Below, piece after piece: positions 1 through 64,000 of a stretch of DNA of 64,000 nt. The stretch lies in contig NZ_VTWH01000001.1 of assembly GCF_008369445.1 (NCBI RefSeq), forward strand, positions 1 to 64,000. Direction: 5' to 3'. A program made the translations under genes and the position numbers. Every line of letters begins with the position of its first letter. The stretch's first letter is position 1. Below the pieces are notes generated by a model. It did no database searches. It worked only from the letters and a program-made list of their open reading frames with translations, and was not told the DNA's origin. Source of the DNA: Aureimonas fodinaquatilis. Its GTDB lineage: Bacteria > Pseudomonadota > Alphaproteobacteria > Rhizobiales > Rhizobiaceae.

Positions 1-1
1 G

Positions 2-337
2 ACCAGCGCTTCGGACACCACCAGCACCACCTTCACCACGCTGGGTCTGCGCGCGTCGCATGAGTTGACCCTGAATGATCGTCCGATCACCTTTACCGGC
101 ATGATCGGCTGGCGGCATGCCTTTGGCGATGTTGATCCCAATGCCAATGTCAGCTTCACCAATGGCGGCGACTTTGCGGTTCTGGCGACGCCGATTGCAG
201 AAGATGCGGCGGTTGTTGAACTGGGCTTTGACATGGACATCAGCGACAAGGCGACATTGGGCATCAGCTACAATGGCCAGTTTGGTGATGGTGCCCAGGA
301 TCACGGCGTCAACGCTGCCCTGCGCTTCCAGTTCTAA
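2..337 (+). CDS. Autotransporter beta-barrel domain protein, C-terminal fragment
   Basis: The reading frame is open from base 2, so the gene begins upstream of the window and only the last ~111 residues are seen. They show alternating polar/hydrophobic beta-strands (for example PITFTGMIGWRHAFG and ATLGISYNGQFGDGAQDHG) and end in LRFQF. A terminal aromatic residue is the usual recognition signal for the outer-membrane BAM insertion machinery. The pattern matches the last strands of an autotransporter (type V secretion) barrel, which anchors an N-terminal passenger in the outer membrane. The passenger is not visible, so its activity is unknown. A palindromic repeat array begins at the base after the stop codon, followed by a strong terminator. 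Another outer-membrane porin family remains possible. Confidence 0.75.
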   Translation, partial: TSASDTTSTTFTTLGLRASHELTLNDRPITFTGMIGWRHAFGDVDPNANVSFTNGGDFAVLATPIAEDAAVVELGFDMDISDKATLGISYNGQFGDGAQDHGVNAALRFQF

Positions 338-567
338 AGCATTTCCGGTTGAAACGATATCGTTTCAACCAAAGGACAATGCGGCAAACAAACCAGAGCA
401 TTTCCGGTTGAAACGATATCGTTTCAACCAAAGGACAATGCGGCAAACAAACCAGAGCATTTCCGGTTGAAACGATATCGTTTCAACCGAAGGACAATGC
501 GGCAAACTAACCAGAGCATTTCCGGTTGAAGCAGTATCGTTTCAACCAAGGGCAATGCGGCAAAGCA
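338..567. repeat. Four tandem 59-bp units with central palindrome
   Basis: Units start at 338, 397, 456 and 515 (period 59); the fourth is cut short near 567 and is the most diverged. Each begins AGCATTTCCGG. Its core is a perfect 24-bp palindrome in units 1-3 (half-site GGTTGAAACGAT), followed by AAAGGACAATGCGGCAAA. The outer GCATT and AATGC also pair, so each unit can fold into a long hairpin. The array sits between the autotransporter stop codon and its terminator, so it would be transcribed as 3' UTR. Related single copies occur at about 4891, 25318 and 61026. Confidence 0.9.
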
Positions 568-600
568 AAAAGGGTGGGGCGATATTCGCCCCACCCTTTT
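568..600 (+). terminator. Strong intrinsic terminator after the autotransporter gene
   Basis: A perfect 15-bp stem (AAAAGGGTGGGGCGA at 568-582, its complement at 586-600) encloses a 3-base TAT loop. The arms begin with A4 and end with T4, so the hairpin could work in both directions, serving the plus-strand autotransporter gene and the convergent minus-strand small gene ending at 624. Confidence 0.88.
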
Positions 601-623
601 ATTGCTTCTTCCCCCTGGAGCCT

Positions 624-890
624 TCAGGCAATTTTTTCCTGAATTCCCATGTCAGGGCGCGACAGCGTCATTTTAAGCTGTGGTACTGAAAAGGGCTTTG
701 CCAAAATCGGCAGAATTCGCGCTTCCCAGATTGCCCTGTCCTGAAGGGACAAGCGGCTCTGGCCTTTGGCCGCAACAATTCCAGCAATGCGGGAATCTTC
801 GCTGTTCGGGCCCAAAAGGCCGGCTGCAAGGGCTTCCTCGATCAGGTTCTTCAATTCCGGATCGACTGCTTGAGTATGGCTCAATGACAT
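624..890 (-). CDS. Small hypothetical protein (88 aa)
   Basis: I do not recognise the family. The predicted product begins MSLSHTQAVDPELKNLIEEA and is a soluble, mostly helical protein with no signal peptide, membrane segment or cysteines. A longer frame extends to 971. I chose the ATG at 890 because the extra N-terminus looks non-coding and a purine-rich GGTGGGGAAA lies just upstream. The gene is monocistronic: it lies convergent to the autotransporter terminator, and the amidohydrolase gene upstream on the same strand ends at 981. Coding bias looks acceptable, but the short length keeps certainty moderate. Confidence 0.55.
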   Translation of the reverse strand: MSLSHTQAVDPELKNLIEEALAAGLLGPNSEDSRIAGIVAAKGQSRLSLQDRAIWEARILPILAKPFSVPQLKMTLSRPDMGIQEKIA

Positions 891-980
891 TTTTTTTGTT
901 TCCCCACCTGTGGTGAGGAGAACATAAGGTGTTATCGTGAGATGTCTATGACAGTCGCGATCATTTCCCACAAGTTGTAA

Positions 981-2150
981 TCATTTTGACGTAAGCAGTT
1001 GGTTTACCAGCGTTACCCAGTACGAAGAGCCATAGATAATGGCATCATCTGAGAAGTTGTAAGTGGAATTGTGCAGGCCGGCGGTGTCGCCGTTGCCAAT
1101 GAAAATGAATGCTCCGGGCTTTTTTTGCAGCATAAAGGAAAAATCCTCCCCGGCCATTAACGGCGCAGCCTTTACACTGACGGCACTTGCGCCGGAAACC
1201 GCCATTGCCGCCTGCGCAGCCAGGTCGGTTTGTTCCGGATCATTCTGGGTTACCGGGTAGTTGTGATGGTATGTGAGGTCGACCTGCACACCATGGGTCA
1301 GGCCTATGCCCTGCGCAATGCTGTTCATTCGCTCTTCAACATACAGGCGGGTCTGCGGTTTCAAAGACCGCACGGTGCCGGAAATTGTTGCCTTGTCCGG
1401 AATGACATTGTGCACGAAGCCCGAATGAAATTCGGTGGCTGAAACGACAAGTGCGTCCAACGGATCGGTGTTGCGTGCGACAATTTGCTGCAAAGCCAGA
1501 ACCAGTGCTGCGCCGGCCAGAACGGGATCTGCCGCCCTGTGGGGTATGGCTGCATGGCCGCTTCGTCCGGTGATTTCAAAAGCAAACTCGTCTGTGGCCG
1601 CCATGATGGGGCCAGGGCACATGGCAAAGTTGCCAATGGGCAGCCCTGGCAGATTGTGCATGCCAAAAACCCGCTCAATGTTGAAACGGTCAAACAGCCC
1701 GTCATCAATCATCGCCTTTGCGCCCGCGCCGCCTTCTTCAGCCGGCTGAAATATGAACGCGACACTGCCATTGAATTCACGGTTGCGGGCAAGATGCCGT
1801 GCGGCTCCCAGCAACATTGCCATATGACCATCATGGCCGCAGGCATGCATTTTGCCCGGGTTCAATGATGCGTAGGGAAGGCCGGTTGCCTCGGCAATTG
1901 GCAAGGCGTCCATGTCACTGCGCAGTCCAAGCATCGGCCCGCTGTTGCCCACTCGCCCATGCACAACCCCGACGACCCCGAGGGTGCCTATGCCGGTCAC
2001 AACCTCATCGCAGCCAAATTCGCGCAGTTTTTCTGCAACAAATGCAGCCGTTTCAACCGTATCGTAGAGCAATTCCGGACAGCGGTGCAAAAAACGACGC
2101 CATTCGATAATTTCCGCCTGTTCCGCGGCGATGCTTTCGGTGACCGGCAT
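981..2150 (-). CDS. M20 family amidohydrolase (hippurate hydrolase/aminoacylase type)
   Basis: This is a cytoplasmic metal-dependent amidase of the M20D family (HipO, IAA-amino-acid hydrolase, N-acetyl-diaminopimelate deacetylase relatives) that splits N-acyl amino acids. Residue positions are from the chosen start. RSDMDALPI lies near 77-85, the metal-binding HACGHDGH near 102-109, and QPAEEGGAGA near 136 carries the conserved glutamates. FAMCPGPIMAATDEF opens the dimerisation domain, and GEDFSFML near the end provides the last metal ligand. Length (389 aa) is normal. A 20-residue longer frame exists from 2210; the ATG at 2150 (MPVTESIAAEQAEIIEWRR) matches the usual family N-terminus. Physiological substrate is not deducible, since its neighbours are unrelated. 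Confidence 0.88.
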   Translation of the reverse strand: MPVTESIAAEQAEIIEWRRFLHRCPELLYDTVETAAFVAEKLREFGCDEVVTGIGTLGVVGVVHGRVGNSGPMLGLRSDMDALPIAEATGLPYASLNPGKMHACGHDGHMAMLLGAARHLARNREFNGSVAFIFQPAEEGGAGAKAMIDDGLFDRFNIERVFGMHNLPGLPIGNFAMCPGPIMAATDEFAFEITGRSGHAAIPHRAADPVLAGAALVLALQQIVARNTDPLDALVVSATEFHSGFVHNVIPDKATISGTVRSLKPQTRLYVEERMNSIAQGIGLTHGVQVDLTYHHNYPVTQNDPEQTDLAAQAAMAVSGASAVSVKAAPLMAGEDFSFMLQKKPGAFIFIGNGDTAGLHNSTYNFSDDAIIYGSSYWVTLVNQLLTSK

Positions 2151-2243
2151 GAATGGCCTGACTCTCTCAATGTGATGTTGCAACGCAAAGACTACAATTT
2201 CTAACTGCATCGTGCCATGGACATGACACAGATTTCGGCTTTA

Positions 2244-2342
2244 GAGCATTTTCGCATATCTTCGAATCGCAAAATTGCTCAAATTCTCTGGTCTGTCGCA
2301 ATTCTGGACACAAACGCGCTTCGCATTTTCGCCGGAATTGCT
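2244..2342. repeat. Dispersed intergenic palindromic element, Rhizobiales type
   Basis: This fills most of the gap between two divergent genes. It reads AGAGCATTTTCGCATATC, then GCAAAATTGC, then a module with TCTGTCGCAATTCTGGACACAAA and CATTTTCGCCGGAATTGC. The middle string recurs with three mismatches at about 25373-25395. From memory, such 'GAATTGCGGAC...TGGAATTGCT' elements are common between genes in Rhizobiales. Confidence 0.6.
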
Positions 2343-2382
2343 TTAATCCACAGACCGGTCAAATGATTTGAAAGGAAGCAAA

Positions 2383-3522
2383 TTGCGTGCACTGGTTGCA
2401 AAGCTGGCGGTCATGGCAGGGTTTGTGCTTGCTGCATTGACCGGCCTTGCGGCGGCAGGACCATCCATTGCCATTGATGTGGCCACAGGCAAGGTGCTGT
2501 CGCAGGACAATGCTAGCCAGCGTTGGTATCCGGCATCCACCACCAAGCTTATGACTGCCTATCTTGTGCTGAGCGATATTTCAGAAGGCCGCGCTTCGCT
2601 GGATACGCCGGTTGTCATGTCACGTCTGGCAGCGGGGCAGGCTCCCGGAAAAATGGGTTATCCGGCCGGTTCCGTCATGCGGCTGGACAAGGCCTTGCAG
2701 ATGCTGCTGGTCAAATCTGCCAATGATGTGGCTGTGGCAATTGGCGAAACACTTGCAGAGTCTCATGAGGCGTTCGTTGCCCGCATGAACCGTGAAGCGG
2801 CACGGCTTGGCATGGCAGACACCCAATTCGTCAATCCCAATGGCCTGCCGGGCGCCGGGCAATATACCACTGCGCGTGACCTTGCCATTCTGGGCCGGGC
2901 GATACGGCAGGAATTTCCATCCTTCAACAGCTATTTCGGCATTGAGGCAATCCGCGCCGGTGACGTGCAGATGGTCAATGGCAATGGATTGTTGGGGCGC
3001 TATCGCGGCGCGGATGGCATGAAGACAGGCTATATCTGCGCCTCGGGTTTCAATCTGGTTTCATCGGCCACGCGCGACGGCCGCACTGTGCTGGTTGTGG
3101 TGCTGGGCGCCGATGGGCCGATATCGCGCGAGCGGGATTCCGCCCGACTGCTGGAGCAGGGATTTTCTGCCAACCCGGCAGACATTTCCTTGTTGGTAGA
3201 GCAATTGCCAACGTCCAACGGTCCGCCAACGGATGTTTCGGCGCAAATCTGCTCGGACGCAGCGCGCACGGCGCGAGCTAACGAACGGCAGGTGGAAGAG
3301 GGTCGCGCGCAAACCTATGGCTCACCCTATATGACCGATCGGGACAGAGAGCCGGTGACGCTGACGGTGGCCCTTGGTGGGGCGGCAGCGTCAGGCGACA
3401 TTGCGGCAGGCATTACCCAGATTGCGGCTTATGGAATTCCAGTGCCAACTGCGCGCCCAACCTTGCCGGGGGATGCAGTTTCCATGGCGGATGATCGGGC
3501 GGCGTCTGTGACGCAGCAATAA
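2383..3522 (+). CDS. D-alanyl-D-alanine carboxypeptidase (peptidase S11, low-molecular-weight PBP)
   Basis: This periplasmic serine peptidase removes the terminal D-Ala from peptidoglycan stem peptides. All three penicillin-binding motifs are present: SXXK as STTK (residues 52-55), SXN as SAN (in LLVKSANDVAVAIGE), and KTG (in DGMKTGYICASG). A hydrophobic N-terminus ending GLAAAG is a signal peptide. The C-terminal ~100 residues are less conserved and proline-rich. I chose the TTG at 2383, preceded by AAAGGAAG at good spacing, over the TTG at 2368. The next gene, a COG0523 GTPase, starts 21 bases after the stop, so the two may be co-transcribed, although no functional link is obvious. Confidence 0.9.
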   Translation: MRALVAKLAVMAGFVLAALTGLAAAGPSIAIDVATGKVLSQDNASQRWYPASTTKLMTAYLVLSDISEGRASLDTPVVMSRLAAGQAPGKMGYPAGSVMRLDKALQMLLVKSANDVAVAIGETLAESHEAFVARMNREAARLGMADTQFVNPNGLPGAGQYTTARDLAILGRAIRQEFPSFNSYFGIEAIRAGDVQMVNGNGLLGRYRGADGMKTGYICASGFNLVSSATRDGRTVLVVVLGADGPISRERDSARLLEQGFSANPADISLLVEQLPTSNGPPTDVSAQICSDAARTARANERQVEEGRAQTYGSPYMTDRDREPVTLTVALGGAAASGDIAAGITQIAAYGIPVPTARPTLPGDAVSMADDRAASVTQQ

Positions 3523-3543
3523 TTGCAATCAGGATATGACCAA

Positions 3544-4635
3544 ATGCAACTGCCCATCCGCGTGACCGTGCTGACTGGCTTTCTGGGGGCAGGGAAAACC
3601 ACAATGCTCAACGCGCTGCTGCGTGACCCGGCCTTGTCGCGCACTGCGGTCATCGTCAATGAGTTTGGCGAAGCAGGCCTCGATCATCTTCTAGTCGAAG
3701 GTGCGAGTGAGGGAATTATCGAACTTTCCAATGGCTGCGTGTGCTGCACGGTGCGCGGTGAACTGGTGGACAGAATGGCTGATCTGGCGGATCGGATGCA
3801 GACAGGACGAATGCCGGCCGTGGAGCGGGTGGTTATCGAAACCACCGGTCTTGCCGATCCTGCGCCTGTTCTGGCCGCATTGATGGCTCACCCGGCCCTG
3901 AGCCAGATTTACGCGCTGGACGGCGTGGTGACTCTGGTGGACGCACATGCCGGGCTGAAAGGACTTGAAGGACGGTTGGAGGCTGAACGTCAGGTTGCCG
4001 TGGCCGACAGGCTGGTGCTGACCAAGACCGACCTTTCTCCCGCTGATCCTGATCTTTTGAGCTGGATTCGACATTTGAACCCTCGTGCGCGGATTCTCGA
4101 TGCCGCATCCGGCGAGGCTGGCGCGCAGAGCCTGCTGAATGCCGGGCTTTATGATCCTGAAACGCGAACTTCACGCCTGGCAGAATGGCTGAATGGCCAG
4201 AATTGCGATTGTGATGATCCGCATCATCATCACGACCATCATGATCATTCGCACCATCACCACACGGGAACAGTGCGTGCGCTGTCGCTTGTGCACAAAT
4301 CACCGGTCAGTCTGTCCGCAGTGCAGGAGTTTATCGATCTTCTGCAATCAATGTTTGCCGACAAAATACTGCGCATGAAGGCGATGGTTCACACACTTGA
4401 GCATCCGGACCGACCGCTGGTTCTTCATGGTGTACGCCGTTACATGCACCCGCCCGTTCTGATGCAAAACTGGCCTCAGGCAGTCAGTCCGCACACACGC
4501 CTCGTGGTCATTGGGGAGGGGCTGGATCCGCGCGTTGTGGAAGATCTGTTTGCGGCCTTTACCGGCCAGCCGAGAATAGATGCGCCTGACCGCGCAGCTT
4601 TGACGCAAAATCCGCTGGCCATTCCGGGCATGTAA
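3544..4635 (+). CDS. CobW/COG0523 GTPase, putative metallochaperone with His-rich loop
   Basis: This is a G3E-family P-loop GTPase (CobW/ZNG1/YjiA relatives) that uses GTP to deliver a metal, often zinc or cobalt. Walker A is GFLGAGKTT (residues 12-20), the metal-binding CXCC signature is GCVCC (64-68), [10 protein letters not shown] is conserved switch sequence, and TKTD is the guanine-specificity motif. A linker near residues 220-242 starts NCDCDD and has about a dozen histidines, suggesting a metal reservoir. The C-terminal CobW_C domain follows. The ATG at 3544 has AGGA upstream. Zinc homeostasis is more likely than cobalamin synthesis: the cob genes lie 35 kb away and this linker is typical of the zinc subgroup, but that is inference. 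Confidence 0.85.
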
Positions 4636-4637
4636 GG

Positions 4638-4856
4638 TCACTTCACAATGACAAAGCGCCAGCCCTGTTGCGCATCGCCGGATTTTTCCGTGAGCTGGTG
4701 GCCGGATGTGTTGCACCAGTGCTGAAGATCCAGCGGCGCCAGCGGATCATCGGCCAGCACAGTCAACGCTTCGCCTTTGTCCACGCGCTCCAGCCGCTTC
4801 TGCGTCTTCAGCACAGGAAGCGGGCATTTCAGCCCACGACAATCCAGAAACTCCAT
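4638..4856 (-). CDS. TusA/SirA-like sulfurtransferase
   Basis: This 72-aa protein has the TusA fold signature DCRGLKCPLPVLK at its N-terminus, in which the Cys of CPxP is the persulfide-carrying residue. TusA-family proteins relay sulfur for tRNA thiolation and other pathways. A second cysteine (HWCNTSG) is not conserved in TusA. I chose the ATG at 4856 (MEFLDCRGL), as usual for the family, rather than 4898, which would start inside an intergenic palindrome. The gene is convergent with the COG0523 gene, with two bases between their stop codons. Confidence 0.85.
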   Translation of the reverse strand: MEFLDCRGLKCPLPVLKTQKRLERVDKGEALTVLADDPLAPLDLQHWCNTSGHQLTEKSGDAQQGWRFVIVK

Positions 4857-4890
4857 ATTCGTCGCTCTAACTTCGTGTTTCGTGGTATTG

Positions 4891-4940
4891 TCCTGCACTT
4901 GAAACGAGACCGTTTCAACGAGAATTGCTCTGGCGCAATT
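4891..4940. repeat. Single copy of the GTTGAAAC palindrome family
   Basis: TTGAAACG (4899-4906) and CGTTTCAA (4911-4918) form a perfect 8-bp stem. The upstream ATTGTCCTGCA is identical to the flank of the copy at 61026, and the downstream ACGAGAATTGC resembles it. The element lies in the gap between the divergent TusA-like and DUF924 genes. Confidence 0.7.
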
Positions 4941-5016
4941 TCAGCTAATGTAATCCATTCACCAACGCACTATCTGACATGACAGAGCGAATGCAAGTGG
5001 CAGGAGATGGCGTGCA

Positions 5017-5568
5017 ATGAGCGAGACAATTCTGGATCCGCAGATCATTGTCGATTTCTGGCGTGAGGCCGGGCCTGAAAAATGGTTCAACAAGGACGAG
5101 GCTTTCGATGAAACAATTCGCCGGCGGTTTGGCGATGTTTATGAGCGCGCGGCCCTTGGCGATCTGGATGGCTGGGCGACTGAGCCGAACGGCGCTCTGG
5201 CGTTGGTGATCCTTCTGGATCAGTTTCCACGAAATATGTTCCGCAATACGCCAAAAATGTATGCGACGGATGCAAAGGCGTTGCAGATTGCTCATATGGC
5301 TCTCGCACGGGGAGACGCAGAGCATGCTGATCCGGAAGTGAACCAGTTTTTCGTCATGCCGCTGATGCATTCAGAGAGCCTGAGCGACCATAATGAATGC
5401 GTTCGCTGGATGGAGCGGATTGGCGATGCGGATAATGTGAAATTTGCTGGTCACCACCGCGATATTGTCGAGCAATTTGGCAGGTTCCCGCATCGCAACG
5501 AAATCCTGCAGCGAAAATCCACGCCCAAAGAGCTGGATTTCATCGCTGATGGTGGATTTGGCGGGTAG
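5017..5568 (+). CDS. DUF924 family protein
   Basis: The 183-residue product matches the DUF924 pattern: an N-terminal IVDFWREAGPEKWF, then ALALVILLDQFPRNMFR, then FFVMPLMHSESL and FGRFPHRNEIL. The family is soluble, all-helical and TPR-like, and its biochemical function is not established to my knowledge. ATG 5017 is preceded by CAGGAGA at suitable spacing. It is followed 122 bases later by another gene of unknown role on the same strand. Confidence 0.85.
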   Translation: MSETILDPQIIVDFWREAGPEKWFNKDEAFDETIRRRFGDVYERAALGDLDGWATEPNGALALVILLDQFPRNMFRNTPKMYATDAKALQIAHMALARGDAEHADPEVNQFFVMPLMHSESLSDHNECVRWMERIGDADNVKFAGHHRDIVEQFGRFPHRNEILQRKSTPKELDFIADGGFGG

Positions 5569-5690
5569 TTGCTGGTGCGTTTGAAAACATAGGCATTGGT
5601 GAACAAAGCGGGTAGCGTCAACCGCGAATGATGAAACGCTAAAGCTCACGCGCATCCGGCAAAGCGGGCGTCCCATTCAGGGTGATAAGA

Positions 5691-6212
5691 ATGCAGAATG
5701 GAAATGACACCGAGCTTCAGCTCACGGGACCAATCTGGCGCTTTGCAATTGAGTTCTACGGCAAGCCAGGTGTGTCACAGGCTTGTTTGAAACTGCAGGA
5801 CGAAGCCGGTGTGGACGTTGTCGCGCTGATCGGCATTCTCTATTCCCACACTGTCCTTGGCATAACTTTTGACGCAGCTGCAGTGTCGCAACTGCGAGAC
5901 GTCATTAGCCCTTGGCGAAATAGTACTGTCTTGCCGATACGCGACCTGCGCCGCGCCCTAAAGCGGCCACCTGAAGGATTTCCAGTGGCCGAAACAGAGC
6001 AGCTGCGTGACCTGATAAAGAGTGCAGAACTGAAAGCAGAGCAGATACAGCTTGCCTTGATTGAACGCTGGGCCACGTCGCTTCCGGTGCATACCGGGCT
6101 GCGGTTGGAGGATGCGCTTGGGCAATTGATGGCAACCGCGCCTGACCATCAGGCCGGGTCGTTCGATGTCCTGATATCGGCCGCCCGCGAAGTGAACTTG
6201 CAGACGGCCTGA
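5691..6212 (+). CDS. TIGR02444/DUF2390 family protein
   Basis: The product (173 aa) contains PIWRFAIEFYGKPGVSQACLKLQDEAGVDV near the start, the signature of TIGR02444 proteins: short soluble helical proteins of unknown function. A GTG at 5682 opens the frame three codons earlier. I prefer the ATG at 5691 because GGTGAT at 5681-5686 then serves as ribosome binding site. No membrane segments or catalytic motif are evident. It is convergent with the RidA-like gene. Confidence 0.8.
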   Translation: MQNGNDTELQLTGPIWRFAIEFYGKPGVSQACLKLQDEAGVDVVALIGILYSHTVLGITFDAAAVSQLRDVISPWRNSTVLPIRDLRRALKRPPEGFPVAETEQLRDLIKSAELKAEQIQLALIERWATSLPVHTGLRLEDALGQLMATAPDHQAGSFDVLISAAREVNLQTA

Positions 6213-6234
6213 TCTCTGTGACGTCGCGTCTGGG

Positions 6235-6615
6235 TCAGGCCGATTTTGAGGCGGTGATTTCGATTTCCACCTTCGCGCCAGGCGCGGGAATCTGACAGAT
6301 CAGGAAAGTACTGGTCGGCCGGATATCTGCAAACACCTCACCCAGAACCGGCGTCACTGCAGCGGCTGCCTCGCGGTCGACAACATAGACGCGGCTGACC
6401 ACGGCGTCGGCCAGGCTGGAACCGGCTTCACGCAGGGCTGCGTCTATCGAGGCCAGTGCGTTGCGCGCCTGTTCGGCGGCGTCTTCGGGAAACGTGTTGG
6501 AAACCGGGTCGCGCCCTGTTGTGCCTGAGACATGCACGGTGCGGCCATCAATAACTGCCTTGGCATAACCGGCAGAGGTTTCAGACGGCGCACCAGTGAA
6601 AATTCGGTTCTTCAT
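6235..6615 (-). CDS. RidA/YjgF family reactive-intermediate deaminase
   Basis: RidA proteins hydrolyse reactive enamine/imine intermediates to ketones and ammonia. The 126-aa product has VHVSGTTGRDP, NALASIDAALREAGSSLADAV and STFLICQIPAPGAKVEIEI. The canonical catalytic arginine region before the last strand is replaced by STFLICQ, so it belongs to a divergent Rid subfamily. Start ATG 6615 follows GGAGAG. It is the last gene of the minus-strand cluster, 46 bases after the FAD oxidoreductase gene. An imine from amine oxidation would be a natural substrate; that link is inference. Confidence 0.85.
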   Translation of the reverse strand: MKNRIFTGAPSETSAGYAKAVIDGRTVHVSGTTGRDPVSNTFPEDAAEQARNALASIDAALREAGSSLADAVVSRVYVVDREAAAAVTPVLGEVFADIRPTSTFLICQIPAPGAKVEIEITASKSA

Positions 6616-6660
6616 TCTATCTCTCCGTTGTCGGGTCAAGGGCGTGTTGGCTTGGAATGG

Positions 6661-7965
6661 TCAAGTGGTGCTCCGCTTGAGCGGCCCGTCCTTGAAACGC
6701 ATGGGCGAGAGACCCGAAATATCAACTGGCGAGACGCGGCCCGCGGCCAGTTCGGCCAGGACCTTGCCCGCCATGGGGCCGGGGCCAAAGCCGTGTCCAC
6801 TAAACCCGGTGGCGGCCAGCAATCCCTGCACTGGCTCAACGGGGCCGATGGCCGGGATAACGTCGGGCAGGGTGTCTATAATCCCGGCCCATGCCGTATC
6901 TATTCCAAGATCCTGCGCGGCGGGAAAAATCTGGCGAAAATCGGCAAGCGCCTGTTCGACCCTGTATGCCTCGATTGCAACATGGTCGCGTGTCGGCGGG
7001 ATATCGGCCAATGGTGGCGCAGAAGCGCCCTTTGCCCGGGGGAGCATGGCTAGATAGTTGACCCGCGCTGCATCAGGATTGTCTTTGCGGGTTTGTGCAT
7101 ACCAGCGCATGTTGCGCCATGAATCCAGCCTCACATCATATTCGCCGCCGGCGACGGAAATGACGAACGCGCCATTCACATCCTGTCGAATTCCAGTCTG
7201 GAAGCCCGATACACATGGGCCAAGCCGCAGATCGGGCCGTGGCATTGTTCGCGCCACAGTGGCGCGGATGCGCTCTTGCGGCAGATCCAGGCCAATATGG
7301 CGCAGCAGCGCTGCGCTGTGTGCTCCGGCAGAGCAGACCACCCTGTCTGCGTGGTACAGGTGGTTGCCAACCCATACCCCGGTGACACGACCGCCACCGG
7401 TGTCGATCCGCGCGACGGGCTGGCCAAGTGAAACGGCAACACCCGACTCCATCGCCGCCTCAAAAAAGGCACGTGTTGCGCGTGTTGGTTCTGCTCGGCC
7501 ATCGGACGCCGTGAACATTGAACCCAGAATGCCGATGCCCGGCGCAAGTTCAGGAACGAGCGCTCGGGTTTCGGCAGATGCGAGCATGCGGGTATCGAGG
7601 CCGAATTCTCCCGCGCCACGCTGCTGCCACGTCTGAAGCGAAGCAAGTTCAGCCTCGCTGAATGCAAGCGAAAGATTGCCGCCCTGATGCCAGCCGACAG
7701 ATCGGCCGAGATCAGCCTCGACGCCTTCCCAAATACGCATGGCTCCAACCATCAGTGCCAGTTCGCGGAAATCGCGAGCCTGCTGACGCACGAAGCCGAG
7801 GTTGCGTCCTGACTGGGCCGAGCCGGGCGTGTCACGTTCGATCAGCAGGCAGCTCATTCCCTGGCGCGCAGCATAAAGCGCTGTCGAGCATCCAACGATG
7901 CCGCCGCCAATAACGATTAGATCGTAGCGTCTGGTCGCAGGCTGCATGGCTGACAGCCCTTTCAT
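6661..7965 (-). CDS. FAD-dependent oxidoreductase, DadA/sarcosine oxidase type
   Basis: This is a DAO-superfamily flavoenzyme that oxidises a C-N bond of an amino acid or N-methylated amine. The Rossmann motif VIGGGIVGCSTALYAARQG is near residues 18-36 and the FAD-binding LLIERD follows. GRNLGFVRQQARDFRELALM lies where D-amino acid dehydrogenases bind FAD. The C-terminal GFSGHGFGPGPMAGKVLAEL is the second FAD-contacting stretch. Length (434 aa) suits DadA-like enzymes. ATG 7965 overlaps the upstream permease stop codon (ATGA), so translation is coupled; an ATG at 7947 is an alternative. Linkage to a betaine-type importer, RidA and an aldehyde dehydrogenase suggests oxidative degradation of an imported amine. 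Confidence 0.85.
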   Translation of the reverse strand: MKGLSAMQPATRRYDLIVIGGGIVGCSTALYAARQGMSCLLIERDTPGSAQSGRNLGFVRQQARDFRELALMVGAMRIWEGVEADLGRSVGWHQGGNLSLAFSEAELASLQTWQQRGAGEFGLDTRMLASAETRALVPELAPGIGILGSMFTASDGRAEPTRATRAFFEAAMESGVAVSLGQPVARIDTGGGRVTGVWVGNHLYHADRVVCSAGAHSAALLRHIGLDLPQERIRATVARTMPRPDLRLGPCVSGFQTGIRQDVNGAFVISVAGGEYDVRLDSWRNMRWYAQTRKDNPDAARVNYLAMLPRAKGASAPPLADIPPTRDHVAIEAYRVEQALADFRQIFPAAQDLGIDTAWAGIIDTLPDVIPAIGPVEPVQGLLAATGFSGHGFGPGPMAGKVLAELAAGRVSPVDISGLSPMRFKDGPLKRSTT

Positions 7966-8801
7966 TTATCCGCCCGCTCGCGCTGCACAAGACCCTGGGT
8001 CAGCCGGTCAAGAATAATGGACAGGATGACAACCGCCAGCCCGGCGCGCAGGGCCAGACCCAGCATCATGCGCGACAGACCGCGCGTCACCTCTCCACCC
8101 AGACCGCCAGCGCCGATCAACCCGGCCAGCACCACCATACCCAGTGACAGGAGGATAGTCTGGTTCACCCCAACCATGATGGAGGGAAGGGCTGATGGCA
8201 GGCGAATTTTCGTAAGAATGTGCAACGGGCTTCCACCATAGGCCTGACCCAGCTCGATCCGTTCCTGTGGCACCTGTTTCAACCCCAGAACTGTGAGGCG
8301 AAGAGCCGGCGGAATGCCGAAGATCATGGTGGCCATAACGGCCGGAGCACGCCCGACGCCGAGCAGAACCACAGCAGGAATTAGGTAGACCCAGGGCGGC
8401 ATGGTCTGCATGAGGTCGAGAAGCGGTTTCAACAGCTTTTCAACCACGGCATTCGAGGCTGCGAGTATGCCCAGCGGTATGGCAATCATCAGCGAGAGCG
8501 AAACCGACACGAAGACCAGCGCGGTTGTCAGCATCGTAGCGGCCCACAGGTTGCCGAACCAGCAGAAGGCCAGCCCGACTGCGCAGAACGCGGCCAGCCC
8601 CTTGCCCGAAACGCGCAAGGCCATGAGTGCAACAACCGCGACGATCACCACAGGGGGTACGGAAATCAGCGCTGCTTCCAGGCCTTTAACAGACGCATCG
8701 ACAGCCCCGCTGATTGCGCGGAGCGTGTCACTCCAGTTTCGATTCATCCAGTCAACGGCAACGGCAAAATATTGCCCGAGGGAAAATTGAAGATCAGCCA
8801 C
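7962..8801 (-). CDS. ABC transporter permease, ProW/OpuAB type (second copy)
   Basis: This is an inner-membrane subunit of a quaternary-amine-type importer. Several hydrophobic helices are visible (PPVVIVAVVALMAL, MLTTALVFVSVSLSLMIAIPLGILA, LLSLGMVVLAGLIGAGGLG). The cytoplasmic coupling loop that contacts the ATPase includes RLTVLGLKQVPQERIELGQAYG and KIRLPSALPSIMVGVNQ. A longer frame from 8960 merely overlaps the upstream permease in another frame. GTG 8801 has GGAGGAACGACCC in front and overlaps the upstream stop by eight bases. It is a paralog of that upstream permease, suggesting a heterodimeric channel, whereas ProW-type systems usually use a homodimer. Confidence 0.88.
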   Translation of the reverse strand: MADLQFSLGQYFAVAVDWMNRNWSDTLRAISGAVDASVKGLEAALISVPPVVIVAVVALMALRVSGKGLAAFCAVGLAFCWFGNLWAATMLTTALVFVSVSLSLMIAIPLGILAASNAVVEKLLKPLLDLMQTMPPWVYLIPAVVLLGVGRAPAVMATMIFGIPPALRLTVLGLKQVPQERIELGQAYGGSPLHILTKIRLPSALPSIMVGVNQTILLSLGMVVLAGLIGAGGLGGEVTRGLSRMMLGLALRAGLAVVILSIILDRLTQGLVQRERADK

Positions 8802-9660
8802 GGGTCGTTCCTCCGGTCTTGAGGAAGCGTTCGGCGATGCCCGCTGACAGCCGGTCGAGCAAGATGGACAGCACGACGATGGCCAGCCCGGCATCGACCG
8901 CGCGGCCGATTTCGAGATAGCGGACGGCGCGGTAAACCTCGCTGCCAAGACCTCCTGCACCGATGATGCCGGCGATCACCGCCATGCCAAGAGCCATCAT
9001 CAGACTTTGGTTCACCCCAGCCAGTATGGAGGGCATTGCCGAAGGCAGTTCCACACGTACAAGCTGCGCTGTCGATGTGGCACCGAGGGATCTGGCAAGT
9101 TCAATGCGTTCGGTGGGTATATGGCGTATACCAAGCATTGTCAGTCGAACCGTTGGCGGAACCGCAAGGATCATGGTTGCCACCACAGCCGAGGCACCGC
9201 CAAAACCGATGAGTGCAATCGCTGGCAGCAGATAGACATAAGGCGGGAGCGTCTGCAGCGTGTCCATCGCCGGCTCCAGGACTTTCCCGAAGCGCCTCCA
9301 CCGCGCGCCGAGAATGCCGAGCGGTATGCCGATGGCAAGCGCGATGAGTGTCGCCAGAATAACGAGAGCGAGAGTCTCGATCAGCATTTCCCACAGGCCG
9401 GCTGCCTGGCACATAGCTAGGGCAATGGCTGCAAAAAGTGCAAGGCCCAGGCCGGAAAGCCGCCAGCTTGCTGCAACGGTGAGAGTGACAAACAGCCACC
9501 AGGGCATTGAAAGCGCCCAGTTCAGTGCAAAGAGCGCGCTGTCGAGCGCGGCGCGGATTGCGTCGAACAGAAAGGCCAGATTGTCATTCAGCCAGTCGAT
9601 GCCGTCGTCTACCGTGCGATCGAACGCGCCGTCAAACCGGAAGGAAGTGAGAAAATCCAT
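8794..9660 (-). CDS. ABC transporter permease, ProW/OpuAB type (first copy)
   Basis: This 288-aa protein has an N-terminal amphipathic segment (DGIDWLNDNLAFLFDAIRAALD) followed by a run of transmembrane helices. The BPD_transp_1 coupling loop includes RLTMLGIRHIPTERIELARSLGA and RVELPSAMPSILAGVNQ, and the terminal GIIGAGGLGSEVYRAV is typical of glycine-betaine permeases. ATG 9660 follows GGAGGCTTGAG and sits one base after the ATPase stop codon. The gene order ATPase-permease-permease with overlaps indicates a single translationally coupled operon. Confidence 0.9.
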   Translation of the reverse strand: MDFLTSFRFDGAFDRTVDDGIDWLNDNLAFLFDAIRAALDSALFALNWALSMPWWLFVTLTVAASWRLSGLGLALFAAIALAMCQAAGLWEMLIETLALVILATLIALAIGIPLGILGARWRRFGKVLEPAMDTLQTLPPYVYLLPAIALIGFGGASAVVATMILAVPPTVRLTMLGIRHIPTERIELARSLGATSTAQLVRVELPSAMPSILAGVNQSLMMALGMAVIAGIIGAGGLGSEVYRAVRYLEIGRAVDAGLAIVVLSILLDRLSAGIAERFLKTGGTTRG

Positions 9661-9661
9661 C

Positions 9662-10723
9662 TCAAGCCTCCGACGCTTTGATCGTCTTCGGCCCCTGTAT
9701 ACCCCGCAGCAGATCTTCCTGCGTGACGCAACCAATCAGATGGCCCGTCTCGTCCTCGACAGCCAGCCTGCCGCACTCTTTTGTCAGAAAGAGGTCGATC
9801 AGTTGGTCTATGTCGGCATTGGCGGCCACACGGGGCAGGCTGGAAAGCTCCTCCGGTTCGGCCGTAGCCGCCATCAGAGACCGGGCGCTGACCAGGTGGT
9901 TTTTTGCAATCCCTGCGGTGAAACGAGCGACATAATCGTCGGCCGGTGCCATGACAATGTCTTCAGGCGCTCCAACCTGAACCATGACGCCATCACGCAT
10001 GATTCCGATGCGGTTGCCCACGCGGATCGCTTCTTCAAGGTCATGGGTAATGAAGATGGTGGTTTTGTTGAATTTTCGAGACAGTTCCACGAACTGGTCC
10101 TGCAACTCGCGCCTGATCAGAGGATCGAGCGCCGAGAAAGGTTCGTCCATGAGAAGGATGGGGCTGTCGCTGGCCAGCGCTCGAGCAAGGCCGACACGCT
10201 GCAACATGCCGCCCGAGAGATCGGAAGGGTAACGGTTGGCCCAATCGCCAAGCTGTACCGCCTGAAGCGCGCGCTGCGAGGCCTCAAGTCGTTCTGCCTT
10301 TGGCATTTTGCGAAATTCAAGGCCGAGCGCTGTGTTCTCCAGAACCGTGCGGTACGGCAGCAGCGCCACGCTTTGAAACACCATGGCAATCATCTGGGCA
10401 CGCAGCATACGCAACTCGGCCGCGCCCAGGCTGTTGATCTCGCGCCCTTCGATCAGAATGCGCCCGTCACTTGGTTCTATCAAGCGGTTGATGTGGCGCA
10501 GCAGTGTCGATTTGCCGGAGCCCGACAGGCCCATGATGCAGAAAATCTCGCCACGCTGAACATCGAACGACACGTCTGCAACACCGACCACGCATTCGAA
10601 CCGCCGCAGCACCTCGGCCTTGCCAACACCCTCGTTGCGAATTGCCTTGAGCGCTTCGGGCGCGCGTTGGCCGAAGATTTTCCAGACATTGCGGCATGAG
10701 ATGACGGGCTGACTGTCGTTCAA
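9662..10723 (-). CDS. ABC transporter ATP-binding protein, ProV/OpuAA type, with C-terminal CBS region
   Basis: This is the cytoplasmic ATPase powering import of a betaine-like compound. Walker A is GLSGSGKS (residues 65-72), the Q-loop MVFQSVALLPYRTV, the signature LSGGMLQRVGLARAL, Walker B ILLMDEPFSALDP and the H-loop ITHDLEEAI. After about residue 290 a CBS-like stretch (LFLTKECGRLAVEDETGHLIGC) follows, as in the osmosensing ATPases ProV and OpuAA, though only about one CBS motif is obvious. The N-terminus MNDSQPVISCRNVWKIFGQRAPEAL also matches that family. It lies 150 bases after the binding-protein gene, with a hairpin in between. Confidence 0.92.
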   Translation of the reverse strand: MNDSQPVISCRNVWKIFGQRAPEALKAIRNEGVGKAEVLRRFECVVGVADVSFDVQRGEIFCIMGLSGSGKSTLLRHINRLIEPSDGRILIEGREINSLGAAELRMLRAQMIAMVFQSVALLPYRTVLENTALGLEFRKMPKAERLEASQRALQAVQLGDWANRYPSDLSGGMLQRVGLARALASDSPILLMDEPFSALDPLIRRELQDQFVELSRKFNKTTIFITHDLEEAIRVGNRIGIMRDGVMVQVGAPEDIVMAPADDYVARFTAGIAKNHLVSARSLMAATAEPEELSSLPRVAANADIDQLIDLFLTKECGRLAVEDETGHLIGCVTQEDLLRGIQGPKTIKASEA

Positions 10724-10830
10724 GGCGAAGACTCCACGATGGGCGGTCTGGGGCGTAGTGCCCGGGCGATGTGGTCGTTTTGCTGTTTGCCTGGCCAGTG
10801 AGCCAGATGGATTGTTCTGCAGAAGGATGA

Positions 10831-10862
10831 TGCGGCCTTCAGAATTTCACTCTGCGGCCGCA
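10831..10862 (-). other. Intercistronic hairpin after the binding-protein gene
   Basis: TGCGGCC (10831-10837) pairs with GGCCGCA (10856-10862) across 18 bases. No T-run follows in the minus direction, so it is unlikely to be a full terminator. Hairpins at this place in ABC operons often stabilise the upstream mRNA segment or partly attenuate transcription, giving excess binding protein over membrane subunits; that role here is inference. Confidence 0.45.
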
Positions 10863-10873
10863 CCGAAATCACA

Positions 10874-11731
10874 TCAATTGTTGCCGATAACAGCCTGACG
10901 TTCCAGACGGTTGGCGTTGGCTTCCTTCCAGCGGGTCACTGCTTCTTCAATGGAAGCCCCGTCCTTTACCCAGCCAGTCATCTGGGTCAGTGCCGGCTCG
11001 GGAACAAAGACCGAAGCGATCGATTCACGCGCCTTTGGATGTTCCGCTGAGAAACCCTGACGGGCCAGCCACACATAGGTTTCGGTTGGTTCCTGCACGC
11101 TCTTGGGATCCTTCAGGAACTTGATGTCGAATTCCTGGAAGACCCATGAAGGGGTCCAGTACATGGAAACGATCCATTCCTTGCGGTCGATGGCTGATTT
11201 CAACGCCGCTACGGCCACAGGGCCTGACCCCTCGACGATCTCGTAATCAAGACCGTATTCGCGCACGACGTTTTCAGATTGGCGCATCATGCCGGAACCC
11301 GGTTCCACGCCAATAATCCTGCCGCCAAACTGTTCTTTATGGTCGTTCAACTCGTCAATTGAGTCGATTGTGACGTAGGAGGGGACGATCAGGCCGGCAT
11401 TGTAGCCGTAAGAAACCACATTAAGCTTCTCCAGCCTGCGGGCGTTGCGCTCCCAGTAATCCGCTGCCGCATAGTCGGGGTGCGACACCATGATGTCGAT
11501 GTCACCCTTTCCAAGGGCGGCGAATGCCACGCCCCATTCCTGAAACTCGACGGTTTCAACTTCAAAGCCGTGGCGCTCAAGCATGTCTTCGGTGATCGAT
11601 GATGTCATGACCATGGTTTCCCACTGCATGACACCCATCTTGATCGTCTTTTCCTCTTCGGCTACCGCCGGTGCGGCGGCAAGTCCGATCGCCAATCCCA
11701 GCGCGGCTACAGATTTCTTCAGCAGATTCAT
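10874..11731 (-). CDS. Periplasmic substrate-binding protein, ProX/OpuAC family
   Basis: This 285-aa protein captures the ligand for the ABC importer encoded downstream. An N-terminal signal peptide (MNLLKKSVAALGLAIGLAAA, cleavage near AVA-EEE) precedes the mature domain. KTIKMGVMQWETMVMTSSI and SMYWTPSWVFQEFDIKFL place tryptophans and tyrosines where betaine-binding proteins build aromatic cages for quaternary ammonium groups. KGDIDIMVSHPDY is also typical of the OpuAC fold. ATG 11731 follows AGGAG; the longer frame to 11815 only adds non-coding sequence. The exact ligand cannot be read from the sequence; a betaine or other methylated amine is expected. Confidence 0.88.
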   Translation of the reverse strand: MNLLKKSVAALGLAIGLAAAPAVAEEEKTIKMGVMQWETMVMTSSITEDMLERHGFEVETVEFQEWGVAFAALGKGDIDIMVSHPDYAAADYWERNARRLEKLNVVSYGYNAGLIVPSYVTIDSIDELNDHKEQFGGRIIGVEPGSGMMRQSENVVREYGLDYEIVEGSGPVAVAALKSAIDRKEWIVSMYWTPSWVFQEFDIKFLKDPKSVQEPTETYVWLARQGFSAEHPKARESIASVFVPEPALTQMTGWVKDGASIEEAVTRWKEANANRLERQAVIGNN

Positions 11732-11830
11732 GGCATTTCTCCTGTTGACGAAAAAGGTGATGTCGTCTTCCTGTCGTTGAGGATCGGCCGTAGGTTTTTG
11801 AAAGGCCGTTCCCATGTCACTGACTGTGGG

Positions 11831-13321
11831 TCACCCGATTACAAAGGGATTTGCGATCTCTTCGGCAGTGGAAAGCCAAACGGCCTTGGTCTGCAGAAAT
11901 TCCCGGATGCCCTCAATGCCATTCTCGCGTCCGATGCCGCTTTTCTTGTAACCACCAAACGGCGTCGTGTAGGAAACATCGCGATAGGTGTTCACCCATA
12001 CACTGCCTGCCTCCAGCCGCTCGGACATCAGGAGCGCGCGGCGCATATCGCCAGTCCAAACCCCCGCTGCAAGCCCGAATTCGCTGTCATTGGCAATCTC
12101 GATTGCCTCTTCAACCTCATCGAATGGAATGGCTGCGAGAACCGGGCCGAAGACTTCTTCCTGAGCGATACGCATGTTGTTGCGCACGCCAGCGAAAATT
12201 GTCGGTTCGACAAAATAGCCTGCCTGACACTCCGCAATGTCTGGCCGCTTGCCGCCCAGGATCAGATCGGCGCCTTCCTGCCTGGCGATGTCGATGTAGC
12301 CGAGCACCTTTTCAAACTGCATCGCATTGGCGATCGGCCCGATGCGTGTGTCCTTGTGCCTCGGATCTCCGATGGGAGCCGTTTTTGTGAAGGCCGCAAG
12401 CTTCTCAAGGAACTGATCATGCACCTTGCGGTGAATGAGCAGGCGCGATCCCGCAATGCAGGTCTGACCAACTGCGCCAAAAATTCCGCCGACGACGCCG
12501 CGCACGGCATTGTCGAGATTGGCGTCATCAAAGACGATGTTTGGCGATTTTCCGCCAAGCTCCAGGCTAACGCGCTTTATGTCCCTGGCCGCCAGCGAAT
12601 ACAGATGCGCGCCCGTTTTGGTTGAGCCGGTGAAGCCGACATGCCGGGTCAGCGGATGCGTGACCAGTGGCTCGCCAACTTCGGGGCCATAGCCGGTAAC
12701 CACATTGACAACGCCATTGGGGAAGCCTGCCTGTTCGACGAGCTCCATCAGCTTCAGCGCAGTGGCAGATGTGTATTCCGCTGGCTTCATCACCAGAGTG
12801 CAGCCTGCTGCCAATGCCGGAGCTGCCTTCAGCGAAAATAGAAAGAGCGGCGCGTTCCAGGGCACGATTCCGACGCAAACGCCCAGTGGTTCGTGGCGCG
12901 AATAGCTCAATGCGGGTTTGTCGCACGGATGAACCGCACCTTCGATCTTGTCGGAAAGGCCGCCGTAATAGTGGAACCAGCGTGCAACATAGCGGATCTG
13001 GTGGCGCATTTCGGCCAGCAGCCGGCCATTGTCGCGCACCTCGATTTCAGCAAGCTCATCGGCATTGGCTTCAATCAGGTCAGCGAATTTCTGAAGGACG
13101 CGTCCACGCAGGCTGGGGTGCATTTTGCCCCATGGGCCTGATTTGAACGCTCGATGCGCCGCCTGGATCGCGCGATCCGCATCCTCGGCATTGCCGCGCG
13201 GAACCAAAGCCCATGGCTTGGCAGTGAACGGGTCCACCGTTTCCAGATATTGCCCGGAGGCTGGGGCGACCCATTGGCCGTCAATAAACATGGACAGTTT
13301 TGGCAGGCTATCGGTGGGCAT
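11831..13321 (-). CDS. NAD(P)-dependent aldehyde dehydrogenase
   Basis: This cytosolic enzyme oxidises an aldehyde to an acid. GIVPWNAPLFLFSLKAAPALAAGCTLVMKP forms the cofactor site, VGFTGSTKTG the dinucleotide loop, LELGGKSP carries the general-base Glu, and GQTCIAGSR carries the nucleophilic Cys. EEVFGPVLA and PFGGYKKSGIGRENG are conserved C-terminal motifs. Length (496 aa) is standard. ATG 13321 follows GGAGAG, and an upstream extension to 13411 would read through the promoter. It is the first gene of the minus-strand transcript, 99 bases before the binding-protein gene. It probably handles an aldehyde released from the imported compound. Confidence 0.92.
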   Translation of the reverse strand: MPTDSLPKLSMFIDGQWVAPASGQYLETVDPFTAKPWALVPRGNAEDADRAIQAAHRAFKSGPWGKMHPSLRGRVLQKFADLIEANADELAEIEVRDNGRLLAEMRHQIRYVARWFHYYGGLSDKIEGAVHPCDKPALSYSRHEPLGVCVGIVPWNAPLFLFSLKAAPALAAGCTLVMKPAEYTSATALKLMELVEQAGFPNGVVNVVTGYGPEVGEPLVTHPLTRHVGFTGSTKTGAHLYSLAARDIKRVSLELGGKSPNIVFDDANLDNAVRGVVGGIFGAVGQTCIAGSRLLIHRKVHDQFLEKLAAFTKTAPIGDPRHKDTRIGPIANAMQFEKVLGYIDIARQEGADLILGGKRPDIAECQAGYFVEPTIFAGVRNNMRIAQEEVFGPVLAAIPFDEVEEAIEIANDSEFGLAAGVWTGDMRRALLMSERLEAGSVWVNTYRDVSYTTPFGGYKKSGIGRENGIEGIREFLQTKAVWLSTAEEIANPFVIG

Positions 13322-13372
13322 TGTCTCTCCAATCACCTCGGGTGAACGTCGCCATGGTCTCGAATCTTGAAT

Positions 13373-13411
13373 AGTGATATCAGAATGAAAAGATATTTGT
13401 ATTGTTGTCAA
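13373..13411 (-). promoter_or_regulatory. Predicted promoter and operator of the aldehyde dehydrogenase-transporter operon
   Basis: On the minus strand a perfect -35 box TTGACA lies at 13411-13406, with a weak AT-rich -10 region about 17 bases on. Just downstream, near the expected start of transcription, is AGTGATATCA (plus-strand 13373-13382) with palindromic core TGATATCA. The same 10-mer occurs inverted next to the GntR gene, which makes it a likely repressor site. Confidence 0.55.
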
Positions 13412-13531
13412 GAACAGAATTGTGGCCGCGCCAAAATTGCCAGATTGGGGTAATTATGCCCCAAAAGCTGCAAATATGGGCGAATTGCCGCTTTTATCAC
13501 CAAATGAGATTTTTGATCTTCGAATTTTTGC

Positions 13532-13582
13532 TTGCAATATGAAACGCCAGAGAGTGATAATGTTACGGATAATGATATCACT
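13532..13582 (+). promoter_or_regulatory. Predicted promoter and operator of the GntR-ubiD-ubiX operon
   Basis: TTGCAA at 13532-13537 and GATAAT at 13556-13561 (18-base spacer) form a plausible sigma-70 promoter. TGATATCACT (13573-13582), the reverse complement of the site upstream of the aldehyde dehydrogenase gene, lies at the expected transcript start, and an extra half-site AGTGATAAT overlaps the -10 (13553-13561). Between the two promoters, TTGGGG(N8)CCCCAA is a further inverted repeat near 13445-13464. Confidence 0.5.
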
Positions 13583-13594
13583 TTGGATGGCACA

Positions 13595-14344
13595 GTGACT
13601 GACCAGCCTCTTTACGAACAGATCAAGTCGGCGATCGATCGCCGCATAGAAACCGAGGAATGGCCTGCCAATTATCAGGTGCCGTCCGAGGAGGATCTCG
13701 CCAGCGAATTTGGCGCTTCACCTCTGACAGTGCGGCGCGCGCTGCGCGAATTGCAGACCGATGGCGTGCTTTTGCGCATTCAGGGCAGGGGCACCTTTGT
13801 TATCGGACCCCGCATGCAGTGCGCGGTCTTCAACTTGCCCGACATTGAAGAAGAGGTTGCGCTGTCAGGCGGCGCTCATTCGTGCCGCGTTCTGCAGCAT
13901 TCGATACTTGGTCGCGACAGCCCCGGTCGCAACATGCTTCAGCTGCCGCCCGAGGAAACCGTTTTCCATTCCCGCCTCCTGCATCTTGAAGATGGTACGC
14001 CAATTCAGCTCGAGGACCGCTATGTGAACGCGTCGGAAGCGCCGGCTTATCTGGAACAGGATTTTTCTCGCATTACGCCGCACAACTGGCTTCTGCGCGA
14101 AACGACTGTCACCACGGTTGATAACACCATTCGCGCAATCCGGGTTGACGAAGACATCCGCAATCACTTGCAGATCAGCGAGAACCAGCCTTGCTTGTTG
14201 CTCGATCGTTCGACCTGGCGTGAAGGTATTCCGGTAACAAGAAGCCGTTTCATTTATCCCGGCGATCGCTATCGCCTGCGCTCCTCGCACGAGGCGCGCT
14301 CAAACCGGATTGTTCCGACACCCAGCCCCGGCAAAGGCCGCTGA
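13595..14344 (+). CDS. GntR-family regulator, HutC/UTRA subfamily
   Basis: This DNA-binding regulator has an N-terminal winged helix (PLYEQIKSAIDRRIETEEW, then PSEEDLASEFGASPLTVRRA as helix-turn-helix, then GRGTFV) and a C-terminal UTRA effector domain (VFHSRLLHLEDGTPIQLEDRYVN, PCLLLDRSTWREGIPVTRSRFIYPG). HutC-type proteins usually repress and are released by a pathway metabolite. The frame opens at a TTG at 13532, but that would put the promoter and operator inside the gene; GTG 13595, with GGATGG four bases upstream, fits better. It is divergent from the ALDH-transporter operon and 24 bases before ubiD, and probably controls both arms. Confidence 0.85.
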   Translation: MTDQPLYEQIKSAIDRRIETEEWPANYQVPSEEDLASEFGASPLTVRRALRELQTDGVLLRIQGRGTFVIGPRMQCAVFNLPDIEEEVALSGGAHSCRVLQHSILGRDSPGRNMLQLPPEETVFHSRLLHLEDGTPIQLEDRYVNASEAPAYLEQDFSRITPHNWLLRETTVTTVDNTIRAIRVDEDIRNHLQISENQPCLLLDRSTWREGIPVTRSRFIYPGDRYRLRSSHEARSNRIVPTPSPGKGR

Positions 14345-14368
14345 TCCAGCGCCACGAGGAGATCAAGC

Positions 14369-15700
14369 ATGAGAGAATTTGTCCGCAAGCTGGAGGCTCG
14401 TGGTGACCTTCTGGTCGTCGACCGGGAGGTTGATCCAGCGCATGAACTGGCCGCCGTTACTGCTCTTGCGCAAAAAAAGTGGCAGAAGCCGGTGATGTTC
14501 ACCAATGTGAAGGGCACCAGATTTCCGGTCGTCACCAATATTTACAGCACGCGCGAGCGGTTGGGTGAGGTGATTGGCATTGATACGGCAGATTTCTGCC
14601 GTCAATGGAGCAGGCTTTCGACGCTGGGTGCGGCCGATATGAAGGAGCCTCTCGTGATGGCAGGTCCGTCCGACCTTCCGGAATATGAAGAGGTGAAGCT
14701 GTCGGATCTGCCGCTGATCACTTATTCCGACCGCGACGGCGGCGCCTATTTCACTTCGGCCATGTTCATCGCCAAAGACCCCGAGACGGGTGTGGGCAAT
14801 CTTTCCTATCACCGCTCAATGTACATCAATGATGGCGAACTGCGCTGCCGCCTGGCACCGCGCCATCATCTGACAATCTACCATGAGAAAGCCGAGAAGA
14901 TGGGCAAGCCCCTTGAGGCGGCCATGCTGATCGGAACGCCCGCACATGCCTTCCTGACCGCCGCTGCGCCACTGCCATACGATGTGGACGAGTTGGAAGT
15001 TGCCGCCCGGCTGCGTGGCAGGCCAATTGCCATGCGCAAATGCAACCACATTGCTCTTGAGGTGCCGGCCGAGACGGAAGTGGTTATCGAAGGCCGGTTT
15101 CTTCCCAATGTCCGCCTGCCCGAAGGTCCATTTGGCGAATTCATGGGCTATTACGTGCCCGTCGGGCCGAACGCTGTTTTCGAGGTGCTGGGCGTCACCG
15201 TACGCAAGGACGCGATGTTCCATTCGATCCTGTGCGGCTCGCCAGAAGAGGTGCTGACGCTGGAGTCGTCGGTTTCGGCCAATATTTTCCAGCGGTTGTC
15301 GGCGGCTCTGCCCGGAATTGTCAACGTCACCTGTCAGCCATTTGTCAACCATGCGATTGTGCAGATTGAACCGCAGTTTGAAGGCCATGCTCGACAGGTC
15401 ATGCTGGCCACGATCGGTGCAGAGCCAATCTGGGCCAAGCAGATTACGGTCGTGGATACCGACGTGAACATTTACGAGATGGACGACGTTCAATGGGCAA
15501 TCCTGACGCGCTGTCGTCCGGACAAGGACATGATGATCATTCCCGAAACGCCGTCTTTCTACCGCGATGAGCAGAAGGATCATTGGGGTCGTTTGCTTGT
15601 AGACGCCACCAAACCATGGGGGCGCGAGGCAGAATTCGAGCGCAAGCGATTGCGGTTGGGCGACAAGGTTCGCGCTGATGACTGGTTCCCGGGTCGCTGA
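14369..15700 (+). CDS. UbiD-family prenylated-FMN-dependent decarboxylase
   Basis: UbiD enzymes reversibly decarboxylate aromatic, heteroaromatic or alpha,beta-unsaturated acids using prenyl-FMN. The 443-aa product shows TNVKGTRFPVVTNIYSTRER, YHRSMYINDGELRCRL, AMLIGTPAHAFLTAAAPLP, LPEGPFGEFMGYY (containing a conserved catalytic Glu) and a C-terminal DPDD-like region. Length fits the catabolic subgroup, shorter than E. coli UbiD (497 aa). ATG 14369 follows GAGGAGA. It is next to its maturation partner UbiX and under a GntR regulator, which argues for a dedicated catabolic role rather than ubiquinone synthesis. The acid substrate is unknown. Confidence 0.9.
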   Translation: MREFVRKLEARGDLLVVDREVDPAHELAAVTALAQKKWQKPVMFTNVKGTRFPVVTNIYSTRERLGEVIGIDTADFCRQWSRLSTLGAADMKEPLVMAGPSDLPEYEEVKLSDLPLITYSDRDGGAYFTSAMFIAKDPETGVGNLSYHRSMYINDGELRCRLAPRHHLTIYHEKAEKMGKPLEAAMLIGTPAHAFLTAAAPLPYDVDELEVAARLRGRPIAMRKCNHIALEVPAETEVVIEGRFLPNVRLPEGPFGEFMGYYVPVGPNAVFEVLGVTVRKDAMFHSILCGSPEEVLTLESSVSANIFQRLSAALPGIVNVTCQPFVNHAIVQIEPQFEGHARQVMLATIGAEPIWAKQITVVDTDVNIYEMDDVQWAILTRCRPDKDMMIIPETPSFYRDEQKDHWGRLLVDATKPWGREAEFERKRLRLGDKVRADDWFPGR

Positions 15701-15701
15701 T

Positions 15702-16295
15702 ATGGACTTGCGTCGTATCATCATCGGCATTTCGGGTGCGTCGGGTGCGGCATATGGAATTGCCGCGCTGAAGCTTGCGCGGGCAGCCGGAGTGGAAACA
15801 CATCTGGTGGTCTCGCGCTCGGCACTGCTGACGCTCAAACAGGAACTCGGCCTTCAGAAAGCCGACCTGGAGGGGCAGGCGGATGTCATCCATCCTGTCG
15901 CCGATATTGGTGCCAGTATCGCGTCCGGCTCGTTCCGCACGAGCGGCATGCTGGTGGCGCCCTGTTCGGTCAAGACAATGTCTGAAATTGCAACCGGCGT
16001 TACCTCCTCGCTGATGAGCAGGGCCGCAGATGTGGTTTTGAAAGAGCGGCGACGCCTGGTCCTGATGGTGCGCGAAACGCCCCTGCATCTGGGCCATCTG
16101 GAAACGATGAGCCGGCTGACGCAGATGGGAGCGATTATCATGCCGCCGGTGCCAGCGTTTTACGCCAAGCCGCAGAGCCTTGAGGAAGTGGTTACCCATT
16201 CCGCAGCCCGGGCGCTTGACCTCTTCGACATCGACACTGGAATGGTGAAACGATGGACTGGTTTGAGCGATGCGATGGGTGGCAACACTGGCTGA
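15702..16295 (+). CDS. ubiX: UbiX-family flavin prenyltransferase
   Basis: UbiX attaches a dimethylallyl group to FMN to make the prenyl-FMN cofactor for UbiD enzymes. The 197-aa product has RIIIGISGASGAAYGI (flavin-binding loop), GSFRTSGMLVAPCSVKTMSEIATG (catalytic Ser/phosphate contacts), ADVVLKERRRLVLMVRETPLHL and IIMPPVPAFYAKP, all highly conserved. A start at 15678 overlaps ubiD; ATG 15702, one base after the ubiD stop, gives the normal family length. Adjacent ubiD-ubiX means this locus supplies its own cofactor. Confidence 0.92.
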   Translation: MDLRRIIIGISGASGAAYGIAALKLARAAGVETHLVVSRSALLTLKQELGLQKADLEGQADVIHPVADIGASIASGSFRTSGMLVAPCSVKTMSEIATGVTSSLMSRAADVVLKERRRLVLMVRETPLHLGHLETMSRLTQMGAIIMPPVPAFYAKPQSLEEVVTHSAARALDLFDIDTGMVKRWTGLSDAMGGNTG

Positions 16296-16396
16296 AGCCG
16301 GGATACTGCCGTCACATTTTAACAGAAATGTCCAACGCCTTTTGCTCAACACAGGATCATTCAGGTACTGTGCTCAAGTGATCATGTACCATTGCT

Positions 16397-17266
16397 TCAC
16401 AGCGCTTTCAGGCACCGTGCCACGCCGTCCTGCCAGCGCGGCAAGGCGTGACCAAAGGCCAGACGGAATTTTGCCGTTTCCAGCCGGGAATTGGCGGGCC
16501 GCACGGCCGGGGTAGGGTAGTCTGCGGTGGTGATTGGCTCAACATCGGCATAAGAGCCGCCTGTCTCGCGGGAGCGGGCGAAAATCTCAGAGGCAAAGCC
16601 GGCCCAGTTGGTTTCGCCTTCTGCCACCATGTGAAACACACCAACCTGCGCACCCGGCGCATACAGCATCTGCCGGGCAACTGCCAGAATGCCCAGCGCG
16701 ATATCCGGCGCATAGGTCGGCGTGCCGCGCTGGTCTGCCACCACACGCAGTACATCGCGGGTTTCAGCCAATCGCAACATGGTTTTCAGAAAATTATTGC
16801 CGTAAGGGCCGTAAACCCACGCTGTGCGAAGAATGACATGCTGCGGGTTGGCGTCTGCCACCGCTTCTTCACCCGCCAGTTTGGATCGGCCATAAGCACC
16901 CTGAGGCCCGGTGGCATCGGCCTCGACATAGGGCGTGGCCTTGTCACCGGCAAAAACGTAATCGGTCGAAATGTGAATGACCGGCAGGTCAGCGGCCGCG
17001 CTGGCTGCGGCCACATTGCCGGCTCCCGTGGCGTTGACGGCAAAGGCTTCCGCTTCTTCGCTTTCTGCCTTGTCCACCGCCGTGTAGGCAGCGGCATTGA
17101 CCACGATGTCCGGTCGCACATCCGCAATGGCGCGGTCGATTGAGGAGCGGTCTGTTATATCCAGTACGGGGCGTCCTTGCACCACAACTTCAACATCAGG
17201 CCCAGCCAGATCCGCCATCGCCTGGGCCACTTGTCCTGCACTGCCCGTTACCAGAATACGCACCAT
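16397..17266 (-). CDS. rfbD: dTDP-4-dehydrorhamnose reductase
   Basis: This enzyme catalyses the last step of dTDP-L-rhamnose synthesis, NAD(P)H reduction of dTDP-4-keto-L-rhamnose. The N-terminal RILVTGSAGQVAQAM is the dinucleotide-binding motif, ISTDYVFAGDKATPYVE is conserved, AYGRSK is the catalytic YxxxK, and RTAWVYGPYGNNFLKTMLRL is family-typical. ATG 17266 has AAAGGA upstream at good spacing; an ATG at 17272 overlapping the rfbB stop codon is an alternative. It is the third gene of the rfbC-rfbB-rfbD operon and is convergent with ubiX. Confidence 0.93.
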   Translation of the reverse strand: MVRILVTGSAGQVAQAMADLAGPDVEVVVQGRPVLDITDRSSIDRAIADVRPDIVVNAAAYTAVDKAESEEAEAFAVNATGAGNVAAASAAADLPVIHISTDYVFAGDKATPYVEADATGPQGAYGRSKLAGEEAVADANPQHVILRTAWVYGPYGNNFLKTMLRLAETRDVLRVVADQRGTPTYAPDIALGILAVARQMLYAPGAQVGVFHMVAEGETNWAGFASEIFARSRETGGSYADVEPITTADYPTPAVRPANSRLETAKFRLAFGHALPRWQDGVARCLKAL

Positions 17267-17268
17267 AT

Positions 17269-18330
17269 TCATCCTTTCGCCGCGCCAAGCCGTTCGCCGG
17301 AATAGCGTTTGTCGCGAATGGGCTGCCACCACCCGGAATTGTCCAGATACCAGCGAATGGTTTTCTCCAACCCGGTTTCAAAGGTTTCCTGCGCTTTCCA
17401 GCCCAGTTCGCTCTCTATGCGGCTTGCATCGATGGCATAGCGCAGATCATGTCCCGGACGGTCGGTCACGAAATTGATAAGGCTGCGGCGCGCCTGACCC
17501 GATGGCAGCGGTGTCAGCCGATCCAGCGTATCGCAAATTGTCTCCACCACAGTCAGGTTCGACCGTTCATTGCGCCCGCCAATATTGTAGGAGCGACCTG
17601 GCTCTCCGCGTGTTGCAACCAGTTCCAGCGCGCGGGCATGGTCTTCCACATACAGCCAGTCGCGCACATTTTCACCCTTGCCGTAAACCGGCAAAGCTTT
17701 GCCTTCCAGTCCGTTGAGAATGATCAGCGGAATCAGCTTTTCCGGAAAATGGTAGGGGCCGTAATTGTTGGAGCAATTGGAAAGCACAACCGGCAGGTGG
17801 TAGGTGTGGTGCCAGGCCATGACGAGGTGATCAGAGGCAGCTTTGGATGCCGAATAGGGCGAGGATGGCGCATAAGGCGTTTCCTCGGTGAACAGGCCGC
17901 CCTCCAGTGGCAGATCGCCATAAACCTCGTCGGTTGAAATATGATGGAAACGGAAACCGTCCTTACGGCTTGCGGGCAGGGTTGCCCAATAGCCGCGTGC
18001 CGCTTCCAGAAGCTGGTACGTACCGACAATATTCGTGTCGATAAAATCGCCCGGCCCGTCAATTGACCGGTCAACATGGCTTTCGGCAGCAAGATGCATG
18101 ATGGCGTCGGGCTGGATTTCTTCCAGAAGCGAGGCAATGAAATTGCGGTCGAGAATATCGCCTCTGACAAAGCGGTAGCGATTGTTGCCGTCCAGCATAT
18201 CCACTGAGCCAAGCGTTGCCGCATAGGTCAGCTTGTCCAGATTGACGACTTCATGATCTGTGTTCTGAATCAGATGGCGGCATACAGCCGAGCCAATAAA
18301 GCCCGCACCACCCGTAACAATGATTTTCAT
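17269..18330 (-). CDS. rfbB: dTDP-glucose 4,6-dehydratase
   Basis: This enzyme converts dTDP-glucose to dTDP-4-keto-6-deoxyglucose, the second step toward dTDP-rhamnose. NAD-binding GGAGFIG is at residues 7-13, STDEVYG (132-138) holds the active-site Asp-Glu pair, and YSASK (159-163) is the catalytic Tyr-Lys. [18 protein letters not shown] and [13 protein letters not shown] are family hallmarks. Length (353 aa) is standard. ATG 18330 overlaps the rfbC stop codon (TAATG), so the two are translationally coupled. Confidence 0.95.
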
Positions 18331-18902
18331 TATGCCAGGCTTTCAAAGTTGAACGGCGAGGTGATTTCAGCCAATCGTGGCGCATTGGTGTCTTTGGCAG
18401 ACAGAACGGGTGTTCTGCCATTCAACGGCCAGTCCACGCCGATATCCGCATCGTCAAACCGGATCGAGCGGTCATGTTCTCCGCTGTAAGGAGCCGAAAC
18501 CTTGTACAAAACCTCGGTGTCAGGTTCCAGCGTTACAAAACCGTGCGCAAAACCAATCGGCACCAGAATCTGGTTGAAGTCCGCAGCGGACAATTCAAGC
18601 GAAACCCACTGTCCGAAAGTCGGTGAGCCATTGCGAATATCCACGGCAACATCCAGAATTCTGCCTCGCAGCACACGGACAAGCTTGTCTTGCGCAAAAG
18701 GCGGGTCCTGATAATGAAGGCCACGCAGCGTGCCAACTTCTGCTGAATATGACTGGTTGTCCTGCATCCAGTCGATAGTGATACCCTGTTGGATAAAGCG
18801 GTCCCGCTGGAAGGTTTCAGAGAAAAATCCTCTGTCATCGCCAAAGCGCCTTGTCCGGATTTCCAGTACATCAGCAATGGCTAACTTTTTAACCTCTAGC
18901 AT
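18330..18902 (-). CDS. rfbC: dTDP-4-dehydrorhamnose 3,5-epimerase
   Basis: This enzyme epimerises C3 and C5 of dTDP-4-keto-6-deoxyglucose, the third step toward dTDP-L-rhamnose. It is a cupin-fold protein (190 aa) with [20 protein letters not shown] (catalytic His63), [17 protein letters not shown] and [19 protein letters not shown] (with the conserved active-site Tyr region). ATG 18902 follows AAGGAGAG. It is first in the minus-strand rfbCBD operon, divergent from rfbA across 161 bases. Confidence 0.94.
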
Positions 18903-19063
18903 GAACTCTCCTTACCGCCGTGTTGAAGCAAGTCTTATCAGCAGGGATATCGCCAGCCATGCAAAAAAACCAGCCCGAACCCGTGCCCTCTTTACGATGG
19001 GTCATAGTCGTGCTTTGAACCCGAGGTGAGATGTAACTCATTCAACAGGTGTAAGGATTGGGC

Positions 19064-19942
19064 ATGAAGGGCATTATTCTGGCTGGCGGCAGTGGCACGC
19101 GTCTGCACCCGATCACCCTGACATCATCGAAGCAGTTGCTGCCGGTGTATGACAAGCCGATGATCTATTATCCGCTCTCCACCCTTATGGTGGCGGGCAT
19201 CAAGGATGTTCTGATCATTTCGACTCCGCACGATCTGCCGCGCTTTCAGGCGCTGCTGGGCAATGGTGAAAAATGGGGTATGAAAATTTCCTACGCCGAA
19301 CAGCCCAGCCCGGATGGTCTTGCGCAAGCCTATCTGATCGGCGAGGAGTTCGTGAACGGCGAACCTTCCGCGCTTATTCTGGGCGACAATCTGTTCTACG
19401 GCCACGGGCTGCCGAAAATCATTGCCGCGGCCGCAACGCGTCCGCAGGGCGCATCTGTTTTCGCCTATCACGTCAACGACCCCAAACGTTACGGCGTGGT
19501 GGATTTTGATGCCAGCGGCAAGGCGCAATCCATCGAAGAAAAGCCGGTTGAGCCGAAATCCAACTGGGCGGTCACCGGCCTGTATATTTACGATGGTCGA
19601 GCTTCGGAAATTGCCCGGACATTGAAGCCGTCACCACGCGGCGAGCTGGAAATCACCGATCTGAACAATGTGTACCTTTCGGAAGGTCTGCTGCATGTCG
19701 AGGTGATGGGCCGGGGCTTTGCCTGGCTGGACACCGGCACGCCGGACAGCCTGCTTGAGGCAGCGGAATTTGTGCGCACGCTGGAACACCGGCAAGGTGT
19801 CAAAATCGCCTGCCCGGAAGAAATTGCCTTCAGCATGGGCTTTATCGACGCAGACCAGCTCCGGCAGCTTGGGCTGGAGCTGGGCAAAAGCCTGTATGGC
19901 CAGTATCTGCAGCAGTTGGCGCGGCACGGCAGCAGGCCGTAA
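19064..19942 (+). CDS. rfbA: Glucose-1-phosphate thymidylyltransferase
   Basis: This enzyme makes dTDP-glucose from glucose-1-phosphate and dTTP, entry to the rhamnose pathway. The nucleotidyltransferase signature GGSGTRLHP is at residues 8-16, followed by [29 protein letters not shown] and the metal-binding Asp in [11 protein letters not shown] are present. ATG 19064 has AAGGA six bases upstream; a TTG at 19058 is less likely. It is transcribed alone, divergent from rfbC and convergent with the 2-epimerase gene. Confidence 0.95.
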
Positions 19943-19948
19943 TTTTTG

Positions 19949-21106
19949 TCAGGCAGTTTTCTGCCAGACCACGCGGTTGATGTAGTCGATGTAGCTCAGC
20001 ACAATTCCAACGACTTTGCGTGAAACCGGCCCGCCTTCATAATCCCCGACCGGGCGGGCCGGGGGCACTTCAACTGCCATGACAAAGCGCACAGCATCCA
20101 GAACCCTGTCGCGCTTCAAACCGCACATGACAAGCGTGCCTTCATCCATGCCTTCCGGCCGCTCATGCGCCTGACGAATGGTCACTGCGCGCATGCCGAG
20201 CAAAGAGGCTTCTTCAGTGATTGTGCCGCTGTCGGACACCACGCACATCGCGCTTTGCTGAAGCTTGATATAGTCCAGAAAGCCGAATGGCTGCATGAAC
20301 TTTATCAGCGGGTTCATATCGGCCAGATTCAATGCATCCAGCCGCTTGCGGGTGCGCGGATGGGTGGAAACCACAATGGGCACACCATAGGCTTCGGCCA
20401 GTCCATTCAACGAATCGAGCAAATCCGCCAGCCGCTCCGGTGAATCGACATTCTCTTCACGATGAGCGGAGACGATGAAGTATTTGCCGGTCTGCAGACC
20501 AAGCTGCTCAGGGGCGTTCGAGGCCGCAATGTCAGAGGCGAAATGCTCCAGCACCTCTTCCATGTGCGAGCCGACTTTGATGACGCGCTCTGGTGGCAGC
20601 CCTTCGGCCAGAAGATAGCGCCGGGCATGCTCGGTCAGCACCATATTGATATCGGACAGGTGGTCGATGACCTTGCGGTTCAATTCTTCCGGAACGCGCT
20701 GGTCGAAGCAGCGATTGCCCGCTTCCATATGAAACACCGGAATTTTCTGTCGCTTGGCTGCAATCACTGCCAGACCGGAATTTGTGTCGCCATATATCAG
20801 CACTGCTTCCGGCTTTTCCTGTGTCAGCAGCGCTTCAATTTTGACCAGAATGTCGGCCACGGTTTGCATGGCCGTTTCGCCAGCCGCGCCCAGATAATGG
20901 TCTGGCTCGCGAATTTGCAGATCGCGAAAAAACACCGCATTCAATTGCGGGTCGTAGTTCTGGCCCGTGTGCACAAGGCAGTGTTCAGTCTGGCTGTCCA
21001 GAAGCGAAATAACGCGGCACATTTTGATCAATTCCGGCCGTGTGCCGACAATCGACATGACGCGGCGTCGCGCGGATGTGGAAGATGCTGTGGTCATGGG
21101 TGCCAT
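19949..21106 (-). CDS. UDP-N-acetyl-hexosamine 2-epimerase (WecB/FnlC-like)
   Basis: This is a non-hydrolysing NDP-sugar 2-epimerase of the GT-B fold. It carries SIVGTRPELIKMCRV, TGQNYDPQLNAVFF, IYGDTNSG, HMEAGNRCFDQRVPEELNRKV, SAHREENVD and SDSGTITEEA. Being third in an operon with a 4,6-dehydratase/5-epimerase and a reductase, it most likely completes synthesis of a UDP-N-acetyl-6-deoxy-L-sugar (UDP-L-FucNAc or UDP-L-QuiNAc, as FnlC or WbvD do) rather than making UDP-ManNAc. ATG 21106 is used, with ATG 21097 also possible. A 113-base gap with a palindromic element separates it from the dehydratase. Confidence 0.85.
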   Translation of the reverse strand: MAPMTTASSTSARRRVMSIVGTRPELIKMCRVISLLDSQTEHCLVHTGQNYDPQLNAVFFRDLQIREPDHYLGAAGETAMQTVADILVKIEALLTQEKPEAVLIYGDTNSGLAVIAAKRQKIPVFHMEAGNRCFDQRVPEELNRKVIDHLSDINMVLTEHARRYLLAEGLPPERVIKVGSHMEEVLEHFASDIAASNAPEQLGLQTGKYFIVSAHREENVDSPERLADLLDSLNGLAEAYGVPIVVSTHPRTRKRLDALNLADMNPLIKFMQPFGFLDYIKLQQSAMCVVSDSGTITEEASLLGMRAVTIRQAHERPEGMDEGTLVMCGLKRDRVLDAVRFVMAVEVPPARPVGDYEGGPVSRKVVGIVLSYIDYINRVVWQKTA

Positions 21107-21117
21107 TCCGAATTAGA

Positions 21118-21165
21118 GCATTGTCTTGCCGTTGGAGCGGGTTGGCTTCTACGGCAAGACAATGC
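21118..21165. repeat. Intergenic inverted repeat in the nucleotide-sugar operon
   Basis: GCATTGTCTTGCCGT (21118-21132) and its exact complement (21151-21165) form a perfect 15-bp stem around an 18-base loop. AGAGCATTGTC before it and AATGCGACAAAA after it match the outer parts of the 59-bp repeat family. Lying inside an operon, it could affect expression of the 2-epimerase. Confidence 0.7.
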
Positions 21166-21219
21166 GACAAAACAAGAAGTCAGGCCGTTGCTGGCAATCG
21201 TGAGATCGCCGGAAGCGCA

Positions 21220-22272
21220 CTAATGCAAGCCGAGTTCCGCGCGAACATAGGGTAGTGTCAAAAGCAGTGATTTGACGCCCTCCACATCCAGTTGCTCGGT
21301 GTTGTCTGACGTATAGTCGCTCACGCTAGCCATTTCCGGCTGCCCTTCACTGAAATACTGGGCGTAGTTCAGGTCGCGGTTGTCGGCAGGCACGCGGTAA
21401 TAGGCGCCCAGATCATTTGCGCGCACAATTTCCTCGCGGGAGACGAGTGATTCATACCGCTTTTCACCGTGCCGCGTGCCAATGATGTGGATTGGTGATT
21501 TGCTTTCAAACAATTCACAAACCGCGCGCGCGAGATCACCAATGGTCGAGGCAGGCGCCTTCTGCACGAAAAGATCCCCCTGCCGTCCGTTTTTATAGGC
21601 AAACAGCACCAGATCAACGGAATCTTCCAACGACATCAGAAAGCGCGTCATCTTCGGATCGGTGATGGTGATGGGCAAACCGGCTTTGACCTGTGAAACG
21701 AACAGCGGAATGACTGAGCCGCGAGAGGCCATGACGTTGCCATATCGCGTTGCGCACATGACGGTTCCGCCGTCGGGCACGGTGCGGGACTTGGCCACCG
21801 TCAGCTTTTCCATAATGGCCTTGCTCATGCCCATTGTGTTCACGGGGTATACGGCTTTGTCGGTGGAAAGCACGATAACGCGGCCAACTCCGGCCTGGAC
21901 TGCGGTGTTAAGAACATTTTCTGCGCCCAGAATGTTCGTCCGCACCGCTTCCATCGGGTAAAACTCGCAGGATGGAACCTGCTTCAGTGCGGCGGCGTGA
22001 AACACCAGATCAGCGCCAACCATGGCCGCAGAAAGCGACGAAGCCTCACGCACATCACCGATATAGAATTTCAGCCGGTCGTCCCGCAGTTCGATCCGCA
22101 TGTCTTCCTGCTTTTTCTCATCACGGCTGAAGACCCGCAATTCGCGAAAATCATGCTTGAGAAACCGGCGCAGGACGGCATTGCCAAAAGAGCCTGTGCC
22201 GCCGGTTATCAAAGCCACTTTTCCGGAAAGCTCAGCCGGATCAAAAGGCAAAACAGTCTCTGGCTGATTCAT
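21220..22272 (-). CDS. UDP-N-acetylglucosamine 4,6-dehydratase/5-epimerase (FnlA/CapE/WbjB type)
   Basis: This SDR enzyme turns UDP-GlcNAc into a UDP-4-keto-6-deoxy-L-HexNAc. It has ITGGTGSFGNAVLRRFL (NAD loop, residues 22-38), FSRDEKKQEDMR, FHAAALKQVPSCEFYPMEAV and LSTDKAVYPVNTMGMSK. The catalytic Tyr of ordinary SDRs is Met here, as in the FlaA1/CapE/FnlA subgroup. DPKMTRFLMSLEDSVDLV and GTRHGEKRYESL are subgroup-specific. Length (350 aa) matches FnlA. It lies between a reductase and a 2-epimerase on one strand, forming a three-step pathway. Confidence 0.9.
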   Translation of the reverse strand: MNQPETVLPFDPAELSGKVALITGGTGSFGNAVLRRFLKHDFRELRVFSRDEKKQEDMRIELRDDRLKFYIGDVREASSLSAAMVGADLVFHAAALKQVPSCEFYPMEAVRTNILGAENVLNTAVQAGVGRVIVLSTDKAVYPVNTMGMSKAIMEKLTVAKSRTVPDGGTVMCATRYGNVMASRGSVIPLFVSQVKAGLPITITDPKMTRFLMSLEDSVDLVLFAYKNGRQGDLFVQKAPASTIGDLARAVCELFESKSPIHIIGTRHGEKRYESLVSREEIVRANDLGAYYRVPADNRDLNYAQYFSEGQPEMASVSDYTSDNTEQLDVEGVKSLLLTLPYVRAELGLH

Positions 22273-22284
22273 TGCAAACCTGTA

Positions 22285-23151
22285 CTAGCTGAGTTGAGTG
22301 TTGTGAAAACGGTGCATGTCGGCAACCAGCTCCGGCCAGCTTGCCGGTGCGTAGCCAGTTTGTGAATTGAAGCGGGAAGCATCCAGAGAGCGGTCGATGC
22401 GCACGCTGTCATCTGCCCTCAAGGTGACGTTCTTGCCGTAGGTTGCAGCAACAAGCTGCAACAGGCTGAATTTATCAATCGGTGCCGAGGCGACATGCCA
22501 AAGACCCCGCATATCCGGCCGCGGAGCCACGATATCGCGCACAATACGGGCAAGCTCATTGGTTGGCAGCCCGGAATATATGGCTTTGGTATAACCGTTC
22601 ACGACTGGACCGGCTTGCCCCAGAAACCAGTCTATCAACGAAACCGATTTGCCAACTTCATGCCCGATGATGGAGGTGCGCAGTGTGATGGCGTTGGGAT
22701 AATCCACCTCGCCCATGAATTTGGACAATCCGTACACATCGCGGGCGGTTGCCGTATCCGTTTCCTTGTACAGGGAACCGGTGCCATCAAACACGCAGTC
22801 GGTGGAAACCTGCACAAGCCGCGCTCCTGCCAGCGCACACAAATGCGCCAACCTGTGCGGAAACAGCGAGTTGATTTCGAGGCAGGTGGTCGGGTCGTTG
22901 CCCAGTTCCAACTGTTTGATGACGCCGACGCAGTTCAGCACAAGATCGGGGCGCTCTTTCGCCAGAAGGCGCACGAGAAAATCGGTGTCGCCAACGTGAA
23001 ACCCTTCCACCACCCGCAAACCGGGCAGGTGCCCGGCGGGGTTGCCTTTGCGGGCGACTCCCACCGTTTCCCAACCCGGAGATGCTGCAAACAAGCGACA
23101 TGCCGAATTGCCCAGCATGCCGAAAGCGCCAAGGATCAGAATTTTGCGCAC
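22285..23151 (-). CDS. RmlD-like NAD(P)-dependent sugar reductase
   Basis: This 288-aa SDR resembles dTDP-4-dehydrorhamnose reductase: KILILGAFGMLGNSACRLF (cofactor loop), LVLNCVGVIKQLELGNDP, QVSTDCVFDGTGSLYKE and VYGLSKFMGE (YxxxK). It probably reduces the 4-keto sugar made by the next gene product, as FnlB/WbjC (to UDP-L-PneNAc) or WbvR (to UDP-L-RhaNAc) do. GTG 23151 follows GGGGAACCT and gives MRKILILGAFG; the longer TTG start at 23181 lacks a site. It is first in the operon. The FucNAc versus QuiNAc outcome cannot be settled from sequence alone. Confidence 0.85.
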   Translation of the reverse strand: MRKILILGAFGMLGNSACRLFAASPGWETVGVARKGNPAGHLPGLRVVEGFHVGDTDFLVRLLAKERPDLVLNCVGVIKQLELGNDPTTCLEINSLFPHRLAHLCALAGARLVQVSTDCVFDGTGSLYKETDTATARDVYGLSKFMGEVDYPNAITLRTSIIGHEVGKSVSLIDWFLGQAGPVVNGYTKAIYSGLPTNELARIVRDIVAPRPDMRGLWHVASAPIDKFSLLQLVAATYGKNVTLRADDSVRIDRSLDASRFNSQTGYAPASWPELVADMHRFHNTQLS

Positions 23152-23271
23152 AGGTTCCCCAGTCCTGATTTGGACAGTCAAAGACGCATAAGCTTTAGGT
23201 TGTCATTTGTCGATTGTCTGTTGGTCATACGGCATGAATGGCCGAGATGACCAGTTTTGCGGGCACAATTG

Positions 23272-24570
23272 CTATATGGCAGCCTTGGTCAACGCCTGTG
23301 TCAGATCCGCCAGAATGTCATCTGGATGTTCAAGGCCTATGGAAAGGCGCACATAGCCCTCTGATACGCCAGTGGCGATCTGCTCGTCCGCGGAAAGCTG
23401 TGAATGCGTTGTTGATGCGGGGTGAATGGCCAGGCTGCGCGCATCGCCAATATTGGCAACGTGGTAAAACAGCTCGAGTGAATCAATGAAGCGTCGCCCG
23501 GCCTCTCTGCCGCCCTTCAGTTCAAATCCGACCAGCCCACCATAACCGCCTGTCATATAGCGGTTGGCGCGCTCTGCATCTACACCGCTTTGCAATGAGG
23601 GATAGATGGTGGATGTAACCTGTGAGTGATTTTTCAGAAACTGCGCAACTGTCTGCGCATTGCTGCAATGACGAGCAATGCGCAGAGACAATGTTTCCAG
23701 CCCCTGCAAAATCTGGAAGGCGTTGAACGGCGAAATGGCAGCCCCCAGATCACGCAGCAGCACGGTGCGCGCCCGCAGGATATAGGCCACAGGTCCCAGC
23801 GGCTTGGCTGCCTCGCTCCAGACTGCGCCGTGATAGCTTGGATCTGGCGTGTTCAGCAGCGGTTGACGGGCGGCATGCCCGCCCCAGTCAAAATTGCCGC
23901 CATCAACAATTGCGCCACCAATCGACGTGCCATGCCCGCCAATATACTTGGTTGTGGAATAGACCACGATGGCCGCGCCATGTTCCAGCGGCCGCACCAG
24001 CATAGGTGCTGCTGTGTTGTCCATAATCAGCGGAATGCCAAGCGGCCGACCCAGTGCAGCAACCTCGGCTATTGGAAACACCACCAGCCGCGGGTTCGGC
24101 AAGGTTTCGCCATACCAGGCGCGGGTGCGTTCATCGCTGGCGCGCACAAAGGCTTGCGGATCGGCGGGGTCGACAAACCGCACCTCTATTCCCTGATCAC
24201 GCAATGTGTTGGCAAACAGGTTCCACGTGCCGCCATACAGATTGGTAGAAGACACGATGTTGTCGCCGGCTCTGGCCAGATTCTGAACCGAATAAGCGGA
24301 CGCTGCCTGCCCTGATGCCACGGCCAGTGCCGCAACACCCCCTTCGATGGCGGCGAGGCGCTGTTCCAGAATATCCATGGTTGGATTGCCGATGCGGGTG
24401 TAAATATTGCCCAGTTCTTTCAGTGCAAAAAGATTGGCCGCATGCTCGGAGTTCTGAAACTGGTAGGAGGTGGTCTGGTAAATGGGCGGCGCAACCGCAC
24501 CAGTCGCCGGGTCTGCCCGCCAGCCCGCATGGAGTGCCAAAGTTTCCGGATGCAGTTTGCGACTGGTCAT
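23272..24570 (-). CDS. metY: O-acetylhomoserine (thiol)-lyase / aminocarboxypropyltransferase
   Basis: This PLP enzyme makes homocysteine directly from O-acetylhomoserine and sulfide. The N-terminal ETLALHAGWRADPATGAVA and PIYQTTSYQF, the VASGQAASAYSVQNLA and SSTNLYGGT stretches, and YSTTKYIGGHGT with the PLP-binding Lys identify the Cys/Met metabolism PLP family. The insertion near residues 120-150 and the length (432 aa) fit MetY rather than MetB or MetZ. ATG 24570 follows GGAGAAGG. metX, which makes its substrate, lies 5 kb downstream on the opposite strand, so the window encodes the direct sulfhydrylation route. Confidence 0.92.
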   Translation of the reverse strand: MTSRKLHPETLALHAGWRADPATGAVAPPIYQTTSYQFQNSEHAANLFALKELGNIYTRIGNPTMDILEQRLAAIEGGVAALAVASGQAASAYSVQNLARAGDNIVSSTNLYGGTWNLFANTLRDQGIEVRFVDPADPQAFVRASDERTRAWYGETLPNPRLVVFPIAEVAALGRPLGIPLIMDNTAAPMLVRPLEHGAAIVVYSTTKYIGGHGTSIGGAIVDGGNFDWGGHAARQPLLNTPDPSYHGAVWSEAAKPLGPVAYILRARTVLLRDLGAAISPFNAFQILQGLETLSLRIARHCSNAQTVAQFLKNHSQVTSTIYPSLQSGVDAERANRYMTGGYGGLVGFELKGGREAGRRFIDSLELFYHVANIGDARSLAIHPASTTHSQLSADEQIATGVSEGYVRLSIGLEHPDDILADLTQALTKAAI

Positions 24571-24639
24571 TTTGAGCCTTCTCCCATTTGATTATTACCA
24601 AGGGTTGTGGCCTCTTGCCTTGATTCTTACAACCTGAAA

Positions 24640-25179
24640 TTACTCGTGCGCCAGATGCGCGCCATGGGGCAGCAAGGATACCACTTGCTCCAGCCAGCTA
24701 TCCTTCAAACCCATGCGAGTGATTTCGTGATAAACGGAAACAACATAGTCAACATTGGGGCCGGACTGGCCATGCGAACGGGCCACCAGCGAGGCAGCCT
24801 CGTCCGGCGCAAGCCGGCCGGCATATTGGCTGTGCCCCCGGTCGGCTATGTAGGTCAGTGCATGCACTGTGCGGCCGTCATGCAGACGAACAGCCTGAAC
24901 GGTTTCCCGATAAACATTGGTGACCAGTTCACGCCCGCGCAGATAGGCAATCGTTGCTTCACTGTTCTCAGGCTGTACCCGAAAAGCCATTCCGACGCAC
25001 GAGCCGCCTTTATCCAGCCCAAAGACCAGGCCGGGTTTCTCCGGCGTGCCGCGATGCACACAACTGCGAATGCACAAGGATCGATGATAACCGGAAAGTC
25101 GTGCCTGAAATTGCTCCTGGAATTCAAATCCGGGGTGCCAAATCAGTGAGCCATAGCCAAAAACCCATAAATCGGTCAT
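24640..25179 (-). CDS. ChaC-like gamma-glutamylcyclotransferase
   Basis: This cytosolic enzyme releases 5-oxoproline from gamma-glutamyl peptides, glutathione in the ChaC subgroup. WVFGYGSLIWHPGFEF near the N-terminus is the substrate-binding signature, HRGTPEKPGLVFGLDKGGSCVGMAFRV is family-typical, and the Glu of YLRGRELV is the likely catalytic residue. Length (179 aa) is normal. It is divergent from the DUF2125 gene across a 238-base repeat-bearing gap. Confidence 0.9.
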   Translation of the reverse strand: MTDLWVFGYGSLIWHPGFEFQEQFQARLSGYHRSLCIRSCVHRGTPEKPGLVFGLDKGGSCVGMAFRVQPENSEATIAYLRGRELVTNVYRETVQAVRLHDGRTVHALTYIADRGHSQYAGRLAPDEAASLVARSHGQSGPNVDYVVSVYHEITRMGLKDSWLEQVVSLLPHGAHLAHE

Positions 25180-25253
25180 TTCCGCACGCGAAGTTTGCCG
25201 TTAAACACTGCCGGAATGAACACCGACTGCTGGAACCTTTATCGTTCTCCAGA

Positions 25254-25395
25254 CCGTTTCAGGCGATCTTATGTTCGCCCTACGCGGTCTGACCCCTTAT
25301 TCTGTCGACCTGTTTTGCCGTTGAAAGGCAACCGTTTCAACGGAAATGCCTGAAAAAACGACAAACCGCTCTGATTTTTTGTTCTGCCGCAATTT
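25254..25395. repeat. Cluster of dispersed repeat modules upstream of the DUF2125 gene
   Basis: Three modules follow each other. CCGTTTCAGGCGAT (25254-25267) recurs exactly at 59951-59964. CCGTTGAAA/TTTCAACGG (25318-25326 and 25335-25343) is a perfect 9-bp stem of the GTTGAAAC family, flanked by AAATGCC. The string TCTGCCGCAATTTTGGACGC (from about 25373) matches the element at 2289-2311. Confidence 0.65.
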
Positions 25396-25417
25396 TGGAC
25401 GCAAAAGGAAGAAATTC

Positions 25418-26443
25418 ATGAACGCCTCTAGCACCAGAAGGCTGACCCCTGCAATGAAGGCGATGATCGGCGTGGTCATTGTTGCCCTGTTGCTGGCCGC
25501 AGGATTGACCGCGGGCTGGTTTTATCTCGCCGGGGAAATTGACCGGCGGGTAGCCGGGGCTATCGATCGGGCTGCCGGTGGCGGCGCAACAATCGAGTGT
25601 GAAGGCCGTCAGGTGTTTGGCTATCCGTTTCGTATCGGGCTGGGCTGTGATGCCGTCATGGTTGCTTCTCCCGCCAGCGGCATACGGGTTTCTGCCGGAG
25701 CATTTCGCACGGCTGCGCAGATTTACGACACCAATCTGGTTATTTCAGAACTGACCGGTCCGGTGCAGGTTGACGCGCCCAACGTACCGCCTCTGGAGTT
25801 GAGCTATTCGCTGGCCCAATCCTCCACGCATTTTTCCGGTAGCCGGCTTCAGCGCTTTTCGTTGGCAATCGACAATCCGTCCCTGGCGCTTCGCCAGCCC
25901 GCGGGGGAGCCTTCGGCGCCCCTGGCCCAATCTGCCCGGTTGGAAGTGCATGCGCGCCAGAATGGCCAGGACCTTGATCTGGCGGTGTCCGACAAGGCCG
26001 TCACCATGTCTGCGCCGGGGCTTCCTGCTTTGCCGCCATTTGATCTGGCAACGGATGCCAGCATTACCGGCGGCGCAGAATGGATTACCGGCGTGCTGCC
26101 GGGCGGGCGGCTGGAAACTGCCTTGCGCGGGCGGTCCGGTGTCTTGCGCCAGTTGCAACTGACATTGCAGGGTGGCGGCGCAGCAGAAATCAGCGGGCCA
26201 TTCCAGTTTTCGCCCGAGGGGCTGTTAACCGGCCGTTTCAGCATTGCGGTTGAAAACCCGCAGGCCATTGCAGACCTTGTGACCAGCATTGCCCCCGCAG
26301 CCGCTGGCGTCGCCAATGCGGTTGCCGGCGGAATCGGCTTTGCCGGCCGGCAGGTGGATGGCCGTTCGGTCATTGACATTGACGTGCAGAATGGCCGCGC
26401 CCGGTTGGGCTTCATACCGCTGGGCGATATTCCACCCTTGTAA
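25418..26443 (+). CDS. DUF2125 domain-containing membrane-anchored protein
   Basis: The 341-aa product has a single N-terminal transmembrane segment (MIGVVIVALLLAAGLTAGWFYLAG, residues ~16-39) and a large periplasmic part rich in beta-strands. ECEGRQVFGYPFRIGLGCDAV is the DUF2125 signature. The C-terminus repeats pattern elements such as GRFSIAVENPQAIADLV and GRQVDGRSVIDIDVQNGRARLGFIPLG. Function is unknown; the fold type suggests an AsmA-like or lipid-transport-like envelope protein, which is speculation. ATG 25418 follows AAAGGAAG. It is convergent with tyrC, one base apart, as in many Rhizobiales. Confidence 0.88.
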   Translation: MNASSTRRLTPAMKAMIGVVIVALLLAAGLTAGWFYLAGEIDRRVAGAIDRAAGGGATIECEGRQVFGYPFRIGLGCDAVMVASPASGIRVSAGAFRTAAQIYDTNLVISELTGPVQVDAPNVPPLELSYSLAQSSTHFSGSRLQRFSLAIDNPSLALRQPAGEPSAPLAQSARLEVHARQNGQDLDLAVSDKAVTMSAPGLPALPPFDLATDASITGGAEWITGVLPGGRLETALRGRSGVLRQLQLTLQGGGAAEISGPFQFSPEGLLTGRFSIAVENPQAIADLVTSIAPAAAGVANAVAGGIGFAGRQVDGRSVIDIDVQNGRARLGFIPLGDIPPL

Positions 26444-26444
26444 G

Positions 26445-27386
26445 CTACTGCTGGCCCGGCAAGTCCTTGTGCTGGCGCAAGCGGCCAAAATTGGCATCCG
26501 CCGTGTCTTGTCCTGCCGCGACAATTGACCGGCGGATCGCCCGGGTGCGGGTAAACAGGTCAAACAGCGCATCGCCATCGCCCCAGCGGATAGCCCGCTG
26601 CAAAGATGCCAGATCTTCGGAAAAGCGTGTCAGCATTTCCAGAACCGCTTCGCGGTTGGTTAGAAAAATGTCGCGCCACATGGTTGGGTCTGATGCCGCA
26701 ATTCGCGTGAAATCGCGGAAACCGGAGGCGGAAAACTTGATCACTTCCGACTGTGTCACGGTTTCCAGATCGGCTGCCGTTCCCACGATATTATAGGCGA
26801 TCAGATGCGGGACATGGCTGACAATGGCCAGCACCAGATCATGATGGTCTGGTGACATGACCTCCACCATGGCTCCCATGGCTTCCCACAGGTTCTGAAG
26901 CCGGGCCACCGCTGCCTTGTCGCAATTCTCCAGCGGGGTCAAAATGGTCCAGCGGTTTTCAAACAGCTCGAGAAAGCCTGCCTCTGGCCCGGATTGTTCT
27001 GTACCCGCGATTGGATGGCCGGGAACGAAATGCACATTGGCGGGAAGGTGCGGCAGCATGGCCGAAACAACGGCCCCTTTAACCGAGCCCACATCGGTGA
27101 TGATTGCGCCGGGCGCCAGAGCCGGGGCAATCAGCGCGGTCAACGCAGCACAGGCACCCACCGGCACACACAGAACAACCAGGTCGGCGCCTGCCACCGC
27201 TTCGGCAAAATCCTCATGGTAGCTGTCGCCCAGATCCAGGCTTTGCGCCCGATCCAGCGTGTCCTTGCGCCGGGTGGCAATGGCAATATGACCAGCCAGC
27301 TTGCGCTCACGAAGATTGATGGCGATGGACGAGCCGATGAGCCCGATACCGATAAGCGCCACGCGTTGAAAAAGCACAGATGTCAT
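26445..27386 (-). CDS. tyrC: Prephenate/arogenate dehydrogenase
   Basis: This enzyme makes the tyrosine precursor by oxidative decarboxylation of prephenate or arogenate. [17 protein letters not shown] is the NAD(P) loop, [13 protein letters not shown] and [11 protein letters not shown] are conserved, and [18 protein letters not shown] contains the catalytic His. [12 protein letters not shown] and [20 protein letters not shown] follow in the helical dimer domain. ATG 27386 overlaps the hisC stop codon by four bases, so the genes are coupled. No regulatory ACT domain is seen (313 aa). Substrate preference cannot be told. Confidence 0.92.
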
Positions 27387-28486
27387 TGGCTCATAAACTC
27401 TTGCAATGCCGCTATGACACCCTCATTGGCTTCTTGTGAGCCAATGGTCATACGCATGGCATTTGGAAAACCATAGGCGGTAACCCGCCGCAGAATAAAA
27501 CCGCGCGCGCTCAGATAGGCATCGGCCTTTTCGGCTGTTTTGCTGCCGGTTTCCGGAAAGTGGATCAGCACAAAATTGGTCACGCTGGGGCTGACCTTCA
27601 GCCCCATCTGCGTGAAAGCCGTTGTCAGCCGCGCCAGCCACGCAGAATTGTGCTCGATCGATTTTTCAACATGGCTTGAATCGGCCATAGCGGCTGCGGC
27701 TGCGGCAATGGCCAGCGTGTTCAGGTTGAACGGGCTGCGGATCCGCTCCACTGCGTCAACAATATTGGCGGGCGCATACATCCAGCCAACGCGCAGTGAG
27801 GCCAGGCCGTGAATCTTCGAAAAGGTACGCGTCATCACCACATTGCTGGTGGTCGCCACTAGCTCCAGCCCGGCTTCATAGTCATTGCGTCGCACATATT
27901 CGGCATAGGCCGCATCGAGAACCAGAATGACATTGCCCGGCAACCCGGCATGCAACCGGCGTATGGCGTCAAACGGAATATAGGTGCCGGTCGGATTGCC
28001 AGGATTTGTAACATAGACAATACGCGTGCGCTCGGTCACCCGATCCAGAATGGCGTCCACATCGACATGCGCGTCCAGTTCCGGCGCCATGACCGCCTTT
28101 GCGCCAGTTGCCTGAATGGCAGTCTTGTGCAGCAGGAAACCGTGCTCGGTGAAAATGCCTTCGGTGCCCTCGTGCAGATAGGTCTGGGCAAGCAGCGTCA
28201 ACAGCTCGTCAGAGCCGTTGCCGCAGACAATATTGGCCCTGTTCAACCCGAAGCGGTCGGCAATGGCGGTTTTCAGCGCGGTTGCCTGCCCATCAGGATA
28301 GATTTCCAGATGTTGAGCTGCGGCCGCAATTGCCTGATGCACATGGGGGGATGGCCCAAGCGAGGTTTCGTTTGAGGAAAGCTTATGCAGCTTCACCCCG
28401 GCAGGGGCGTTGCTTTTACCCGGAACATAAGCTGCAATATCCAGAATTCCCGGCTTGGGGGCCGGCTGCCGGGTAGGGGTGGCCAT
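27383..28486 (-). CDS. hisC: Histidinol-phosphate / aromatic aminotransferase
   Basis: This is a class I/II PLP aminotransferase (367 aa from ATG 28486, which follows GAGGAATAACGAG). [13 protein letters not shown] is the N-terminal substrate loop, [17 protein letters not shown] the PLP-phosphate site, [16 protein letters not shown] the PLP-ring site, [11 protein letters not shown] holds the Asp, and [17 protein letters not shown] contains the Schiff-base Lys. Because it sits between chorismate mutase and prephenate dehydrogenase genes, this copy may act mainly on aromatic keto acids; a second hisC elsewhere would support that. Confidence 0.9.
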
Positions 28487-28519
28487 CTCGTTATTCCTCA
28501 AGCGTTTCAAACTGCCTGT

Positions 28520-29314
28520 CTATCTGTCCAGACGCAAAGGTGCGGCATACCCGCCGATGGCGCGAATGTCGAGACTTTCACCAAGGCTGGTATAGGCAGG
28601 ATTGCCGCCGCGCGGCCCGGCGATCAGGCGGCTGTACTGACCGTCTGTTACATCCTGCGCCAGAACTTCGAAACCATCACCCGGTACGAAGTCCGGCCCA
28701 CCGCCATTCACCACATAGCATTCCACCTCAAACGGCACCGGATCCGCCAATGGTGAGGAAAGGACCAGTGCCGGCTCATTCGCCGGCCTGCCATCCACGG
28801 CAATAAAGGGCAGGCGTGCCACGATGGTGGCGCGACCAAGCTGTTTCCACCATGCGCCGGATTTCTCATTCAGAAGCACAATGCCCATCAGCGCATCGCT
28901 TTGACCCACGAGGTCAACCACAGAGTCTGCGTCAGGCAACAGTTGCATCGGAACGGAAAAGCCGCAGGTGAAGCGGGCTGTTTCCACCGCAGCAGCAACA
29001 TCGTGTTTGGCGGAAACCGCAACGCTGAACGGCGCCTGAAGGGCCGTGAAAGTGGAAATGATTTCACGCCACAAATGTTCAACTGCGGTTATCGGCAGGT
29101 GGCCGGTGTGGCGCGTTGCCAGACGTCGCATCATGTCTGCCTCGCGACCGGGACGAAAAGCAGCACCGCTGCGCGCAATGCCTTTGGTCTGTATCAACTC
29201 GTCAATCACCATGGCGCGCTGCATCAGCAACCTGTGGATAGATTCGTCAATCGCGTCGATCTTTGCCCGCAATTCTGAAAGCCGTGTCGTATCCTGTTGA
29301 TCCGCCGATGCCAT
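28520..29314 (-). CDS. Chorismate mutase (type II) fused to an uncharacterised C-terminal domain
   Basis: Residues ~10-95 form an AroQ-class helical chorismate mutase: LSELRAKIDAIDESIHRLLMQRAMVIDELIQTKG, RPGREADMMRRLATRH and HLWREIISTF with the expected Arg, Lys and Glu positions. It converts chorismate to prephenate. The remaining ~170 residues (from QAPFSVAVSAKHDVAAA) resemble a periplasmic-binding or prephenate-dehydratase-like alpha/beta domain but lack recognisable dehydratase catalytic TRF or regulatory ESRP motifs. ATG 29314 follows GAGAGGG. It is first in the operon with hisC and tyrC and divergent from metX. Confidence 0.85.
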   Translation of the reverse strand: MASADQQDTTRLSELRAKIDAIDESIHRLLMQRAMVIDELIQTKGIARSGAAFRPGREADMMRRLATRHTGHLPITAVEHLWREIISTFTALQAPFSVAVSAKHDVAAAVETARFTCGFSVPMQLLPDADSVVDLVGQSDALMGIVLLNEKSGAWWKQLGRATIVARLPFIAVDGRPANEPALVLSSPLADPVPFEVECYVVNGGGPDFVPGDGFEVLAQDVTDGQYSRLIAGPRGGNPAYTSLGESLDIRAIGGYAAPLRLDR

Positions 29315-29437
29315 TCTGCCCTCTCTCGCTCTCGATTCCGGCCATGTTTTAACGTTTGTCACGGGTGGTTGCAAAGAAGCGTTGATCTATGGCCCGCCGG
29401 GCAGTACCAGATAATTTGAACCAACCGGCAGAACCAC

Positions 29438-30616
29438 ATGAATGCTCCCTCCTTGACCGAGGCGGCAAGCCTTCCTCTCCGCGAGGCGCGCCAGCCTTCC
29501 AGCAAAGTTGCACATTTCGGGCCAGAAGAACCGTTGTGGCTGGATGCCGGGCGAATGCTTTCGCCGTTTCAGATTGCCTATGAAACCTGGGGCGAACTGA
29601 ATGCCGACAAATCCAACGCGATCTATGTCTGCCATGCGCTGACGGGCGACCAGTATGCGGCCAGCACAAACCCGGTAACCGGGCGTCCCGGCTGGTGGTC
29701 ATCCATCATCGGTCCAGGCAAACCGGTGGACACAAACCGCTACTTCATCATCTGCGCCAATGTGATCGGCTCCTGCATGGGCTCGACCGGCCCGGCCAGC
29801 ACAGACCCGGCAACCGGACTGCCTTATGCGCTGAACCTGCCGGTTCTGACCATCGGCGATATGGTGCGAGCGCAGGCGATGCTGATGGATCGGCTGGGCA
29901 TAGACCAGCTTTTTGCGGTGATTGGCGGCTCCATGGGTGGCATGCAATGCCTGCAATGGACAGTGGCCTATCCCGAGCGCGTGTTCTGCGCATTGCCAAT
30001 TGCAGCCGGTGCGCGGCATTCATCCCAGAACATTGCGTTTCACGAGGTTGGACGGCAAGCCGTCATGGCGGACCCAGAATGGCAGGGCGGGCGGTATATC
30101 GAGGGCGGTGTGCGCCCGCACAAGGGCCTGGCTGTCGCCCGCATGGCGGCACATGTCACCTATCTGTCCAAGGCGGCACTGCAACGCAAATTCGGCCGCA
30201 ATCTTCAGGATCGTGAAGCACTCGGCTTTGGCTTTGAGGCCGATTTCCAGATTGAAAGCTATTTGCGGCATCAGGGCAGCAGTTTTGTTGATCGCTTCGA
30301 CGCCAATGCCTATCTCTACCTGACGCGGGCCATGGACTATTTCGACATTGCCGCTGACTACGGTGGCAGACTGGCAGATGCTTTTTCCCGCACCAAAACG
30401 CGGTTCTGCCTCGTGTCTTTTTCATCCGACTGGCTGTTCCCAACTGAGGAAAGCCGTGCGGTCGTGCATGCACTCAATGCGGCGGCAGCCTCGGTTTCGT
30501 TTGTCGAGATTGAAACGGATCGCGGACATGACTCCTTCCTGCTGGATGAGCCTGAATTTTATGCAGCAATGATGGGCTTTTTAACATCTGCGGCCAAAGC
30601 GCGGGGGCTGAAATGA
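29438..30616 (+). CDS. metX: Homoserine O-acetyltransferase
   Basis: This alpha/beta-hydrolase-fold enzyme acetylates homoserine with acetyl-CoA to start methionine synthesis. The nucleophile is Ser165 in [14 protein letters not shown]. The acid Asp lies in [13 protein letters not shown] and the His in [22 protein letters not shown] and [11 protein letters not shown] form the oxyanion region. Length (392 aa) is typical. ATG 29438 has only a weak GGCAGAAC upstream. It overlaps metW by four bases. MetY, also encoded here, would use its product. I looked for a SAM-II riboswitch in the leader and found none. Confidence 0.95.
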
Positions 30617-31275
30617 GCGACCCGACCAGTCTGCCGCCGCAGCCCACCAGCGAAATAGCTGCTGCTGATACCTCCATGCGCGTGGACCTGCAACTGATTG
30701 CCGATCTGGTGCCCAATGGCGGCCGGGTGCTGGATGTCGGTTGCGGCGATGGTGCCTTGCTGGCGCTTCTTGAGCGCCACAACAATGTTGACGCGCGCGG
30801 AATGGAACTGAGCCAGCAGGGCGTGAACGAGGCTGTTGCGCGAGGCCTTTCGGTTATTCAGGGCGATGCCGACCGCGATCTGCAGCACTATCCAGACAGC
30901 GCTTTTGACTATGTGGTCTTGTCGCAGACCATACAGGCAACGCAAAATCCCAAACATGTGCTGCTGGAGCTGCTGCGCATCGGCCAGCACGCCATTGTTT
31001 CATTTCCCAACTTCGGCCACTGGTCCGTGCGGTTTTCGTTGTTGAAGGGGCGCATGCCGGTTACGCGAAACCTGACGTATAGCTGGTACGATACGCCAAA
31101 TATTCATTTTTGCACCATCCGCGATTTTGTCGACCTGTTGCACGAGGTGGACGCAGAAATTGTAACTGCAGTTGCATTGGACAAGGATGGCAAGAAAATC
31201 GGCATGCGACTGCCATGGGCGTTCTGGAATCTGTTTGGCCAGCAAGCGGTGTTTGTCTTGCGGCGAAAAAGCTGA
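30613..31275 (+). CDS. metW: Methionine biosynthesis protein MetW
   Basis: This class I methyltransferase-fold protein always pairs with MetX and is needed for its full activity in several proteobacteria. [16 protein letters not shown] (from residue 39) is the SAM-binding motif [50 protein letters not shown] and [18 protein letters not shown] are MetW-specific. ATG 30613 overlaps the metX stop (ATGA). The 220 aa include a slightly extended N-terminus. Confidence 0.94.
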
Positions 31276-31290
31276 CTGGCTCCAGTTAAC

Positions 31291-31324
31291 GCCTTCCGGG
31301 TGATCATCCGCTCACCTGGAAGGC
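31291..31324 (+). terminator. Hairpin after metW
   Basis: GCCTTCCGGGTGA (31291-31303) pairs with TCACCTGGAAGGC (31312-31324), 13 bp with one G-U, around an 8-base loop. It starts 15 bases after the metW stop codon. A T-run is lacking, so termination may be partial or Rho-assisted. Confidence 0.6.
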
Positions 31325-31396
31325 TTCAACTCTCTGTAGCGCTGCATTGAATTGAATTTGTTTCAACGCGGCATATTCAAACTGCGTCAGTGCGAA

Positions 31397-32380
31397 TCAC
31401 AAATTGACAGACTTCATGCCTGCCTCGGCGTAGCGATTTCCTGCGGCGGCATCCGGCGGGAAAATATTGTCCAGTTCCTCAATTTCCTCACGGGTCAGAA
31501 TGAGGTCGGTTGCCGCAATATTCTCTTCCAGATTGTGCACCTGCCTTGTGCCGGGAATTGGCACAACATCTTCGCCTTGTGCCAGAATCCATGCCAGCGC
31601 CAATTGAGACGGGTTGACGCCGCGAAGCCGGGCAATGCTGCTGACAGCATCCACCAGTTTGAGATTGCGGGCAAAATTCTCGCCGCTGAAACGCGGATGG
31701 CCTTTGCGAAAATCATCTTCCGGCAGATCAGCCTCGCTACGGAAACGCCCGGTCAGGAAGCCGCGCCCCAGCGGGGAATATGGCACAAAGCCGATGCCCA
31801 ATTCCCGTAGAAGCGGCAGTATTTCGGGTTCGGGGTCCCGGCTCCAGAGGGAATATTCTGTCTGCAAGGCGGTGATCGGGTGTTCCTTGTGCGCCCGTTC
31901 GATAGTTTGCGGCGATGCTTCCGAAAGACCCAGAAAACGCACCTTGCCCTGTTCCACCAGACGGCTCATTGCCCCCACCGTTTCCTCAATCGGTACGCTG
32001 GGGTCCACGCGGTGCTGATAGTAAAGGTCAATAACCTCAACACCCAGTCGCTTCAGGCTGGCATCGCATGCAGTGCGCACATATTCGGGCCGGCCGTTTA
32101 TGCCAAGTCGTTCGCCCTTGGGGCCACGCACATTGCCGAATTTGGTGGCCAGAACCACCTCGTTGCGGCGACCGGCTATTGCCCGGCCGACCAGTTCCTC
32201 ATTGCGGCCAACGCCATACATATCGGCAGTGTCCAGAAATGTCAGACCCAGATCAAGCGCTCTGTGAATGACACGGATGGACTGCGTATCATCGCCAGTT
32301 CCATAAAATTCCGACATGCCCATGCAGCCCAAGCCAAGGCGCGATACGGTCAGGTCCGGACCCAGTTTGCGATAATCCAT
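31397..32380 (-). CDS. Aldo/keto reductase (AKR family)
   Basis: This NADPH-dependent reductase has a TIM-barrel fold (327 aa). [33 protein letters not shown] (catalytic Asp and Tyr), ATKFGN (Lys) and [20 protein letters not shown] (His) supply the AKR tetrad. [14 protein letters not shown] and [18 protein letters not shown] bind the cofactor. The pattern is that of AKR13/YajO-like enzymes that reduce diverse aldehydes. ATG 32380 follows AAGGGGAC; the longer frame is not coding. Its neighbours on both sides are unrelated, so its physiological substrate is unknown. Confidence 0.92.
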
Positions 32381-32479
32381 GATTGTCCCCTTCAGACGTG
32401 AGTCTTGATGCCCATGTGGGGGAGCCAAGGCCTGGGTAAAAGATTCAGGCGGCAAATTTTTCACATGCCTATGAAAAAA

Positions 32480-33238
32480 CTAGCTATTTTCAGGCCGGTG
32501 CAGGACCGGCGCACCCTGTGGCACAAGAACTGGCGCGCCCAGCCTGACTTTGGCTCGCTCATTGCGTGTCACAGGAAGGCCGCGATAAACCAGCTTGGTC
32601 GCTTCGATGGCAATAACCCCGGCAAAATAGGGCCATGCAGTTCTGCCCGCTCGCTCCAGCGGCATGGCAAGATTAACGAAGCCCTGCCTGCGGAATGGCG
32701 GAAAAAACAGCGCTTCCGATATCCCCGACGGGCTGAACATTGAATTGCGCAACAGCCGGTGCAGTTGCCCGCGTGACCACGGACGACCTGACCCGAAAGG
32801 CGTGCGGTCAAGGCGGGTCCATAGGCCGGAACGGTTGGGAACCACCAGAACAAGCCTGCCGCCAGGCGCCAGTATGCGCCACATTTCCGACAGCGTTTCA
32901 GCGGGGTTCTCGGCAAACTCCAGCGCATGAACCATCAGGATCCGGTCGACTGAAGCATCGCCCAGAGGCAGGCATGCATCATCAATCAACGCGCACAGCG
33001 AGCCTGCATTGCCGCCTGGCCAGCGGACAGCGCCCTGCGCGGCAGGCATGAAAGCCAGCACCCGGTCTGCGTCCACGCCCAGCGCATCAAGATAGGGCAG
33101 CGGATAGCCGAGCCCCACCAGCCTTTCCTGAGCTATCGGGTGCCAAAGCGGATTCAGCGCCATGGAAATGGCTTTCGCGGCAGCAAGTCCAAGCCGCGTG
33201 GCATAAAAATCCCGCAGATCGACAATATCTGCATTCAT
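32480..33238 (-). CDS. SAM-dependent methyltransferase of unknown substrate
   Basis: This 252-aa class I methyltransferase-like protein contains ACLPLGDASVDRILMVHALEFAENPAETLSEMWRILAPGG, the Methyltransf_11 motif IV to V region. The glycine-rich motif I before it is weak (VLAFMPAAQGAVRW), so SAM binding may be degenerate. PNRSGLWTRLDRTPFGSGRPWSRGQL follows. Together with gloB in divergent orientation this pair is conserved in Rhizobiales. The substrate is unknown. Confidence 0.8.
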   Translation of the reverse strand: MNADIVDLRDFYATRLGLAAAKAISMALNPLWHPIAQERLVGLGYPLPYLDALGVDADRVLAFMPAAQGAVRWPGGNAGSLCALIDDACLPLGDASVDRILMVHALEFAENPAETLSEMWRILAPGGRLVLVVPNRSGLWTRLDRTPFGSGRPWSRGQLHRLLRNSMFSPSGISEALFFPPFRRQGFVNLAMPLERAGRTAWPYFAGVIAIEATKLVYRGLPVTRNERAKVRLGAPVLVPQGAPVLHRPENS

Positions 33239-33368
33239 TGGCTGGGTTGAGCTGATGGGTTCCTCCCACTGGTTTCATACCGGGCAAAGGATATATCAAT
33301 CACCAAGGCCCGCGACACTGCTACCTTATGTCTGGATTTTCCAGGCCAATGACAAGTGAGGATTCATT

Positions 33369-34139
33369 TTGAGCACGGTTGAAATTCGGCAATTCATCTG
33401 CCGCACCGACAATTTCGGGGTTTTGCTGCGCGATGTCGACAACCAGTTGACGATCGCCATTGATGCGCCGGAGGAGCAGCCGATACTGGATGCACTGGCA
33501 GCAGAAGGCTGGAAGCTGACTCATATTCTGACCACCCACCACCACAATGACCACGTGGCGGCCAATGACGCGTTGAAGCGGCGTTTCAATGTGCAGATCA
33601 TTGGTCCGGATGCTGAAGCCGACCGTATTCCCGGAATCGACCGCGGCGTCAGGGGTGGCGATCGATTCGCAATTGGAGTGCTGGACATCGAGGTCATTGA
33701 TACGCCGGGACATACCCTGGGCAGTGTTTCCTATTACATGCCCGGCCTGGCGGCGGTTTTTGCTGGCGATGCGCTGTTTTCGCTTGGCTGTGGCCGTCTG
33801 CTTGAAGGCACTCCGGCCATGTTGTGGCAATCTTTGCAAAAGCTGCGCGCGCTGCCTGATGAAACGATGCTGTATTGCGGCCATGAATATACGGCAAGCA
33901 ATGCAAGGTTTGCCGCGTCGATCAACCCTCATAATCTGGCCCTGCATGAGCGTGTCACAGAGGTGGAGCGGTTGCGCGTTGCGGGTGAGCCAACCTTGCC
34001 GGTGCCATTGGGGCTGGAAAAGCGCACAAACCCGTTTCTGAGGGCGGATGACGCCGACCTTGCGGAAGCACTTGGGCAGGGCGGCCAAAGCGCCGAGGCG
34101 GTGTTTGCAGACATGCGCAGCCGGAAAGACCGGTTTTAG
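33369..34139 (+). CDS. gloB: Hydroxyacylglutathione hydrolase (glyoxalase II)
   Basis: This hydrolase cleaves S-D-lactoylglutathione to D-lactate and glutathione in methylglyoxal detoxification. The metallo-beta-lactamase motif THHHNDH is at residues 56-62, DTPGHTLGSVSYY and FAGDALFSLGCGRLLEG provide further ligands, and YCGHEYTASNARFA binds the last metal and the glutathione tail. A TTG start at 33369 is preceded by GAGGA at proper spacing, and no ATG lies nearby in frame. Length (256 aa) is typical. Divergent from the methyltransferase gene. Confidence 0.94.
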   Translation: MSTVEIRQFICRTDNFGVLLRDVDNQLTIAIDAPEEQPILDALAAEGWKLTHILTTHHHNDHVAANDALKRRFNVQIIGPDAEADRIPGIDRGVRGGDRFAIGVLDIEVIDTPGHTLGSVSYYMPGLAAVFAGDALFSLGCGRLLEGTPAMLWQSLQKLRALPDETMLYCGHEYTASNARFAASINPHNLALHERVTEVERLRVAGEPTLPVPLGLEKRTNPFLRADDADLAEALGQGGQSAEAVFADMRSRKDRF

Positions 34140-34146
34140 CTCGGCA

Positions 34147-35028
34147 TCACCGCGTGGCGGGCCGCTTGCCCATCAGGCGTAAAAACAGGGGCAGAGCGGC
34201 CAGAACCGCCCCGAAGGTAATGAGCAGGGCGGCGAGCAGAACCGAGGTCGATGCTGCTGCCTTGCCCGCCAGAATCAGAACCCCGGTGGAAAGAAGCGGT
34301 GCTGCGTAGCTGGCAGCGCCCAGGAGCTGGATGTCGCCGCGTTTGACGCCATAATCCCATGTGTAAAAGGCCGCCCCCACGGGCAACAGACCAAGGCCCA
34401 GAATGGCCAGCCACTGGCCTGATGTATCGGGCCAGACGGTGGTTTCAAACAGCAGATGCGCAACCAGCGACAAAAGAGCGGTGGCGGCGCAAAAACCGGT
34501 AACAATGTCAGTTGGAACCGTGCCGAATCGGCGGGATATCAGCGAATAGCTGGCCCATGTCAGGGCGCATAAAAATGCCAGGATATAGCCAGTGGTGTGC
34601 CCGGCGGAAAAACTCATGGATCCGCGCCCGGCAATGATCAGCGCTGCTCCGCCAAGACCGGCAAATGCTCCTGCCAGATGATACCAGCGCAGCTTTTCGC
34701 CGGGCAGCATGGCGGACCCAAGCACGATGAAAAGCGGCCACAGATAGGCGATCAGGCTGGCTTCTGCAGCGGGCGCATTGCGCAATGCGGCAAAATACAA
34801 GGCGTGATAGCCGAAAAGGCCCAGCACGCCCGCCAGCCAGACCAGCAAAGGCTGGCGAAAAACCCGCAGCGAGCCGCCGCGAATCAGCAGCATGGCCACA
34901 CCTACCAGTGTGCCGATGGAAAAACAGATAGCGCTGAGCTGGAATGGCGGAACCGTACCGCTGGCCGTGGTGAACAGCGCCAGCAAGGCCCACATGAGAA
35001 TCGCACTGAACCCGATTAACGTGGCCAT
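34147..35028 (-). CDS. EamA/DMT-family transporter (probable metabolite exporter)
   Basis: The 293-aa product has about ten hydrophobic helices in two EamA repeats (ILMWALLALFTTASG; AEASLIAYLWPLFIVLGSAML; ILAFLCALTWASYSLISRRFG; VTGFCAATALLSLVAHLLF; and others). EASLIAYLWPLFIVL is shared by the YddG-type aromatic amino-acid exporters. Substrate is not determinable. It begins with ATG 35028 and is followed closely by convergent gloB. Confidence 0.85.
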   Translation of the reverse strand: MATLIGFSAILMWALLALFTTASGTVPPFQLSAICFSIGTLVGVAMLLIRGGSLRVFRQPLLVWLAGVLGLFGYHALYFAALRNAPAAEASLIAYLWPLFIVLGSAMLPGEKLRWYHLAGAFAGLGGAALIIAGRGSMSFSAGHTTGYILAFLCALTWASYSLISRRFGTVPTDIVTGFCAATALLSLVAHLLFETTVWPDTSGQWLAILGLGLLPVGAAFYTWDYGVKRGDIQLLGAASYAAPLLSTGVLILAGKAAASTSVLLAALLITFGAVLAALPLFLRLMGKRPATR

Positions 35029-35080
35029 GCCTGCCTGCCTTGCACTTGTTCTGACGCAACAGGCAGGCTTTTACAGGCCG

Positions 35081-35875
35081 TCAATTTCCCGCGCCAGATG
35101 CCTTTTGCGCAAAGATTGAGGCACTGAGGGTCAGCGGTCCGATTTTTGTTGGAATGCGCACATAGACCGGCGCGTGCAGATTGTCCTGACCCACAGGTGC
35201 CAGCCAGATTTGAATGGTCTGGCTTTGCAGATATTTCAGCCCTGATGATGAGCGTCTGAAACCGCCAATTGCCTCAACCCGCGCATTGCATTTGACCACC
35301 TGACCATCAAAGCCATTGGTGCGGAAATTGCCGGTTCCTGCTGGTGAAAGCTTCAGGTTCAGCCGGGACCAGCCATCATAAACCGGCAAGGTGCGGTTAC
35401 ACAGTCGCTCACCCGAACCCTTCAGCATAAGGCCGCTGAGCGGATCGACGACGCTGCGCAATTGCGAATTGGACACAGAGACAAAATCGGTTGGCATTTT
35501 GTCCCGCAGGGGTGGGGAAACCGTGCTTTGCACGGCACGGCCATTGCGAAACCGCACATCGCTGGCCCAGCTTTTGCCATCGCTTGTATAAGACAGGCGG
35601 TAGCGCGTGGCCTGCAGGCCATTGCCCTGCACCTGCCCTTCAACCGAGCTGTTGCCGTGCGTGCTGGAAATAAGCGCGCCGAGTCCGGCCGACCGCAATT
35701 GACCGCTGACCGAATAGCGGTTGTTGTCCAGTCTGGTGGTAAAATCTGCCCGGCCCATCGGCAGGCCAAGAATCGAAATGCTGTATCGGGTTTGCAGAGC
35801 CTCTGCCGCAGCGCTGCCCGATACCAGCAGCAACACAAACAAAGTGGCGATATGGACGATTCTTTCGGCGGACAT
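35081..35875 (-). CDS. DUF3108 domain-containing periplasmic protein
   Basis: The predicted 264-aa product starts with a signal peptide (IVHIATLFVLLLVSGSAAAEA) and continues as beta-rich sequence: YSISILGLPMGRADFTTRL, YRLSYTSDGKSWASDVRF, DGWSRLNLKLSP and APVYVRIPTKIGPLTLSASIF. These match DUF3108, an envelope family without an established activity. ATG 35875 lies about 10 bases after AAAGG; the frame to 35983 adds an unlikely Cys-rich stretch. It is divergent from rpmB, as in many Rhizobiales. Confidence 0.85.
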   Translation of the reverse strand: MSAERIVHIATLFVLLLVSGSAAAEALQTRYSISILGLPMGRADFTTRLDNNRYSVSGQLRSAGLGALISSTHGNSSVEGQVQGNGLQATRYRLSYTSDGKSWASDVRFRNGRAVQSTVSPPLRDKMPTDFVSVSNSQLRSVVDPLSGLMLKGSGERLCNRTLPVYDGWSRLNLKLSPAGTGNFRTNGFDGQVVKCNARVEAIGGFRRSSSGLKYLQSQTIQIWLAPVGQDNLHAPVYVRIPTKIGPLTLSASIFAQKASGAGN

Positions 35876-36129
35876 CGAGTGTGAACCTTTAACGGGCGGG
35901 CAGCGGCTGCATCTTATAACCCATGCTGGCAGACAACCACTTGTGCAAAAATGCAAAAATCCAAAAATATTCAACGCATGCATCAGGAAAGTCAGGTGTT
36001 CTTGACGTTGAGGCGGGAGGCGACTATAGGAGGCGCTTATTCCCGATCATGCCCGTCTGGCTGATGATCGCGTCGCTCTACAGCGGCGGCGCGTCTCGCC
36101 GGGGCTTATGGTAGTTGAAAGGTGCTCTA

Positions 36130-36423
36130 ATGTCTCGCGCTTGCGAATTGACCGGCAAAGCCGTCCTGTCCGGCAACAATGTTAGCCACGCGAACAACAA
36201 GACGCGTCGCCGCTTTCTGCCGAATCTGTGCAATGTCACACTCATCTCCGATGCGCTGGGCCAGCGTTTCCGTTTGCGCGTCAGCGCCAACGCTCTGCGC
36301 ACGGTTGAGCATCGCGGTGGCCTTGATGCCTTTTTGGCCAAGGCTCCGGAAAACGATCTTTCGCAGCGCGCTCGTTTGTTGAAGCGTCAGATCGCCAAGA
36401 AGGTTGCCGGCGCAGCCGAGTAA
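36130..36423 (+). CDS. rpmB: 50S ribosomal protein L28
   Basis: This 97-aa basic protein has [33 protein letters not shown], the conserved L28 N-terminus, then [24 protein letters not shown] 36130 is preceded by AAAGGTG; the earlier start at 36115 would swallow that site. It is monocistronic with its own terminator downstream. Confidence 0.97.
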
Positions 36424-36472
36424 TCTTTGGCATTGCTCTGTTTGCTCAGGGCAAATCCTCCATTTTCGAATC

Positions 36473-36500
36473 CGGCCTCGCTTTCAGCGGGGCCGTTTTC
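36473..36500 (+). terminator. rpmB terminator
   Basis: CGGCCTCGCT (36473-36482) and AGCGGGGCCG (36486-36495) form a 10-bp stem with one G-U pair and a TTC loop, followed by TTTTC. It stands 50 bases after the rpmB stop and separates rpmB from the downstream transporter unit. Confidence 0.8.
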
Positions 36501-36513
36501 ATGCAATTTTCCG

Positions 36514-36519
36514 TATAAT
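36514..36519 (+). promoter_or_regulatory. -10 box of the queuosine-precursor transporter gene
   Basis: A perfect TATAAT lies after the rpmB terminator. No good -35 is seen at 17 bases (GGCCGT). Transcription would start near 36526, just before the candidate riboswitch. Confidence 0.5.
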
Positions 36520-36536
36520 CGCGGACCAACCTGACC

Positions 36537-36570
36537 GCTGGTGCCATACCCCAGCATAAAAAAATGGAAC
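36537..36570 (+). promoter_or_regulatory. Candidate preQ1-I riboswitch
   Basis: Stem P1 is GCTGG (36537-36541) with CCAGC (36551-36555). The 9-base loop TGCCATACC ends in the ACC typical of the class. The A-rich tail ATAAAAAAATGG (36556-36567) follows, and its GG could pair with the loop CC to form the pseudoknot P2. That GG belongs to GGAACG, the likely ribosome binding site of ATG 36576, so ligand binding would block translation. Size and order match the known ~34-nt preQ1-I aptamers. The gene downstream is a queuosine-precursor transporter, which is the expected target. Confidence 0.6.
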
Positions 36571-36575
36571 GATAG

Positions 36576-37268
36576 ATGACGATGACTCAACGCTACGCGC
36601 TGCCTGTTGCCGCAATGACGCTGATTGTTCTGGCGTCCAACATTGCCGTGCAGTTTCCAGTTCAGGGCCAGGTGGGCAACCTGTCATTGGGCGATTTGCT
36701 GACCTGGGGTGCATTCGTCTACCCCTTCGCGTTCATCATTACCGATATCAACAACCGGCTGTTTGGTCCGCATATGGCGCGCCGGGTTGTTTACATCGGC
36801 TTTGCCATGGCCATTCTTAGCTCCATTGTGCTGCCACCCTTGTTGTTTGGCTGGGGGCTGGTGCCTTTTGGGCTGGAACCAGGGCGGCTGGTGCGAATCG
36901 CGCTGGCCAGCGGCAGTGCGTTTTTGCTGGCGCAATTGATGGACATCTACGTATTCAACCGTTTGCGCCGCCAAAGCTGGTGGAAAGCGCCTATGGCCTC
37001 CGGCGTGGTTGGCACCATTCTGGACACGCTGGTGTTTTTCTCACTGGCTTTTGCGCCGCTGTTTCTCATTCTTGGCCCTAATGACGGCTTTGCCCTGGAA
37101 GCCGCACCGCTTCTTGGCGTCATGTCTATAGAGGCTCCACGCTGGATTTCGTGGGCGATTGGCGACTTTTCAGTGAAAATGGCGGTGGCGGTGTTCGGTC
37201 TGGTTCCGTATCGCGTGGCGATCAACCTGCTTCTGCCTTACCGCGAGGCGCAAGGCACTTCTCGTTGA
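36576..37268 (+). CDS. Queuosine precursor transporter, YhhQ/QPTR (VUT) family
   Basis: This 230-aa inner-membrane protein has about six to seven helices and imports preQ0/preQ1-type 7-deazaguanines in the E. coli YhhQ family. NLSLGDLLTWGAFVYPFAFIITDINNRLFG is the signature, with conserved Asp and Asn in TDINNR, followed by DIYVFNRLRRQSWWKAP and the substrate-lining DTLVFFSLAF. ISWAIGDFSVKMAVAVFGLVPYR ends the domain. The compact preQ1-like aptamer immediately upstream independently supports this function. ATG 36582 is an alternative start. Confidence 0.88.
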   Translation: MTMTQRYALPVAAMTLIVLASNIAVQFPVQGQVGNLSLGDLLTWGAFVYPFAFIITDINNRLFGPHMARRVVYIGFAMAILSSIVLPPLLFGWGLVPFGLEPGRLVRIALASGSAFLLAQLMDIYVFNRLRRQSWWKAPMASGVVGTILDTLVFFSLAFAPLFLILGPNDGFALEAAPLLGVMSIEAPRWISWAIGDFSVKMAVAVFGLVPYRVAINLLLPYREAQGTSR

Positions 37269-37299
37269 AACGGCTGCGTTTCCACGTCAGAACAATGGG

Positions 37300-38343
37300 C
37301 TATGCAGGGCAGGCGGGTGTATCCTCTGCCAGCCGGAACTCCAGATAAAGATTGCGCTGAAAAAACGATGCGTTGTCATCAGAGGCGATGGCAATGACGA
37401 TCTGTCCGGTCGCATCGACAGCCACATCCAGCGCTTCCATATTATCGATGGCATAGCTGCCATCGACCTCCATCAGAACTGCGCCGGAGACCAGCCTGCC
37501 AGGTTTCAGTGCTGTGCCGGAAATGCACCTCAGCCGCATGCCAAGCTGACCAAACCCCTCATAGCGCCGTTCCAGCAGCAACAGATCGCCTGTTGGCAGA
37601 AAGGCCGCGTCAGTAACGTGCCAGGGCGGTTGCCGCAACACCGTGAAAATGCCGCTGTGGTCGGGATTGGCTTCAACATAGCCTTTGGCCGCGGCCACCG
37701 GGCGGCCGAGAATTGCGGCAAACAGATTGCCGTGTGAATCTATCGATTGCTCGGAAATCGCAATTGCAGCGCCCCGCAAAGCGCCGCCCGGCGGAGCAAA
37801 GGCAACTGCCTCTATGCCCTGATTGCTGCGCAGCTCATTGTGCGGAATGATCAGCGGAACGCCGGCGAGCGGGCGGCTGAGCAGCGGGTCGGCGCGGTCG
37901 AACACTTCGATGCGGTGGTCTCGTTCAAAAGCAACCAGCACCATGCCATCATGAATTGCCAGACCTTCTGCGTCTGATGAAGTTTTGCGGGCCGAACTCA
38001 TGCCATCCCGGTCAAGTATCGGAGCCAGCTGTGCAGCATCAATGCCAATCGGCGTCCCGTCATCGGCGCGGCGAATCCGACCGGTGAACCAATAGCCTAA
38101 GTCAGAAACGCTGAGGAATGCCTGACGCGCGTTATCGAGAAAGCGCAGGCCTGAAATGCCATGCACATTGGGTGCGCGAAAACTGAAGCCACCAATATAG
38201 TCAAACGCACCGAACCGGGTCTGATCGTGACCGGGACGGAACTGTTCAATTGGCGTGGCTGCAACCGTTACCGCCTTGCCAGCGGCCTGTACCGGCTGAT
38301 GCAGCACCAGGGCTGCGCTCAGACAGAACAGGGTAAGTCTCAT
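37300..38343 (-). CDS. Secreted phytase-like esterase family protein
   Basis: The 347-aa product has a signal peptide (MRLTLFCLSAALVLHQPVQAAG) and a beta-propeller-like domain of the 'esterase-like activity of phytase' family: FGAFDYIGGFSF, GISGLRFLDNARQAFLSVSDLGYWFTG, SSDAEGLAIHDGMVLVAFERDHRIEVFD, NQGIEAVAFAP and DNMEALDVAVDATGQIVIAIASDDN. Acidic residues in these loops could bind calcium. Natural substrate is unknown. ATG 38343 follows GGTGAGG and sits two bases after the cobT stop, so it is probably the last gene of the cobS-cobT transcript. Confidence 0.82.
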   Translation of the reverse strand: MRLTLFCLSAALVLHQPVQAAGKAVTVAATPIEQFRPGHDQTRFGAFDYIGGFSFRAPNVHGISGLRFLDNARQAFLSVSDLGYWFTGRIRRADDGTPIGIDAAQLAPILDRDGMSSARKTSSDAEGLAIHDGMVLVAFERDHRIEVFDRADPLLSRPLAGVPLIIPHNELRSNQGIEAVAFAPPGGALRGAAIAISEQSIDSHGNLFAAILGRPVAAAKGYVEANPDHSGIFTVLRQPPWHVTDAAFLPTGDLLLLERRYEGFGQLGMRLRCISGTALKPGRLVSGAVLMEVDGSYAIDNMEALDVAVDATGQIVIAIASDDNASFFQRNLYLEFRLAEDTPACPA

Positions 38344-38345
38344 CC

Positions 38346-40232
38346 TCACCGGCGCTTGCCAGTGGCTTTCGTATTTTCCTGCACTTCGAAAAGCGCAGCC
38401 AGTTGCTCGGTCATTGCCCCGGCCAGCTCTTCGGCATCAACCAGAGTAACCGCGCGTCGGTAATACCGTGTCACATCATGGCCAATGCCGATTGCCAGCA
38501 GTTCAACCGGGGAGCGAGTTTCAATTTCTTCAATCACCGCGCGCAAATGGCGCTCAAGGTAATTGCCCGGATTGGCGGAAGATGTCGAATCATCCACCGG
38601 TGCACCGTCGGAAATCACCATCAGGATGCGCCGCTGCTCGGAGCGGGCAAGCAAGCGGTTGTGCGCCCAGATCAGCGCCTCACCGTCGATATTTTCCTTC
38701 AGCAACCCTTCACGCATCATCAGGCCAAGATTGCGCCGTGCGCGCCGCCATGGCGCTTCAGCCGACTTGTAGATGATGTGGCGAATGTCATTCAGGCGGC
38801 CAGGGCGCTGCGGCTTGCCCTCTTTGCGCCAAAGCTCCTGCGACTGGCCACCCTTCCACGCGCGGGTGGTGAAGCCAAGCACTTCAACCTTGACGTTGCA
38901 GCGTTCCAGCGTTCTGGCCAGAATGTCGGCACAGGTTGCCGCAACGGTGATTGGCCTGCCACGCATGGAACCGGAATTGTCGATCAGCAGCGTGACAATG
39001 GTGTCGCGAAACTGCGCATCACGCTCCATCTTGAACGACAGGGGCTGCATCGGATCTGTCACAAGCCGCGTCAGGCGCGCAGTGTCGAGATAGCCTTCTT
39101 CCAGATCAAAGTCCCAGGAGCGGTTCTGCTGCGCCATAAGGCGCCGTTGCAGACGGTTGGCCAGTCGGCCGACAACGCCTTGCAAAGACGCAAGCTGCTT
39201 GTCCAGGAACGCCCGCAAACGCTCCAGCTCTTCGTCGTCGCACAGGTCCTCCGCGCCAACAATTTCGTCGAACTGTGTGGTGAATGCGCGGTAGTCGCTG
39301 TCGCCGGACTGATTGGTCAACGGCTGGTGCGGTCGTCGCGTGTCTCCCGGCGCTTCGGTATCAGGATTGTCGTCGTCCGAAGGGTCTTCCGCAGTGGCGT
39401 CCGAAGCGTCGGATTCAGCGGCATCCTCCGACTCGCCTTCCATCTCGGTTTCCTGCGGTTGGGCGTCCTGCTGCCCCGCTTCCTTGTCGCCATCCGCATC
39501 GTCCGGGTCGCGGGTCTGGTTATCACCGCTTTCCTCGTTGTCGCCGTCTTCTTCAGGCTCTTCATTTGCCAGTTCTTCCGCCATCTCCATGGCGGCAAGA
39601 ACATCGCGCATGGCACGGGCAAAGGCGCGCTGGTCTTCGATCAACTCAGACAGATTGTCGAACCGTGAGCCGGCCTTTTCCATAATCCAGTCACGCCAGA
39701 CATCCACCAGTGCCTGTGCGCTGGCTGGCACGGGTCGGCCGGTCAGTTTCTCACGCACCATCATTGCCACCGCATCTTCCAGCGGCGCTTCCGCCTTGTC
39801 GGTCACGGCAGACAGGTTGGAACGGGAATATTTGTCTTCCAGCATGGCGGTCAGATTTTCGCCGACGCCGCTCAGTGCATTGGCGCCAATGGCCTCAACG
39901 CGCGCCTGCTCAACCGCGTCATACACGGCCTTCGCCTCGCGCCCCTGGGGGGCCAGTGTCGTGTGGATGCGCATGTCATGGCGGGCGCGGCGCAGCGCCA
40001 TGGCATCTGCCAGGCCCCGGGTTACGGCAACATCATTTGCAGTGGCACGGCGTGGCAGCTCCGGCAGCCGCGCCTTGCTGCCCGAAATGCCGGGGCGCTC
40101 GTTGCCAAAGGCAATTTCAAGCTCAGCCTCGCCGGCAATGGCCCGAAGACAACCGGAAACCGCCCGCCGAAATGGCTCGCGATCGACGGTTGTCAGTTTC
40201 CCGGGCCGTGTATTGTCGCCGTGACGCGTCAT
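38346..40232 (-). CDS. cobT: Cobaltochelatase subunit CobT
   Basis: CobT is the VWA-domain component of the aerobic CobNST complex that inserts cobalt into hydrogenobyrinic a,c-diamide. Residues ~1-220 are the N-terminal domain. About 220-320 is a very acidic low-complexity linker (runs of Glu and Asp between [12 protein letters not shown] and EAPGDTRRP). The C-terminal VWA domain has the MIDAS motif DNSGSMRG near residue 418 and a conserved [27 protein letters not shown] 40232 is used; no clear ribosome site is present and coupling to cobS is likely. About 628 aa, as usual. Confidence 0.95.
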
Positions 40233-40237
40233 TGGGA

Positions 40238-41224
40238 TCAATCAAGCACAATGTTGGCAGAGGATTCCGGCAGTTCTTCGCCAAAGGCGCGCTGATAGAA
40301 CTCTGCAACCAGCGCACGTTCCAGCTCATCGCATTTGTTCAGGAAGGTGAGGCGGAATGCAAATCCGATATCGCCGAAGATCTGCGCATTTTCCGCCCAG
40401 GTGATCACGGTGCGCGGGCTCATGACGGTGGAAAGGTCGCCATTGGTAAAGGCAGAGCGCGTCAAATCCGCAACGCGAACCATTTTGGAAACCTGCGTGC
40501 GGCCTTCCTTGGTGTCGAAATGGCGTGCCTTGGCCAGCACGATGCCCACTTCATTATCGTGCGGCAGATAGTTCAGCGTGGTCACGATTGACCAGCGATC
40601 CATCTGCGCCTGATTGATCTGCTGGGTGCCATGGTAGAGGCCGGTCGTGTCACCCAGGCCAACCGTATTGGCGGTGGCAAACAGCCGGAAAGCCGGATGC
40701 GGACGAATAACGCGGCTCTGATCCAGCAATGTCAGCCTGCCGGATGCTTCCAGCACGCGCTGAATGACAAACATCACGTCGGGACGTCCGGCATCATATT
40801 CGTCAAACACCAGCGCAACATTGTTCTGGTAGGCCCAAGGCAGAATGCCATCACGAAATTCGGTGATCTGCATGCCTTCGCGCACGACAATCGCGTCCTT
40901 GCCGACAAGGTCGATGCGGCTGACGTGGCTGTCCAGATTGACGCGCACGCAAGGCCAGTTCAGGCGCGCGGCCACCTGTTCGATGTGGGTTGATTTGCCG
41001 GTGCCGTGAAAGCCGGAAACCATGACGCGGCGGTTATGCGCAAAGCCAGCCAGAATTGCCAGCGTGGTTTGCTTGTCGAACAAATAGTCCGGGTCCATTT
41101 CCGGGACATGCGGGTCAGCCACAGAAAAAGCGGGTACTACCAAATCGCTGTCGAAACCGAAGGTTTCGCGGACGGAGACGCTGGCATCGGGCAATCCGGC
41201 CACTTCCAGTTCCGCTGCACTCAT
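40238..41224 (-). CDS. cobS: Cobaltochelatase subunit CobS
   Basis: CobS is the AAA+ ATPase ring that drives cobalt insertion by CobN together with CobT. Walker A is GFHGTGKST (residues 71-79), Walker [15 protein letters not shown], sensor region [30 protein letters not shown]. Length is 328 aa. ATG 41224 follows GGAGGTATG; a second ATG three bases earlier is too close to the Shine-Dalgarno. The cobT ATG is 5 bases beyond its stop codon. A J-domain protein gene lies upstream, the usual arrangement in Rhizobiales. Confidence 0.96.
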
Positions 41225-41276
41225 CATACCTCCAAGGACCAAAGTGCGCTGCGGCAGCGATGGTCATCTGTCCAGA

Positions 41277-41371
41277 GCAATTCCAGTCAAGGTAAGACGC
41301 AGTCTTGCGTTTGGAATTGCATAAAAACAAAGCGATAGAGCATTTTGCGATTCGGGGAAAAGCCAAAATGC
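41277..41371. repeat. Two adjacent inverted repeats between the J-domain gene and cobS
   Basis: GCAATTCCA (41277-41285) pairs with TGGAATTGC (41312-41320), with a nested AAGACGCAGTCTT hairpin. GCATTTTG (41340-41347) pairs with CAAAATGC (41364-41371). A further AAAGCATTTTAACGC fragment lies near 41414. The first is the classic GAGCAATTCCA type of Rhizobiales intergenic element. The rest of the 41225-41499 gap holds no recognisable gene. Confidence 0.65.
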
Positions 41372-41499
41372 GCCACTCGCACGCGGCGCAAAAAGCGCCA
41401 CCGCCCGCGTTCTAAAGCATTTTAACGCCGGGTGGAAACACTCGTTGCGCATAAATGGAGTAAAATTGGCCGGAAATGGATGCGGATTGCAGCCTTGGC

Positions 41500-42099
41500 C
41501 TAGCAGAAGCCTGCCTGTTTCAGCAGCTTGTAGGCCTGGATCACTTCGCGCAGCCGGTCTTCAGTCGTGCGGTCGCCGCCATTGGCATCCGGGTGATATT
41601 GTTTCACCAGCGCTTTGTAGCGCAGGCGAAGCACTTCCGGCCCGGTGTTGTGGGGCACGCCCAGAGTGTCCATTGCCTTCATTTCCAAGGTGCGGGGCTT
41701 GCGGCTGGGCCCGGTGACCGTTCCCTGCGGGCGGTTGGCATGGGTGTGCTTGTTCCAGCGCGGACGAGCCTTCGCGCTGGAGGATGCGGATGAGGCTCCG
41801 GTTTCGCCACTGCCATTCGAGCCCATGCCCCAGGTGGGCAGGTGTCCGGTCAGCGAGCTTTTGATAAAAGCCTGTATGCTTTCATCATCCAGCCCGGAAA
41901 AGTAGTTGTAGCTTTTGTTATATAGCCGCACATGCTCGAAGCAGAACTGGTAGTACTGGCCTTCCTGATTGCGGCCACGCGGTGCCCGGTGCGTGCCGGG
42001 CTCGCAGCAATCATGCCATGCGCATTCGGGCGCGCGCACCTCTTCCTTGGCTGTGCCGCGCACCCGGATACGGTCAAAAATTTTAGAATCAAGCTTCAT
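41500..42099 (-). CDS. J-domain protein (DnaJ-like)
   Basis: The 199-aa product has an N-terminal region with CAWHDCCEPGTHRAPRGRN and YYQFCFEHVRLYNKSYNYF, whose Cys/His residues could bind a metal, a Ser/Ala linker, and a C-terminal J domain (MDTLGVPHNTGPEVLRLRYKALVKQYHPDANGG) with the essential HPD. It presumably recruits a DnaK-type chaperone. Position upstream of cobS is conserved in the order. The J domain being C-terminal distinguishes it from DnaJ itself. ATG 42099 (MKLDSKIFDRIRV) was chosen over 42108. Confidence 0.9.
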   Translation of the reverse strand: MKLDSKIFDRIRVRGTAKEEVRAPECAWHDCCEPGTHRAPRGRNQEGQYYQFCFEHVRLYNKSYNYFSGLDDESIQAFIKSSLTGHLPTWGMGSNGSGETGASSASSSAKARPRWNKHTHANRPQGTVTGPSRKPRTLEMKAMDTLGVPHNTGPEVLRLRYKALVKQYHPDANGGDRTTEDRLREVIQAYKLLKQAGFC

Positions 42100-42217
42100 C
42101 GCACTCAATTATGGGTTCGTATTGCGTGTTGAACAAGAATTGACAGACAGAAAAAGCCGCGCAACACGAGAGCTTCGGCCTAATTTGCGTTTATCCTGTA
42201 ATCTGCCCGGGTGATAT

Positions 42218-42517
42218 ATGAGCATTAAAACCTCTATCGAACAGAAGCTTAAAGCTGCATTTACGCCTGAGAGCCTTGAAGTTCTCAATGAGAGTCATTT
42301 GCACGCCGGGCATCATCATGATTCGAGCCACCCTGCGCCGTTTGATGGCACAGGTGAAACACACTTTCGAGTGCGCATTGTGGCAAGTGCTTTTTCCGGC
42401 CAGAACCGCATTGCACGACACAGGGCAATCAATGCTGCCTTGAGCGATGAATTGGCTGGCGGTGTGCATGCGCTGGCCATCGAGGCCAAAGCTCCGGAAG
42501 ATATTGCACAGCAATGA
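42218..42517 (+). CDS. bolA: BolA family protein
   Basis: This small protein partners with monothiol glutaredoxin in iron-sulfur cluster trafficking. MSIKTSIEQKLKAAFTPESLEVLNESHLHAGHHH contains the family His, and GETHFRVRIVASAFSGQNRIARHRAINAAL is the class II KH-like core with the invariant RHR segment. ATG 42218 is divergent from the J-domain gene. Its stop overlaps the start of the DUF1275 gene. Confidence 0.94.
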   Translation: MSIKTSIEQKLKAAFTPESLEVLNESHLHAGHHHDSSHPAPFDGTGETHFRVRIVASAFSGQNRIARHRAINAALSDELAGGVHALAIEAKAPEDIAQQ

Positions 42518-43239
42518 CCCGACATCGTCGCAGGCACCGTCGGCTGAAGCGGCAGCGCGTGGGTGCAGGGCTTCTGCTGACCAGCGCCCTGGCCATGCTG
42601 GCCGGCATGACCGACGTGATCGGGCTGATGATGATTGGCCACTACATTTCCTTCATGAGCGGCAACACAACAGAGCTGGCGGCGGCGCTGGTTGGGGGCG
42701 ATTTCGCCAGTGCTGCGCTGATGATGGCCATCCTGCTGGTTTTTGTGCTGGGCAATACGGCAGGCGAGGTTTTCATTCGCCTGGTAAAGCGAAACCATGT
42801 GCCGCTTCTGTTTCTGATTTCTGCTCTGATCGCCATGCCAATGCTTGCGCCCGGCTCGATGTGGGCGGTTCTGTTGACCGTTCTGGCAATGGGCATGCTG
42901 AATTCCGGCATTGAGCAGATTGAAGGTCAGGCATTTGGCATCACCTTCATAACCGGCGCATTGTCGCGTTTCGGGCGCGGACTCGGCCGGTATCTCATGG
43001 GTGAGCGTCAAGGCGCGTGGACCTTTCAGATCGTGCCATGGGCAGGCATGTTTGCCGGCGCACTGGTGGGCGCGCTGGCCTATCAGAGCCTGCAGGAGAA
43101 TGCGCTTCTGGTTCCAACCGTGTTCAACCTGTTTCTGGGTGTGGTGATTCTGCTGATACCGCGCCATTGGCGGCACAGCTATGTTTCACCACCACGCGTC
43201 AGGCTGGCGCGTCCAGCTGCCCGGCCAGAAACTCGCTGA
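42514..43239 (+). CDS. DUF1275 (YoaK) family membrane protein
   Basis: The 241-aa protein has a basic N-terminus (TRHRRRHRRLKRQR), then about six helices: LLLTSALAMLAGMTDVIGLMMIG, FMSGNTTELAAALVGGDF, AALMMAILLVFVLGNTAGE and others. 'MSGNTT' after the first helix is the DUF1275 signature. Function is unknown, probably transport. It overlaps bolA (ATGA). Its last 41 bases overlap convergently with the 3' end of aroB, giving an Arg/Pro-rich tail that may be poorly constrained. Confidence 0.85.
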   Translation: MTRHRRRHRRLKRQRVGAGLLLTSALAMLAGMTDVIGLMMIGHYISFMSGNTTELAAALVGGDFASAALMMAILLVFVLGNTAGEVFIRLVKRNHVPLLFLISALIAMPMLAPGSMWAVLLTVLAMGMLNSGIEQIEGQAFGITFITGALSRFGRGLGRYLMGERQGAWTFQIVPWAGMFAGALVGALAYQSLQENALLVPTVFNLFLGVVILLIPRHWRHSYVSPPRVRLARPAARPETR

Positions 43240-44338
43240 CCTTTTCCGCAGAAATGTCTCTGGCTACGAAGGATTGGCCGAGTCCGCGGGTCAGGATGAA
43301 TGTCAGCTTGCCTTTGCTGACCTTTTTGTCCTGCGCAATTTTGTCCATCAACAGATCCACGGTAAAGCGCGGCCCTGGAATCTGCGAAATCTCGGTGGGC
43401 AAGCCAACAGTTTGCAAATGCCGTACGGCCCGCGTGGCGTCCTGCCCGCTGATAAGCCCCAGTTGCGCAGAAAATCGGTGCGCCAGCGCCATGCCGATTG
43501 CCACGCCTTCACCATGGACCAGCCGCGCGGAATCATAATTGGCTGCGGCTTCCAGCGCATGACCAAAAGTGTGGCCAAGGTTCAACAATGCCCGGTTGCC
43601 ATGCTCTTGTTCATCACCCGCAACAACTGCGGCTTTGGCAGCACAGCAGCGTGCAACTGCTTCGACACGCTCCGGTCCCCCGGCAAAAACCGCCGCGTGA
43701 TGCTGCTCCAGCCATTCGAAAAACTCCGGCTGGTCAATCAGCCCGTATTTCACCACCTCGGCGTAACCGGCGCGAAATTCCCTCGGGGACAATGTTGACA
43801 GCACCTCAGTGTCGGCCAGCACCAGTTGCGGCTGGTAAAAGACACCGATCAGATTTTTGCCACGCGGAGAGTTGATGCCGGTTTTGCCACCCACGGAAGA
43901 GTCCACCTGTGCCAGCAATGTTGTGGGAATCTGAATGAACCGCATGCCACGCCGCACAATACCGGCGGCAAAACCTGCCAGATCGCCGATGACGCCACCG
44001 CCAAGCGCAATCACAGTATCACCACGTTCCAGCCTGTCGGCCAGCACGCTATCCACAACCTCACCCAGACAGGACAGGCTTTTGGTCGCTTCTCCCGCAG
44101 GCATCACAATGGCGCTGGATGCAATGCCCGCCTGCCTCAGCACATCCTGCATCCTGGCCAGATAAAGCGGCGCCACGGTTTCATCCGTTACAATGGCGGC
44201 GCGAATTCCGGGCGCGCGACGGGCAATTTCTTCCCCGGCACGGGCCAGAATTCCCGGCCCGATCAAAATGTCGTAGGAGCGCGCTCCCAATTCCACCCGC
44301 ACCGTTTTACTGGCGCCAGAGGCTTGGATATCGGTCAT
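43199..44338 (-). CDS. aroB: 3-dehydroquinate synthase
   Basis: This NAD- and metal-dependent enzyme converts DAHP to 3-dehydroquinate, step two of the shikimate pathway. VIALGGGVIGDLAGFAAGIVRRG is the NAD site, QIPTTLLAQVDSSVGGKTGIN contacts the substrate phosphate and NAD, and LNLGHTFGHALEA and HGEGVAIGMALA supply zinc-binding His residues. Length (379 aa) is normal. ATG 44338 overlaps the aroK stop codon by four bases. Confidence 0.96.
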   Translation of the reverse strand: MTDIQASGASKTVRVELGARSYDILIGPGILARAGEEIARRAPGIRAAIVTDETVAPLYLARMQDVLRQAGIASSAIVMPAGEATKSLSCLGEVVDSVLADRLERGDTVIALGGGVIGDLAGFAAGIVRRGMRFIQIPTTLLAQVDSSVGGKTGINSPRGKNLIGVFYQPQLVLADTEVLSTLSPREFRAGYAEVVKYGLIDQPEFFEWLEQHHAAVFAGGPERVEAVARCCAAKAAVVAGDEQEHGNRALLNLGHTFGHALEAAANYDSARLVHGEGVAIGMALAHRFSAQLGLISGQDATRAVRHLQTVGLPTEISQIPGPRFTVDLLMDKIAQDKKVSKGKLTFILTRGLGQSFVARDISAEKVSEFLAGQLDAPA

Positions 44339-44916
44339 TCTGAATCCTTCTGCGCACAGTATTTTTCAAGTGCGGCAACAATTTCCATGGCAATCGTTTC
44401 GCGCTTCGCATTGCGGCTTTGAACCACGAGGTCGGCTTGCGCATAAACCGGATAGCGCTTGTCAATGAGGTCCTGCATAACCTGTCGAGGATCGGGTGCC
44501 TGCAAAAGCGGGCGGGTCGGGCGTTTGGAAACCCGGTCCATCAACAGATCCAGGTCGGCTTTCAGCCAGATTGTCACCGCGTGCTCACGAAGAACCTGCC
44601 GCGTGGCTGCGTTCATGTAAGCACCGCCGCCGGTGCCAATCACCTTCGGCCCATCTTCGGCAATTCGAGCCACCACGCGGGCTTCCAGCGCCCGAAATTC
44701 CGGTTCACCATAGGCGGCAAACAGGTCAGAAATCGTCATGCGGGAAATGCGTTCAATTTCGGCATCTGAATCGACGAAAGGCAGTTGCAGAACCTGCGCC
44801 AGCTTGCGCCCGATTGTGGTTTTGCCGGCACCCATCAGACCAACCAGCGCAACTGAGCGGCCTTGCAGATCCGGCCTTGATGGACCAACCTTTTGTTTTC
44901 CGGCCGAAACAGACAT
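44335..44916 (-). CDS. aroK: Shikimate kinase
   Basis: This enzyme phosphorylates shikimate at O3. The P-loop GLMGAGKTT is at residues 26-34, DSDAEIERISRMTISDLF binds shikimate, GTGGGAYMN is the Walker B-like motif, and RPTRPLLQ is the lid arginine segment. ATG 44916 (MSVSAGKQKVGPSRP) follows AAGGT; the longer frame to 45006 is not family-like. 193 aa. The divergent small membrane protein gene follows upstream. Confidence 0.95.
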   Translation of the reverse strand: MSVSAGKQKVGPSRPDLQGRSVALVGLMGAGKTTIGRKLAQVLQLPFVDSDAEIERISRMTISDLFAAYGEPEFRALEARVVARIAEDGPKVIGTGGGAYMNAATRQVLREHAVTIWLKADLDLLMDRVSKRPTRPLLQAPDPRQVMQDLIDKRYPVYAQADLVVQSRNAKRETIAMEIVAALEKYCAQKDSE

Positions 44917-45072
44917 CACATACCTTGTACAGGAAGGAAGAAAAAACGCTCGTTTCGAAAACAGGAAACCGGCCTTCACGTCAAGCGTGCTTGCAATTTG
45001 CGCCATGAGTCAGAAGTTTTAACTCTTGGCGCACAGAATGCTGATCTTACCTCATGACGAGTTTGTTTGATT

Positions 45073-45252
45073 ATGCCAACCCTTGTTCGCCTGCTGACAG
45101 CTCTTGTCGTGATTGCCGCCATTGTTGCGGCAACCATGGCATTGCTGGTGCTTTATGTGGAGCCGAAGCCGACACAGTTTCGCGAAACAGTGCCGCTGCG
45201 TGAGCTGGGGCAGGGCCAGCCGACTCCCGCCCCGCAACGGCAGGTTCCATGA
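45073..45252 (+). CDS. Small single-pass membrane protein
   Basis: This is a 59-aa product with one hydrophobic helix (LVRLLTALVVIAAIVAATMALLVLYV) and a polar Pro/Gln-rich tail facing outward (PTPAPQRQVP). I do not recognise a family name. Its stop codon overlaps the xerD start (ATGA), and an equivalent small gene commonly precedes xerD in Rhizobiales, which supports its being real. ATG 45073 has no strong ribosome site. Confidence 0.65.
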   Translation: MPTLVRLLTALVVIAAIVAATMALLVLYVEPKPTQFRETVPLRELGQGQPTPAPQRQVP

Positions 45253-46181
45253 GCCGTGAGGTCGCGAATTTTCTGGAAATGATGGCGGTGGAGCGCGGAG
45301 CGGCAGCGCATACTCTGGAAGCCTATGAGCGCGACCTGACCGACCTTGCCGGATTTCTGGCGGCAAAAGGCGCAGAAATTGCCACCGCATCAGCCGAGAA
45401 TCTGCGCGCCTATATGGACTCTCTGGCCGATTGTGGCTTTGCCTCTTCAACACGTCGCAGGCACTTGTCGTCCATTCGCCAGCTGTTCCGGTTTTTGTAT
45501 GTGGAGGGGGAGCGCAAGGACAATCCGGCAAGTTCCCTGGATGCGCCGCGCAAGTCATTGTCGCTGCCAAAAGTGCTGAGCGAGTTCGAGGTGACGCGGT
45601 TGCTGGACACCGCAGAGGCCGAATCACTTGATACCCGGCTGTCCGACGCGGCGCGCCTGAGGGCGCTGCGGCTCTACGCTTTGACAGAAAGCCTCTATGC
45701 AACCGGATTGCGCATATCCGAACTTGTGTCATTGCCCAGGACAGTGCTGCGTGCCAGCGGCGGCGCGATCATGGTGCTTGGCAAGGGCAACAAGGAAAGA
45801 ATGGTGCCGCTGGGCAGCCGGGCTGCGCAGGCGCTGGCCGAGTTTTCTGCCCTGCAGCAAACGCTGGCCCCTCAATCGAACAGTGGCTGGCTGTTTCCAG
45901 CGCTATCACAGTCCGGTCATCTGACGCGGCAGGCCGCTGCCCGCGACATCAAGGCACTGGCACACCGGGCCGGCCTATCCGAATCAACCGTTTCGCCGCA
46001 TGTTCTTCGCCATGCCTTTGCCAGCCACCTGCTGCAAAATGGTGCTGATCTGCGTTCGGTTCAGGAACTTCTGGGTCATTCCGACATTTCGACAACCGAG
46101 ATTTACACCCATGTTCTGGAAAGTCGCTTGTTGGATCTTGTCAGCGAGCATCACCCTTTATCAACGCTTGGCGACGGATAA
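45249..46181 (+). CDS. xerD: Site-specific tyrosine recombinase XerD
   Basis: XerD with XerC resolves chromosome dimers at dif. The N-terminal SAM-like core-binding domain covers residues 1-95. The catalytic set is complete: Arg155 (ATGLRISEL), Lys near 179-182 (GKGNKER), His251 and Arg254 (HVLRHAFASH), His277 (LLGHSDISTT) and Tyr286 (EIYTHV). Length (310 aa) and the position beside accA identify the chromosomal housekeeping copy, not a phage integrase. Confidence 0.95.
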   Translation: MSREVANFLEMMAVERGAAAHTLEAYERDLTDLAGFLAAKGAEIATASAENLRAYMDSLADCGFASSTRRRHLSSIRQLFRFLYVEGERKDNPASSLDAPRKSLSLPKVLSEFEVTRLLDTAEAESLDTRLSDAARLRALRLYALTESLYATGLRISELVSLPRTVLRASGGAIMVLGKGNKERMVPLGSRAAQALAEFSALQQTLAPQSNSGWLFPALSQSGHLTRQAAARDIKALAHRAGLSESTVSPHVLRHAFASHLLQNGADLRSVQELLGHSDISTTEIYTHVLESRLLDLVSEHHPLSTLGDG

Positions 46182-46297
46182 GATTGACAAGGCGCGGCCA
46201 TATCGTCAGTTTGCGCCAAAATCGACGGCGCTTATGCCCCTGTGCGCAAATGCACAAAGGGTCCGCCCGGCAGAAGGACGGCAACGACCGCTGACGA

Positions 46298-47257
46298 ATG
46301 CACAATTACCTCGACTTTGAAAAACCAGTCGCTGATCTCGACAGTCAGATCCTTGAACTGAAGCGCATGAGCAATGATGAAGGCAGCCTTGATGTCGGCG
46401 ACGACATTGCGCGGCTTGAAAAGCGTTCGCACGATGCGCTGGTGGATCTGTACCGCAAGTTAACGCCCTGGCAGAAGACGCAGGTGGCCCGGCATCCGGA
46501 CAGGCCGCACTGCCTGGATTATCTTGAGCATCTGATCACCGATTTCACCCCTTTGGCGGGGGACCGCTATTTTGCGGAAGATCATGCGATCATTTCCGGT
46601 TTCGGGCGGTTTGACGGCCAGCCGGTCGCGGTGATCGGTCAGGAAAAAGGTTCTGATACTCAGTCACGGCTGAAACACAATTTCGGCATGGCGCGTCCGG
46701 AAGGGTACCGCAAGGCCGTACGGTTGATGGAAATGGCCGAGCGGTTCCACGTTCCGGTGCTGACGCTGGTGGACACAGCAGGCGCCTATCCGGGTATCGG
46801 TGCGGAAGAGCGTGGTCAGGCGGAGGCCATTGCCCGGTCGACGGAAACATGTCTGAACCTGAAGGTTCCATTGGTTTCAGTCGTCATCGGCGAGGGCGGG
46901 TCCGGCGGCGCGATTGCCATTGCTGCGGCCAACCGGGTGCTGATGCTTGAGCATGCCATCTACAGCGTTATTTCGCCGGAAGCCGGTGCCTCCATTCTGT
47001 GGAGAGATTCGTCCAGGGCCAAGGATGTTGCGCAGGCCATGAAGATCACCGCGCAGGATCTCAAGAATTTCGGCATCATCGATCAGATCATCGAAGAGCC
47101 GATTGGCGGTGCTCATCGCGACAGAATGGCGGCAATCAACTCTACCGGTGCTGCTATCCGTCAGGCATTTCAAAGTCTTTCACAGACCGACGGCGAAACG
47201 CTGAAGCGTGAAAGACGACAAAAATTTCTGAGCATGGGCCGCGACCTCAAGGTTTGA
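46298..47257 (+). CDS. accA: Acetyl-CoA carboxylase carboxyltransferase subunit alpha
   Basis: With AccD it transfers CO2 from carboxybiotin to acetyl-CoA to make malonyl-CoA for fatty acid synthesis. [18 protein letters not shown] is the standard N-terminus. [63 protein letters not shown] and [16 protein letters not shown] are hallmark stretches. Length (319 aa) matches. Confidence 0.97.
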
Positions 47258-47272
47258 CCTGCGCGGCCTTTT
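47237..47272 (+). terminator. accA terminator overlapping the stop codon
   Basis: GGCCGCG (47237-47243, still in the coding region) pairs with CGCGGCC (47262-47268), with an inner AGGT/ACCT stem, followed by TTTT. The stop codon is inside the hairpin. Confidence 0.65.
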
Positions 47273-47435
47273 GCCTGATTGACATGAAGATGCGAAAAAG
47301 CTTCTGAAAACTGTAAAAATGAACTTATGCCGTTAACCGCCGCGCAAGGTTGACGGAGTCATAATTAGGGTGAAAATTACTGTTTGTCGGGCAGGGGGAC
47401 GCTACTGGCGCTGCTGCTCATTAGGGGATCAGAGA

Positions 47436-48440
47436 ATGTTCGCCAGACGTCTTGCAACGGCCGCCTGCCTAGCCACCGGTCTGCTTGTAATTGCCGGTTG
47501 CAAACCCGGCTCGATTGACGATCTGATGGGGCCGACGGCTCCTCTTTCTTCAGCTCTGCTCAAGCAGATGCAGGAACTCGACATGGGTAAGGGTTCACCC
47601 ATGATGGTCCGCCTGTTCAAGGAAGAGTCTGAACTGGAGGTCTGGAAGCAGACAACCAGTGGCAGCTACGCACTTCTGAAGACCTATACAATCTGCGCAT
47701 GGTCCGGCAAACTGGGGCCAAAGCGCAAGGAGGGTGACCGGCAGGCGCCTGAAGGTTTCTACAATATCACGCAAGGCTCATTGAACCCGCGGTCGCAGCA
47801 TCATCTGGCCTTCGATATCGGTTATCCAAACCGCTATGACTCCGCAAACGGATTTACGGGTCAGCATCTCATGGTGCATGGCTCGTGCAACTCTTCCGGC
47901 TGCTACGCCATGGACAACAATCAGATCGAGGAAATCTACTCGCTCGCACGCGAGTCATTTTCTGCAGGTCAGCGTAACTTTCAGTTCCAGGCCTATCCAT
48001 TCCGCATGACGCCGAAAAATATGGCACGGCATAGCCAGTCGGAATATGCGCCATTCTGGGCCATGCTCAAACAGGGCTATGATGCGTTCGAGGTGACAAA
48101 GCGGCCGGTCAAAGTCGACGTCTGCGAAAAGCGCTATCTGTTCAATGCTTCGTTGCCAGAAGGCACGACCCTGAATCCAGCCGGCGCTTGCCCGACAGTG
48201 AATGAATCTCCGGCAATGGCCGCGCGGCGCATTGCAGACGAGGCCGAAACCTCTGCCTTGCTTGCGCGCATGACACCTGCGGACTTTGCCTTGCAATCGA
48301 CCTTCACCTACAGAACGGGCGACCCGATCACCGCTGAAGCCTATGCGCGTGAGCAGAACCGCCGTGAGGGATATGATCGTTTGGGCAACCGGACAACGCC
48401 GGCCCGCACCTCAATGTTCAGATCATTGCTTGCCAACTGA
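47436..48440 (+). CDS. L,D-transpeptidase (YkuD/YafK-like) lipoprotein
   Basis: The 334-aa product begins with a lipoprotein signal (LLVIAGC, lipid Cys22). Residues ~60-170 form the YkuD catalytic domain ending in HGSCNSSGCYAMDN, with the catalytic Cys near 156 and an upstream His. Such enzymes crosslink peptidoglycan or attach proteins to it; YafK-like members can cleave or regulate such bonds. The C-terminal half (SPAMAARRIADEAETSALLARM) is helical and less conserved. ATG 47436 follows AGGGGATCAGAG. Confidence 0.88.
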   Translation: MFARRLATAACLATGLLVIAGCKPGSIDDLMGPTAPLSSALLKQMQELDMGKGSPMMVRLFKEESELEVWKQTTSGSYALLKTYTICAWSGKLGPKRKEGDRQAPEGFYNITQGSLNPRSQHHLAFDIGYPNRYDSANGFTGQHLMVHGSCNSSGCYAMDNNQIEEIYSLARESFSAGQRNFQFQAYPFRMTPKNMARHSQSEYAPFWAMLKQGYDAFEVTKRPVKVDVCEKRYLFNASLPEGTTLNPAGACPTVNESPAMAARRIADEAETSALLARMTPADFALQSTFTYRTGDPITAEAYAREQNRREGYDRLGNRTTPARTSMFRSLLAN

Positions 48441-48494
48441 TTGGAACTGAGCGGGAGCCATGCTCCCGCCATCGAACAGACTGGCGGCGCTGGA

Positions 48495-49079
48495 TCACAG
48501 CGCCATTGCCTCGCGGATGCGTTGGGTTCTTTCGCAATCGGGATAATTTTCAAAATCGAACTGCAGCATGACGAAGGGCTTGTGGTCAGCAGATGCGCCA
48601 ATGCTCAGCGCGATTGACCGAACGCTGAATTTCAGGCGCGACCCGGCATCGGCATTCCAGAACGTGTAAACCACGCGTTCCCGGGTAGCGACTGCTTCAA
48701 CCCAGCTTCCGGCGTTCACCGAATTGTCGCCTGGCTTTGCAAAGTTGTAAGCTTTCGACCGACCGTACATCTCATTCAAACGCCGCTCCAGTCCAACGAA
48801 ATAGTCGCGGACGGCAATGCCCAGCGGGTCGTTCTCGAATGGTTTTGTACTGCCCGCCACCGAGCACAGACCATGGCTGGCATCGAACCTGGCAAAATAG
48901 TGCGAAAGACCGGGGAAGGCGCGTGGCACTGTTGAGAGCACGACCGTACCATCGCGGTTGTCACGCAGAATGGTGAAGTCTGGTGGTCGCGCACCCATTT
49001 TGAGGCCGAAAGGCGCGGCGTGGCCCGAGGTGGAAAAACCAATGACAAGCACTGCCAGTGCGGCGAAAACCGTTCGCAT
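48495..49079 (-). CDS. Secreted hypothetical protein
   Basis: A signal peptide (MRTVFAALAVLVIGFSTSGHAA) precedes about 172 mature residues. FGLKMG, GLSHYFARFDASHGLCSVAG and RRLNEMYGRSKAY are recognisable as features of a family of small secreted proteins seen in alphaproteobacteria, but I cannot name it. Two cysteines (in GLCSVAG and YPDCERTQ) might form a disulfide. ATG 49079 follows CAGGAGA. It lies between the L,D-transpeptidase gene (convergent) and secA, without clear functional link. Confidence 0.7.
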   Translation of the reverse strand: MRTVFAALAVLVIGFSTSGHAAPFGLKMGARPPDFTILRDNRDGTVVLSTVPRAFPGLSHYFARFDASHGLCSVAGSTKPFENDPLGIAVRDYFVGLERRLNEMYGRSKAYNFAKPGDNSVNAGSWVEAVATRERVVYTFWNADAGSRLKFSVRSIALSIGASADHKPFVMLQFDFENYPDCERTQRIREAMAL

Positions 49080-49204
49080 TTCTCCTGCCTTTCAAGCCAG
49101 TTCATGAAAGACAGTTTATTTATAAAATATACTTTATTGCAATGTAGCAGCGGTTGAGAATGTGCGACAATCCGCCGCACATTTTAGGGTTTGGTCAAGG
49201 CATT

Positions 49205-49247
49205 GTTCGGGGTGGCCCTGAACGATGCCTGACTGCGGTGTCAGGCA
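49205..49247 (-). terminator. Paired hairpins at the secA 3' end
   Basis: TGCCTGAC/GTCAGGCA (49226-49233 and 49240-49247) spans the secA stop codon. GTTCGGGG/CCCTGAAC (49205-49212 and 49216-49223) follows directly on the minus strand. No T-run follows, so termination is plausible but not certain. Confidence 0.45.
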
Positions 49248-51919
49248 AGAACGCCGTGGCAGTGCTTGAACTTTTTGCCAGAGCCACATGGGCAGAGAGC
49301 GTTGCGCGACACAGTCCCCCAGCTTGAGGGGGTTCCTGAATTTGGCACCGCTCCAGCAAATTCATCTTCGCCGGTTTGCGGATCCATGTGGTGTGCCTGC
49401 ATTGGTGGCAGTGCTGGCTCTTCTTCCACCGGTCGCTGCTGCAACTCAACGCGTGAAAGCTGCTGGGTCACTCTCTCACGCAGGTTGTCGAGCATAGTGC
49501 CGAAAAGCTCAAAGCCTTCGGACTTATACTCGTTCAGCGGGTCGCGTTGAGCGTAACCGCGGAAACCGACAACCGAGCGCAGATGGTCCAGATTGACCAG
49601 ATGCTCACGCCACAATGCATCAATGGTCTGCAGCACAATTGATCGCTGCACATAAGTGGTGATTTCCGGACCGAAACGCTCCGCCTTGCTCTGCGCTGCA
49701 GCATCAGCAGCCTCGGTAATGCGCGTGCGTATATCGCTGTCGTCAATGCCTTCCTCGTCTGCCCATTCAACAATCGGCAGATCCAGATTCAGGGACTCGC
49801 GAATATCGTCCTGCAAGGCGGCGCTTTCCCACTGCTCGGGATAGGCGCGTTCCGGAATGCGGCGCGAAACCAGATTGCTGATGGTTTCGTGGCGCATGTC
49901 GTCCACTGTCTCTGTCAGACCAGCAGCATCCATAAGCTCCAGACGCTGGTCGAAAATAACCCGGCGCTGATCGTTCATCACGTCATCATATTTCAGAAGG
50001 TTCTTGCGAATGTCGAAGTTGCGCGCTTCAACCTTCTTCTGCGCTTTTTCAAGGGCCTTGTTGATCCAGGGGTGAACAATGGCCTCACCATCCTTCAGGC
50101 CCAGGCGCGTCAGCATCGTGTCCATACGTTCGGACCCGAAGATCCGCATCAGGTCATCCTGAAGCGACAGGTAAAATTTCGATCGGCCCGGATCACCCTG
50201 ACGGCCGGACCGGCCGCGCAACTGGTTGTCGATGCGGCGGCTTTCATGGCGTTCCGTGGCGAGAACATAGAGGCCGCCCAGGGAAAGCGCCTCTTCCTTC
50301 AACCGCTTGATATCGTCGCGGATCGCTTGCTCACGCGCGTCGCGCTCCGGCCCTTCCGGCAGGTCCTTCAACTCATGGTCAATGCGCATGTCCGCATTGC
50401 CGCCCAACTGAATGTCGGTGCCGCGGCCCGCCATGTTGGTTGCTATGGTCACTGCGCCAGGCACACCGGCCTGCGCCACAATATAGGCTTCCTGCTCATG
50501 GTACCGCGCGTTCAGGACCTGAAAATCTTTCAGGCCGCTTTTGCGAAGCATTTCCGCCAGGAACTCCGATTTTTCAATTGAAGTTGTGCCGACGAGAATG
50601 GGCTGCCGCCGCGCTGCTGCTGCCTTGATCTCATCTGCAATGGCTACAAATTTTTCTTCAGCCGTACGGTAGACTTCGTCGTCTTCGTCGATGCGTTGCA
50701 CGGGCAGGTTGGTGGGAATTTCCACAACTTCCAAGCCGTAAATGTCGGCAAATTCGGAAGCCTCGGTTGATGCTGTACCGGTCATTCCGGCCAGGCGCGA
50801 ATACATGCGGAAATAGTTCTGGAACGTGATGGAAGCTAGCGTCTGGTTTTCCGGCTGGATTTTTACGGCTTCCTTGGCTTCCAGTGCCTGGTGCAGACCT
50901 TCCGAAAAGCGGCGCCCCGGCATCATGCGGCCGGTGAATTCGTCGATGATGACGACTTCATCATTGCGCACGATATAATCCTTGTCGCGCTGGAAAAGCT
51001 TATGCGCTTTCAACGCGTTGTTCACATGATGAACAATCGCGACATTTTCCACATCATACAGCGACTCACCCTGCAGATGCCCGGCAGCCGTCAGCAGGCC
51101 TTCCAGCTTCTCGGTGCCTTCCTCGGTGAAGGAAACCTGACGCTGTTTTTCATCAACCTCATAATCGCCTTCTGAAAGCTGAGGGATGAAGGCATCAATT
51201 GTCTTGTACAGGTCGGAGCGGTCGTCGAGCGGGCCGGAAATGATCAGCGGCGTGCGCGCCTCGTCGATCAGGATGGAGTCCACCTCATCGATAATGGCGA
51301 AGTGGTGCCCCCGCTGCACCATCTGCCCACGATCATATTTCATATTGTCGCGCAGATAGTCGAAACCAAGTTCGTTGTTGGTTGCGTAAGTGATGTCGCA
51401 CGCATAGGCATCGCGACGCTCTTCATCGGAAATGCCGTGCGTGATGACGCCAACTGTCAGGCCGAGATATTTGTACAAACGGCCCATCCAGGCCGAATCG
51501 CGTGTGGCAAGATAGTCGTTGACTGTAACAACGTGAACGCCCTTGCCTTCCAGCGCGGCCAGGTAGACCGGCAGGGTGCCGACCAGCGTCTTGCCTTCAC
51601 CAGTGCGCATTTCAGCGATTGCGCCACTTGCCAGAACCATGCCGCCAATCAGCTGCACGTCAAAAGGGCGCATTCCAAGTGAGCGTTTGGCTGCTTCACG
51701 AACGGTCGCAAAGACCGGTACCAGAAGATCGTTGATGGATTTCCCGCCAGCAATCTCTTCTCGAAAATGGGTTGTCCTGGCGGCAAGCGCCTCATCGGAC
51801 AGCGCCGCCAACTCTGGCTCAAGTGCATTGATTGCACGAACCGTAGGTTCAAAACGCTTAACCCGGCGACTATTGGCCGAACCGAGCAACAAGCGGGCTA
51901 GGCCACCGAAACTGACCAT
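49241..51919 (-). CDS. secA: Preprotein translocase ATPase SecA
   Basis: SecA drives secretion through SecYEG. The first motor domain has [14 protein letters not shown] (Walker A) and [21 protein letters not shown] (Walker B/DEAD). The preprotein crosslinking domain and the second motor domain ([15 protein letters not shown]) follow, then [23 protein letters not shown]. The C-terminus has the zinc/SecB-binding [14 protein letters not shown]. 892 aa. ATG 51919 follows AAGGACCC. Confidence 0.98.
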
Positions 51920-52152
51920 AAAGGGTCCTTCCAAGAGAATTCACGGCGCGAAAGACCGGTCTGGCCTTTGCTCCCACAGCCGGCGGTTGCCGCTTGACTT
52001 GACCAAACCCGGCTGGACATTAAGAACGAGCGAGAAATAAGAGCGCCCCCCGGCGATGTCAACGTTTCTGGTTCTGTTGGACCAGCGTCCGGAAAAAAGC
52101 CATAAGGTTGCGAAAAGGCGCTACTACCAGAACGGGAAGGATTTTTCTGACA

Positions 52153-53094
52153 ATGAGCTCGAAACTGACAGCACGGCTTTTAGCCTCGACGCTGGTCCTT
52201 GGCTGCTTGCTGGCGCCCGCAATGGCGCAGGAAGCTACGCCAGAAGTTGCAACGGAAGCTGCACAGCCAGCACCTGTTTCACCGGACACGGTGGTTGCAA
52301 CGGTGGCAGGGGCGAAGATCACCGAGGGTGACATTACAGCAGCTTCAGAAGACATGGCTTCGCAATTTGCCCAGGTTCCGCCGGCCCAGCGCCGCGCTGC
52401 CATCATCTCGGCGCTGATTGATGTGAAGGCTTTGTCACAGCTGGCCGATAAGGAAAAATTGCAGGACGACCCGGCGCTGGCTCGCAAAATCGAATTTGCG
52501 CGCGAACGGGCTCTGCACAACGCCTATTTTGAAAAATACGGCGTCGAGGCAATGACTGAAGAGGCATTGCAGGCGCGGTATGAAGAGGAAAGAGAACGCT
52601 ATCAACCTCAGGAGGAGCTGAGCGCCCGGCACATTCTGGTGGATACGCGTGAGGTTGCTGAAAAAATTATCGAACGGTTGGAAGCCGGGGAAAAGTTCGA
52701 GGATCTGGCGCGGGAGCTGTCGAAAGACACTTCATCGCAAAATGGCGGCGATCTGGGCTTTTTCGGCAGAGGCCAAATGGTGCCGCCGTTTGAAGAGGCG
52801 GTTTTTGCTCTGGAGCCGGGTGAGTACACCAAAGAGCCGGTGGAAACGCAATTTGGCTGGCACGTGATCGAATCAGTTGAAAAGCGGCAGACAGAATTTC
52901 CGGCATTTGAGCAGGTTCGCGATCAGGTCCGGCAAATCGTACTGCGTGAAAGCTATGTCGATATGCTTGAAAAAGCGCGGGAGGACGTTGCGGTAGAATT
53001 TACCGATCCTGCTCTGGAGAAGCAGATTCAGGATATGGAAGCGCAGGTCAGCGGCCAACAGGCGCCAGCTCCAGCGCCGGCACCAGCGCAGTGA
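52153..53094 (+). CDS. Periplasmic peptidylprolyl cis-trans isomerase (parvulin, PpiC/PrsA type)
   Basis: A signal peptide ([19 protein letters not shown]) is followed by a helical SurA-like N-domain and a parvulin domain: [58 protein letters not shown] and [17 protein letters not shown]. It assists folding of exported proteins. The tail is Pro/Ala-rich ([12 protein letters not shown]). ATG 52153 has AAGGA upstream at long spacing. Divergent from secA, a fitting neighbour. Confidence 0.93.
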
Positions 53095-53116
53095 CACGGC
53101 CTTAAATTCAGGTCTT

Positions 53117-53151
53117 CCACCTGCCATGTCCGGTTTCATCATGGCAGGTGG
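53117..53151 (+). terminator. Hairpin between the isomerase gene and argJ
   Basis: CCACCTGCCATG (53117-53128) and its exact complement (53140-53151) form a perfect 12-bp stem with an 11-base loop, starting 22 bases after the isomerase stop. No T-run follows, so it may be Rho-assisted or an RNA-stabilising hairpin. Confidence 0.55.
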
Positions 53152-53227
53152 CCTTGCGCGATGCGCGACCATGAGGCAAACCGGGCCGATTCAAGTGCTT
53201 CTCTGCAAATTCGATCCGGGGTTGTTC

Positions 53228-54460
53228 ATGTCTGATGCCGTCTCACCGCTTGCACCAACCTCCTATCCGGAAATGCCGGACATTGCCGGTGTCCGATTGG
53301 CCACCGCAGCTGCCGGAATCAAGTATCGCAACCGCACCGATGTGTTGTTGATGGTGCTGGATGCCGGAACATCGGTTGCCGGAGTATTCACCACATCCAG
53401 ATGCCCTTCGGCACCAGTGGATTTTTGCCGGGAAAGCCTGAAAAGCGGCTCTGCACGTGCCGTGGTTGTCAATTCCGGCAATGCCAACGCCTTTACCGGA
53501 AAGCGCGGCCGCGAAACCACGGAGTTAACGGCCAGAAGCGCCGCACAAGCCGTTGGCTGCCGCATGGATGAAGTGTTTCTTGCATCCACCGGAGTGATTG
53601 GTGAACCGTTGGATGCCGGAAAATTTGCCGGTGTTCTGGGTGATATGGCAGCGACGGCAACGGCCGATGGCTGGGAGGGCGCTGCAAGCGCCATCATGAC
53701 CACCGATACCTATCCAAAATTTGCCAGTGTCCAGGTCAAGATCGGCGAGGTGACGGCAACCATCAACGGAATTGCCAAAGGTTCCGGCATGATTGCGCCG
53801 GATATGGCCACCATGCTGTCTTTTATTGCAACCGATGCCGCTATTGCCTCACCGGCGCTTCAAAGCCTGCTGGCTGAAGCGGTCCAGCCAAGCTTCAACT
53901 CAATTACGGTGGATGGCGATACCTCGACGTCTGATACATTGCTGATGTTTGCTACCGGCAAAGTGGACATGGCCCCGGTAACTCATGCGGATGATGAGCG
54001 GCTTGGTGAGTTTCGCGCTGGCCTGCACAGGCTGCTGGTCGATCTTGCAAGGCAGGTCGCCCGTGATGGCGAGGGTGCCAGCAAGGAAATCTGCGTCACC
54101 ATCAGCGGAGCTGAAAGCGATGCCTCTGCCAAGCGCATTGCGTTGGCGGTCGCCAACTCGCCGCTTGTCAAAACCGCAGTCGCCGGAGAGGATGCCAATT
54201 GGGGCCGCGTTGTAATGGCGGTTGGCAAGGCTGGTGAGCCAGCGGACCGCGACAGGCTTGCTATCTGGTTTGGCGATGTGCGGGTGGCAGTGGATGGTGA
54301 GCGTGACCCCGCTTATAGTGAAGCAGAAACCTCGCAAGTCATGAAGCGCGACGAGATTGAAATTCGGGTCGAGCTGGGTTTGGGCACTGGCAGCTGGACG
54401 GTGTATGGCTGTGATTTGACAAAGGCATATGTGACAATCAATGGCGACTACAGAAGCTGA
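53228..54460 (+). CDS. argJ: Bifunctional ornithine acetyltransferase / N-acetylglutamate synthase
   Basis: ArgJ recycles or makes the acetyl group for arginine synthesis. It self-cleaves before the Thr of [14 protein letters not shown], here Thr195, which becomes the nucleophile. [57 protein letters not shown] and [22 protein letters not shown] are conserved. 410 aa from ATG 53228; the longer frame crosses the hairpin. Whether it has one or both activities depends on whether argE/argA exist elsewhere. Confidence 0.95.
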
Positions 54461-55223
54461 CCGCCTGCGACAGTTTGCAATAACCCGCCGTCTCGAAGCG
54501 GCGGGTTTTCGAGCATGGCCTGCAACATCCACACATTATGACGGCACCTGGGCTGTGCGGCTGACCACCAGCTTTCCGGCCAAACGGCTGAATTCGGTCA
54601 ATCCGCTGGATCCGTCGGATAACCGCGATATTGCCGGGCGTATAGAGCGCGCCAAAACCCACTTTGCACGTGCGGGCAGGCCGTTGCTGTTCCGGCAGTC
54701 GCCGCTCGCGCCGCCGGATCTGGTCAGCCATCTGGATGCGGAAGGGTGGCGACGGTTCGGCGAATCGATAGTTTTCACCGCCGAACTGGACCGGCTCGAT
54801 CTTTCGCAGGCGCTGGATCGAATTCCCATACGGGATATGGAGCGCTATCTTGACGCCAGCCTGGTTGTGCACCAGCGGCCCGCGGAATTGCGGGCGGGGT
54901 TGTTTGAGGTGTTGAGTGTCATTCGTCCACCGGCAGCTTATTTTGTCCGGGAAAATGCCGGTGGTGACCCGATGGCCACGGCACTGGCAATCACGGATAA
55001 TGATCTTGCCGGAATATTGGACGTGGCCGTGCTGCCATCCGAGCGGCGACAGGGCATTGGACGGGATTTGATCGGCACCGCACTGCGGCACACCCAGCAT
55101 AAGGGCGCGCGCACTGGTTGGTTGCAGGTTGAAGCCGACAATGTGGCCGGCGTGGCCCTTTATCACAGCCTCGGCTTCAAGGAAGCCTACCGGTATGTCT
55201 ACCGCCAGAAGGGCGAGAATTGA
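54441..55223 (+). CDS. GNAT family N-acetyltransferase
   Basis: This 260-aa acetyltransferase has a divergent N-terminal half and a C-terminal GNAT core: [30 protein letters not shown] binds acetyl-CoA (motif A, RRQGIG), and [28 protein letters not shown] is motif B. Its substrate is unknown. It overlaps argJ by 20 bases and precedes the Nudix gene, a block conserved in Rhizobiales. Confidence 0.9.
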
Positions 55224-55227
55224 TCCC

Positions 55228-55626
55228 ATGAAATTGCTGCTTGTCGTTGCCTGTGCGCTGGTGGATGCAGATCGGCGGGTTCTTCTTGCAGAGCGTCCGG
55301 CTGGCAAGCAGCTTGCCGGATTGTGGGAGTTTCCGGGCGGCAAGCTGGAAGCGGGCGAGCGGCCGGAAGCTTGCCTTATCCGCGAGCTGCACGAGGAACT
55401 GGGCATCACAACCTGGGAAAGTTGCCTTGCACCGCTGACCTTTGCCAGCCACGCCTATGAAGATTTTCATCTGCTGATGCCGCTTTATGTCTGCCGCAAA
55501 TATGATGGCATACCGCGGGGCCAGGAAGGTCAGCGGCTGAAATGGGTAAGGCCGAAGGACATGCGCGATTACCCGATGCCGCCGGCCGATCTGCCGCTCA
55601 TCGCGCCGCTGATTGACCTTTTATGA
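55228..55626 (+). CDS. mutT: MutT-type Nudix hydrolase (8-oxo-dGTP diphosphatase)
   Basis: The Nudix box starts at GGKLEAGERPE and ends RELHEELGI (residues ~38-60), with LWEFPGG before it, matching MutT. It removes oxidised dGTP from the nucleotide pool. 132 aa. ATG 55228 sits 4 bases after the GNAT stop codon and has AAGGGCGAG further upstream. Confidence 0.92.
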   Translation: MKLLLVVACALVDADRRVLLAERPAGKQLAGLWEFPGGKLEAGERPEACLIRELHEELGITTWESCLAPLTFASHAYEDFHLLMPLYVCRKYDGIPRGQEGQRLKWVRPKDMRDYPMPPADLPLIAPLIDLL

Positions 55627-55750
55627 TCGTCGGCATTAACCATGCGCGCGCATGTCGCAGCAAAATTAACAGCCTCTTAACCCCGTTCAGGCGACATACG
55701 GCTTCACACGGGTGAAATGCATGTTCACCCGGGACAATGCGGGTCAGGCT

Positions 55751-56038
55751 ATGAGCAAGCAATCTTACCATCGCGAGACTATTCGCACGCGCGATACTGC
55801 GCTGGCTCTTGTTCGGGCAACGTTGTTTTTCGGCACAATGGCGGTTGTCATGGTGCTTGTGGTCCAGCCCGGGCGTTTTCACGGCGACAAAACGCTGGCT
55901 TCCGCGCCTGTTGGCCTGGACATGATGGAAACCGGTTCCATCAACGATGGGCGGGCAACCCCCGTGCGGATTGAAAACCGGCGCAGCCCGGCACCCTGCC
56001 TTGAATATCCTGATGGCACACAGCGTGGTGCCTGCTGA
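55751..56038 (+). CDS. Small hypothetical membrane protein
   Basis: The 95-aa product has one transmembrane segment (LVRATLFFGTMAVVMVLVVQPG) and a ~50-residue outer part ending in PCLEYPDGTQRGAC with two cysteines. I do not recognise the family. Two earlier ATGs (55712, 55721) are possible; 55751 follows GGGTCAGG. It is convergent with the methyltransferase gene. Confidence 0.6.
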   Translation: MSKQSYHRETIRTRDTALALVRATLFFGTMAVVMVLVVQPGRFHGDKTLASAPVGLDMMETGSINDGRATPVRIENRRSPAPCLEYPDGTQRGAC

Positions 56039-56047
56039 CGCAGACTG

Positions 56048-56938
56048 TCAGCTTTTGTCAGAACGATCTTTCAAGGCCTCTGCCAGACTTGCCTTTGCGC
56101 TGCCGGGGCGCAACGGCTTCTGCTGGCTCTCATGCGCTCGCCATCCGGACAGATAAATGATATCAAAGGTCGCACGTATGCGGCCATCCGGGTCAGAAAA
56201 CCGCTCTGCATAAATTTCCGCGGCGCGCACAAACAGCCCGCGAGTTGTCGGCTTGCGGCTTCGGGCGTTCAGGCTGTTGGCCATGCCCATGGCGCGGATT
56301 TCTGCCATCAGGTGAAACATGGTGTCGTAGCGCACGACCAGCCGTTCCTGATCAATGACCGGCAAGGCGAACCGGGCGCGCTGAAGCAAGGCACCTGCAT
56401 CGCGAATTTCCATAAATGGCTGTACGCGAGGCGACGCACCGCCACTCAACTCCGCTTCTGCCGTCAACAGACTCGTGCGCAGCTCTGTCAGGGTTTCTCC
56501 GCCAGCCAGCGCAGCCAGGAAAAGCCCGTCGGGCTTCAGAGCACGGTGAATCTGGATAAAACTGCCGGGGGTGTCATTGGTCAGGTGCAACGAAAGTGGC
56601 GCAATCACCAGATTCAGACTGGCATCGGCAAAGGGCAGCAACTCATCATCGGCCACAACGGCTTCGTTTGCTGACTGCAGCCAATCAATGCCGCGTTCCA
56701 CACGCACCAGACGCTGCACCTGCCCTGATGTCATGACCTGTCGAAACAGTGTGCCGTCCAGCCCGGAAATTTCCGCGCCGATGGCGAACTGGCGCTGCAC
56801 CAGTGACAGGCGTTCGGCCAGTTCGTCTGTAACTCTGTCAAAAAGAAAGCGCGCATTCTGCATGCCGCGCTGCCGCCAGCGATTGCGAAATGCAGACTGC
56901 AGATCACGGTCGAAGGGCGCTGTGGTGTGGTCGGTCAT
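56048..56938 (-). CDS. BioC/NDUFAF5-like SAM-dependent methyltransferase
   Basis: The 296-aa protein begins with PFDRDLQSAFRNRWRQRG and contains ELLPFADASLNLVIAPLSLHLTNDTPGSFIQIHRALKPDGLFLAALAGGETLTELR, close to the BioC and NDUFAF5 pattern. NDUFAF5 hydroxylates complex I subunit NDUFS7; bacterial roles are uncertain. Motif I (here ISGLDGTLF) is degenerate compared with the usual GxGxG, so catalysis by methylation is doubtful. ATG 56938 follows GGCGGAGAT. It is divergent from the comF-like gene. Confidence 0.82.
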   Translation of the reverse strand: MTDHTTAPFDRDLQSAFRNRWRQRGMQNARFLFDRVTDELAERLSLVQRQFAIGAEISGLDGTLFRQVMTSGQVQRLVRVERGIDWLQSANEAVVADDELLPFADASLNLVIAPLSLHLTNDTPGSFIQIHRALKPDGLFLAALAGGETLTELRTSLLTAEAELSGGASPRVQPFMEIRDAGALLQRARFALPVIDQERLVVRYDTMFHLMAEIRAMGMANSLNARSRKPTTRGLFVRAAEIYAERFSDPDGRIRATFDIIYLSGWRAHESQQKPLRPGSAKASLAEALKDRSDKS

Positions 56939-57009
56939 ATCTCCGCCTTGCATCTGATTGCGACAATATGTCACGCTGATGGTCAATTGTTGCCGCCGCA
57001 GGAGGCTCT

Positions 57010-57825
57010 GTGAATAGATTGGTTCTTGCCCGCTGGCGAGAGGCAGCGTGCGCTTACTGTCGCCGAATATTGGCGTTGCCCCTGAATCTGGTCTTTCCAC
57101 CCGTGTGCACTGGCTGCAACGCTGCAACAACGTTGCATGCCACTCTTTGCGCAAGCTGTTGGTCGGGAATGCATTTCATTGAACGGCCTCTGTGCGATAT
57201 TCTGGGCATCCCCCTGGAATTTGATGAGGGCGACACAATTGTTTCTCCCTTCGCGTTGGCAGAACCGCCGCCATTTGCCAGAGCGCGATCGGCTGTGTTG
57301 CACAACGGGCTTGGGCGCAGTCTTGTATCAAGGTTGAAATATGGTGATCAAACCCAGCTGGCTATCCCCATGGCGCGCTGGATGGTGCGCGCAGGCGCAG
57401 ACCTGCTGCCGGGTGCTGACATGGTGGTGCCAGTGCCATTGCACCGCCGCCGCCTGTTTGTACGCCGCTACAATCAGGCGGCGGAACTGGCGCGCCATCT
57501 GGCTGGCCTGACGAGCATCGCTTACCGGCCTATGGCGCTGGAGCGGTGGCGGTACACCCGGACACAAGTGCGGTTGGACCGTGCGAAGCGAGAGGAAAAC
57601 GTGGCCGGGGCGTTTCGGGTGCCGGACTCGCAGCGCCGGCATGTGGCTGGCCGCACCGTGCTTCTTGTCGACGATGTCTACACGACCGGCGCAACAGCGC
57701 GTGCAGCAACAAGGGCGCTTTTGCGAGCAGGGGCGCAAGAGGTCAGGCTTTTAACGTTTTCAAGGGTTGCGGCGGGCGTTTCGCCGACGCATATGATGCC
57801 TGTACAAAATCCTGGAATCGAGTAA
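57010..57825 (+). CDS. ComF family phosphoribosyltransferase-like protein
   Basis: The 271-aa product has an N-terminal four-cysteine zinc finger (VCTGCNAA...LCASCW) and a PRTase domain with MVVPVPLHRRRLFVRRYNQAAELAR and VLLVDDVYTTGATARAATRAL (PRPP motif). ComF proteins help take up or recycle single-stranded DNA in competent bacteria; in most Rhizobiales the role is not shown. GTG 57010 follows AGGAGG. Its stop overlaps the grxC start (TAATG). Confidence 0.9.
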   Translation: MNRLVLARWREAACAYCRRILALPLNLVFPPVCTGCNAATTLHATLCASCWSGMHFIERPLCDILGIPLEFDEGDTIVSPFALAEPPPFARARSAVLHNGLGRSLVSRLKYGDQTQLAIPMARWMVRAGADLLPGADMVVPVPLHRRRLFVRRYNQAAELARHLAGLTSIAYRPMALERWRYTRTQVRLDRAKREENVAGAFRVPDSQRRHVAGRTVLLVDDVYTTGATARAATRALLRAGAQEVRLLTFSRVAAGVSPTHMMPVQNPGIE

Positions 57826-58094
57826 TGGCCAAAAACATTATAATTTATACGCGGGACGGCTGCGGTTTTTGCTCAAGGGCCAAGGCCTTGCTCAACAGCA
57901 AGGATGTTGCCTATGACGAAAAAAACGCCTCCGAGCAGCCTGAATTTCGCGCGGAAATGCTGAGCCGAGCCAATGGCCGCTCGACCTTTCCGCAAATTTT
58001 CATAGGCGCAACGCATGTTGGCGGTTGTGATGATCTTTATGCGTTGGAACATGCTGGCAAGCTGGATGCCTTGCTGGCTGCACAGGAAGCCTGA
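57825..58094 (+). CDS. grxC: Glutaredoxin 3
   Basis: This 89-aa dithiol glutaredoxin reduces disulfides using glutathione. The active site is C13-G-F-C16, where Grx3 usually has CPYC; CGF is the start of the monothiol CGFS motif, but the second Cys is kept. TFPQIFIG (cis-Pro loop) and HVGGCDDLYALE bind glutathione. It starts inside the comF stop codon (TAATG). Confidence 0.93.
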   Translation: MAKNIIIYTRDGCGFCSRAKALLNSKDVAYDEKNASEQPEFRAEMLSRANGRSTFPQIFIGATHVGGCDDLYALEHAGKLDALLAAQEA

Positions 58095-58097
58095 CTG

Positions 58098-58952
58098 ATG
58101 AGTGAGTTCACTGCCGCCATTATACAAATGCGTTCCACCACGCGCCCGGACGATAATGTTCTGACGCTGGAGAAACTTGTTGGTGAGGCGGTGGCCAAAG
58201 GCGCTCACTATGTGCAGACACCGGAAATGACCGGAGCGCTGTGCCGGGACAAGGCGCAATTGGCACAAAATCTCCGTCCGGAAAGTGACGACCTGATCGT
58301 ACAGGCGGCATCTGCGCTGGCGCGCAAGCATTCGATTTTTCTGCATATCGGGTCCACCGCCGTTGCGGCATCGGGCGGCAAGGCGGCGAACCGTGCCTAT
58401 ATTTTCGCGCGAGACGGCTCGTTGGTCGAAACCTACGACAAAATCCACATGTTTGATGTGGATCTGGATAATGGCGAAAGCTGGCGCGAGTCCAATACCT
58501 ATGTTCCGGGGGAGCGCGCTGCGCTGGCCCATATGGACATCAACGGTGCCGCTGTGCGCATGGGATTTGCCGTGTGCTACGACATGCGCTTCCCTGAACT
58601 GTTTCGCGCACAGGCATTGGCCGGCGCCAATGTGTTGACTGCACCGGCTGCTTTTACTCGCCAGACGGGCGAAGCGCACTGGCATGTGCTGCTGCGGGCC
58701 AGGGCTATTGAAAACAACGCTTTCATGATTGCTGCCGCGCAGGGCGGTGTGCATGAAGATGGCAGGGAAACCTATGGCCATTCAATCGTGATTGATCCAT
58801 GGGGTCGGGTTCTGGCCGAAGTGAATGGCAATGAGCCGGGCGTGGCCGTAGCGCAGATCGAACCGGCACTTGTCGATGCGGTGCGCGGCAAAATTCCAAA
58901 TCTGAAAAACCGCCGGCAGTTCAGTGATGATTTTGCGGTTCGCACGTCATGA
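58098..58952 (+). CDS. Carbon-nitrogen hydrolase (Nit/omega-amidase-like)
   Basis: This nitrilase-superfamily amidase (284 aa) has the catalytic triad Glu43 (TPEMTG), Lys115 (YDKIHMFDVDL) and Cys160 (GFAVCYDMRFPELFRA). The sequence fits the Nit1/Nit2 branch, whose members hydrolyse alpha-keto acid amides or deaminated glutathione; a glutathione repair role would suit its position after grxC, but this is inference. ATG 58098 lies three bases after the grxC stop. Confidence 0.92.
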   Translation: MSEFTAAIIQMRSTTRPDDNVLTLEKLVGEAVAKGAHYVQTPEMTGALCRDKAQLAQNLRPESDDLIVQAASALARKHSIFLHIGSTAVAASGGKAANRAYIFARDGSLVETYDKIHMFDVDLDNGESWRESNTYVPGERAALAHMDINGAAVRMGFAVCYDMRFPELFRAQALAGANVLTAPAAFTRQTGEAHWHVLLRARAIENNAFMIAAAQGGVHEDGRETYGHSIVIDPWGRVLAEVNGNEPGVAVAQIEPALVDAVRGKIPNLKNRRQFSDDFAVRTS

Positions 58953-59395
58953 TTCACTTTCAACTTCGTTGTGAACCAGCCGGGCATGAGTTTGACGGCT
59001 GGTTTGGCTCGTCCGCTGAATTTGACCGGCAGAATGGCCTGGCTTTGGTTGAATGCCCGCATTGTGGCAGCACGGCGGTGACCAAGGCGATAATGGCACC
59101 AGCAGTTTCGCGCCGTGGCGATAGTGGCCAGGCAGGCGAAGCCGCGGCGCCGATGGCTATGGGTGAGGGGCAATCGGCGGAAATGCTGCGCAAATTGCAG
59201 GAACTGGCGCGCGAGGTGCGAGCACAATCCGACTATGTCGGACCGAAATTTGCCGAAGAGGCACGGCGCATTCATTTTGGCGAAGCCGAAGCTCGCGGCA
59301 TTTATGGTGAAGCCTCGGCTCAAGAGGTGAAATCGTTGCTCGACGATGGTGTGCCGGCTTTGCCATTGCCGCCACTGCCTGAAGACCTGAATTGA
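58949..59395 (+). CDS. DUF1178 family protein
   Basis: This 148-aa protein begins MIHFQLRCEPAGHEFDGWFGSSAEFD and has VECPHCGSTAVTKAIMAP: a C-x(n)-CxxC zinc-ribbon-like N-terminus typical of DUF1178. The C-terminal half (SAEMLRKLQELAREVRAQSDYVGPKFAEEARRIHFGEAE) is conserved and helical. Function is unknown. It overlaps the nitrilase gene (ATGA), completing a coupled comF-grxC-nitrilase-DUF1178 unit. Confidence 0.92.
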   Translation: MIHFQLRCEPAGHEFDGWFGSSAEFDRQNGLALVECPHCGSTAVTKAIMAPAVSRRGDSGQAGEAAAPMAMGEGQSAEMLRKLQELAREVRAQSDYVGPKFAEEARRIHFGEAEARGIYGEASAQEVKSLLDDGVPALPLPPLPEDLN

Positions 59396-59404
59396 TCTGC
59401 ACTC

Positions 59405-59677
59405 ATGGCAAATCTTTGGCGCAAGGCACCGTCGCCCTGTATTGGTGTGTGCAAGTTTCGGGACGAAGGGCACTGCATCGGCTGCAGGATGACCCGCACG
59501 GAAAAGAAGCGCTTCAAAAAGCTTGAAGGCAAAAAAAGCCGTAAGGCATTTTTTCGCATGCTGAGCGAACGGCTGGCGGATGCCGGACGTTATGCATACT
59601 GGTCGCGAATGTACCGGCGGCGTTGCGAAAAGAAGGAACGCCCATGCCCGCTGGACAAATTGGAGAGCAAAAGCTGA
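59405..59677 (+). CDS. DUF1289 family protein, first copy
   Basis: This is a 90-aa basic protein with PSPCIGVCKFRDEGHCIGCRMT (four cysteines) and a C-terminal CEKKERPCPLDKL. The spacing resembles a metal or iron-sulfur site, as expected of DUF1289. Function is unknown. It overlaps the second copy by 34 bases in a different frame. Confidence 0.85.
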   Translation: MANLWRKAPSPCIGVCKFRDEGHCIGCRMTRTEKKRFKKLEGKKSRKAFFRMLSERLADAGRYAYWSRMYRRRCEKKERPCPLDKLESKS

Positions 59678-59937
59678 GCGAGATCTGGGCCAATGCACCA
59701 TCGCCATGTGTGGACGTGTGCAAGTACAAGCGGCAGGGGCGTTGCGTCGGCTGCACCATGACCAAGGCAGAGAAGGATTCATTTCCTGCCTCGGGCAATG
59801 CGGCTATGAAAAAGGCGTTTTTTGAAACGGTGATTGCAAGGGTCTCGCAAGAGCGCAATCCGGCCTTCTGGGCAATTGCCTATCGGCGCAAGTGTGAGCG
59901 CGCTGGCGTTGCTTGTCCGCTGGATGACCTCGATTAA
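59644..59937 (+). CDS. DUF1289 family protein, second copy
   Basis: The 97-aa product has APSPCVDVCKYKRQGRCVGCTMT and CERAGVACPLDDL with the same cysteine pattern as its upstream neighbour, so the pair arose by tandem duplication. ATG 59644 has AAGGA just upstream, inside the first copy. The two have diverged substantially between the cysteine clusters. Confidence 0.85.
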   Translation: MPAGQIGEQKLSEIWANAPSPCVDVCKYKRQGRCVGCTMTKAEKDSFPASGNAAMKKAFFETVIARVSQERNPAFWAIAYRRKCERAGVACPLDDLD

Positions 59938-60011
59938 GACCGGCTCGGACCCGTTTCAGGCGATTCCATAATGACCTGTAACGGTCCGCCTCTTCGAATG
60001 ATCGAAATGTC

Positions 60012-60040
60012 TTGTGCTGAAACCTGGAGTTTCAGCACAA
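60012..60040. terminator. Perfect hairpin between convergent DUF1289 and hemF genes
   Basis: TTGTGCTGAAAC (60012-60023) pairs exactly with 60029-60040 around CTGGA. Its position between convergent stop codons suggests a bidirectional terminator, although no T-tract longer than two follows on either strand. Confidence 0.6.
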
Positions 60041-60046
60041 AACGCT

Positions 60047-60955
60047 TCAAGGCCACTTCACCACGGGCGGCATGGAAGACAGTATGGAACTGACATTGCC
60101 GCCGGTCTTCAGGCCGAACAATGTTCCCCTGTCGTATAACAGATTGTATTCGACATAGCGGCCGCGCTGGATCAACTGCTCTTCGCGGTCGTCCTCGGTA
60201 AATGGCTTGTGCATATTCTGACGGACAATATGCGGGTAAACCACCAGAAACGCTTTGCCCACATCCCGCGTGAAGGCAAAATCCGCGTCCCAGCCGCCGC
60301 GCTCTTCCGACGAATGCAGCCAGTCATAGAAAATTCCTCCCACACCGCGCGCTTCATTGCGATGGGGCAGGAAAAAATACTCGTCGCACCATTCCTTGTA
60401 GCGCTCGTAGTTTGCCACCTCGCCATGGCGGTCACAGACGAACTTCATCGCCTTGTGAAAGGCCTGCGTATCCATATCTTCCTGCGTGCGGCGCCGAGCC
60501 AGCGTAGGCGTCAGATCTGCGCCGCCGCCAAACCATTGACCGGTGGTTACGACCATGCGGGTGTTCATGTGCACGGCGGGCACGTTGGGGTTGCGCATAT
60601 GGGCAATCAGCGAAATTCCCGACGCCCAGAAATTCGGATCATCGCTTGCGCCCGGTATCTGCTTGGCAAAGTCGGCAGAAAACCGGCCATGCACTGTGGA
60701 AACATGCACGCCAACCTTTTCAAAAACCCGGCCATTCATCATCGACATGACGCCGCCGCCGCCGTTGGACTCGCGTTCCCAGGGCGTGCGTGTGAAGCGG
60801 CCCGGCTCCTGGTCATCAGCATCGCCCAGCTCATCTTCCAGGTCTTCGAAAGCCTGACAGATCCGGTCCCGCAGACTTTCAAACCAGTTGCGCGCCACTT
60901 CCTTTTTTTCTTCCAGCTGGTCGGGAAGACCAAGCGGCAGATCGGGTTTTTCCAT
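60047..60955 (-). CDS. hemF: Oxygen-dependent coproporphyrinogen III oxidase
   Basis: This enzyme converts coproporphyrinogen III to protoporphyrinogen IX in aerobic haem synthesis. [57 protein letters not shown] and [34 protein letters not shown] are characteristic. 302 aa. ATG 60955 follows GGAGGCTGTG; the longer ATG at 61000 has no comparable site. Confidence 0.96.
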
Positions 60956-61025
60956 CACAGCCTCCAGCGACTGGAGCGTTTCCTGTGATCTTTCGATCAT
61001 CTGTTACGCTCTAACTCTTTAATGT

Positions 61026-61073
61026 GCCGCATTGTCCTGCAGTTGAAACAGTATCGTTTCGACTGGCAATGCT
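61026..61073. repeat. Inverted single copy of the 59-bp repeat unit
   Basis: GCCGCATTGTCCTGCAGTTG, then AAACAGTATCGTTTCGAC and TGGCAATGCT, align to the reverse complement of the unit at 338-567, including its outer GCATTGTCC and AATGCT arms. It lies upstream of hemF. The remainder of the 60956-61241 gap shows no recognisable gene. Confidence 0.7.
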
Positions 61074-61241
61074 TCAGACGTGCCGCCTTTTTGTCAGCCG
61101 GCAATGTTCGGCGACAAGCACGCATACCGGTTGCATGGAAGGTAGCGCAACCCCGGCAAAGCTTCCATTGCTACAACGCTGGGAAATGGAATATTTTAGA
61201 TGTGCTGAAAGAGTTGGACAGTAATCTGGTCGCCCGTAAAA

Positions 61242-61544
61242 TTAAGCAGCCTGAGCTATCGCTGCCGTCTTGATCTGATATTGCGCCCACGCCCAGCTTA
61301 TTGCCTGCCCCACACGCTCACCTTCAAAATAAGTTGCCAGAAATACCTCTGGCCGCGCTGCTGCTGTGACAGGAACCAGGTAAACATGGGTGAATGCGGC
61401 CTGCTTTTCTTTGTGCACCACACAAAAAACTGCGCAATGCCGTTTCCGCCCCCCGACCATTGCAGATACAGTGGCTACGAAGGTGCAGGTGTCGTCGCCG
61501 CGCAACTGCAGGCGGGATGCGGGATCAATCGGAGATTTGTTCAA
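61242..61544 (-). CDS. Small hypothetical protein (100 aa)
   Basis: I do not recognise the family. The frame begins with TTG 61544 (AAAGG lies about 11 bases upstream) or, less likely, the internal ATG at residue 29. VYLVPVTAAARPEVFLATYFEGERVGQAISWAWAQYQ looks like genuine soluble protein. Three cysteines occur in the N-terminal half. No partner gene is evident, and the call rests on codon pattern alone. Confidence 0.45.
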   Translation of the reverse strand: MNKSPIDPASRLQLRGDDTCTFVATVSAMVGGRKRHCAVFCVVHKEKQAAFTHVYLVPVTAAARPEVFLATYFEGERVGQAISWAWAQYQIKTAAIAQAA

Positions 61545-61813
61545 AATGACGGCGCCTTTCGTACCTGCAGGCGCGAAATATGTGGCGAGAGTCCGTTTGT
61601 TTGCCGGTCAAAGCCACATCCCTTCTGAAGAAGGCACCACCTTGCCCGGACGGCAGGTTGGCGTTGGGTCGCGCCCAACTCTTGATGTTGTTGTTGAAAT
61701 GCCATGTTTTTCCGCTTAGCACAAGCGTCCTCTGGTAGCAGTGTCAATTTGGCCTGCCAAAGCCAGAGCACCGTCTGCAAACGGGCGGTAAAGCGGGTAA
61801 GGGGCAGGCAGCC
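61545..61813. other. Gap without a recognised gene
   Basis: These bases lie between the divergent small hypothetical gene and the SorC-type regulator. Open frames here are short and unconvincing, and I see no repeat of the families found elsewhere. Promoters for both genes are expected but no clear -35/-10 pair stands out. Confidence 0.5.
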
Positions 61814-62773
61814 ATGGCAAAAGCGCGGCAGGATGATGAACAGCGTCTGGACGACGCTGCACGAGCGGGCTGGCTTTACTATGTTGCGGGCAAGACCCAG
61901 GATGAAATTGCCAGAATTCTGGGAATATCGCGCCAGAGCGCTCAGAGACTGGTGTCGCTTTCGGTCAGCGCCGGTCTGGTCAAGGTCAGAATAGACCACC
62001 CTATTGCTGCCTGCCTTGATCTGGCGGCCTCGCTTCAGCGCAAATTCTCGCTGTCCTTTGCGCAGGTTGTGCCATCAGATCCTTCATCCAACTCCACCAC
62101 ATTGGGCATTGCGCTGGCGGGCGCAGCCGAGCTTGAGCGCCGGTTGAAAATTGCCGAGCCGCAAATCATTGCTATGGGAACCGGACGTTCGCTGAAGGCG
62201 GCTGTGGAGCATTTGCCGCAGATGCACTGCCCGCAGCACCGGATTGTTTCTCTGACCGGCAACATCACCCTGGATGGATCGGCATCGGTTTACAATGTCA
62301 TCTTTTCGATGGCCGATGCGGTGGAAGCACCACTGTTTCCCATGCCGTTGCCGGTGGTGGTGTCATCTTCGCAGGAGCGCGCGTTGCTGCACGAGCAGAA
62401 GGTGGTTCAGCGCACCTTATCGCTGGCGGCTGAAGCCAATGTGACCTTCGTCGGCATAGGCGAGATCAGTTCGGATGCCCCTCTGGTCAAGGACAGGTTC
62501 GTTTCGCCGGAAGAATGCGTGGAATTGTTGCGATTGGGAGCGGTGGGGGAAATCGTCGGCTGGGCTTTTGATCAGTCAGGCAGGATTCTGGACTGTCCGT
62601 TCAATGATCGGGTGGCCAGTGCGCCGCTTCCCAACACAAAGCAGTCAGAGGTGATTGCCATGGCGATGGGAGACACCAAGCTGGCAGCGATTCGCGCCGC
62701 ACTGGAGGGTCGCTTGATCAGCGGGCTTGTGACCGATGAGCGCACGGCCAGCCATTTGCTGCAAGGCGCGTAA
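61814..62773 (+). CDS. SorC/DeoR-type sugar-binding transcriptional regulator
   Basis: The 319-aa product has an N-terminal helix-turn-helix (GKTQDEIARILGISRQSAQRLVS, residues ~26-48) and a C-terminal sugar-phosphate-binding domain (IIAMGTGRSLKAAVEHLP, FVGIGEISSDAPLV, GAVGEIVGWAFDQSGRILD, TKQSEVIAMAMGDTKLAAIRAALEGRLISGLVTDE). Such proteins control sugar or polyol operons in response to a phosphorylated intermediate. ATG 61814 follows GGGGCAGG. It is 152 bases upstream of a sugar-type binding-protein gene, in the arrangement of rhizobial smo (sorbitol/mannitol) loci. Confidence 0.9.
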   Translation: MAKARQDDEQRLDDAARAGWLYYVAGKTQDEIARILGISRQSAQRLVSLSVSAGLVKVRIDHPIAACLDLAASLQRKFSLSFAQVVPSDPSSNSTTLGIALAGAAELERRLKIAEPQIIAMGTGRSLKAAVEHLPQMHCPQHRIVSLTGNITLDGSASVYNVIFSMADAVEAPLFPMPLPVVVSSSQERALLHEQKVVQRTLSLAAEANVTFVGIGEISSDAPLVKDRFVSPEECVELLRLGAVGEIVGWAFDQSGRILDCPFNDRVASAPLPNTKQSEVIAMAMGDTKLAAIRAALEGRLISGLVTDERTASHLLQGA

Positions 62774-62789
62774 CGGAAATCTACCACAG

Positions 62790-62818
62790 ATGGCAGTGCA
62801 GTTGCTGCACTGCGCCAT
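62790..62818. other. Hairpin downstream of the SorC-type gene
   Basis: GCAGTGCA (62793-62800) pairs with TGCACTGC (62806-62813), extended after a two-base bulge by ATGGC/GCCAT. No T-run follows. It could end the regulator transcript or serve as a regulator site. Confidence 0.45.
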
Positions 62819-62827
62819 GCAATTGAT

Positions 62828-62880
62828 TTGACAATTTTAAATTGCAATGGGAATTTGCCCATGATTTGAATAATTGCCCA
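62828..62880 (+). promoter_or_regulatory. Probable control region of the sugar ABC operon
   Basis: TTGACA (62828-62833) overlaps the perfect palindrome CAATTT-T-AAATTG (62832-62844). TTGCCCA occurs twice, at 62855-62861 and 62874-62880. No convincing -10 follows at 17 bases. An operator for the adjacent SorC-type regulator is the simplest reading. Confidence 0.4.
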
Positions 62881-62925
62881 AATATAAAGGGTGGCACGAA
62901 AAAAAGGTTGGGAGGCCTTCGATTC

Positions 62926-64000
62926 ATGTTCAGATATGCGCTCGCGGCAGGGGCTGCGGCGGTTTTCTCTTTGTCCGGTTACGCCGGAGCGCAGGAAACC
63001 TTGACAATCGCCACAGTGAACAATGGCGACATGATCCGGATGCAGGGTCTGACGCAGGATTTTACGGAAAAACATCCTGACATTGCGTTGAACTGGGTGA
63101 CGTTGGAGGAAAACGTTCTTCGCCAGCGCGTCACGACGGACATCGCCACCAAAGGCGGGCAGTTTGACGTTATGACCATTGGCACATACGAGGTGCCAAT
63201 CTGGGCCAAAAATCAGTGGTTGCTGCCTCTGGAAAATCTTGGGGCGGATTATGATGTCGACGACATTCTGCCGCCGATCCGCGAGGCTCTTTCTGCGGAT
63301 GGCAAGCTGTTTGCGGCGCCATTCTATGCCGAAAGCGCCATGACGCTTTACCGCAAAGACCTGTTCGAGGCGGCGGGGCTGACCATGCCGGAAGCGCCGG
63401 ACTGGGCGTTTATCGCGGAAGCAGCGCAAAAAATCTCTGAATCCAACAGCGATGTTTTCGGCATCTGCCTGCGCGGCAAACCGGGCTGGGGTGAAAACAT
63501 GGCGTTTCTGGGCTCCATGGCCCGCTCGTATGGCGCCAACTATTTCGATGCCAGCTGGCAGCCGCAGTTCGAGAGCGAAGGCTGGAAAAATGCGGTCAAT
63601 CTCTATGTTGAGATCATGACGAAATACGGCCCTCCGGGTGCCGCTTCAAACGGCTTCAACGAAAATCTGTCGCTGTTCAATCAAGGGCGTTGCGCCATGT
63701 GGATGGACGCCACTGTTGCGGCTTCATTCGTCACCAACCCCACTGAAAGTCAGGTTGCAGACAAGGTGGGCTTTGCGCCATTTCCCTGTGGCATAGAGAA
63801 TTGCCCGAACAAAGGGGCCAACTGGCTGTGGGCGTGGTCTCTGGCCATTCCGGCCGGTTCGCAGAAAGCAGAAGCGGCTGAAAGCTTTATCAGCTGGGCA
63901 ACCTCTCGGGCCTATGCGGAACTTGTGGCGGAAAAGGAAGGCTGGGCCAATGTGCCGCCAGGCACACGCACCTCGCTTTATGAAAACCCGCAATACACAG
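62926..64000 (+). CDS. Sugar/polyol ABC transporter substrate-binding protein (partial)
   Basis: The frame is open to the window edge, so the C-terminus is missing; 358 residues are seen. A signal peptide (MFRYALAAGAAAVFSLSGYAGAQ) precedes a family 1 extracellular binding domain: FTEKHPDIALNWVTLEENVLRQRVTTDIATKGGQFDVMTIG, LFAAPFYAESAMTLYRKDLFEAAGL, GRCAMWMDATVAASFV and GFAPFPCGIENCPNKGANWLWAWSLAIPAGS. The pattern is that of SmoE-type sorbitol/mannitol binding proteins. ATG 62926 follows GGAGG at a slightly long spacing. Permease and ATPase genes should follow outside the window. Confidence 0.88.
   Translation, partial: MFRYALAAGAAAVFSLSGYAGAQETLTIATVNNGDMIRMQGLTQDFTEKHPDIALNWVTLEENVLRQRVTTDIATKGGQFDVMTIGTYEVPIWAKNQWLLPLENLGADYDVDDILPPIREALSADGKLFAAPFYAESAMTLYRKDLFEAAGLTMPEAPDWAFIAEAAQKISESNSDVFGICLRGKPGWGENMAFLGSMARSYGANYFDASWQPQFESEGWKNAVNLYVEIMTKYGPPGAASNGFNENLSLFNQGRCAMWMDATVAASFVTNPTESQVADKVGFAPFPCGIENCPNKGANWLWAWSLAIPAGSQKAEAAESFISWATSRAYAELVAEKEGWANVPPGTRTSLYENPQYT

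Follow-up and report, generated by a model that had tools for sequence, protein, structure and literature searches.

The ten genes at positions 6235–16295 of the window (the whole 64,000-nucleotide stretch of Aureimonas fodinaquatilis contig NZ_VTWH01000001.1 that was analysed) are one copy of a widespread, uncharacterised bacterial gene set. The set seems to take up a small amine with a ring, convert it to an acid and decarboxylate that acid with a UbiD enzyme. The tentative proposal, at a confidence somewhat short of even, is that the cluster represents one form of a modular catabolic set and that its substrate is a secondary amine or cyclic imino acid derived from histidine and carrying an imidazole.

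All ten genes were found where the sequence-only reading had placed them and in the orientation it gave, with Pfam and NCBIfam support. On the reverse strand, nearest the shared intergenic region, lies an aldehyde dehydrogenase (ALDH, 11831 to ~13321; PF00171, 2e-179), the start of which was shifted from 13411 after comparison with relatives and which scores below the cut-offs of the BADH and HpaE models. It is followed by the importer genes, encoding an OpuAC-family binding protein (10874 to ~11731; PF04069, 1e-56, and alignment with relatives), a ProV-type ATPase with a CBS domain (PF00571) at 9662–10723 and two ProW/ChoW-type permeases (8794–9735 and 7962–8960, with starts probably near 9660 and 8800, respectively), which reach 245.2 and 258 bits with TIGR03416, below its cut-off of 363. 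This arm ends with a DAO-family flavoenzyme, a probable secondary-amine or imino-acid oxidase or dehydrogenase (6661–7965; PF01266, 1e-65), and a RidA-family imine/enamine hydrolase (6235–6639; PF01042, 1e-21; 51.5 bits with TIGR00004, below the cut-off of 106.25). The forward strand carries a HutC-like GntR/UTRA regulator (from 13583 with TTG, or 13595 with GTG, to 14344), a UbiD-family decarboxylase (14369–15700; TIGR00148, 313.6 bits against a cut-off of 244.85) and a UbiX-family flavin prenyltransferase (15678–16295; PRK06029, 251.9 bits against 188). The UbiD and UbiX genes overlap, the DAO gene and its neighbouring permease gene overlap by 4 bases and the RidA gene lies 21 bases past that of the DAO, spacing which fits two operons. 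The genes form two divergent arms with one regulator between them. It should also be noted that a TIGR02444-family gene convergent with that of RidA (5682–6212, forward strand; 80.6 bits against a cut-off of 48.3), outside the limits first given for the cluster, is probably part of it; tblastn detected a member of this family at 31 of the 40 loci of the set.

These 40 loci, the window counted among them, have a UbiD that shares 70% identity or more with the Paracoccus denitrificans protein; the duplicates L093, L094, L095 and L097 were removed before counting (L094 has the regulator missing from the incomplete L031). Identity of the UbiD to proteins of other Alphaproteobacteria reaches 93%. 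The core of ALDH, HutC-like regulator, UbiD and UbiX is present together in 30 of the 40 loci, a recurrence indicating that the grouping exceeds chance. Among plasmid records, all 19 with a related DAO (17 of them S. meliloti) also hold a related UbiD, which supports the earlier suggestion of a single pathway in two arms; the DAO is missing from six of the 25 records with a related UbiD. Against linkage of the arms, which had also been anticipated, the two were not observed together at five loci, the flanks of L033 and L037 having no ALDH and those of L035, L038 and L039 neither ALDH nor regulator. A search for the DAO at an E-value of 1e-110 in 385 genomes of the class gave no match except its own, no more than four candidates being scored in the genomes listed. 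When 61 relatives were searched at 1e-60, matches of 34–37% identity appeared in nine further genomes. The pathway was unreported in the literature found in one open library.

The front end of the set is exchanged between genomes in blocks. In the first version a DAO-family amine oxidase is combined with an importer of the amino-acid or ProX type; the second is made up of a three-part dehydrogenase, a racemase and a ThDP decarboxylase, usually with a Pot-type importer. The DAO occurs in 21 of the 40 loci, always accompanied by an amino-acid-type or ProX-type binding protein, and the ThDP decarboxylase in 15, always with the racemase and the dehydrogenase beta subunit and in 14 cases with a Pot-type binding protein. 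Only in L045 and S. meliloti do the DAO and the ThDP enzyme co-occur. Against a clean split of the two versions, L033 and L037 have the DAO together with the racemase and three-part dehydrogenase, with no ThDP enzyme in their flanks. Both front ends fit a sequence of amine to aldehyde to acid followed by decarboxylation by UbiD, the order proposed in the sequence-only reading and still plausible, and the exchange of the DAO for the ThDP block is that predicted for substrates of the types R-CH2-N and R-CH(N)-COOH. Elsewhere in the genome of the window there are ten matches to ThDP enzymes, of which the closest shares 48% identity with the Paracoccus enzyme, so a remote decarboxylase could act with the cluster. 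A structure model of the DAO (pLDDT 77.8), with L-amino acid deaminase, L-proline dehydrogenase and sarcosine oxidase as top Foldseek matches, places the enzyme in its superfamily and no finer.

Genes for histidine utilisation (hut) flank the cluster at nine of the 40 loci, which belong to several genera, and the flanks of the other 31 show none; of the 79 loci from the UbiD search, 12 have hut genes in their flanks. In ten of 30 genomes, UbiD and a HutU-family match share a contig and are no more than 16 kb apart (seven full HutU, two HutU-like and one fragment) against 0.27 expected, a count from which most small HutU fragments were omitted and of which the significance is overstated, the 30 genomes having been chosen after the first hut cases were found and including the known linked cases. 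The proximity is well above chance, among relatives that are not independent. Of these 30 genomes, 26 have HutU scoring above cut-off, as have 97 of the 385 drawn from the class, a sample of different taxonomy. The cluster of the window includes no hut genes, and its genome carries HutU on a different contig. In some relatives the set lies beside histidine-degradation genes, which suggests a compound resembling histidine, not a betaine, as the food source. A single cluster of the ergothioneine utilisation (ert) type, L123, also has a UbiD-UbiX pair beside a HutU-like gene, but it is distant, its UbiD being only 33% identical to that of the window.

The regulator had been described as a GntR protein; the GntR/UTRA family was confirmed, with the correction that it passes the NCBI HutC model TIGR02018, scoring 259.5 bits where 220 is the cut-off. 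In a midpoint-rooted tree with long branches, from which L001, L100, L109, L093, L095, L097 and matches shorter than 200 residues were left out, the 46 cluster regulators formed one clade (100/100) apart from nine others, several of them hut-adjacent. The cluster regulator therefore does not group with HutC of hut operons, and its ligand need not be urocanate. The canonical HutC operator is TGTAnnTACA, which has no occurrence in the window. The palindrome TGATATCA at 13375–13382, before the ALDH gene, is conserved in ALDH-HutC intergenic regions and is a probable operator, as is AATGATATCACT at 13571–13582, just ahead of the regulator; we infer that the HutC-like protein acts on candidate operators of the TGATATCA type. 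Five further near-copies were detected in the genome, and none of the four inspected preceded a recognisably related gene.

The UbiD is predicted from its sequence to be a prFMN-dependent decarboxylase with the adjacent UbiX as its prFMN source. Its R149 and E257 are invariant and E252 nearly invariant among 14 sequences, and by hand count R149 and E257 align with R155 and E266 of AnInD. The decarboxylases of furan, indole and pyrrole acids (HmfF, AnInD and HudA) are likewise UbiD-family proteins paired with their own UbiX, and the nearest relatives of solved structure have furandicarboxylate and indole-3-carboxylate as substrates; the score was 233.7 bits with HmfF and 113.5 bits with HudA. 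At the positions of HmfF His296 and Arg304, two residues with assigned roles, the window UbiD has Glu294 and Val302 (hand count). The position of Asp169 of AnInD, an indole-binding residue in the available part of PMC8988006, is Ala163 (hand count). A substrate guess from such residues was dropped, the characterised relatives being too few. For HudA, conversion of imidazole-4-carboxylate to imidazole at 1.3% is given in the accessible portion of PMC7976604.

In the proposed pathway, the ABC importer would take up the imino acid, the DAO-family enzyme would oxidise its ring-CH2-N bond and RidA would aid hydrolysis of the imine to a heteroaryl aldehyde. The ALDH would convert this to the ring carboxylate, from which UbiD, using prFMN made by UbiX, would strip the ring carboxyl group, and the resulting histidine, urocanate or closely related compound may then enter the hut pathway. 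In other genomes a compound with one extra carboxyl group would reach the same aldehyde through the racemase, three-part dehydrogenase and ThDP decarboxylase, and the HutC-like repressor would govern both arms from the shared region.

A rather unlikely alternative is catabolism of an arylmethylamine or arylglycine without an imidazole, in which the amine or amino acid would pass (through an arylglyoxylate) to the arylaldehyde, the arylcarboxylate and the arene. The swap of the DAO for a dehydrogenase and ThDP decarboxylase is expected for any ring and the UbiD is nearest HmfF, yet the hut proximity speaks against this route, as does the failure to recognise any ring-degrading family in the recurrent neighbours, for which gene calls were imperfect.

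That the cluster degrades a methylated or quaternary amine such as homarine, trigonelline or an aryl betaine, as first proposed, is now improbable. In its favour, the ATPase passes TIGR01186 (335.9 bits against 326.6), a ProV-family model for betaine, proline and choline that also covers proline importers, the ALDH scores best with the BADH model, below cut-off, and the DAO fold family takes in sarcosine and dimethylglycine oxidases. The binding protein, however, is 49–51% identical to four proteins of hydroxyproline-type operons and 27–32% identical to two glycine-betaine-type binders in the same alignment, and it fails the cut-offs of the ChoX and ProX models (81.1 bits where 379.05 is required, and 32 where 215 is required). 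It retains W39, W194 and W198 and has SHPDYAAADYW in place of the binders' SAWLPN/SSWVPT stretch, the Trp of which is presumably part of the glycine-betaine binding cage. Since this Trp is missing and other genomes carry an amino-acid-type or Pot-type importer instead, the betaine reading is unsupported. No pyridine-ring or Rieske enzyme was found among the ten genes, and a methylated amine would leave the hut proximity unexplained.

The accompanying suggestion of a cyclic imino acid came nearer. Of 140 plasmid records matching the importer, four were inspected, and all four importers lie within hydroxyproline-type operons (Agrobacterium and Paracoccus plasmids; L127–L130), in which a ProXVWW-type importer is near an FAD oxidoreductase, an ALDH and a DapA-like gene, with a 4-hydroxyproline epimerase annotated in three. 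A hydroxyproline-type pathway, with UbiD decarboxylating pyrrole-2-carboxylate from a side dehydration, would suit this and the activity of HudA on that acid (PMC7976604, available part), and is judged about as improbable. Both the epimerase and the DapA-like deaminase belong to the known route (PMC4113996, as far as available) and are absent among the ten genes, which makes hydroxyproline itself unlikely; UbiD/UbiX, RidA and the HutC-like regulator stand in their place. The DAO matches one oxidoreductase of these operons in short stretches only and the ALDH is 38% identical, both being distantly similar, while the lower UbiD score with HudA also counts against this route, which leaves the ThDP enzyme found in the second version unexplained. 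Conversion of histamine or D-histidine to imidazoleacetate, with UbiD acting separately, is very unlikely: hut proximity and the presumed need for an amine oxidase, 2-oxo-acid decarboxylase and ALDH agree with it, but UbiD, the best-kept member, is left without a role, and we know of no arylacetate that is a UbiD substrate.

The best fit is given by a cyclic imino acid that derives from histidine and is passed on to hut. Spinacine, a cyclic adduct formed spontaneously from histidine and formaldehyde (PMC9814826, available part), would be compatible with each enzyme among the ten; the specific proposal that the DAO cleaves its ring-CH2-N bond, RidA and ALDH yield 5-carboxyhistidine, and UbiD regenerates histidine for hut, is an improbable one. 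The racemase/ThDP version would then process the matching glyoxylate adduct, and the route, if true, would to our knowledge be the first to repair formaldehyde-damaged histidine and put it to use, as well as a new UbiD reaction.

In S. meliloti the transport genes satABC (arginine) and potABCD4 (putrescine) were essential for symbiosis by TnSeq, according to the part of PMC7268258 available. From gene order and numbering these appear to be the two importers of the S. meliloti cluster, so their assigned substrates may need re-examination. The claim on the gene set is testable in Paracoccus denitrificans and Sinorhizobium meliloti. Detailed characterisation covers only a handful of UbiD-family members (PMC8988006, available part), and a UbiD that receives its substrate through an amine oxidase and an ALDH, in some genomes beside histidine degradation, would, if true, be new chemistry for the family.

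All ten genes that the sequence-only reading had assigned to the cluster are present, and their family assignments stand. They lie in two divergent arms around a shared region of approximately 260 bases: the minus-strand arm encodes an ALDH, an OpuAC-type binding protein, a ProV-type ATPase, two permeases, a DAO-family flavoenzyme and RidA, and the plus-strand arm a GntR/UTRA regulator, which scored above the cut-off of the NCBI HutC model, UbiD and UbiX. A TIGR02444-family gene (5682–6212), convergent with RidA, recurs alongside the cluster. Elsewhere in the window, a SAM-I/IV riboswitch was detected on the minus strand (61587–61693; 53.8 bits against an Rfam gathering score of 41.1).

A scan of genome contigs returned 147 stretches related to the UbiD (the best 93% identical), of which the best 80 were retained, representing 79 distinct loci. 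Among 61 genomes near that of the window, its own included, a UbiD match at E 1e-60 was found only in its own and in one distant case (36%), and none of its 20 congeners had such a match; the cluster is therefore accessory. Gene content was compared in 40 loci, after plasmid records and the window had been included and four duplicates excluded; the UbiD of each shares 70% or more identity with its P. denitrificans counterpart (we chose the identity cut-offs). The UbiD and UbiX pair was present in 39 of these and the TIGR02444 gene in 31, while ALDH, HutC-like regulator, UbiD and UbiX were all found in 30, loci L033 and L037 being exceptions with no ALDH in their flanks.

Of 29 intergenic regions between ALDH and the regulator, 23 contain the exact palindrome TGATATCA. 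Allowing one mismatch at most, 21 of 38 loci (duplicate records included) have AATGATATCATT upstream of the regulator; it was met at six further positions in 802 kb, of which three precede second HutC-like copies. The putative operator sites of the window are located at 13375–13382 and 13571–13582. In a regulator tree, the cluster's regulators (46 rows) form a clade of their own, separate from nine further HutC-like rows that include several hut-adjacent ones. The operator search also met three copies of AACGATATCGTT at 353, 412 and 471 (353–482), spaced by exactly 59 bases.

Front-end genes are exchanged between the 40 loci in blocks. The DAO joined to UbiD by the sequence-only reading was present in 21, in each case alongside a binding protein of amino-acid type (LAO) or ProX type, the latter in the window and Pseudohalocynthiibacter only. 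The link also holds from the DAO side, with cluster-type UbiD in all 19 plasmid records holding cluster-type DAO, though 17 of these are S. meliloti; six of 25 plasmid records with cluster-type UbiD lack the DAO (five Paracoccus, one S. meliloti). A ThDP-dependent decarboxylase (PRK08199 family in Paracoccus) was found in 15 loci. All 15 also have an Asp/Glu-racemase-family gene together with one for the beta subunit of a three-part FAD/2Fe-2S/FAD dehydrogenase, and 14 have a Pot-type binding protein. Only Paraburkholderia (L045) and S. meliloti combine DAO and ThDP enzyme. Two observations argue against a strict division: L033 and L037 carry the DAO with racemase and dehydrogenase and no ThDP enzyme nearby, and ThDP enzymes occur elsewhere in the window's genome (best 48% identical). 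The regulator and UbiD of the window are nearest to those of Paracoccus, whose front end is of the other type. It is suspected that the DAO would convert R-CH2-N to R-CHO in one step and that the alternative front end would convert R-CH(N)-COOH to a 2-oxo acid, with CO2 lost before later steps; ALDH then UbiD would be the common continuation of both.

Neither the DAO nor the ThDP enzyme was found in five of the 40 loci. L027 and L046 are short contigs, and in L035, L038 and L039 UbiD-UbiX follows an SsuA-type importer and an IclR regulator, which hints that direct uptake of the acid may also occur. A second UbiD (36–37%) occurs in both L038 and L099; in L099 it is followed by a gene annotated as glutamate cyclase domain, which has 73% identity to the corresponding L038 gene. 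L099 further holds a racemase-family gene, a HisC-like aminotransferase, UbiX and TIGR02444. By gene order and numbering, both importers of the S. meliloti cluster (plasmid loci L095, L097; SMa2195–SMa2211, pSymA) appear to be satABC and potABCD4, which PMC7268258 designates importers of arginine and putrescine; locus L092 is itself unannotated.

The cluster had previously been read as importing and degrading a betaine-type amine, and the ATPase does score above the cut-off of a betaine/proline/choline-family model. A related binding protein was found in 140 plasmid records, four of which were inspected; all four hold an FAD oxidoreductase, an ALDH and a DapA-like gene beside the importer, and three an annotated 4-hydroxyproline epimerase. 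In alignments the window's binding protein is 49–51% identical to the binding proteins of these four and 27 and 32% identical to two glycine-betaine-type binders, and it shares with the four a stretch S(H/Q)xDYxAxDYW where those binders have SAWLPN and SSWVPT. Given these identities and this stretch, an imino acid is predicted to be a likelier ligand than a betaine. With the binding protein nearer to relatives from hydroxyproline-type operons than to two glycine-betaine-type binders, the betaine reading of the cluster is not supported.

Histidine-utilisation (hut) genes were found in the flanks of 12 of the 79 loci and nine of the 40, namely Paracoccus (two), Chelativorans, Brucella/Ochrobactrum (two), Rubellimicrobium, Salipiger, Microvirga and Nitratireductor, with side and strand varying. 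In 10 of 30 genomes, no more than 16 kb separates UbiD from a HutU-family match (0.27 expected). For the seven full HutU, 3.8 to 13.5 kb from UbiD, P is ~2e-8, indicative only since the 30-genome list was compiled after the hut-flank survey of the 79 loci and relatives are not independent. A HutU above cut-off is encoded by 26 of these 30 genomes, compared with 97 of 385 taken from the class, sets unlike in taxonomy. Two metagenome-assembled genomes carry a HutU-like gene and an ArgE/DapE-type deacylase close to UbiD (L048, 1862–9400; L055, 271–4166) in differing gene order; the HutU-like proteins are 68% identical to each other and 53–55% to HutU, and the deacylases 64% identical. In a single case, an ergothioneine-type cluster (L123, G073:C9:726000-745000; ErtD model passed with 772.6 bits against 600), a distant UbiD-UbiX pair (33%, 57%) directly follows a HutU-like gene. 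The next gene there encodes a TRAP-type binding protein, named by eye.

The solved structures nearest to the window's UbiD are HmfF and AnInD. According to a docked model in PMC8988006, Asp169 of AnInD contacts the nitrogen of indole; the window's UbiD has Ala163 at the aligned position. An imidazole acid is a chemically possible UbiD substrate, as HudA is described in PMC7976604 as converting imidazole-4-carboxylate to imidazole at 1.3%. A histidine-linked imino acid is our best, still tentative, guess for the substrate. Spinacine forms when histidine reacts with formaldehyde, in solution as well as in cells (PMC9814826); it is a histidine derivative and, at the same time, a cyclic imino acid. 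On oxidation it would yield 5-formylhistidine and then 5-carboxyhistidine, which UbiD would decarboxylate to histidine, feeding hut. This proposal would give a role to each enzyme among the ten genes and none to TIGR02444, and spinacine itself is an improbable candidate. The cluster is a real, conserved, catabolic one, uncharacterised as far as searches of one open-access library show.
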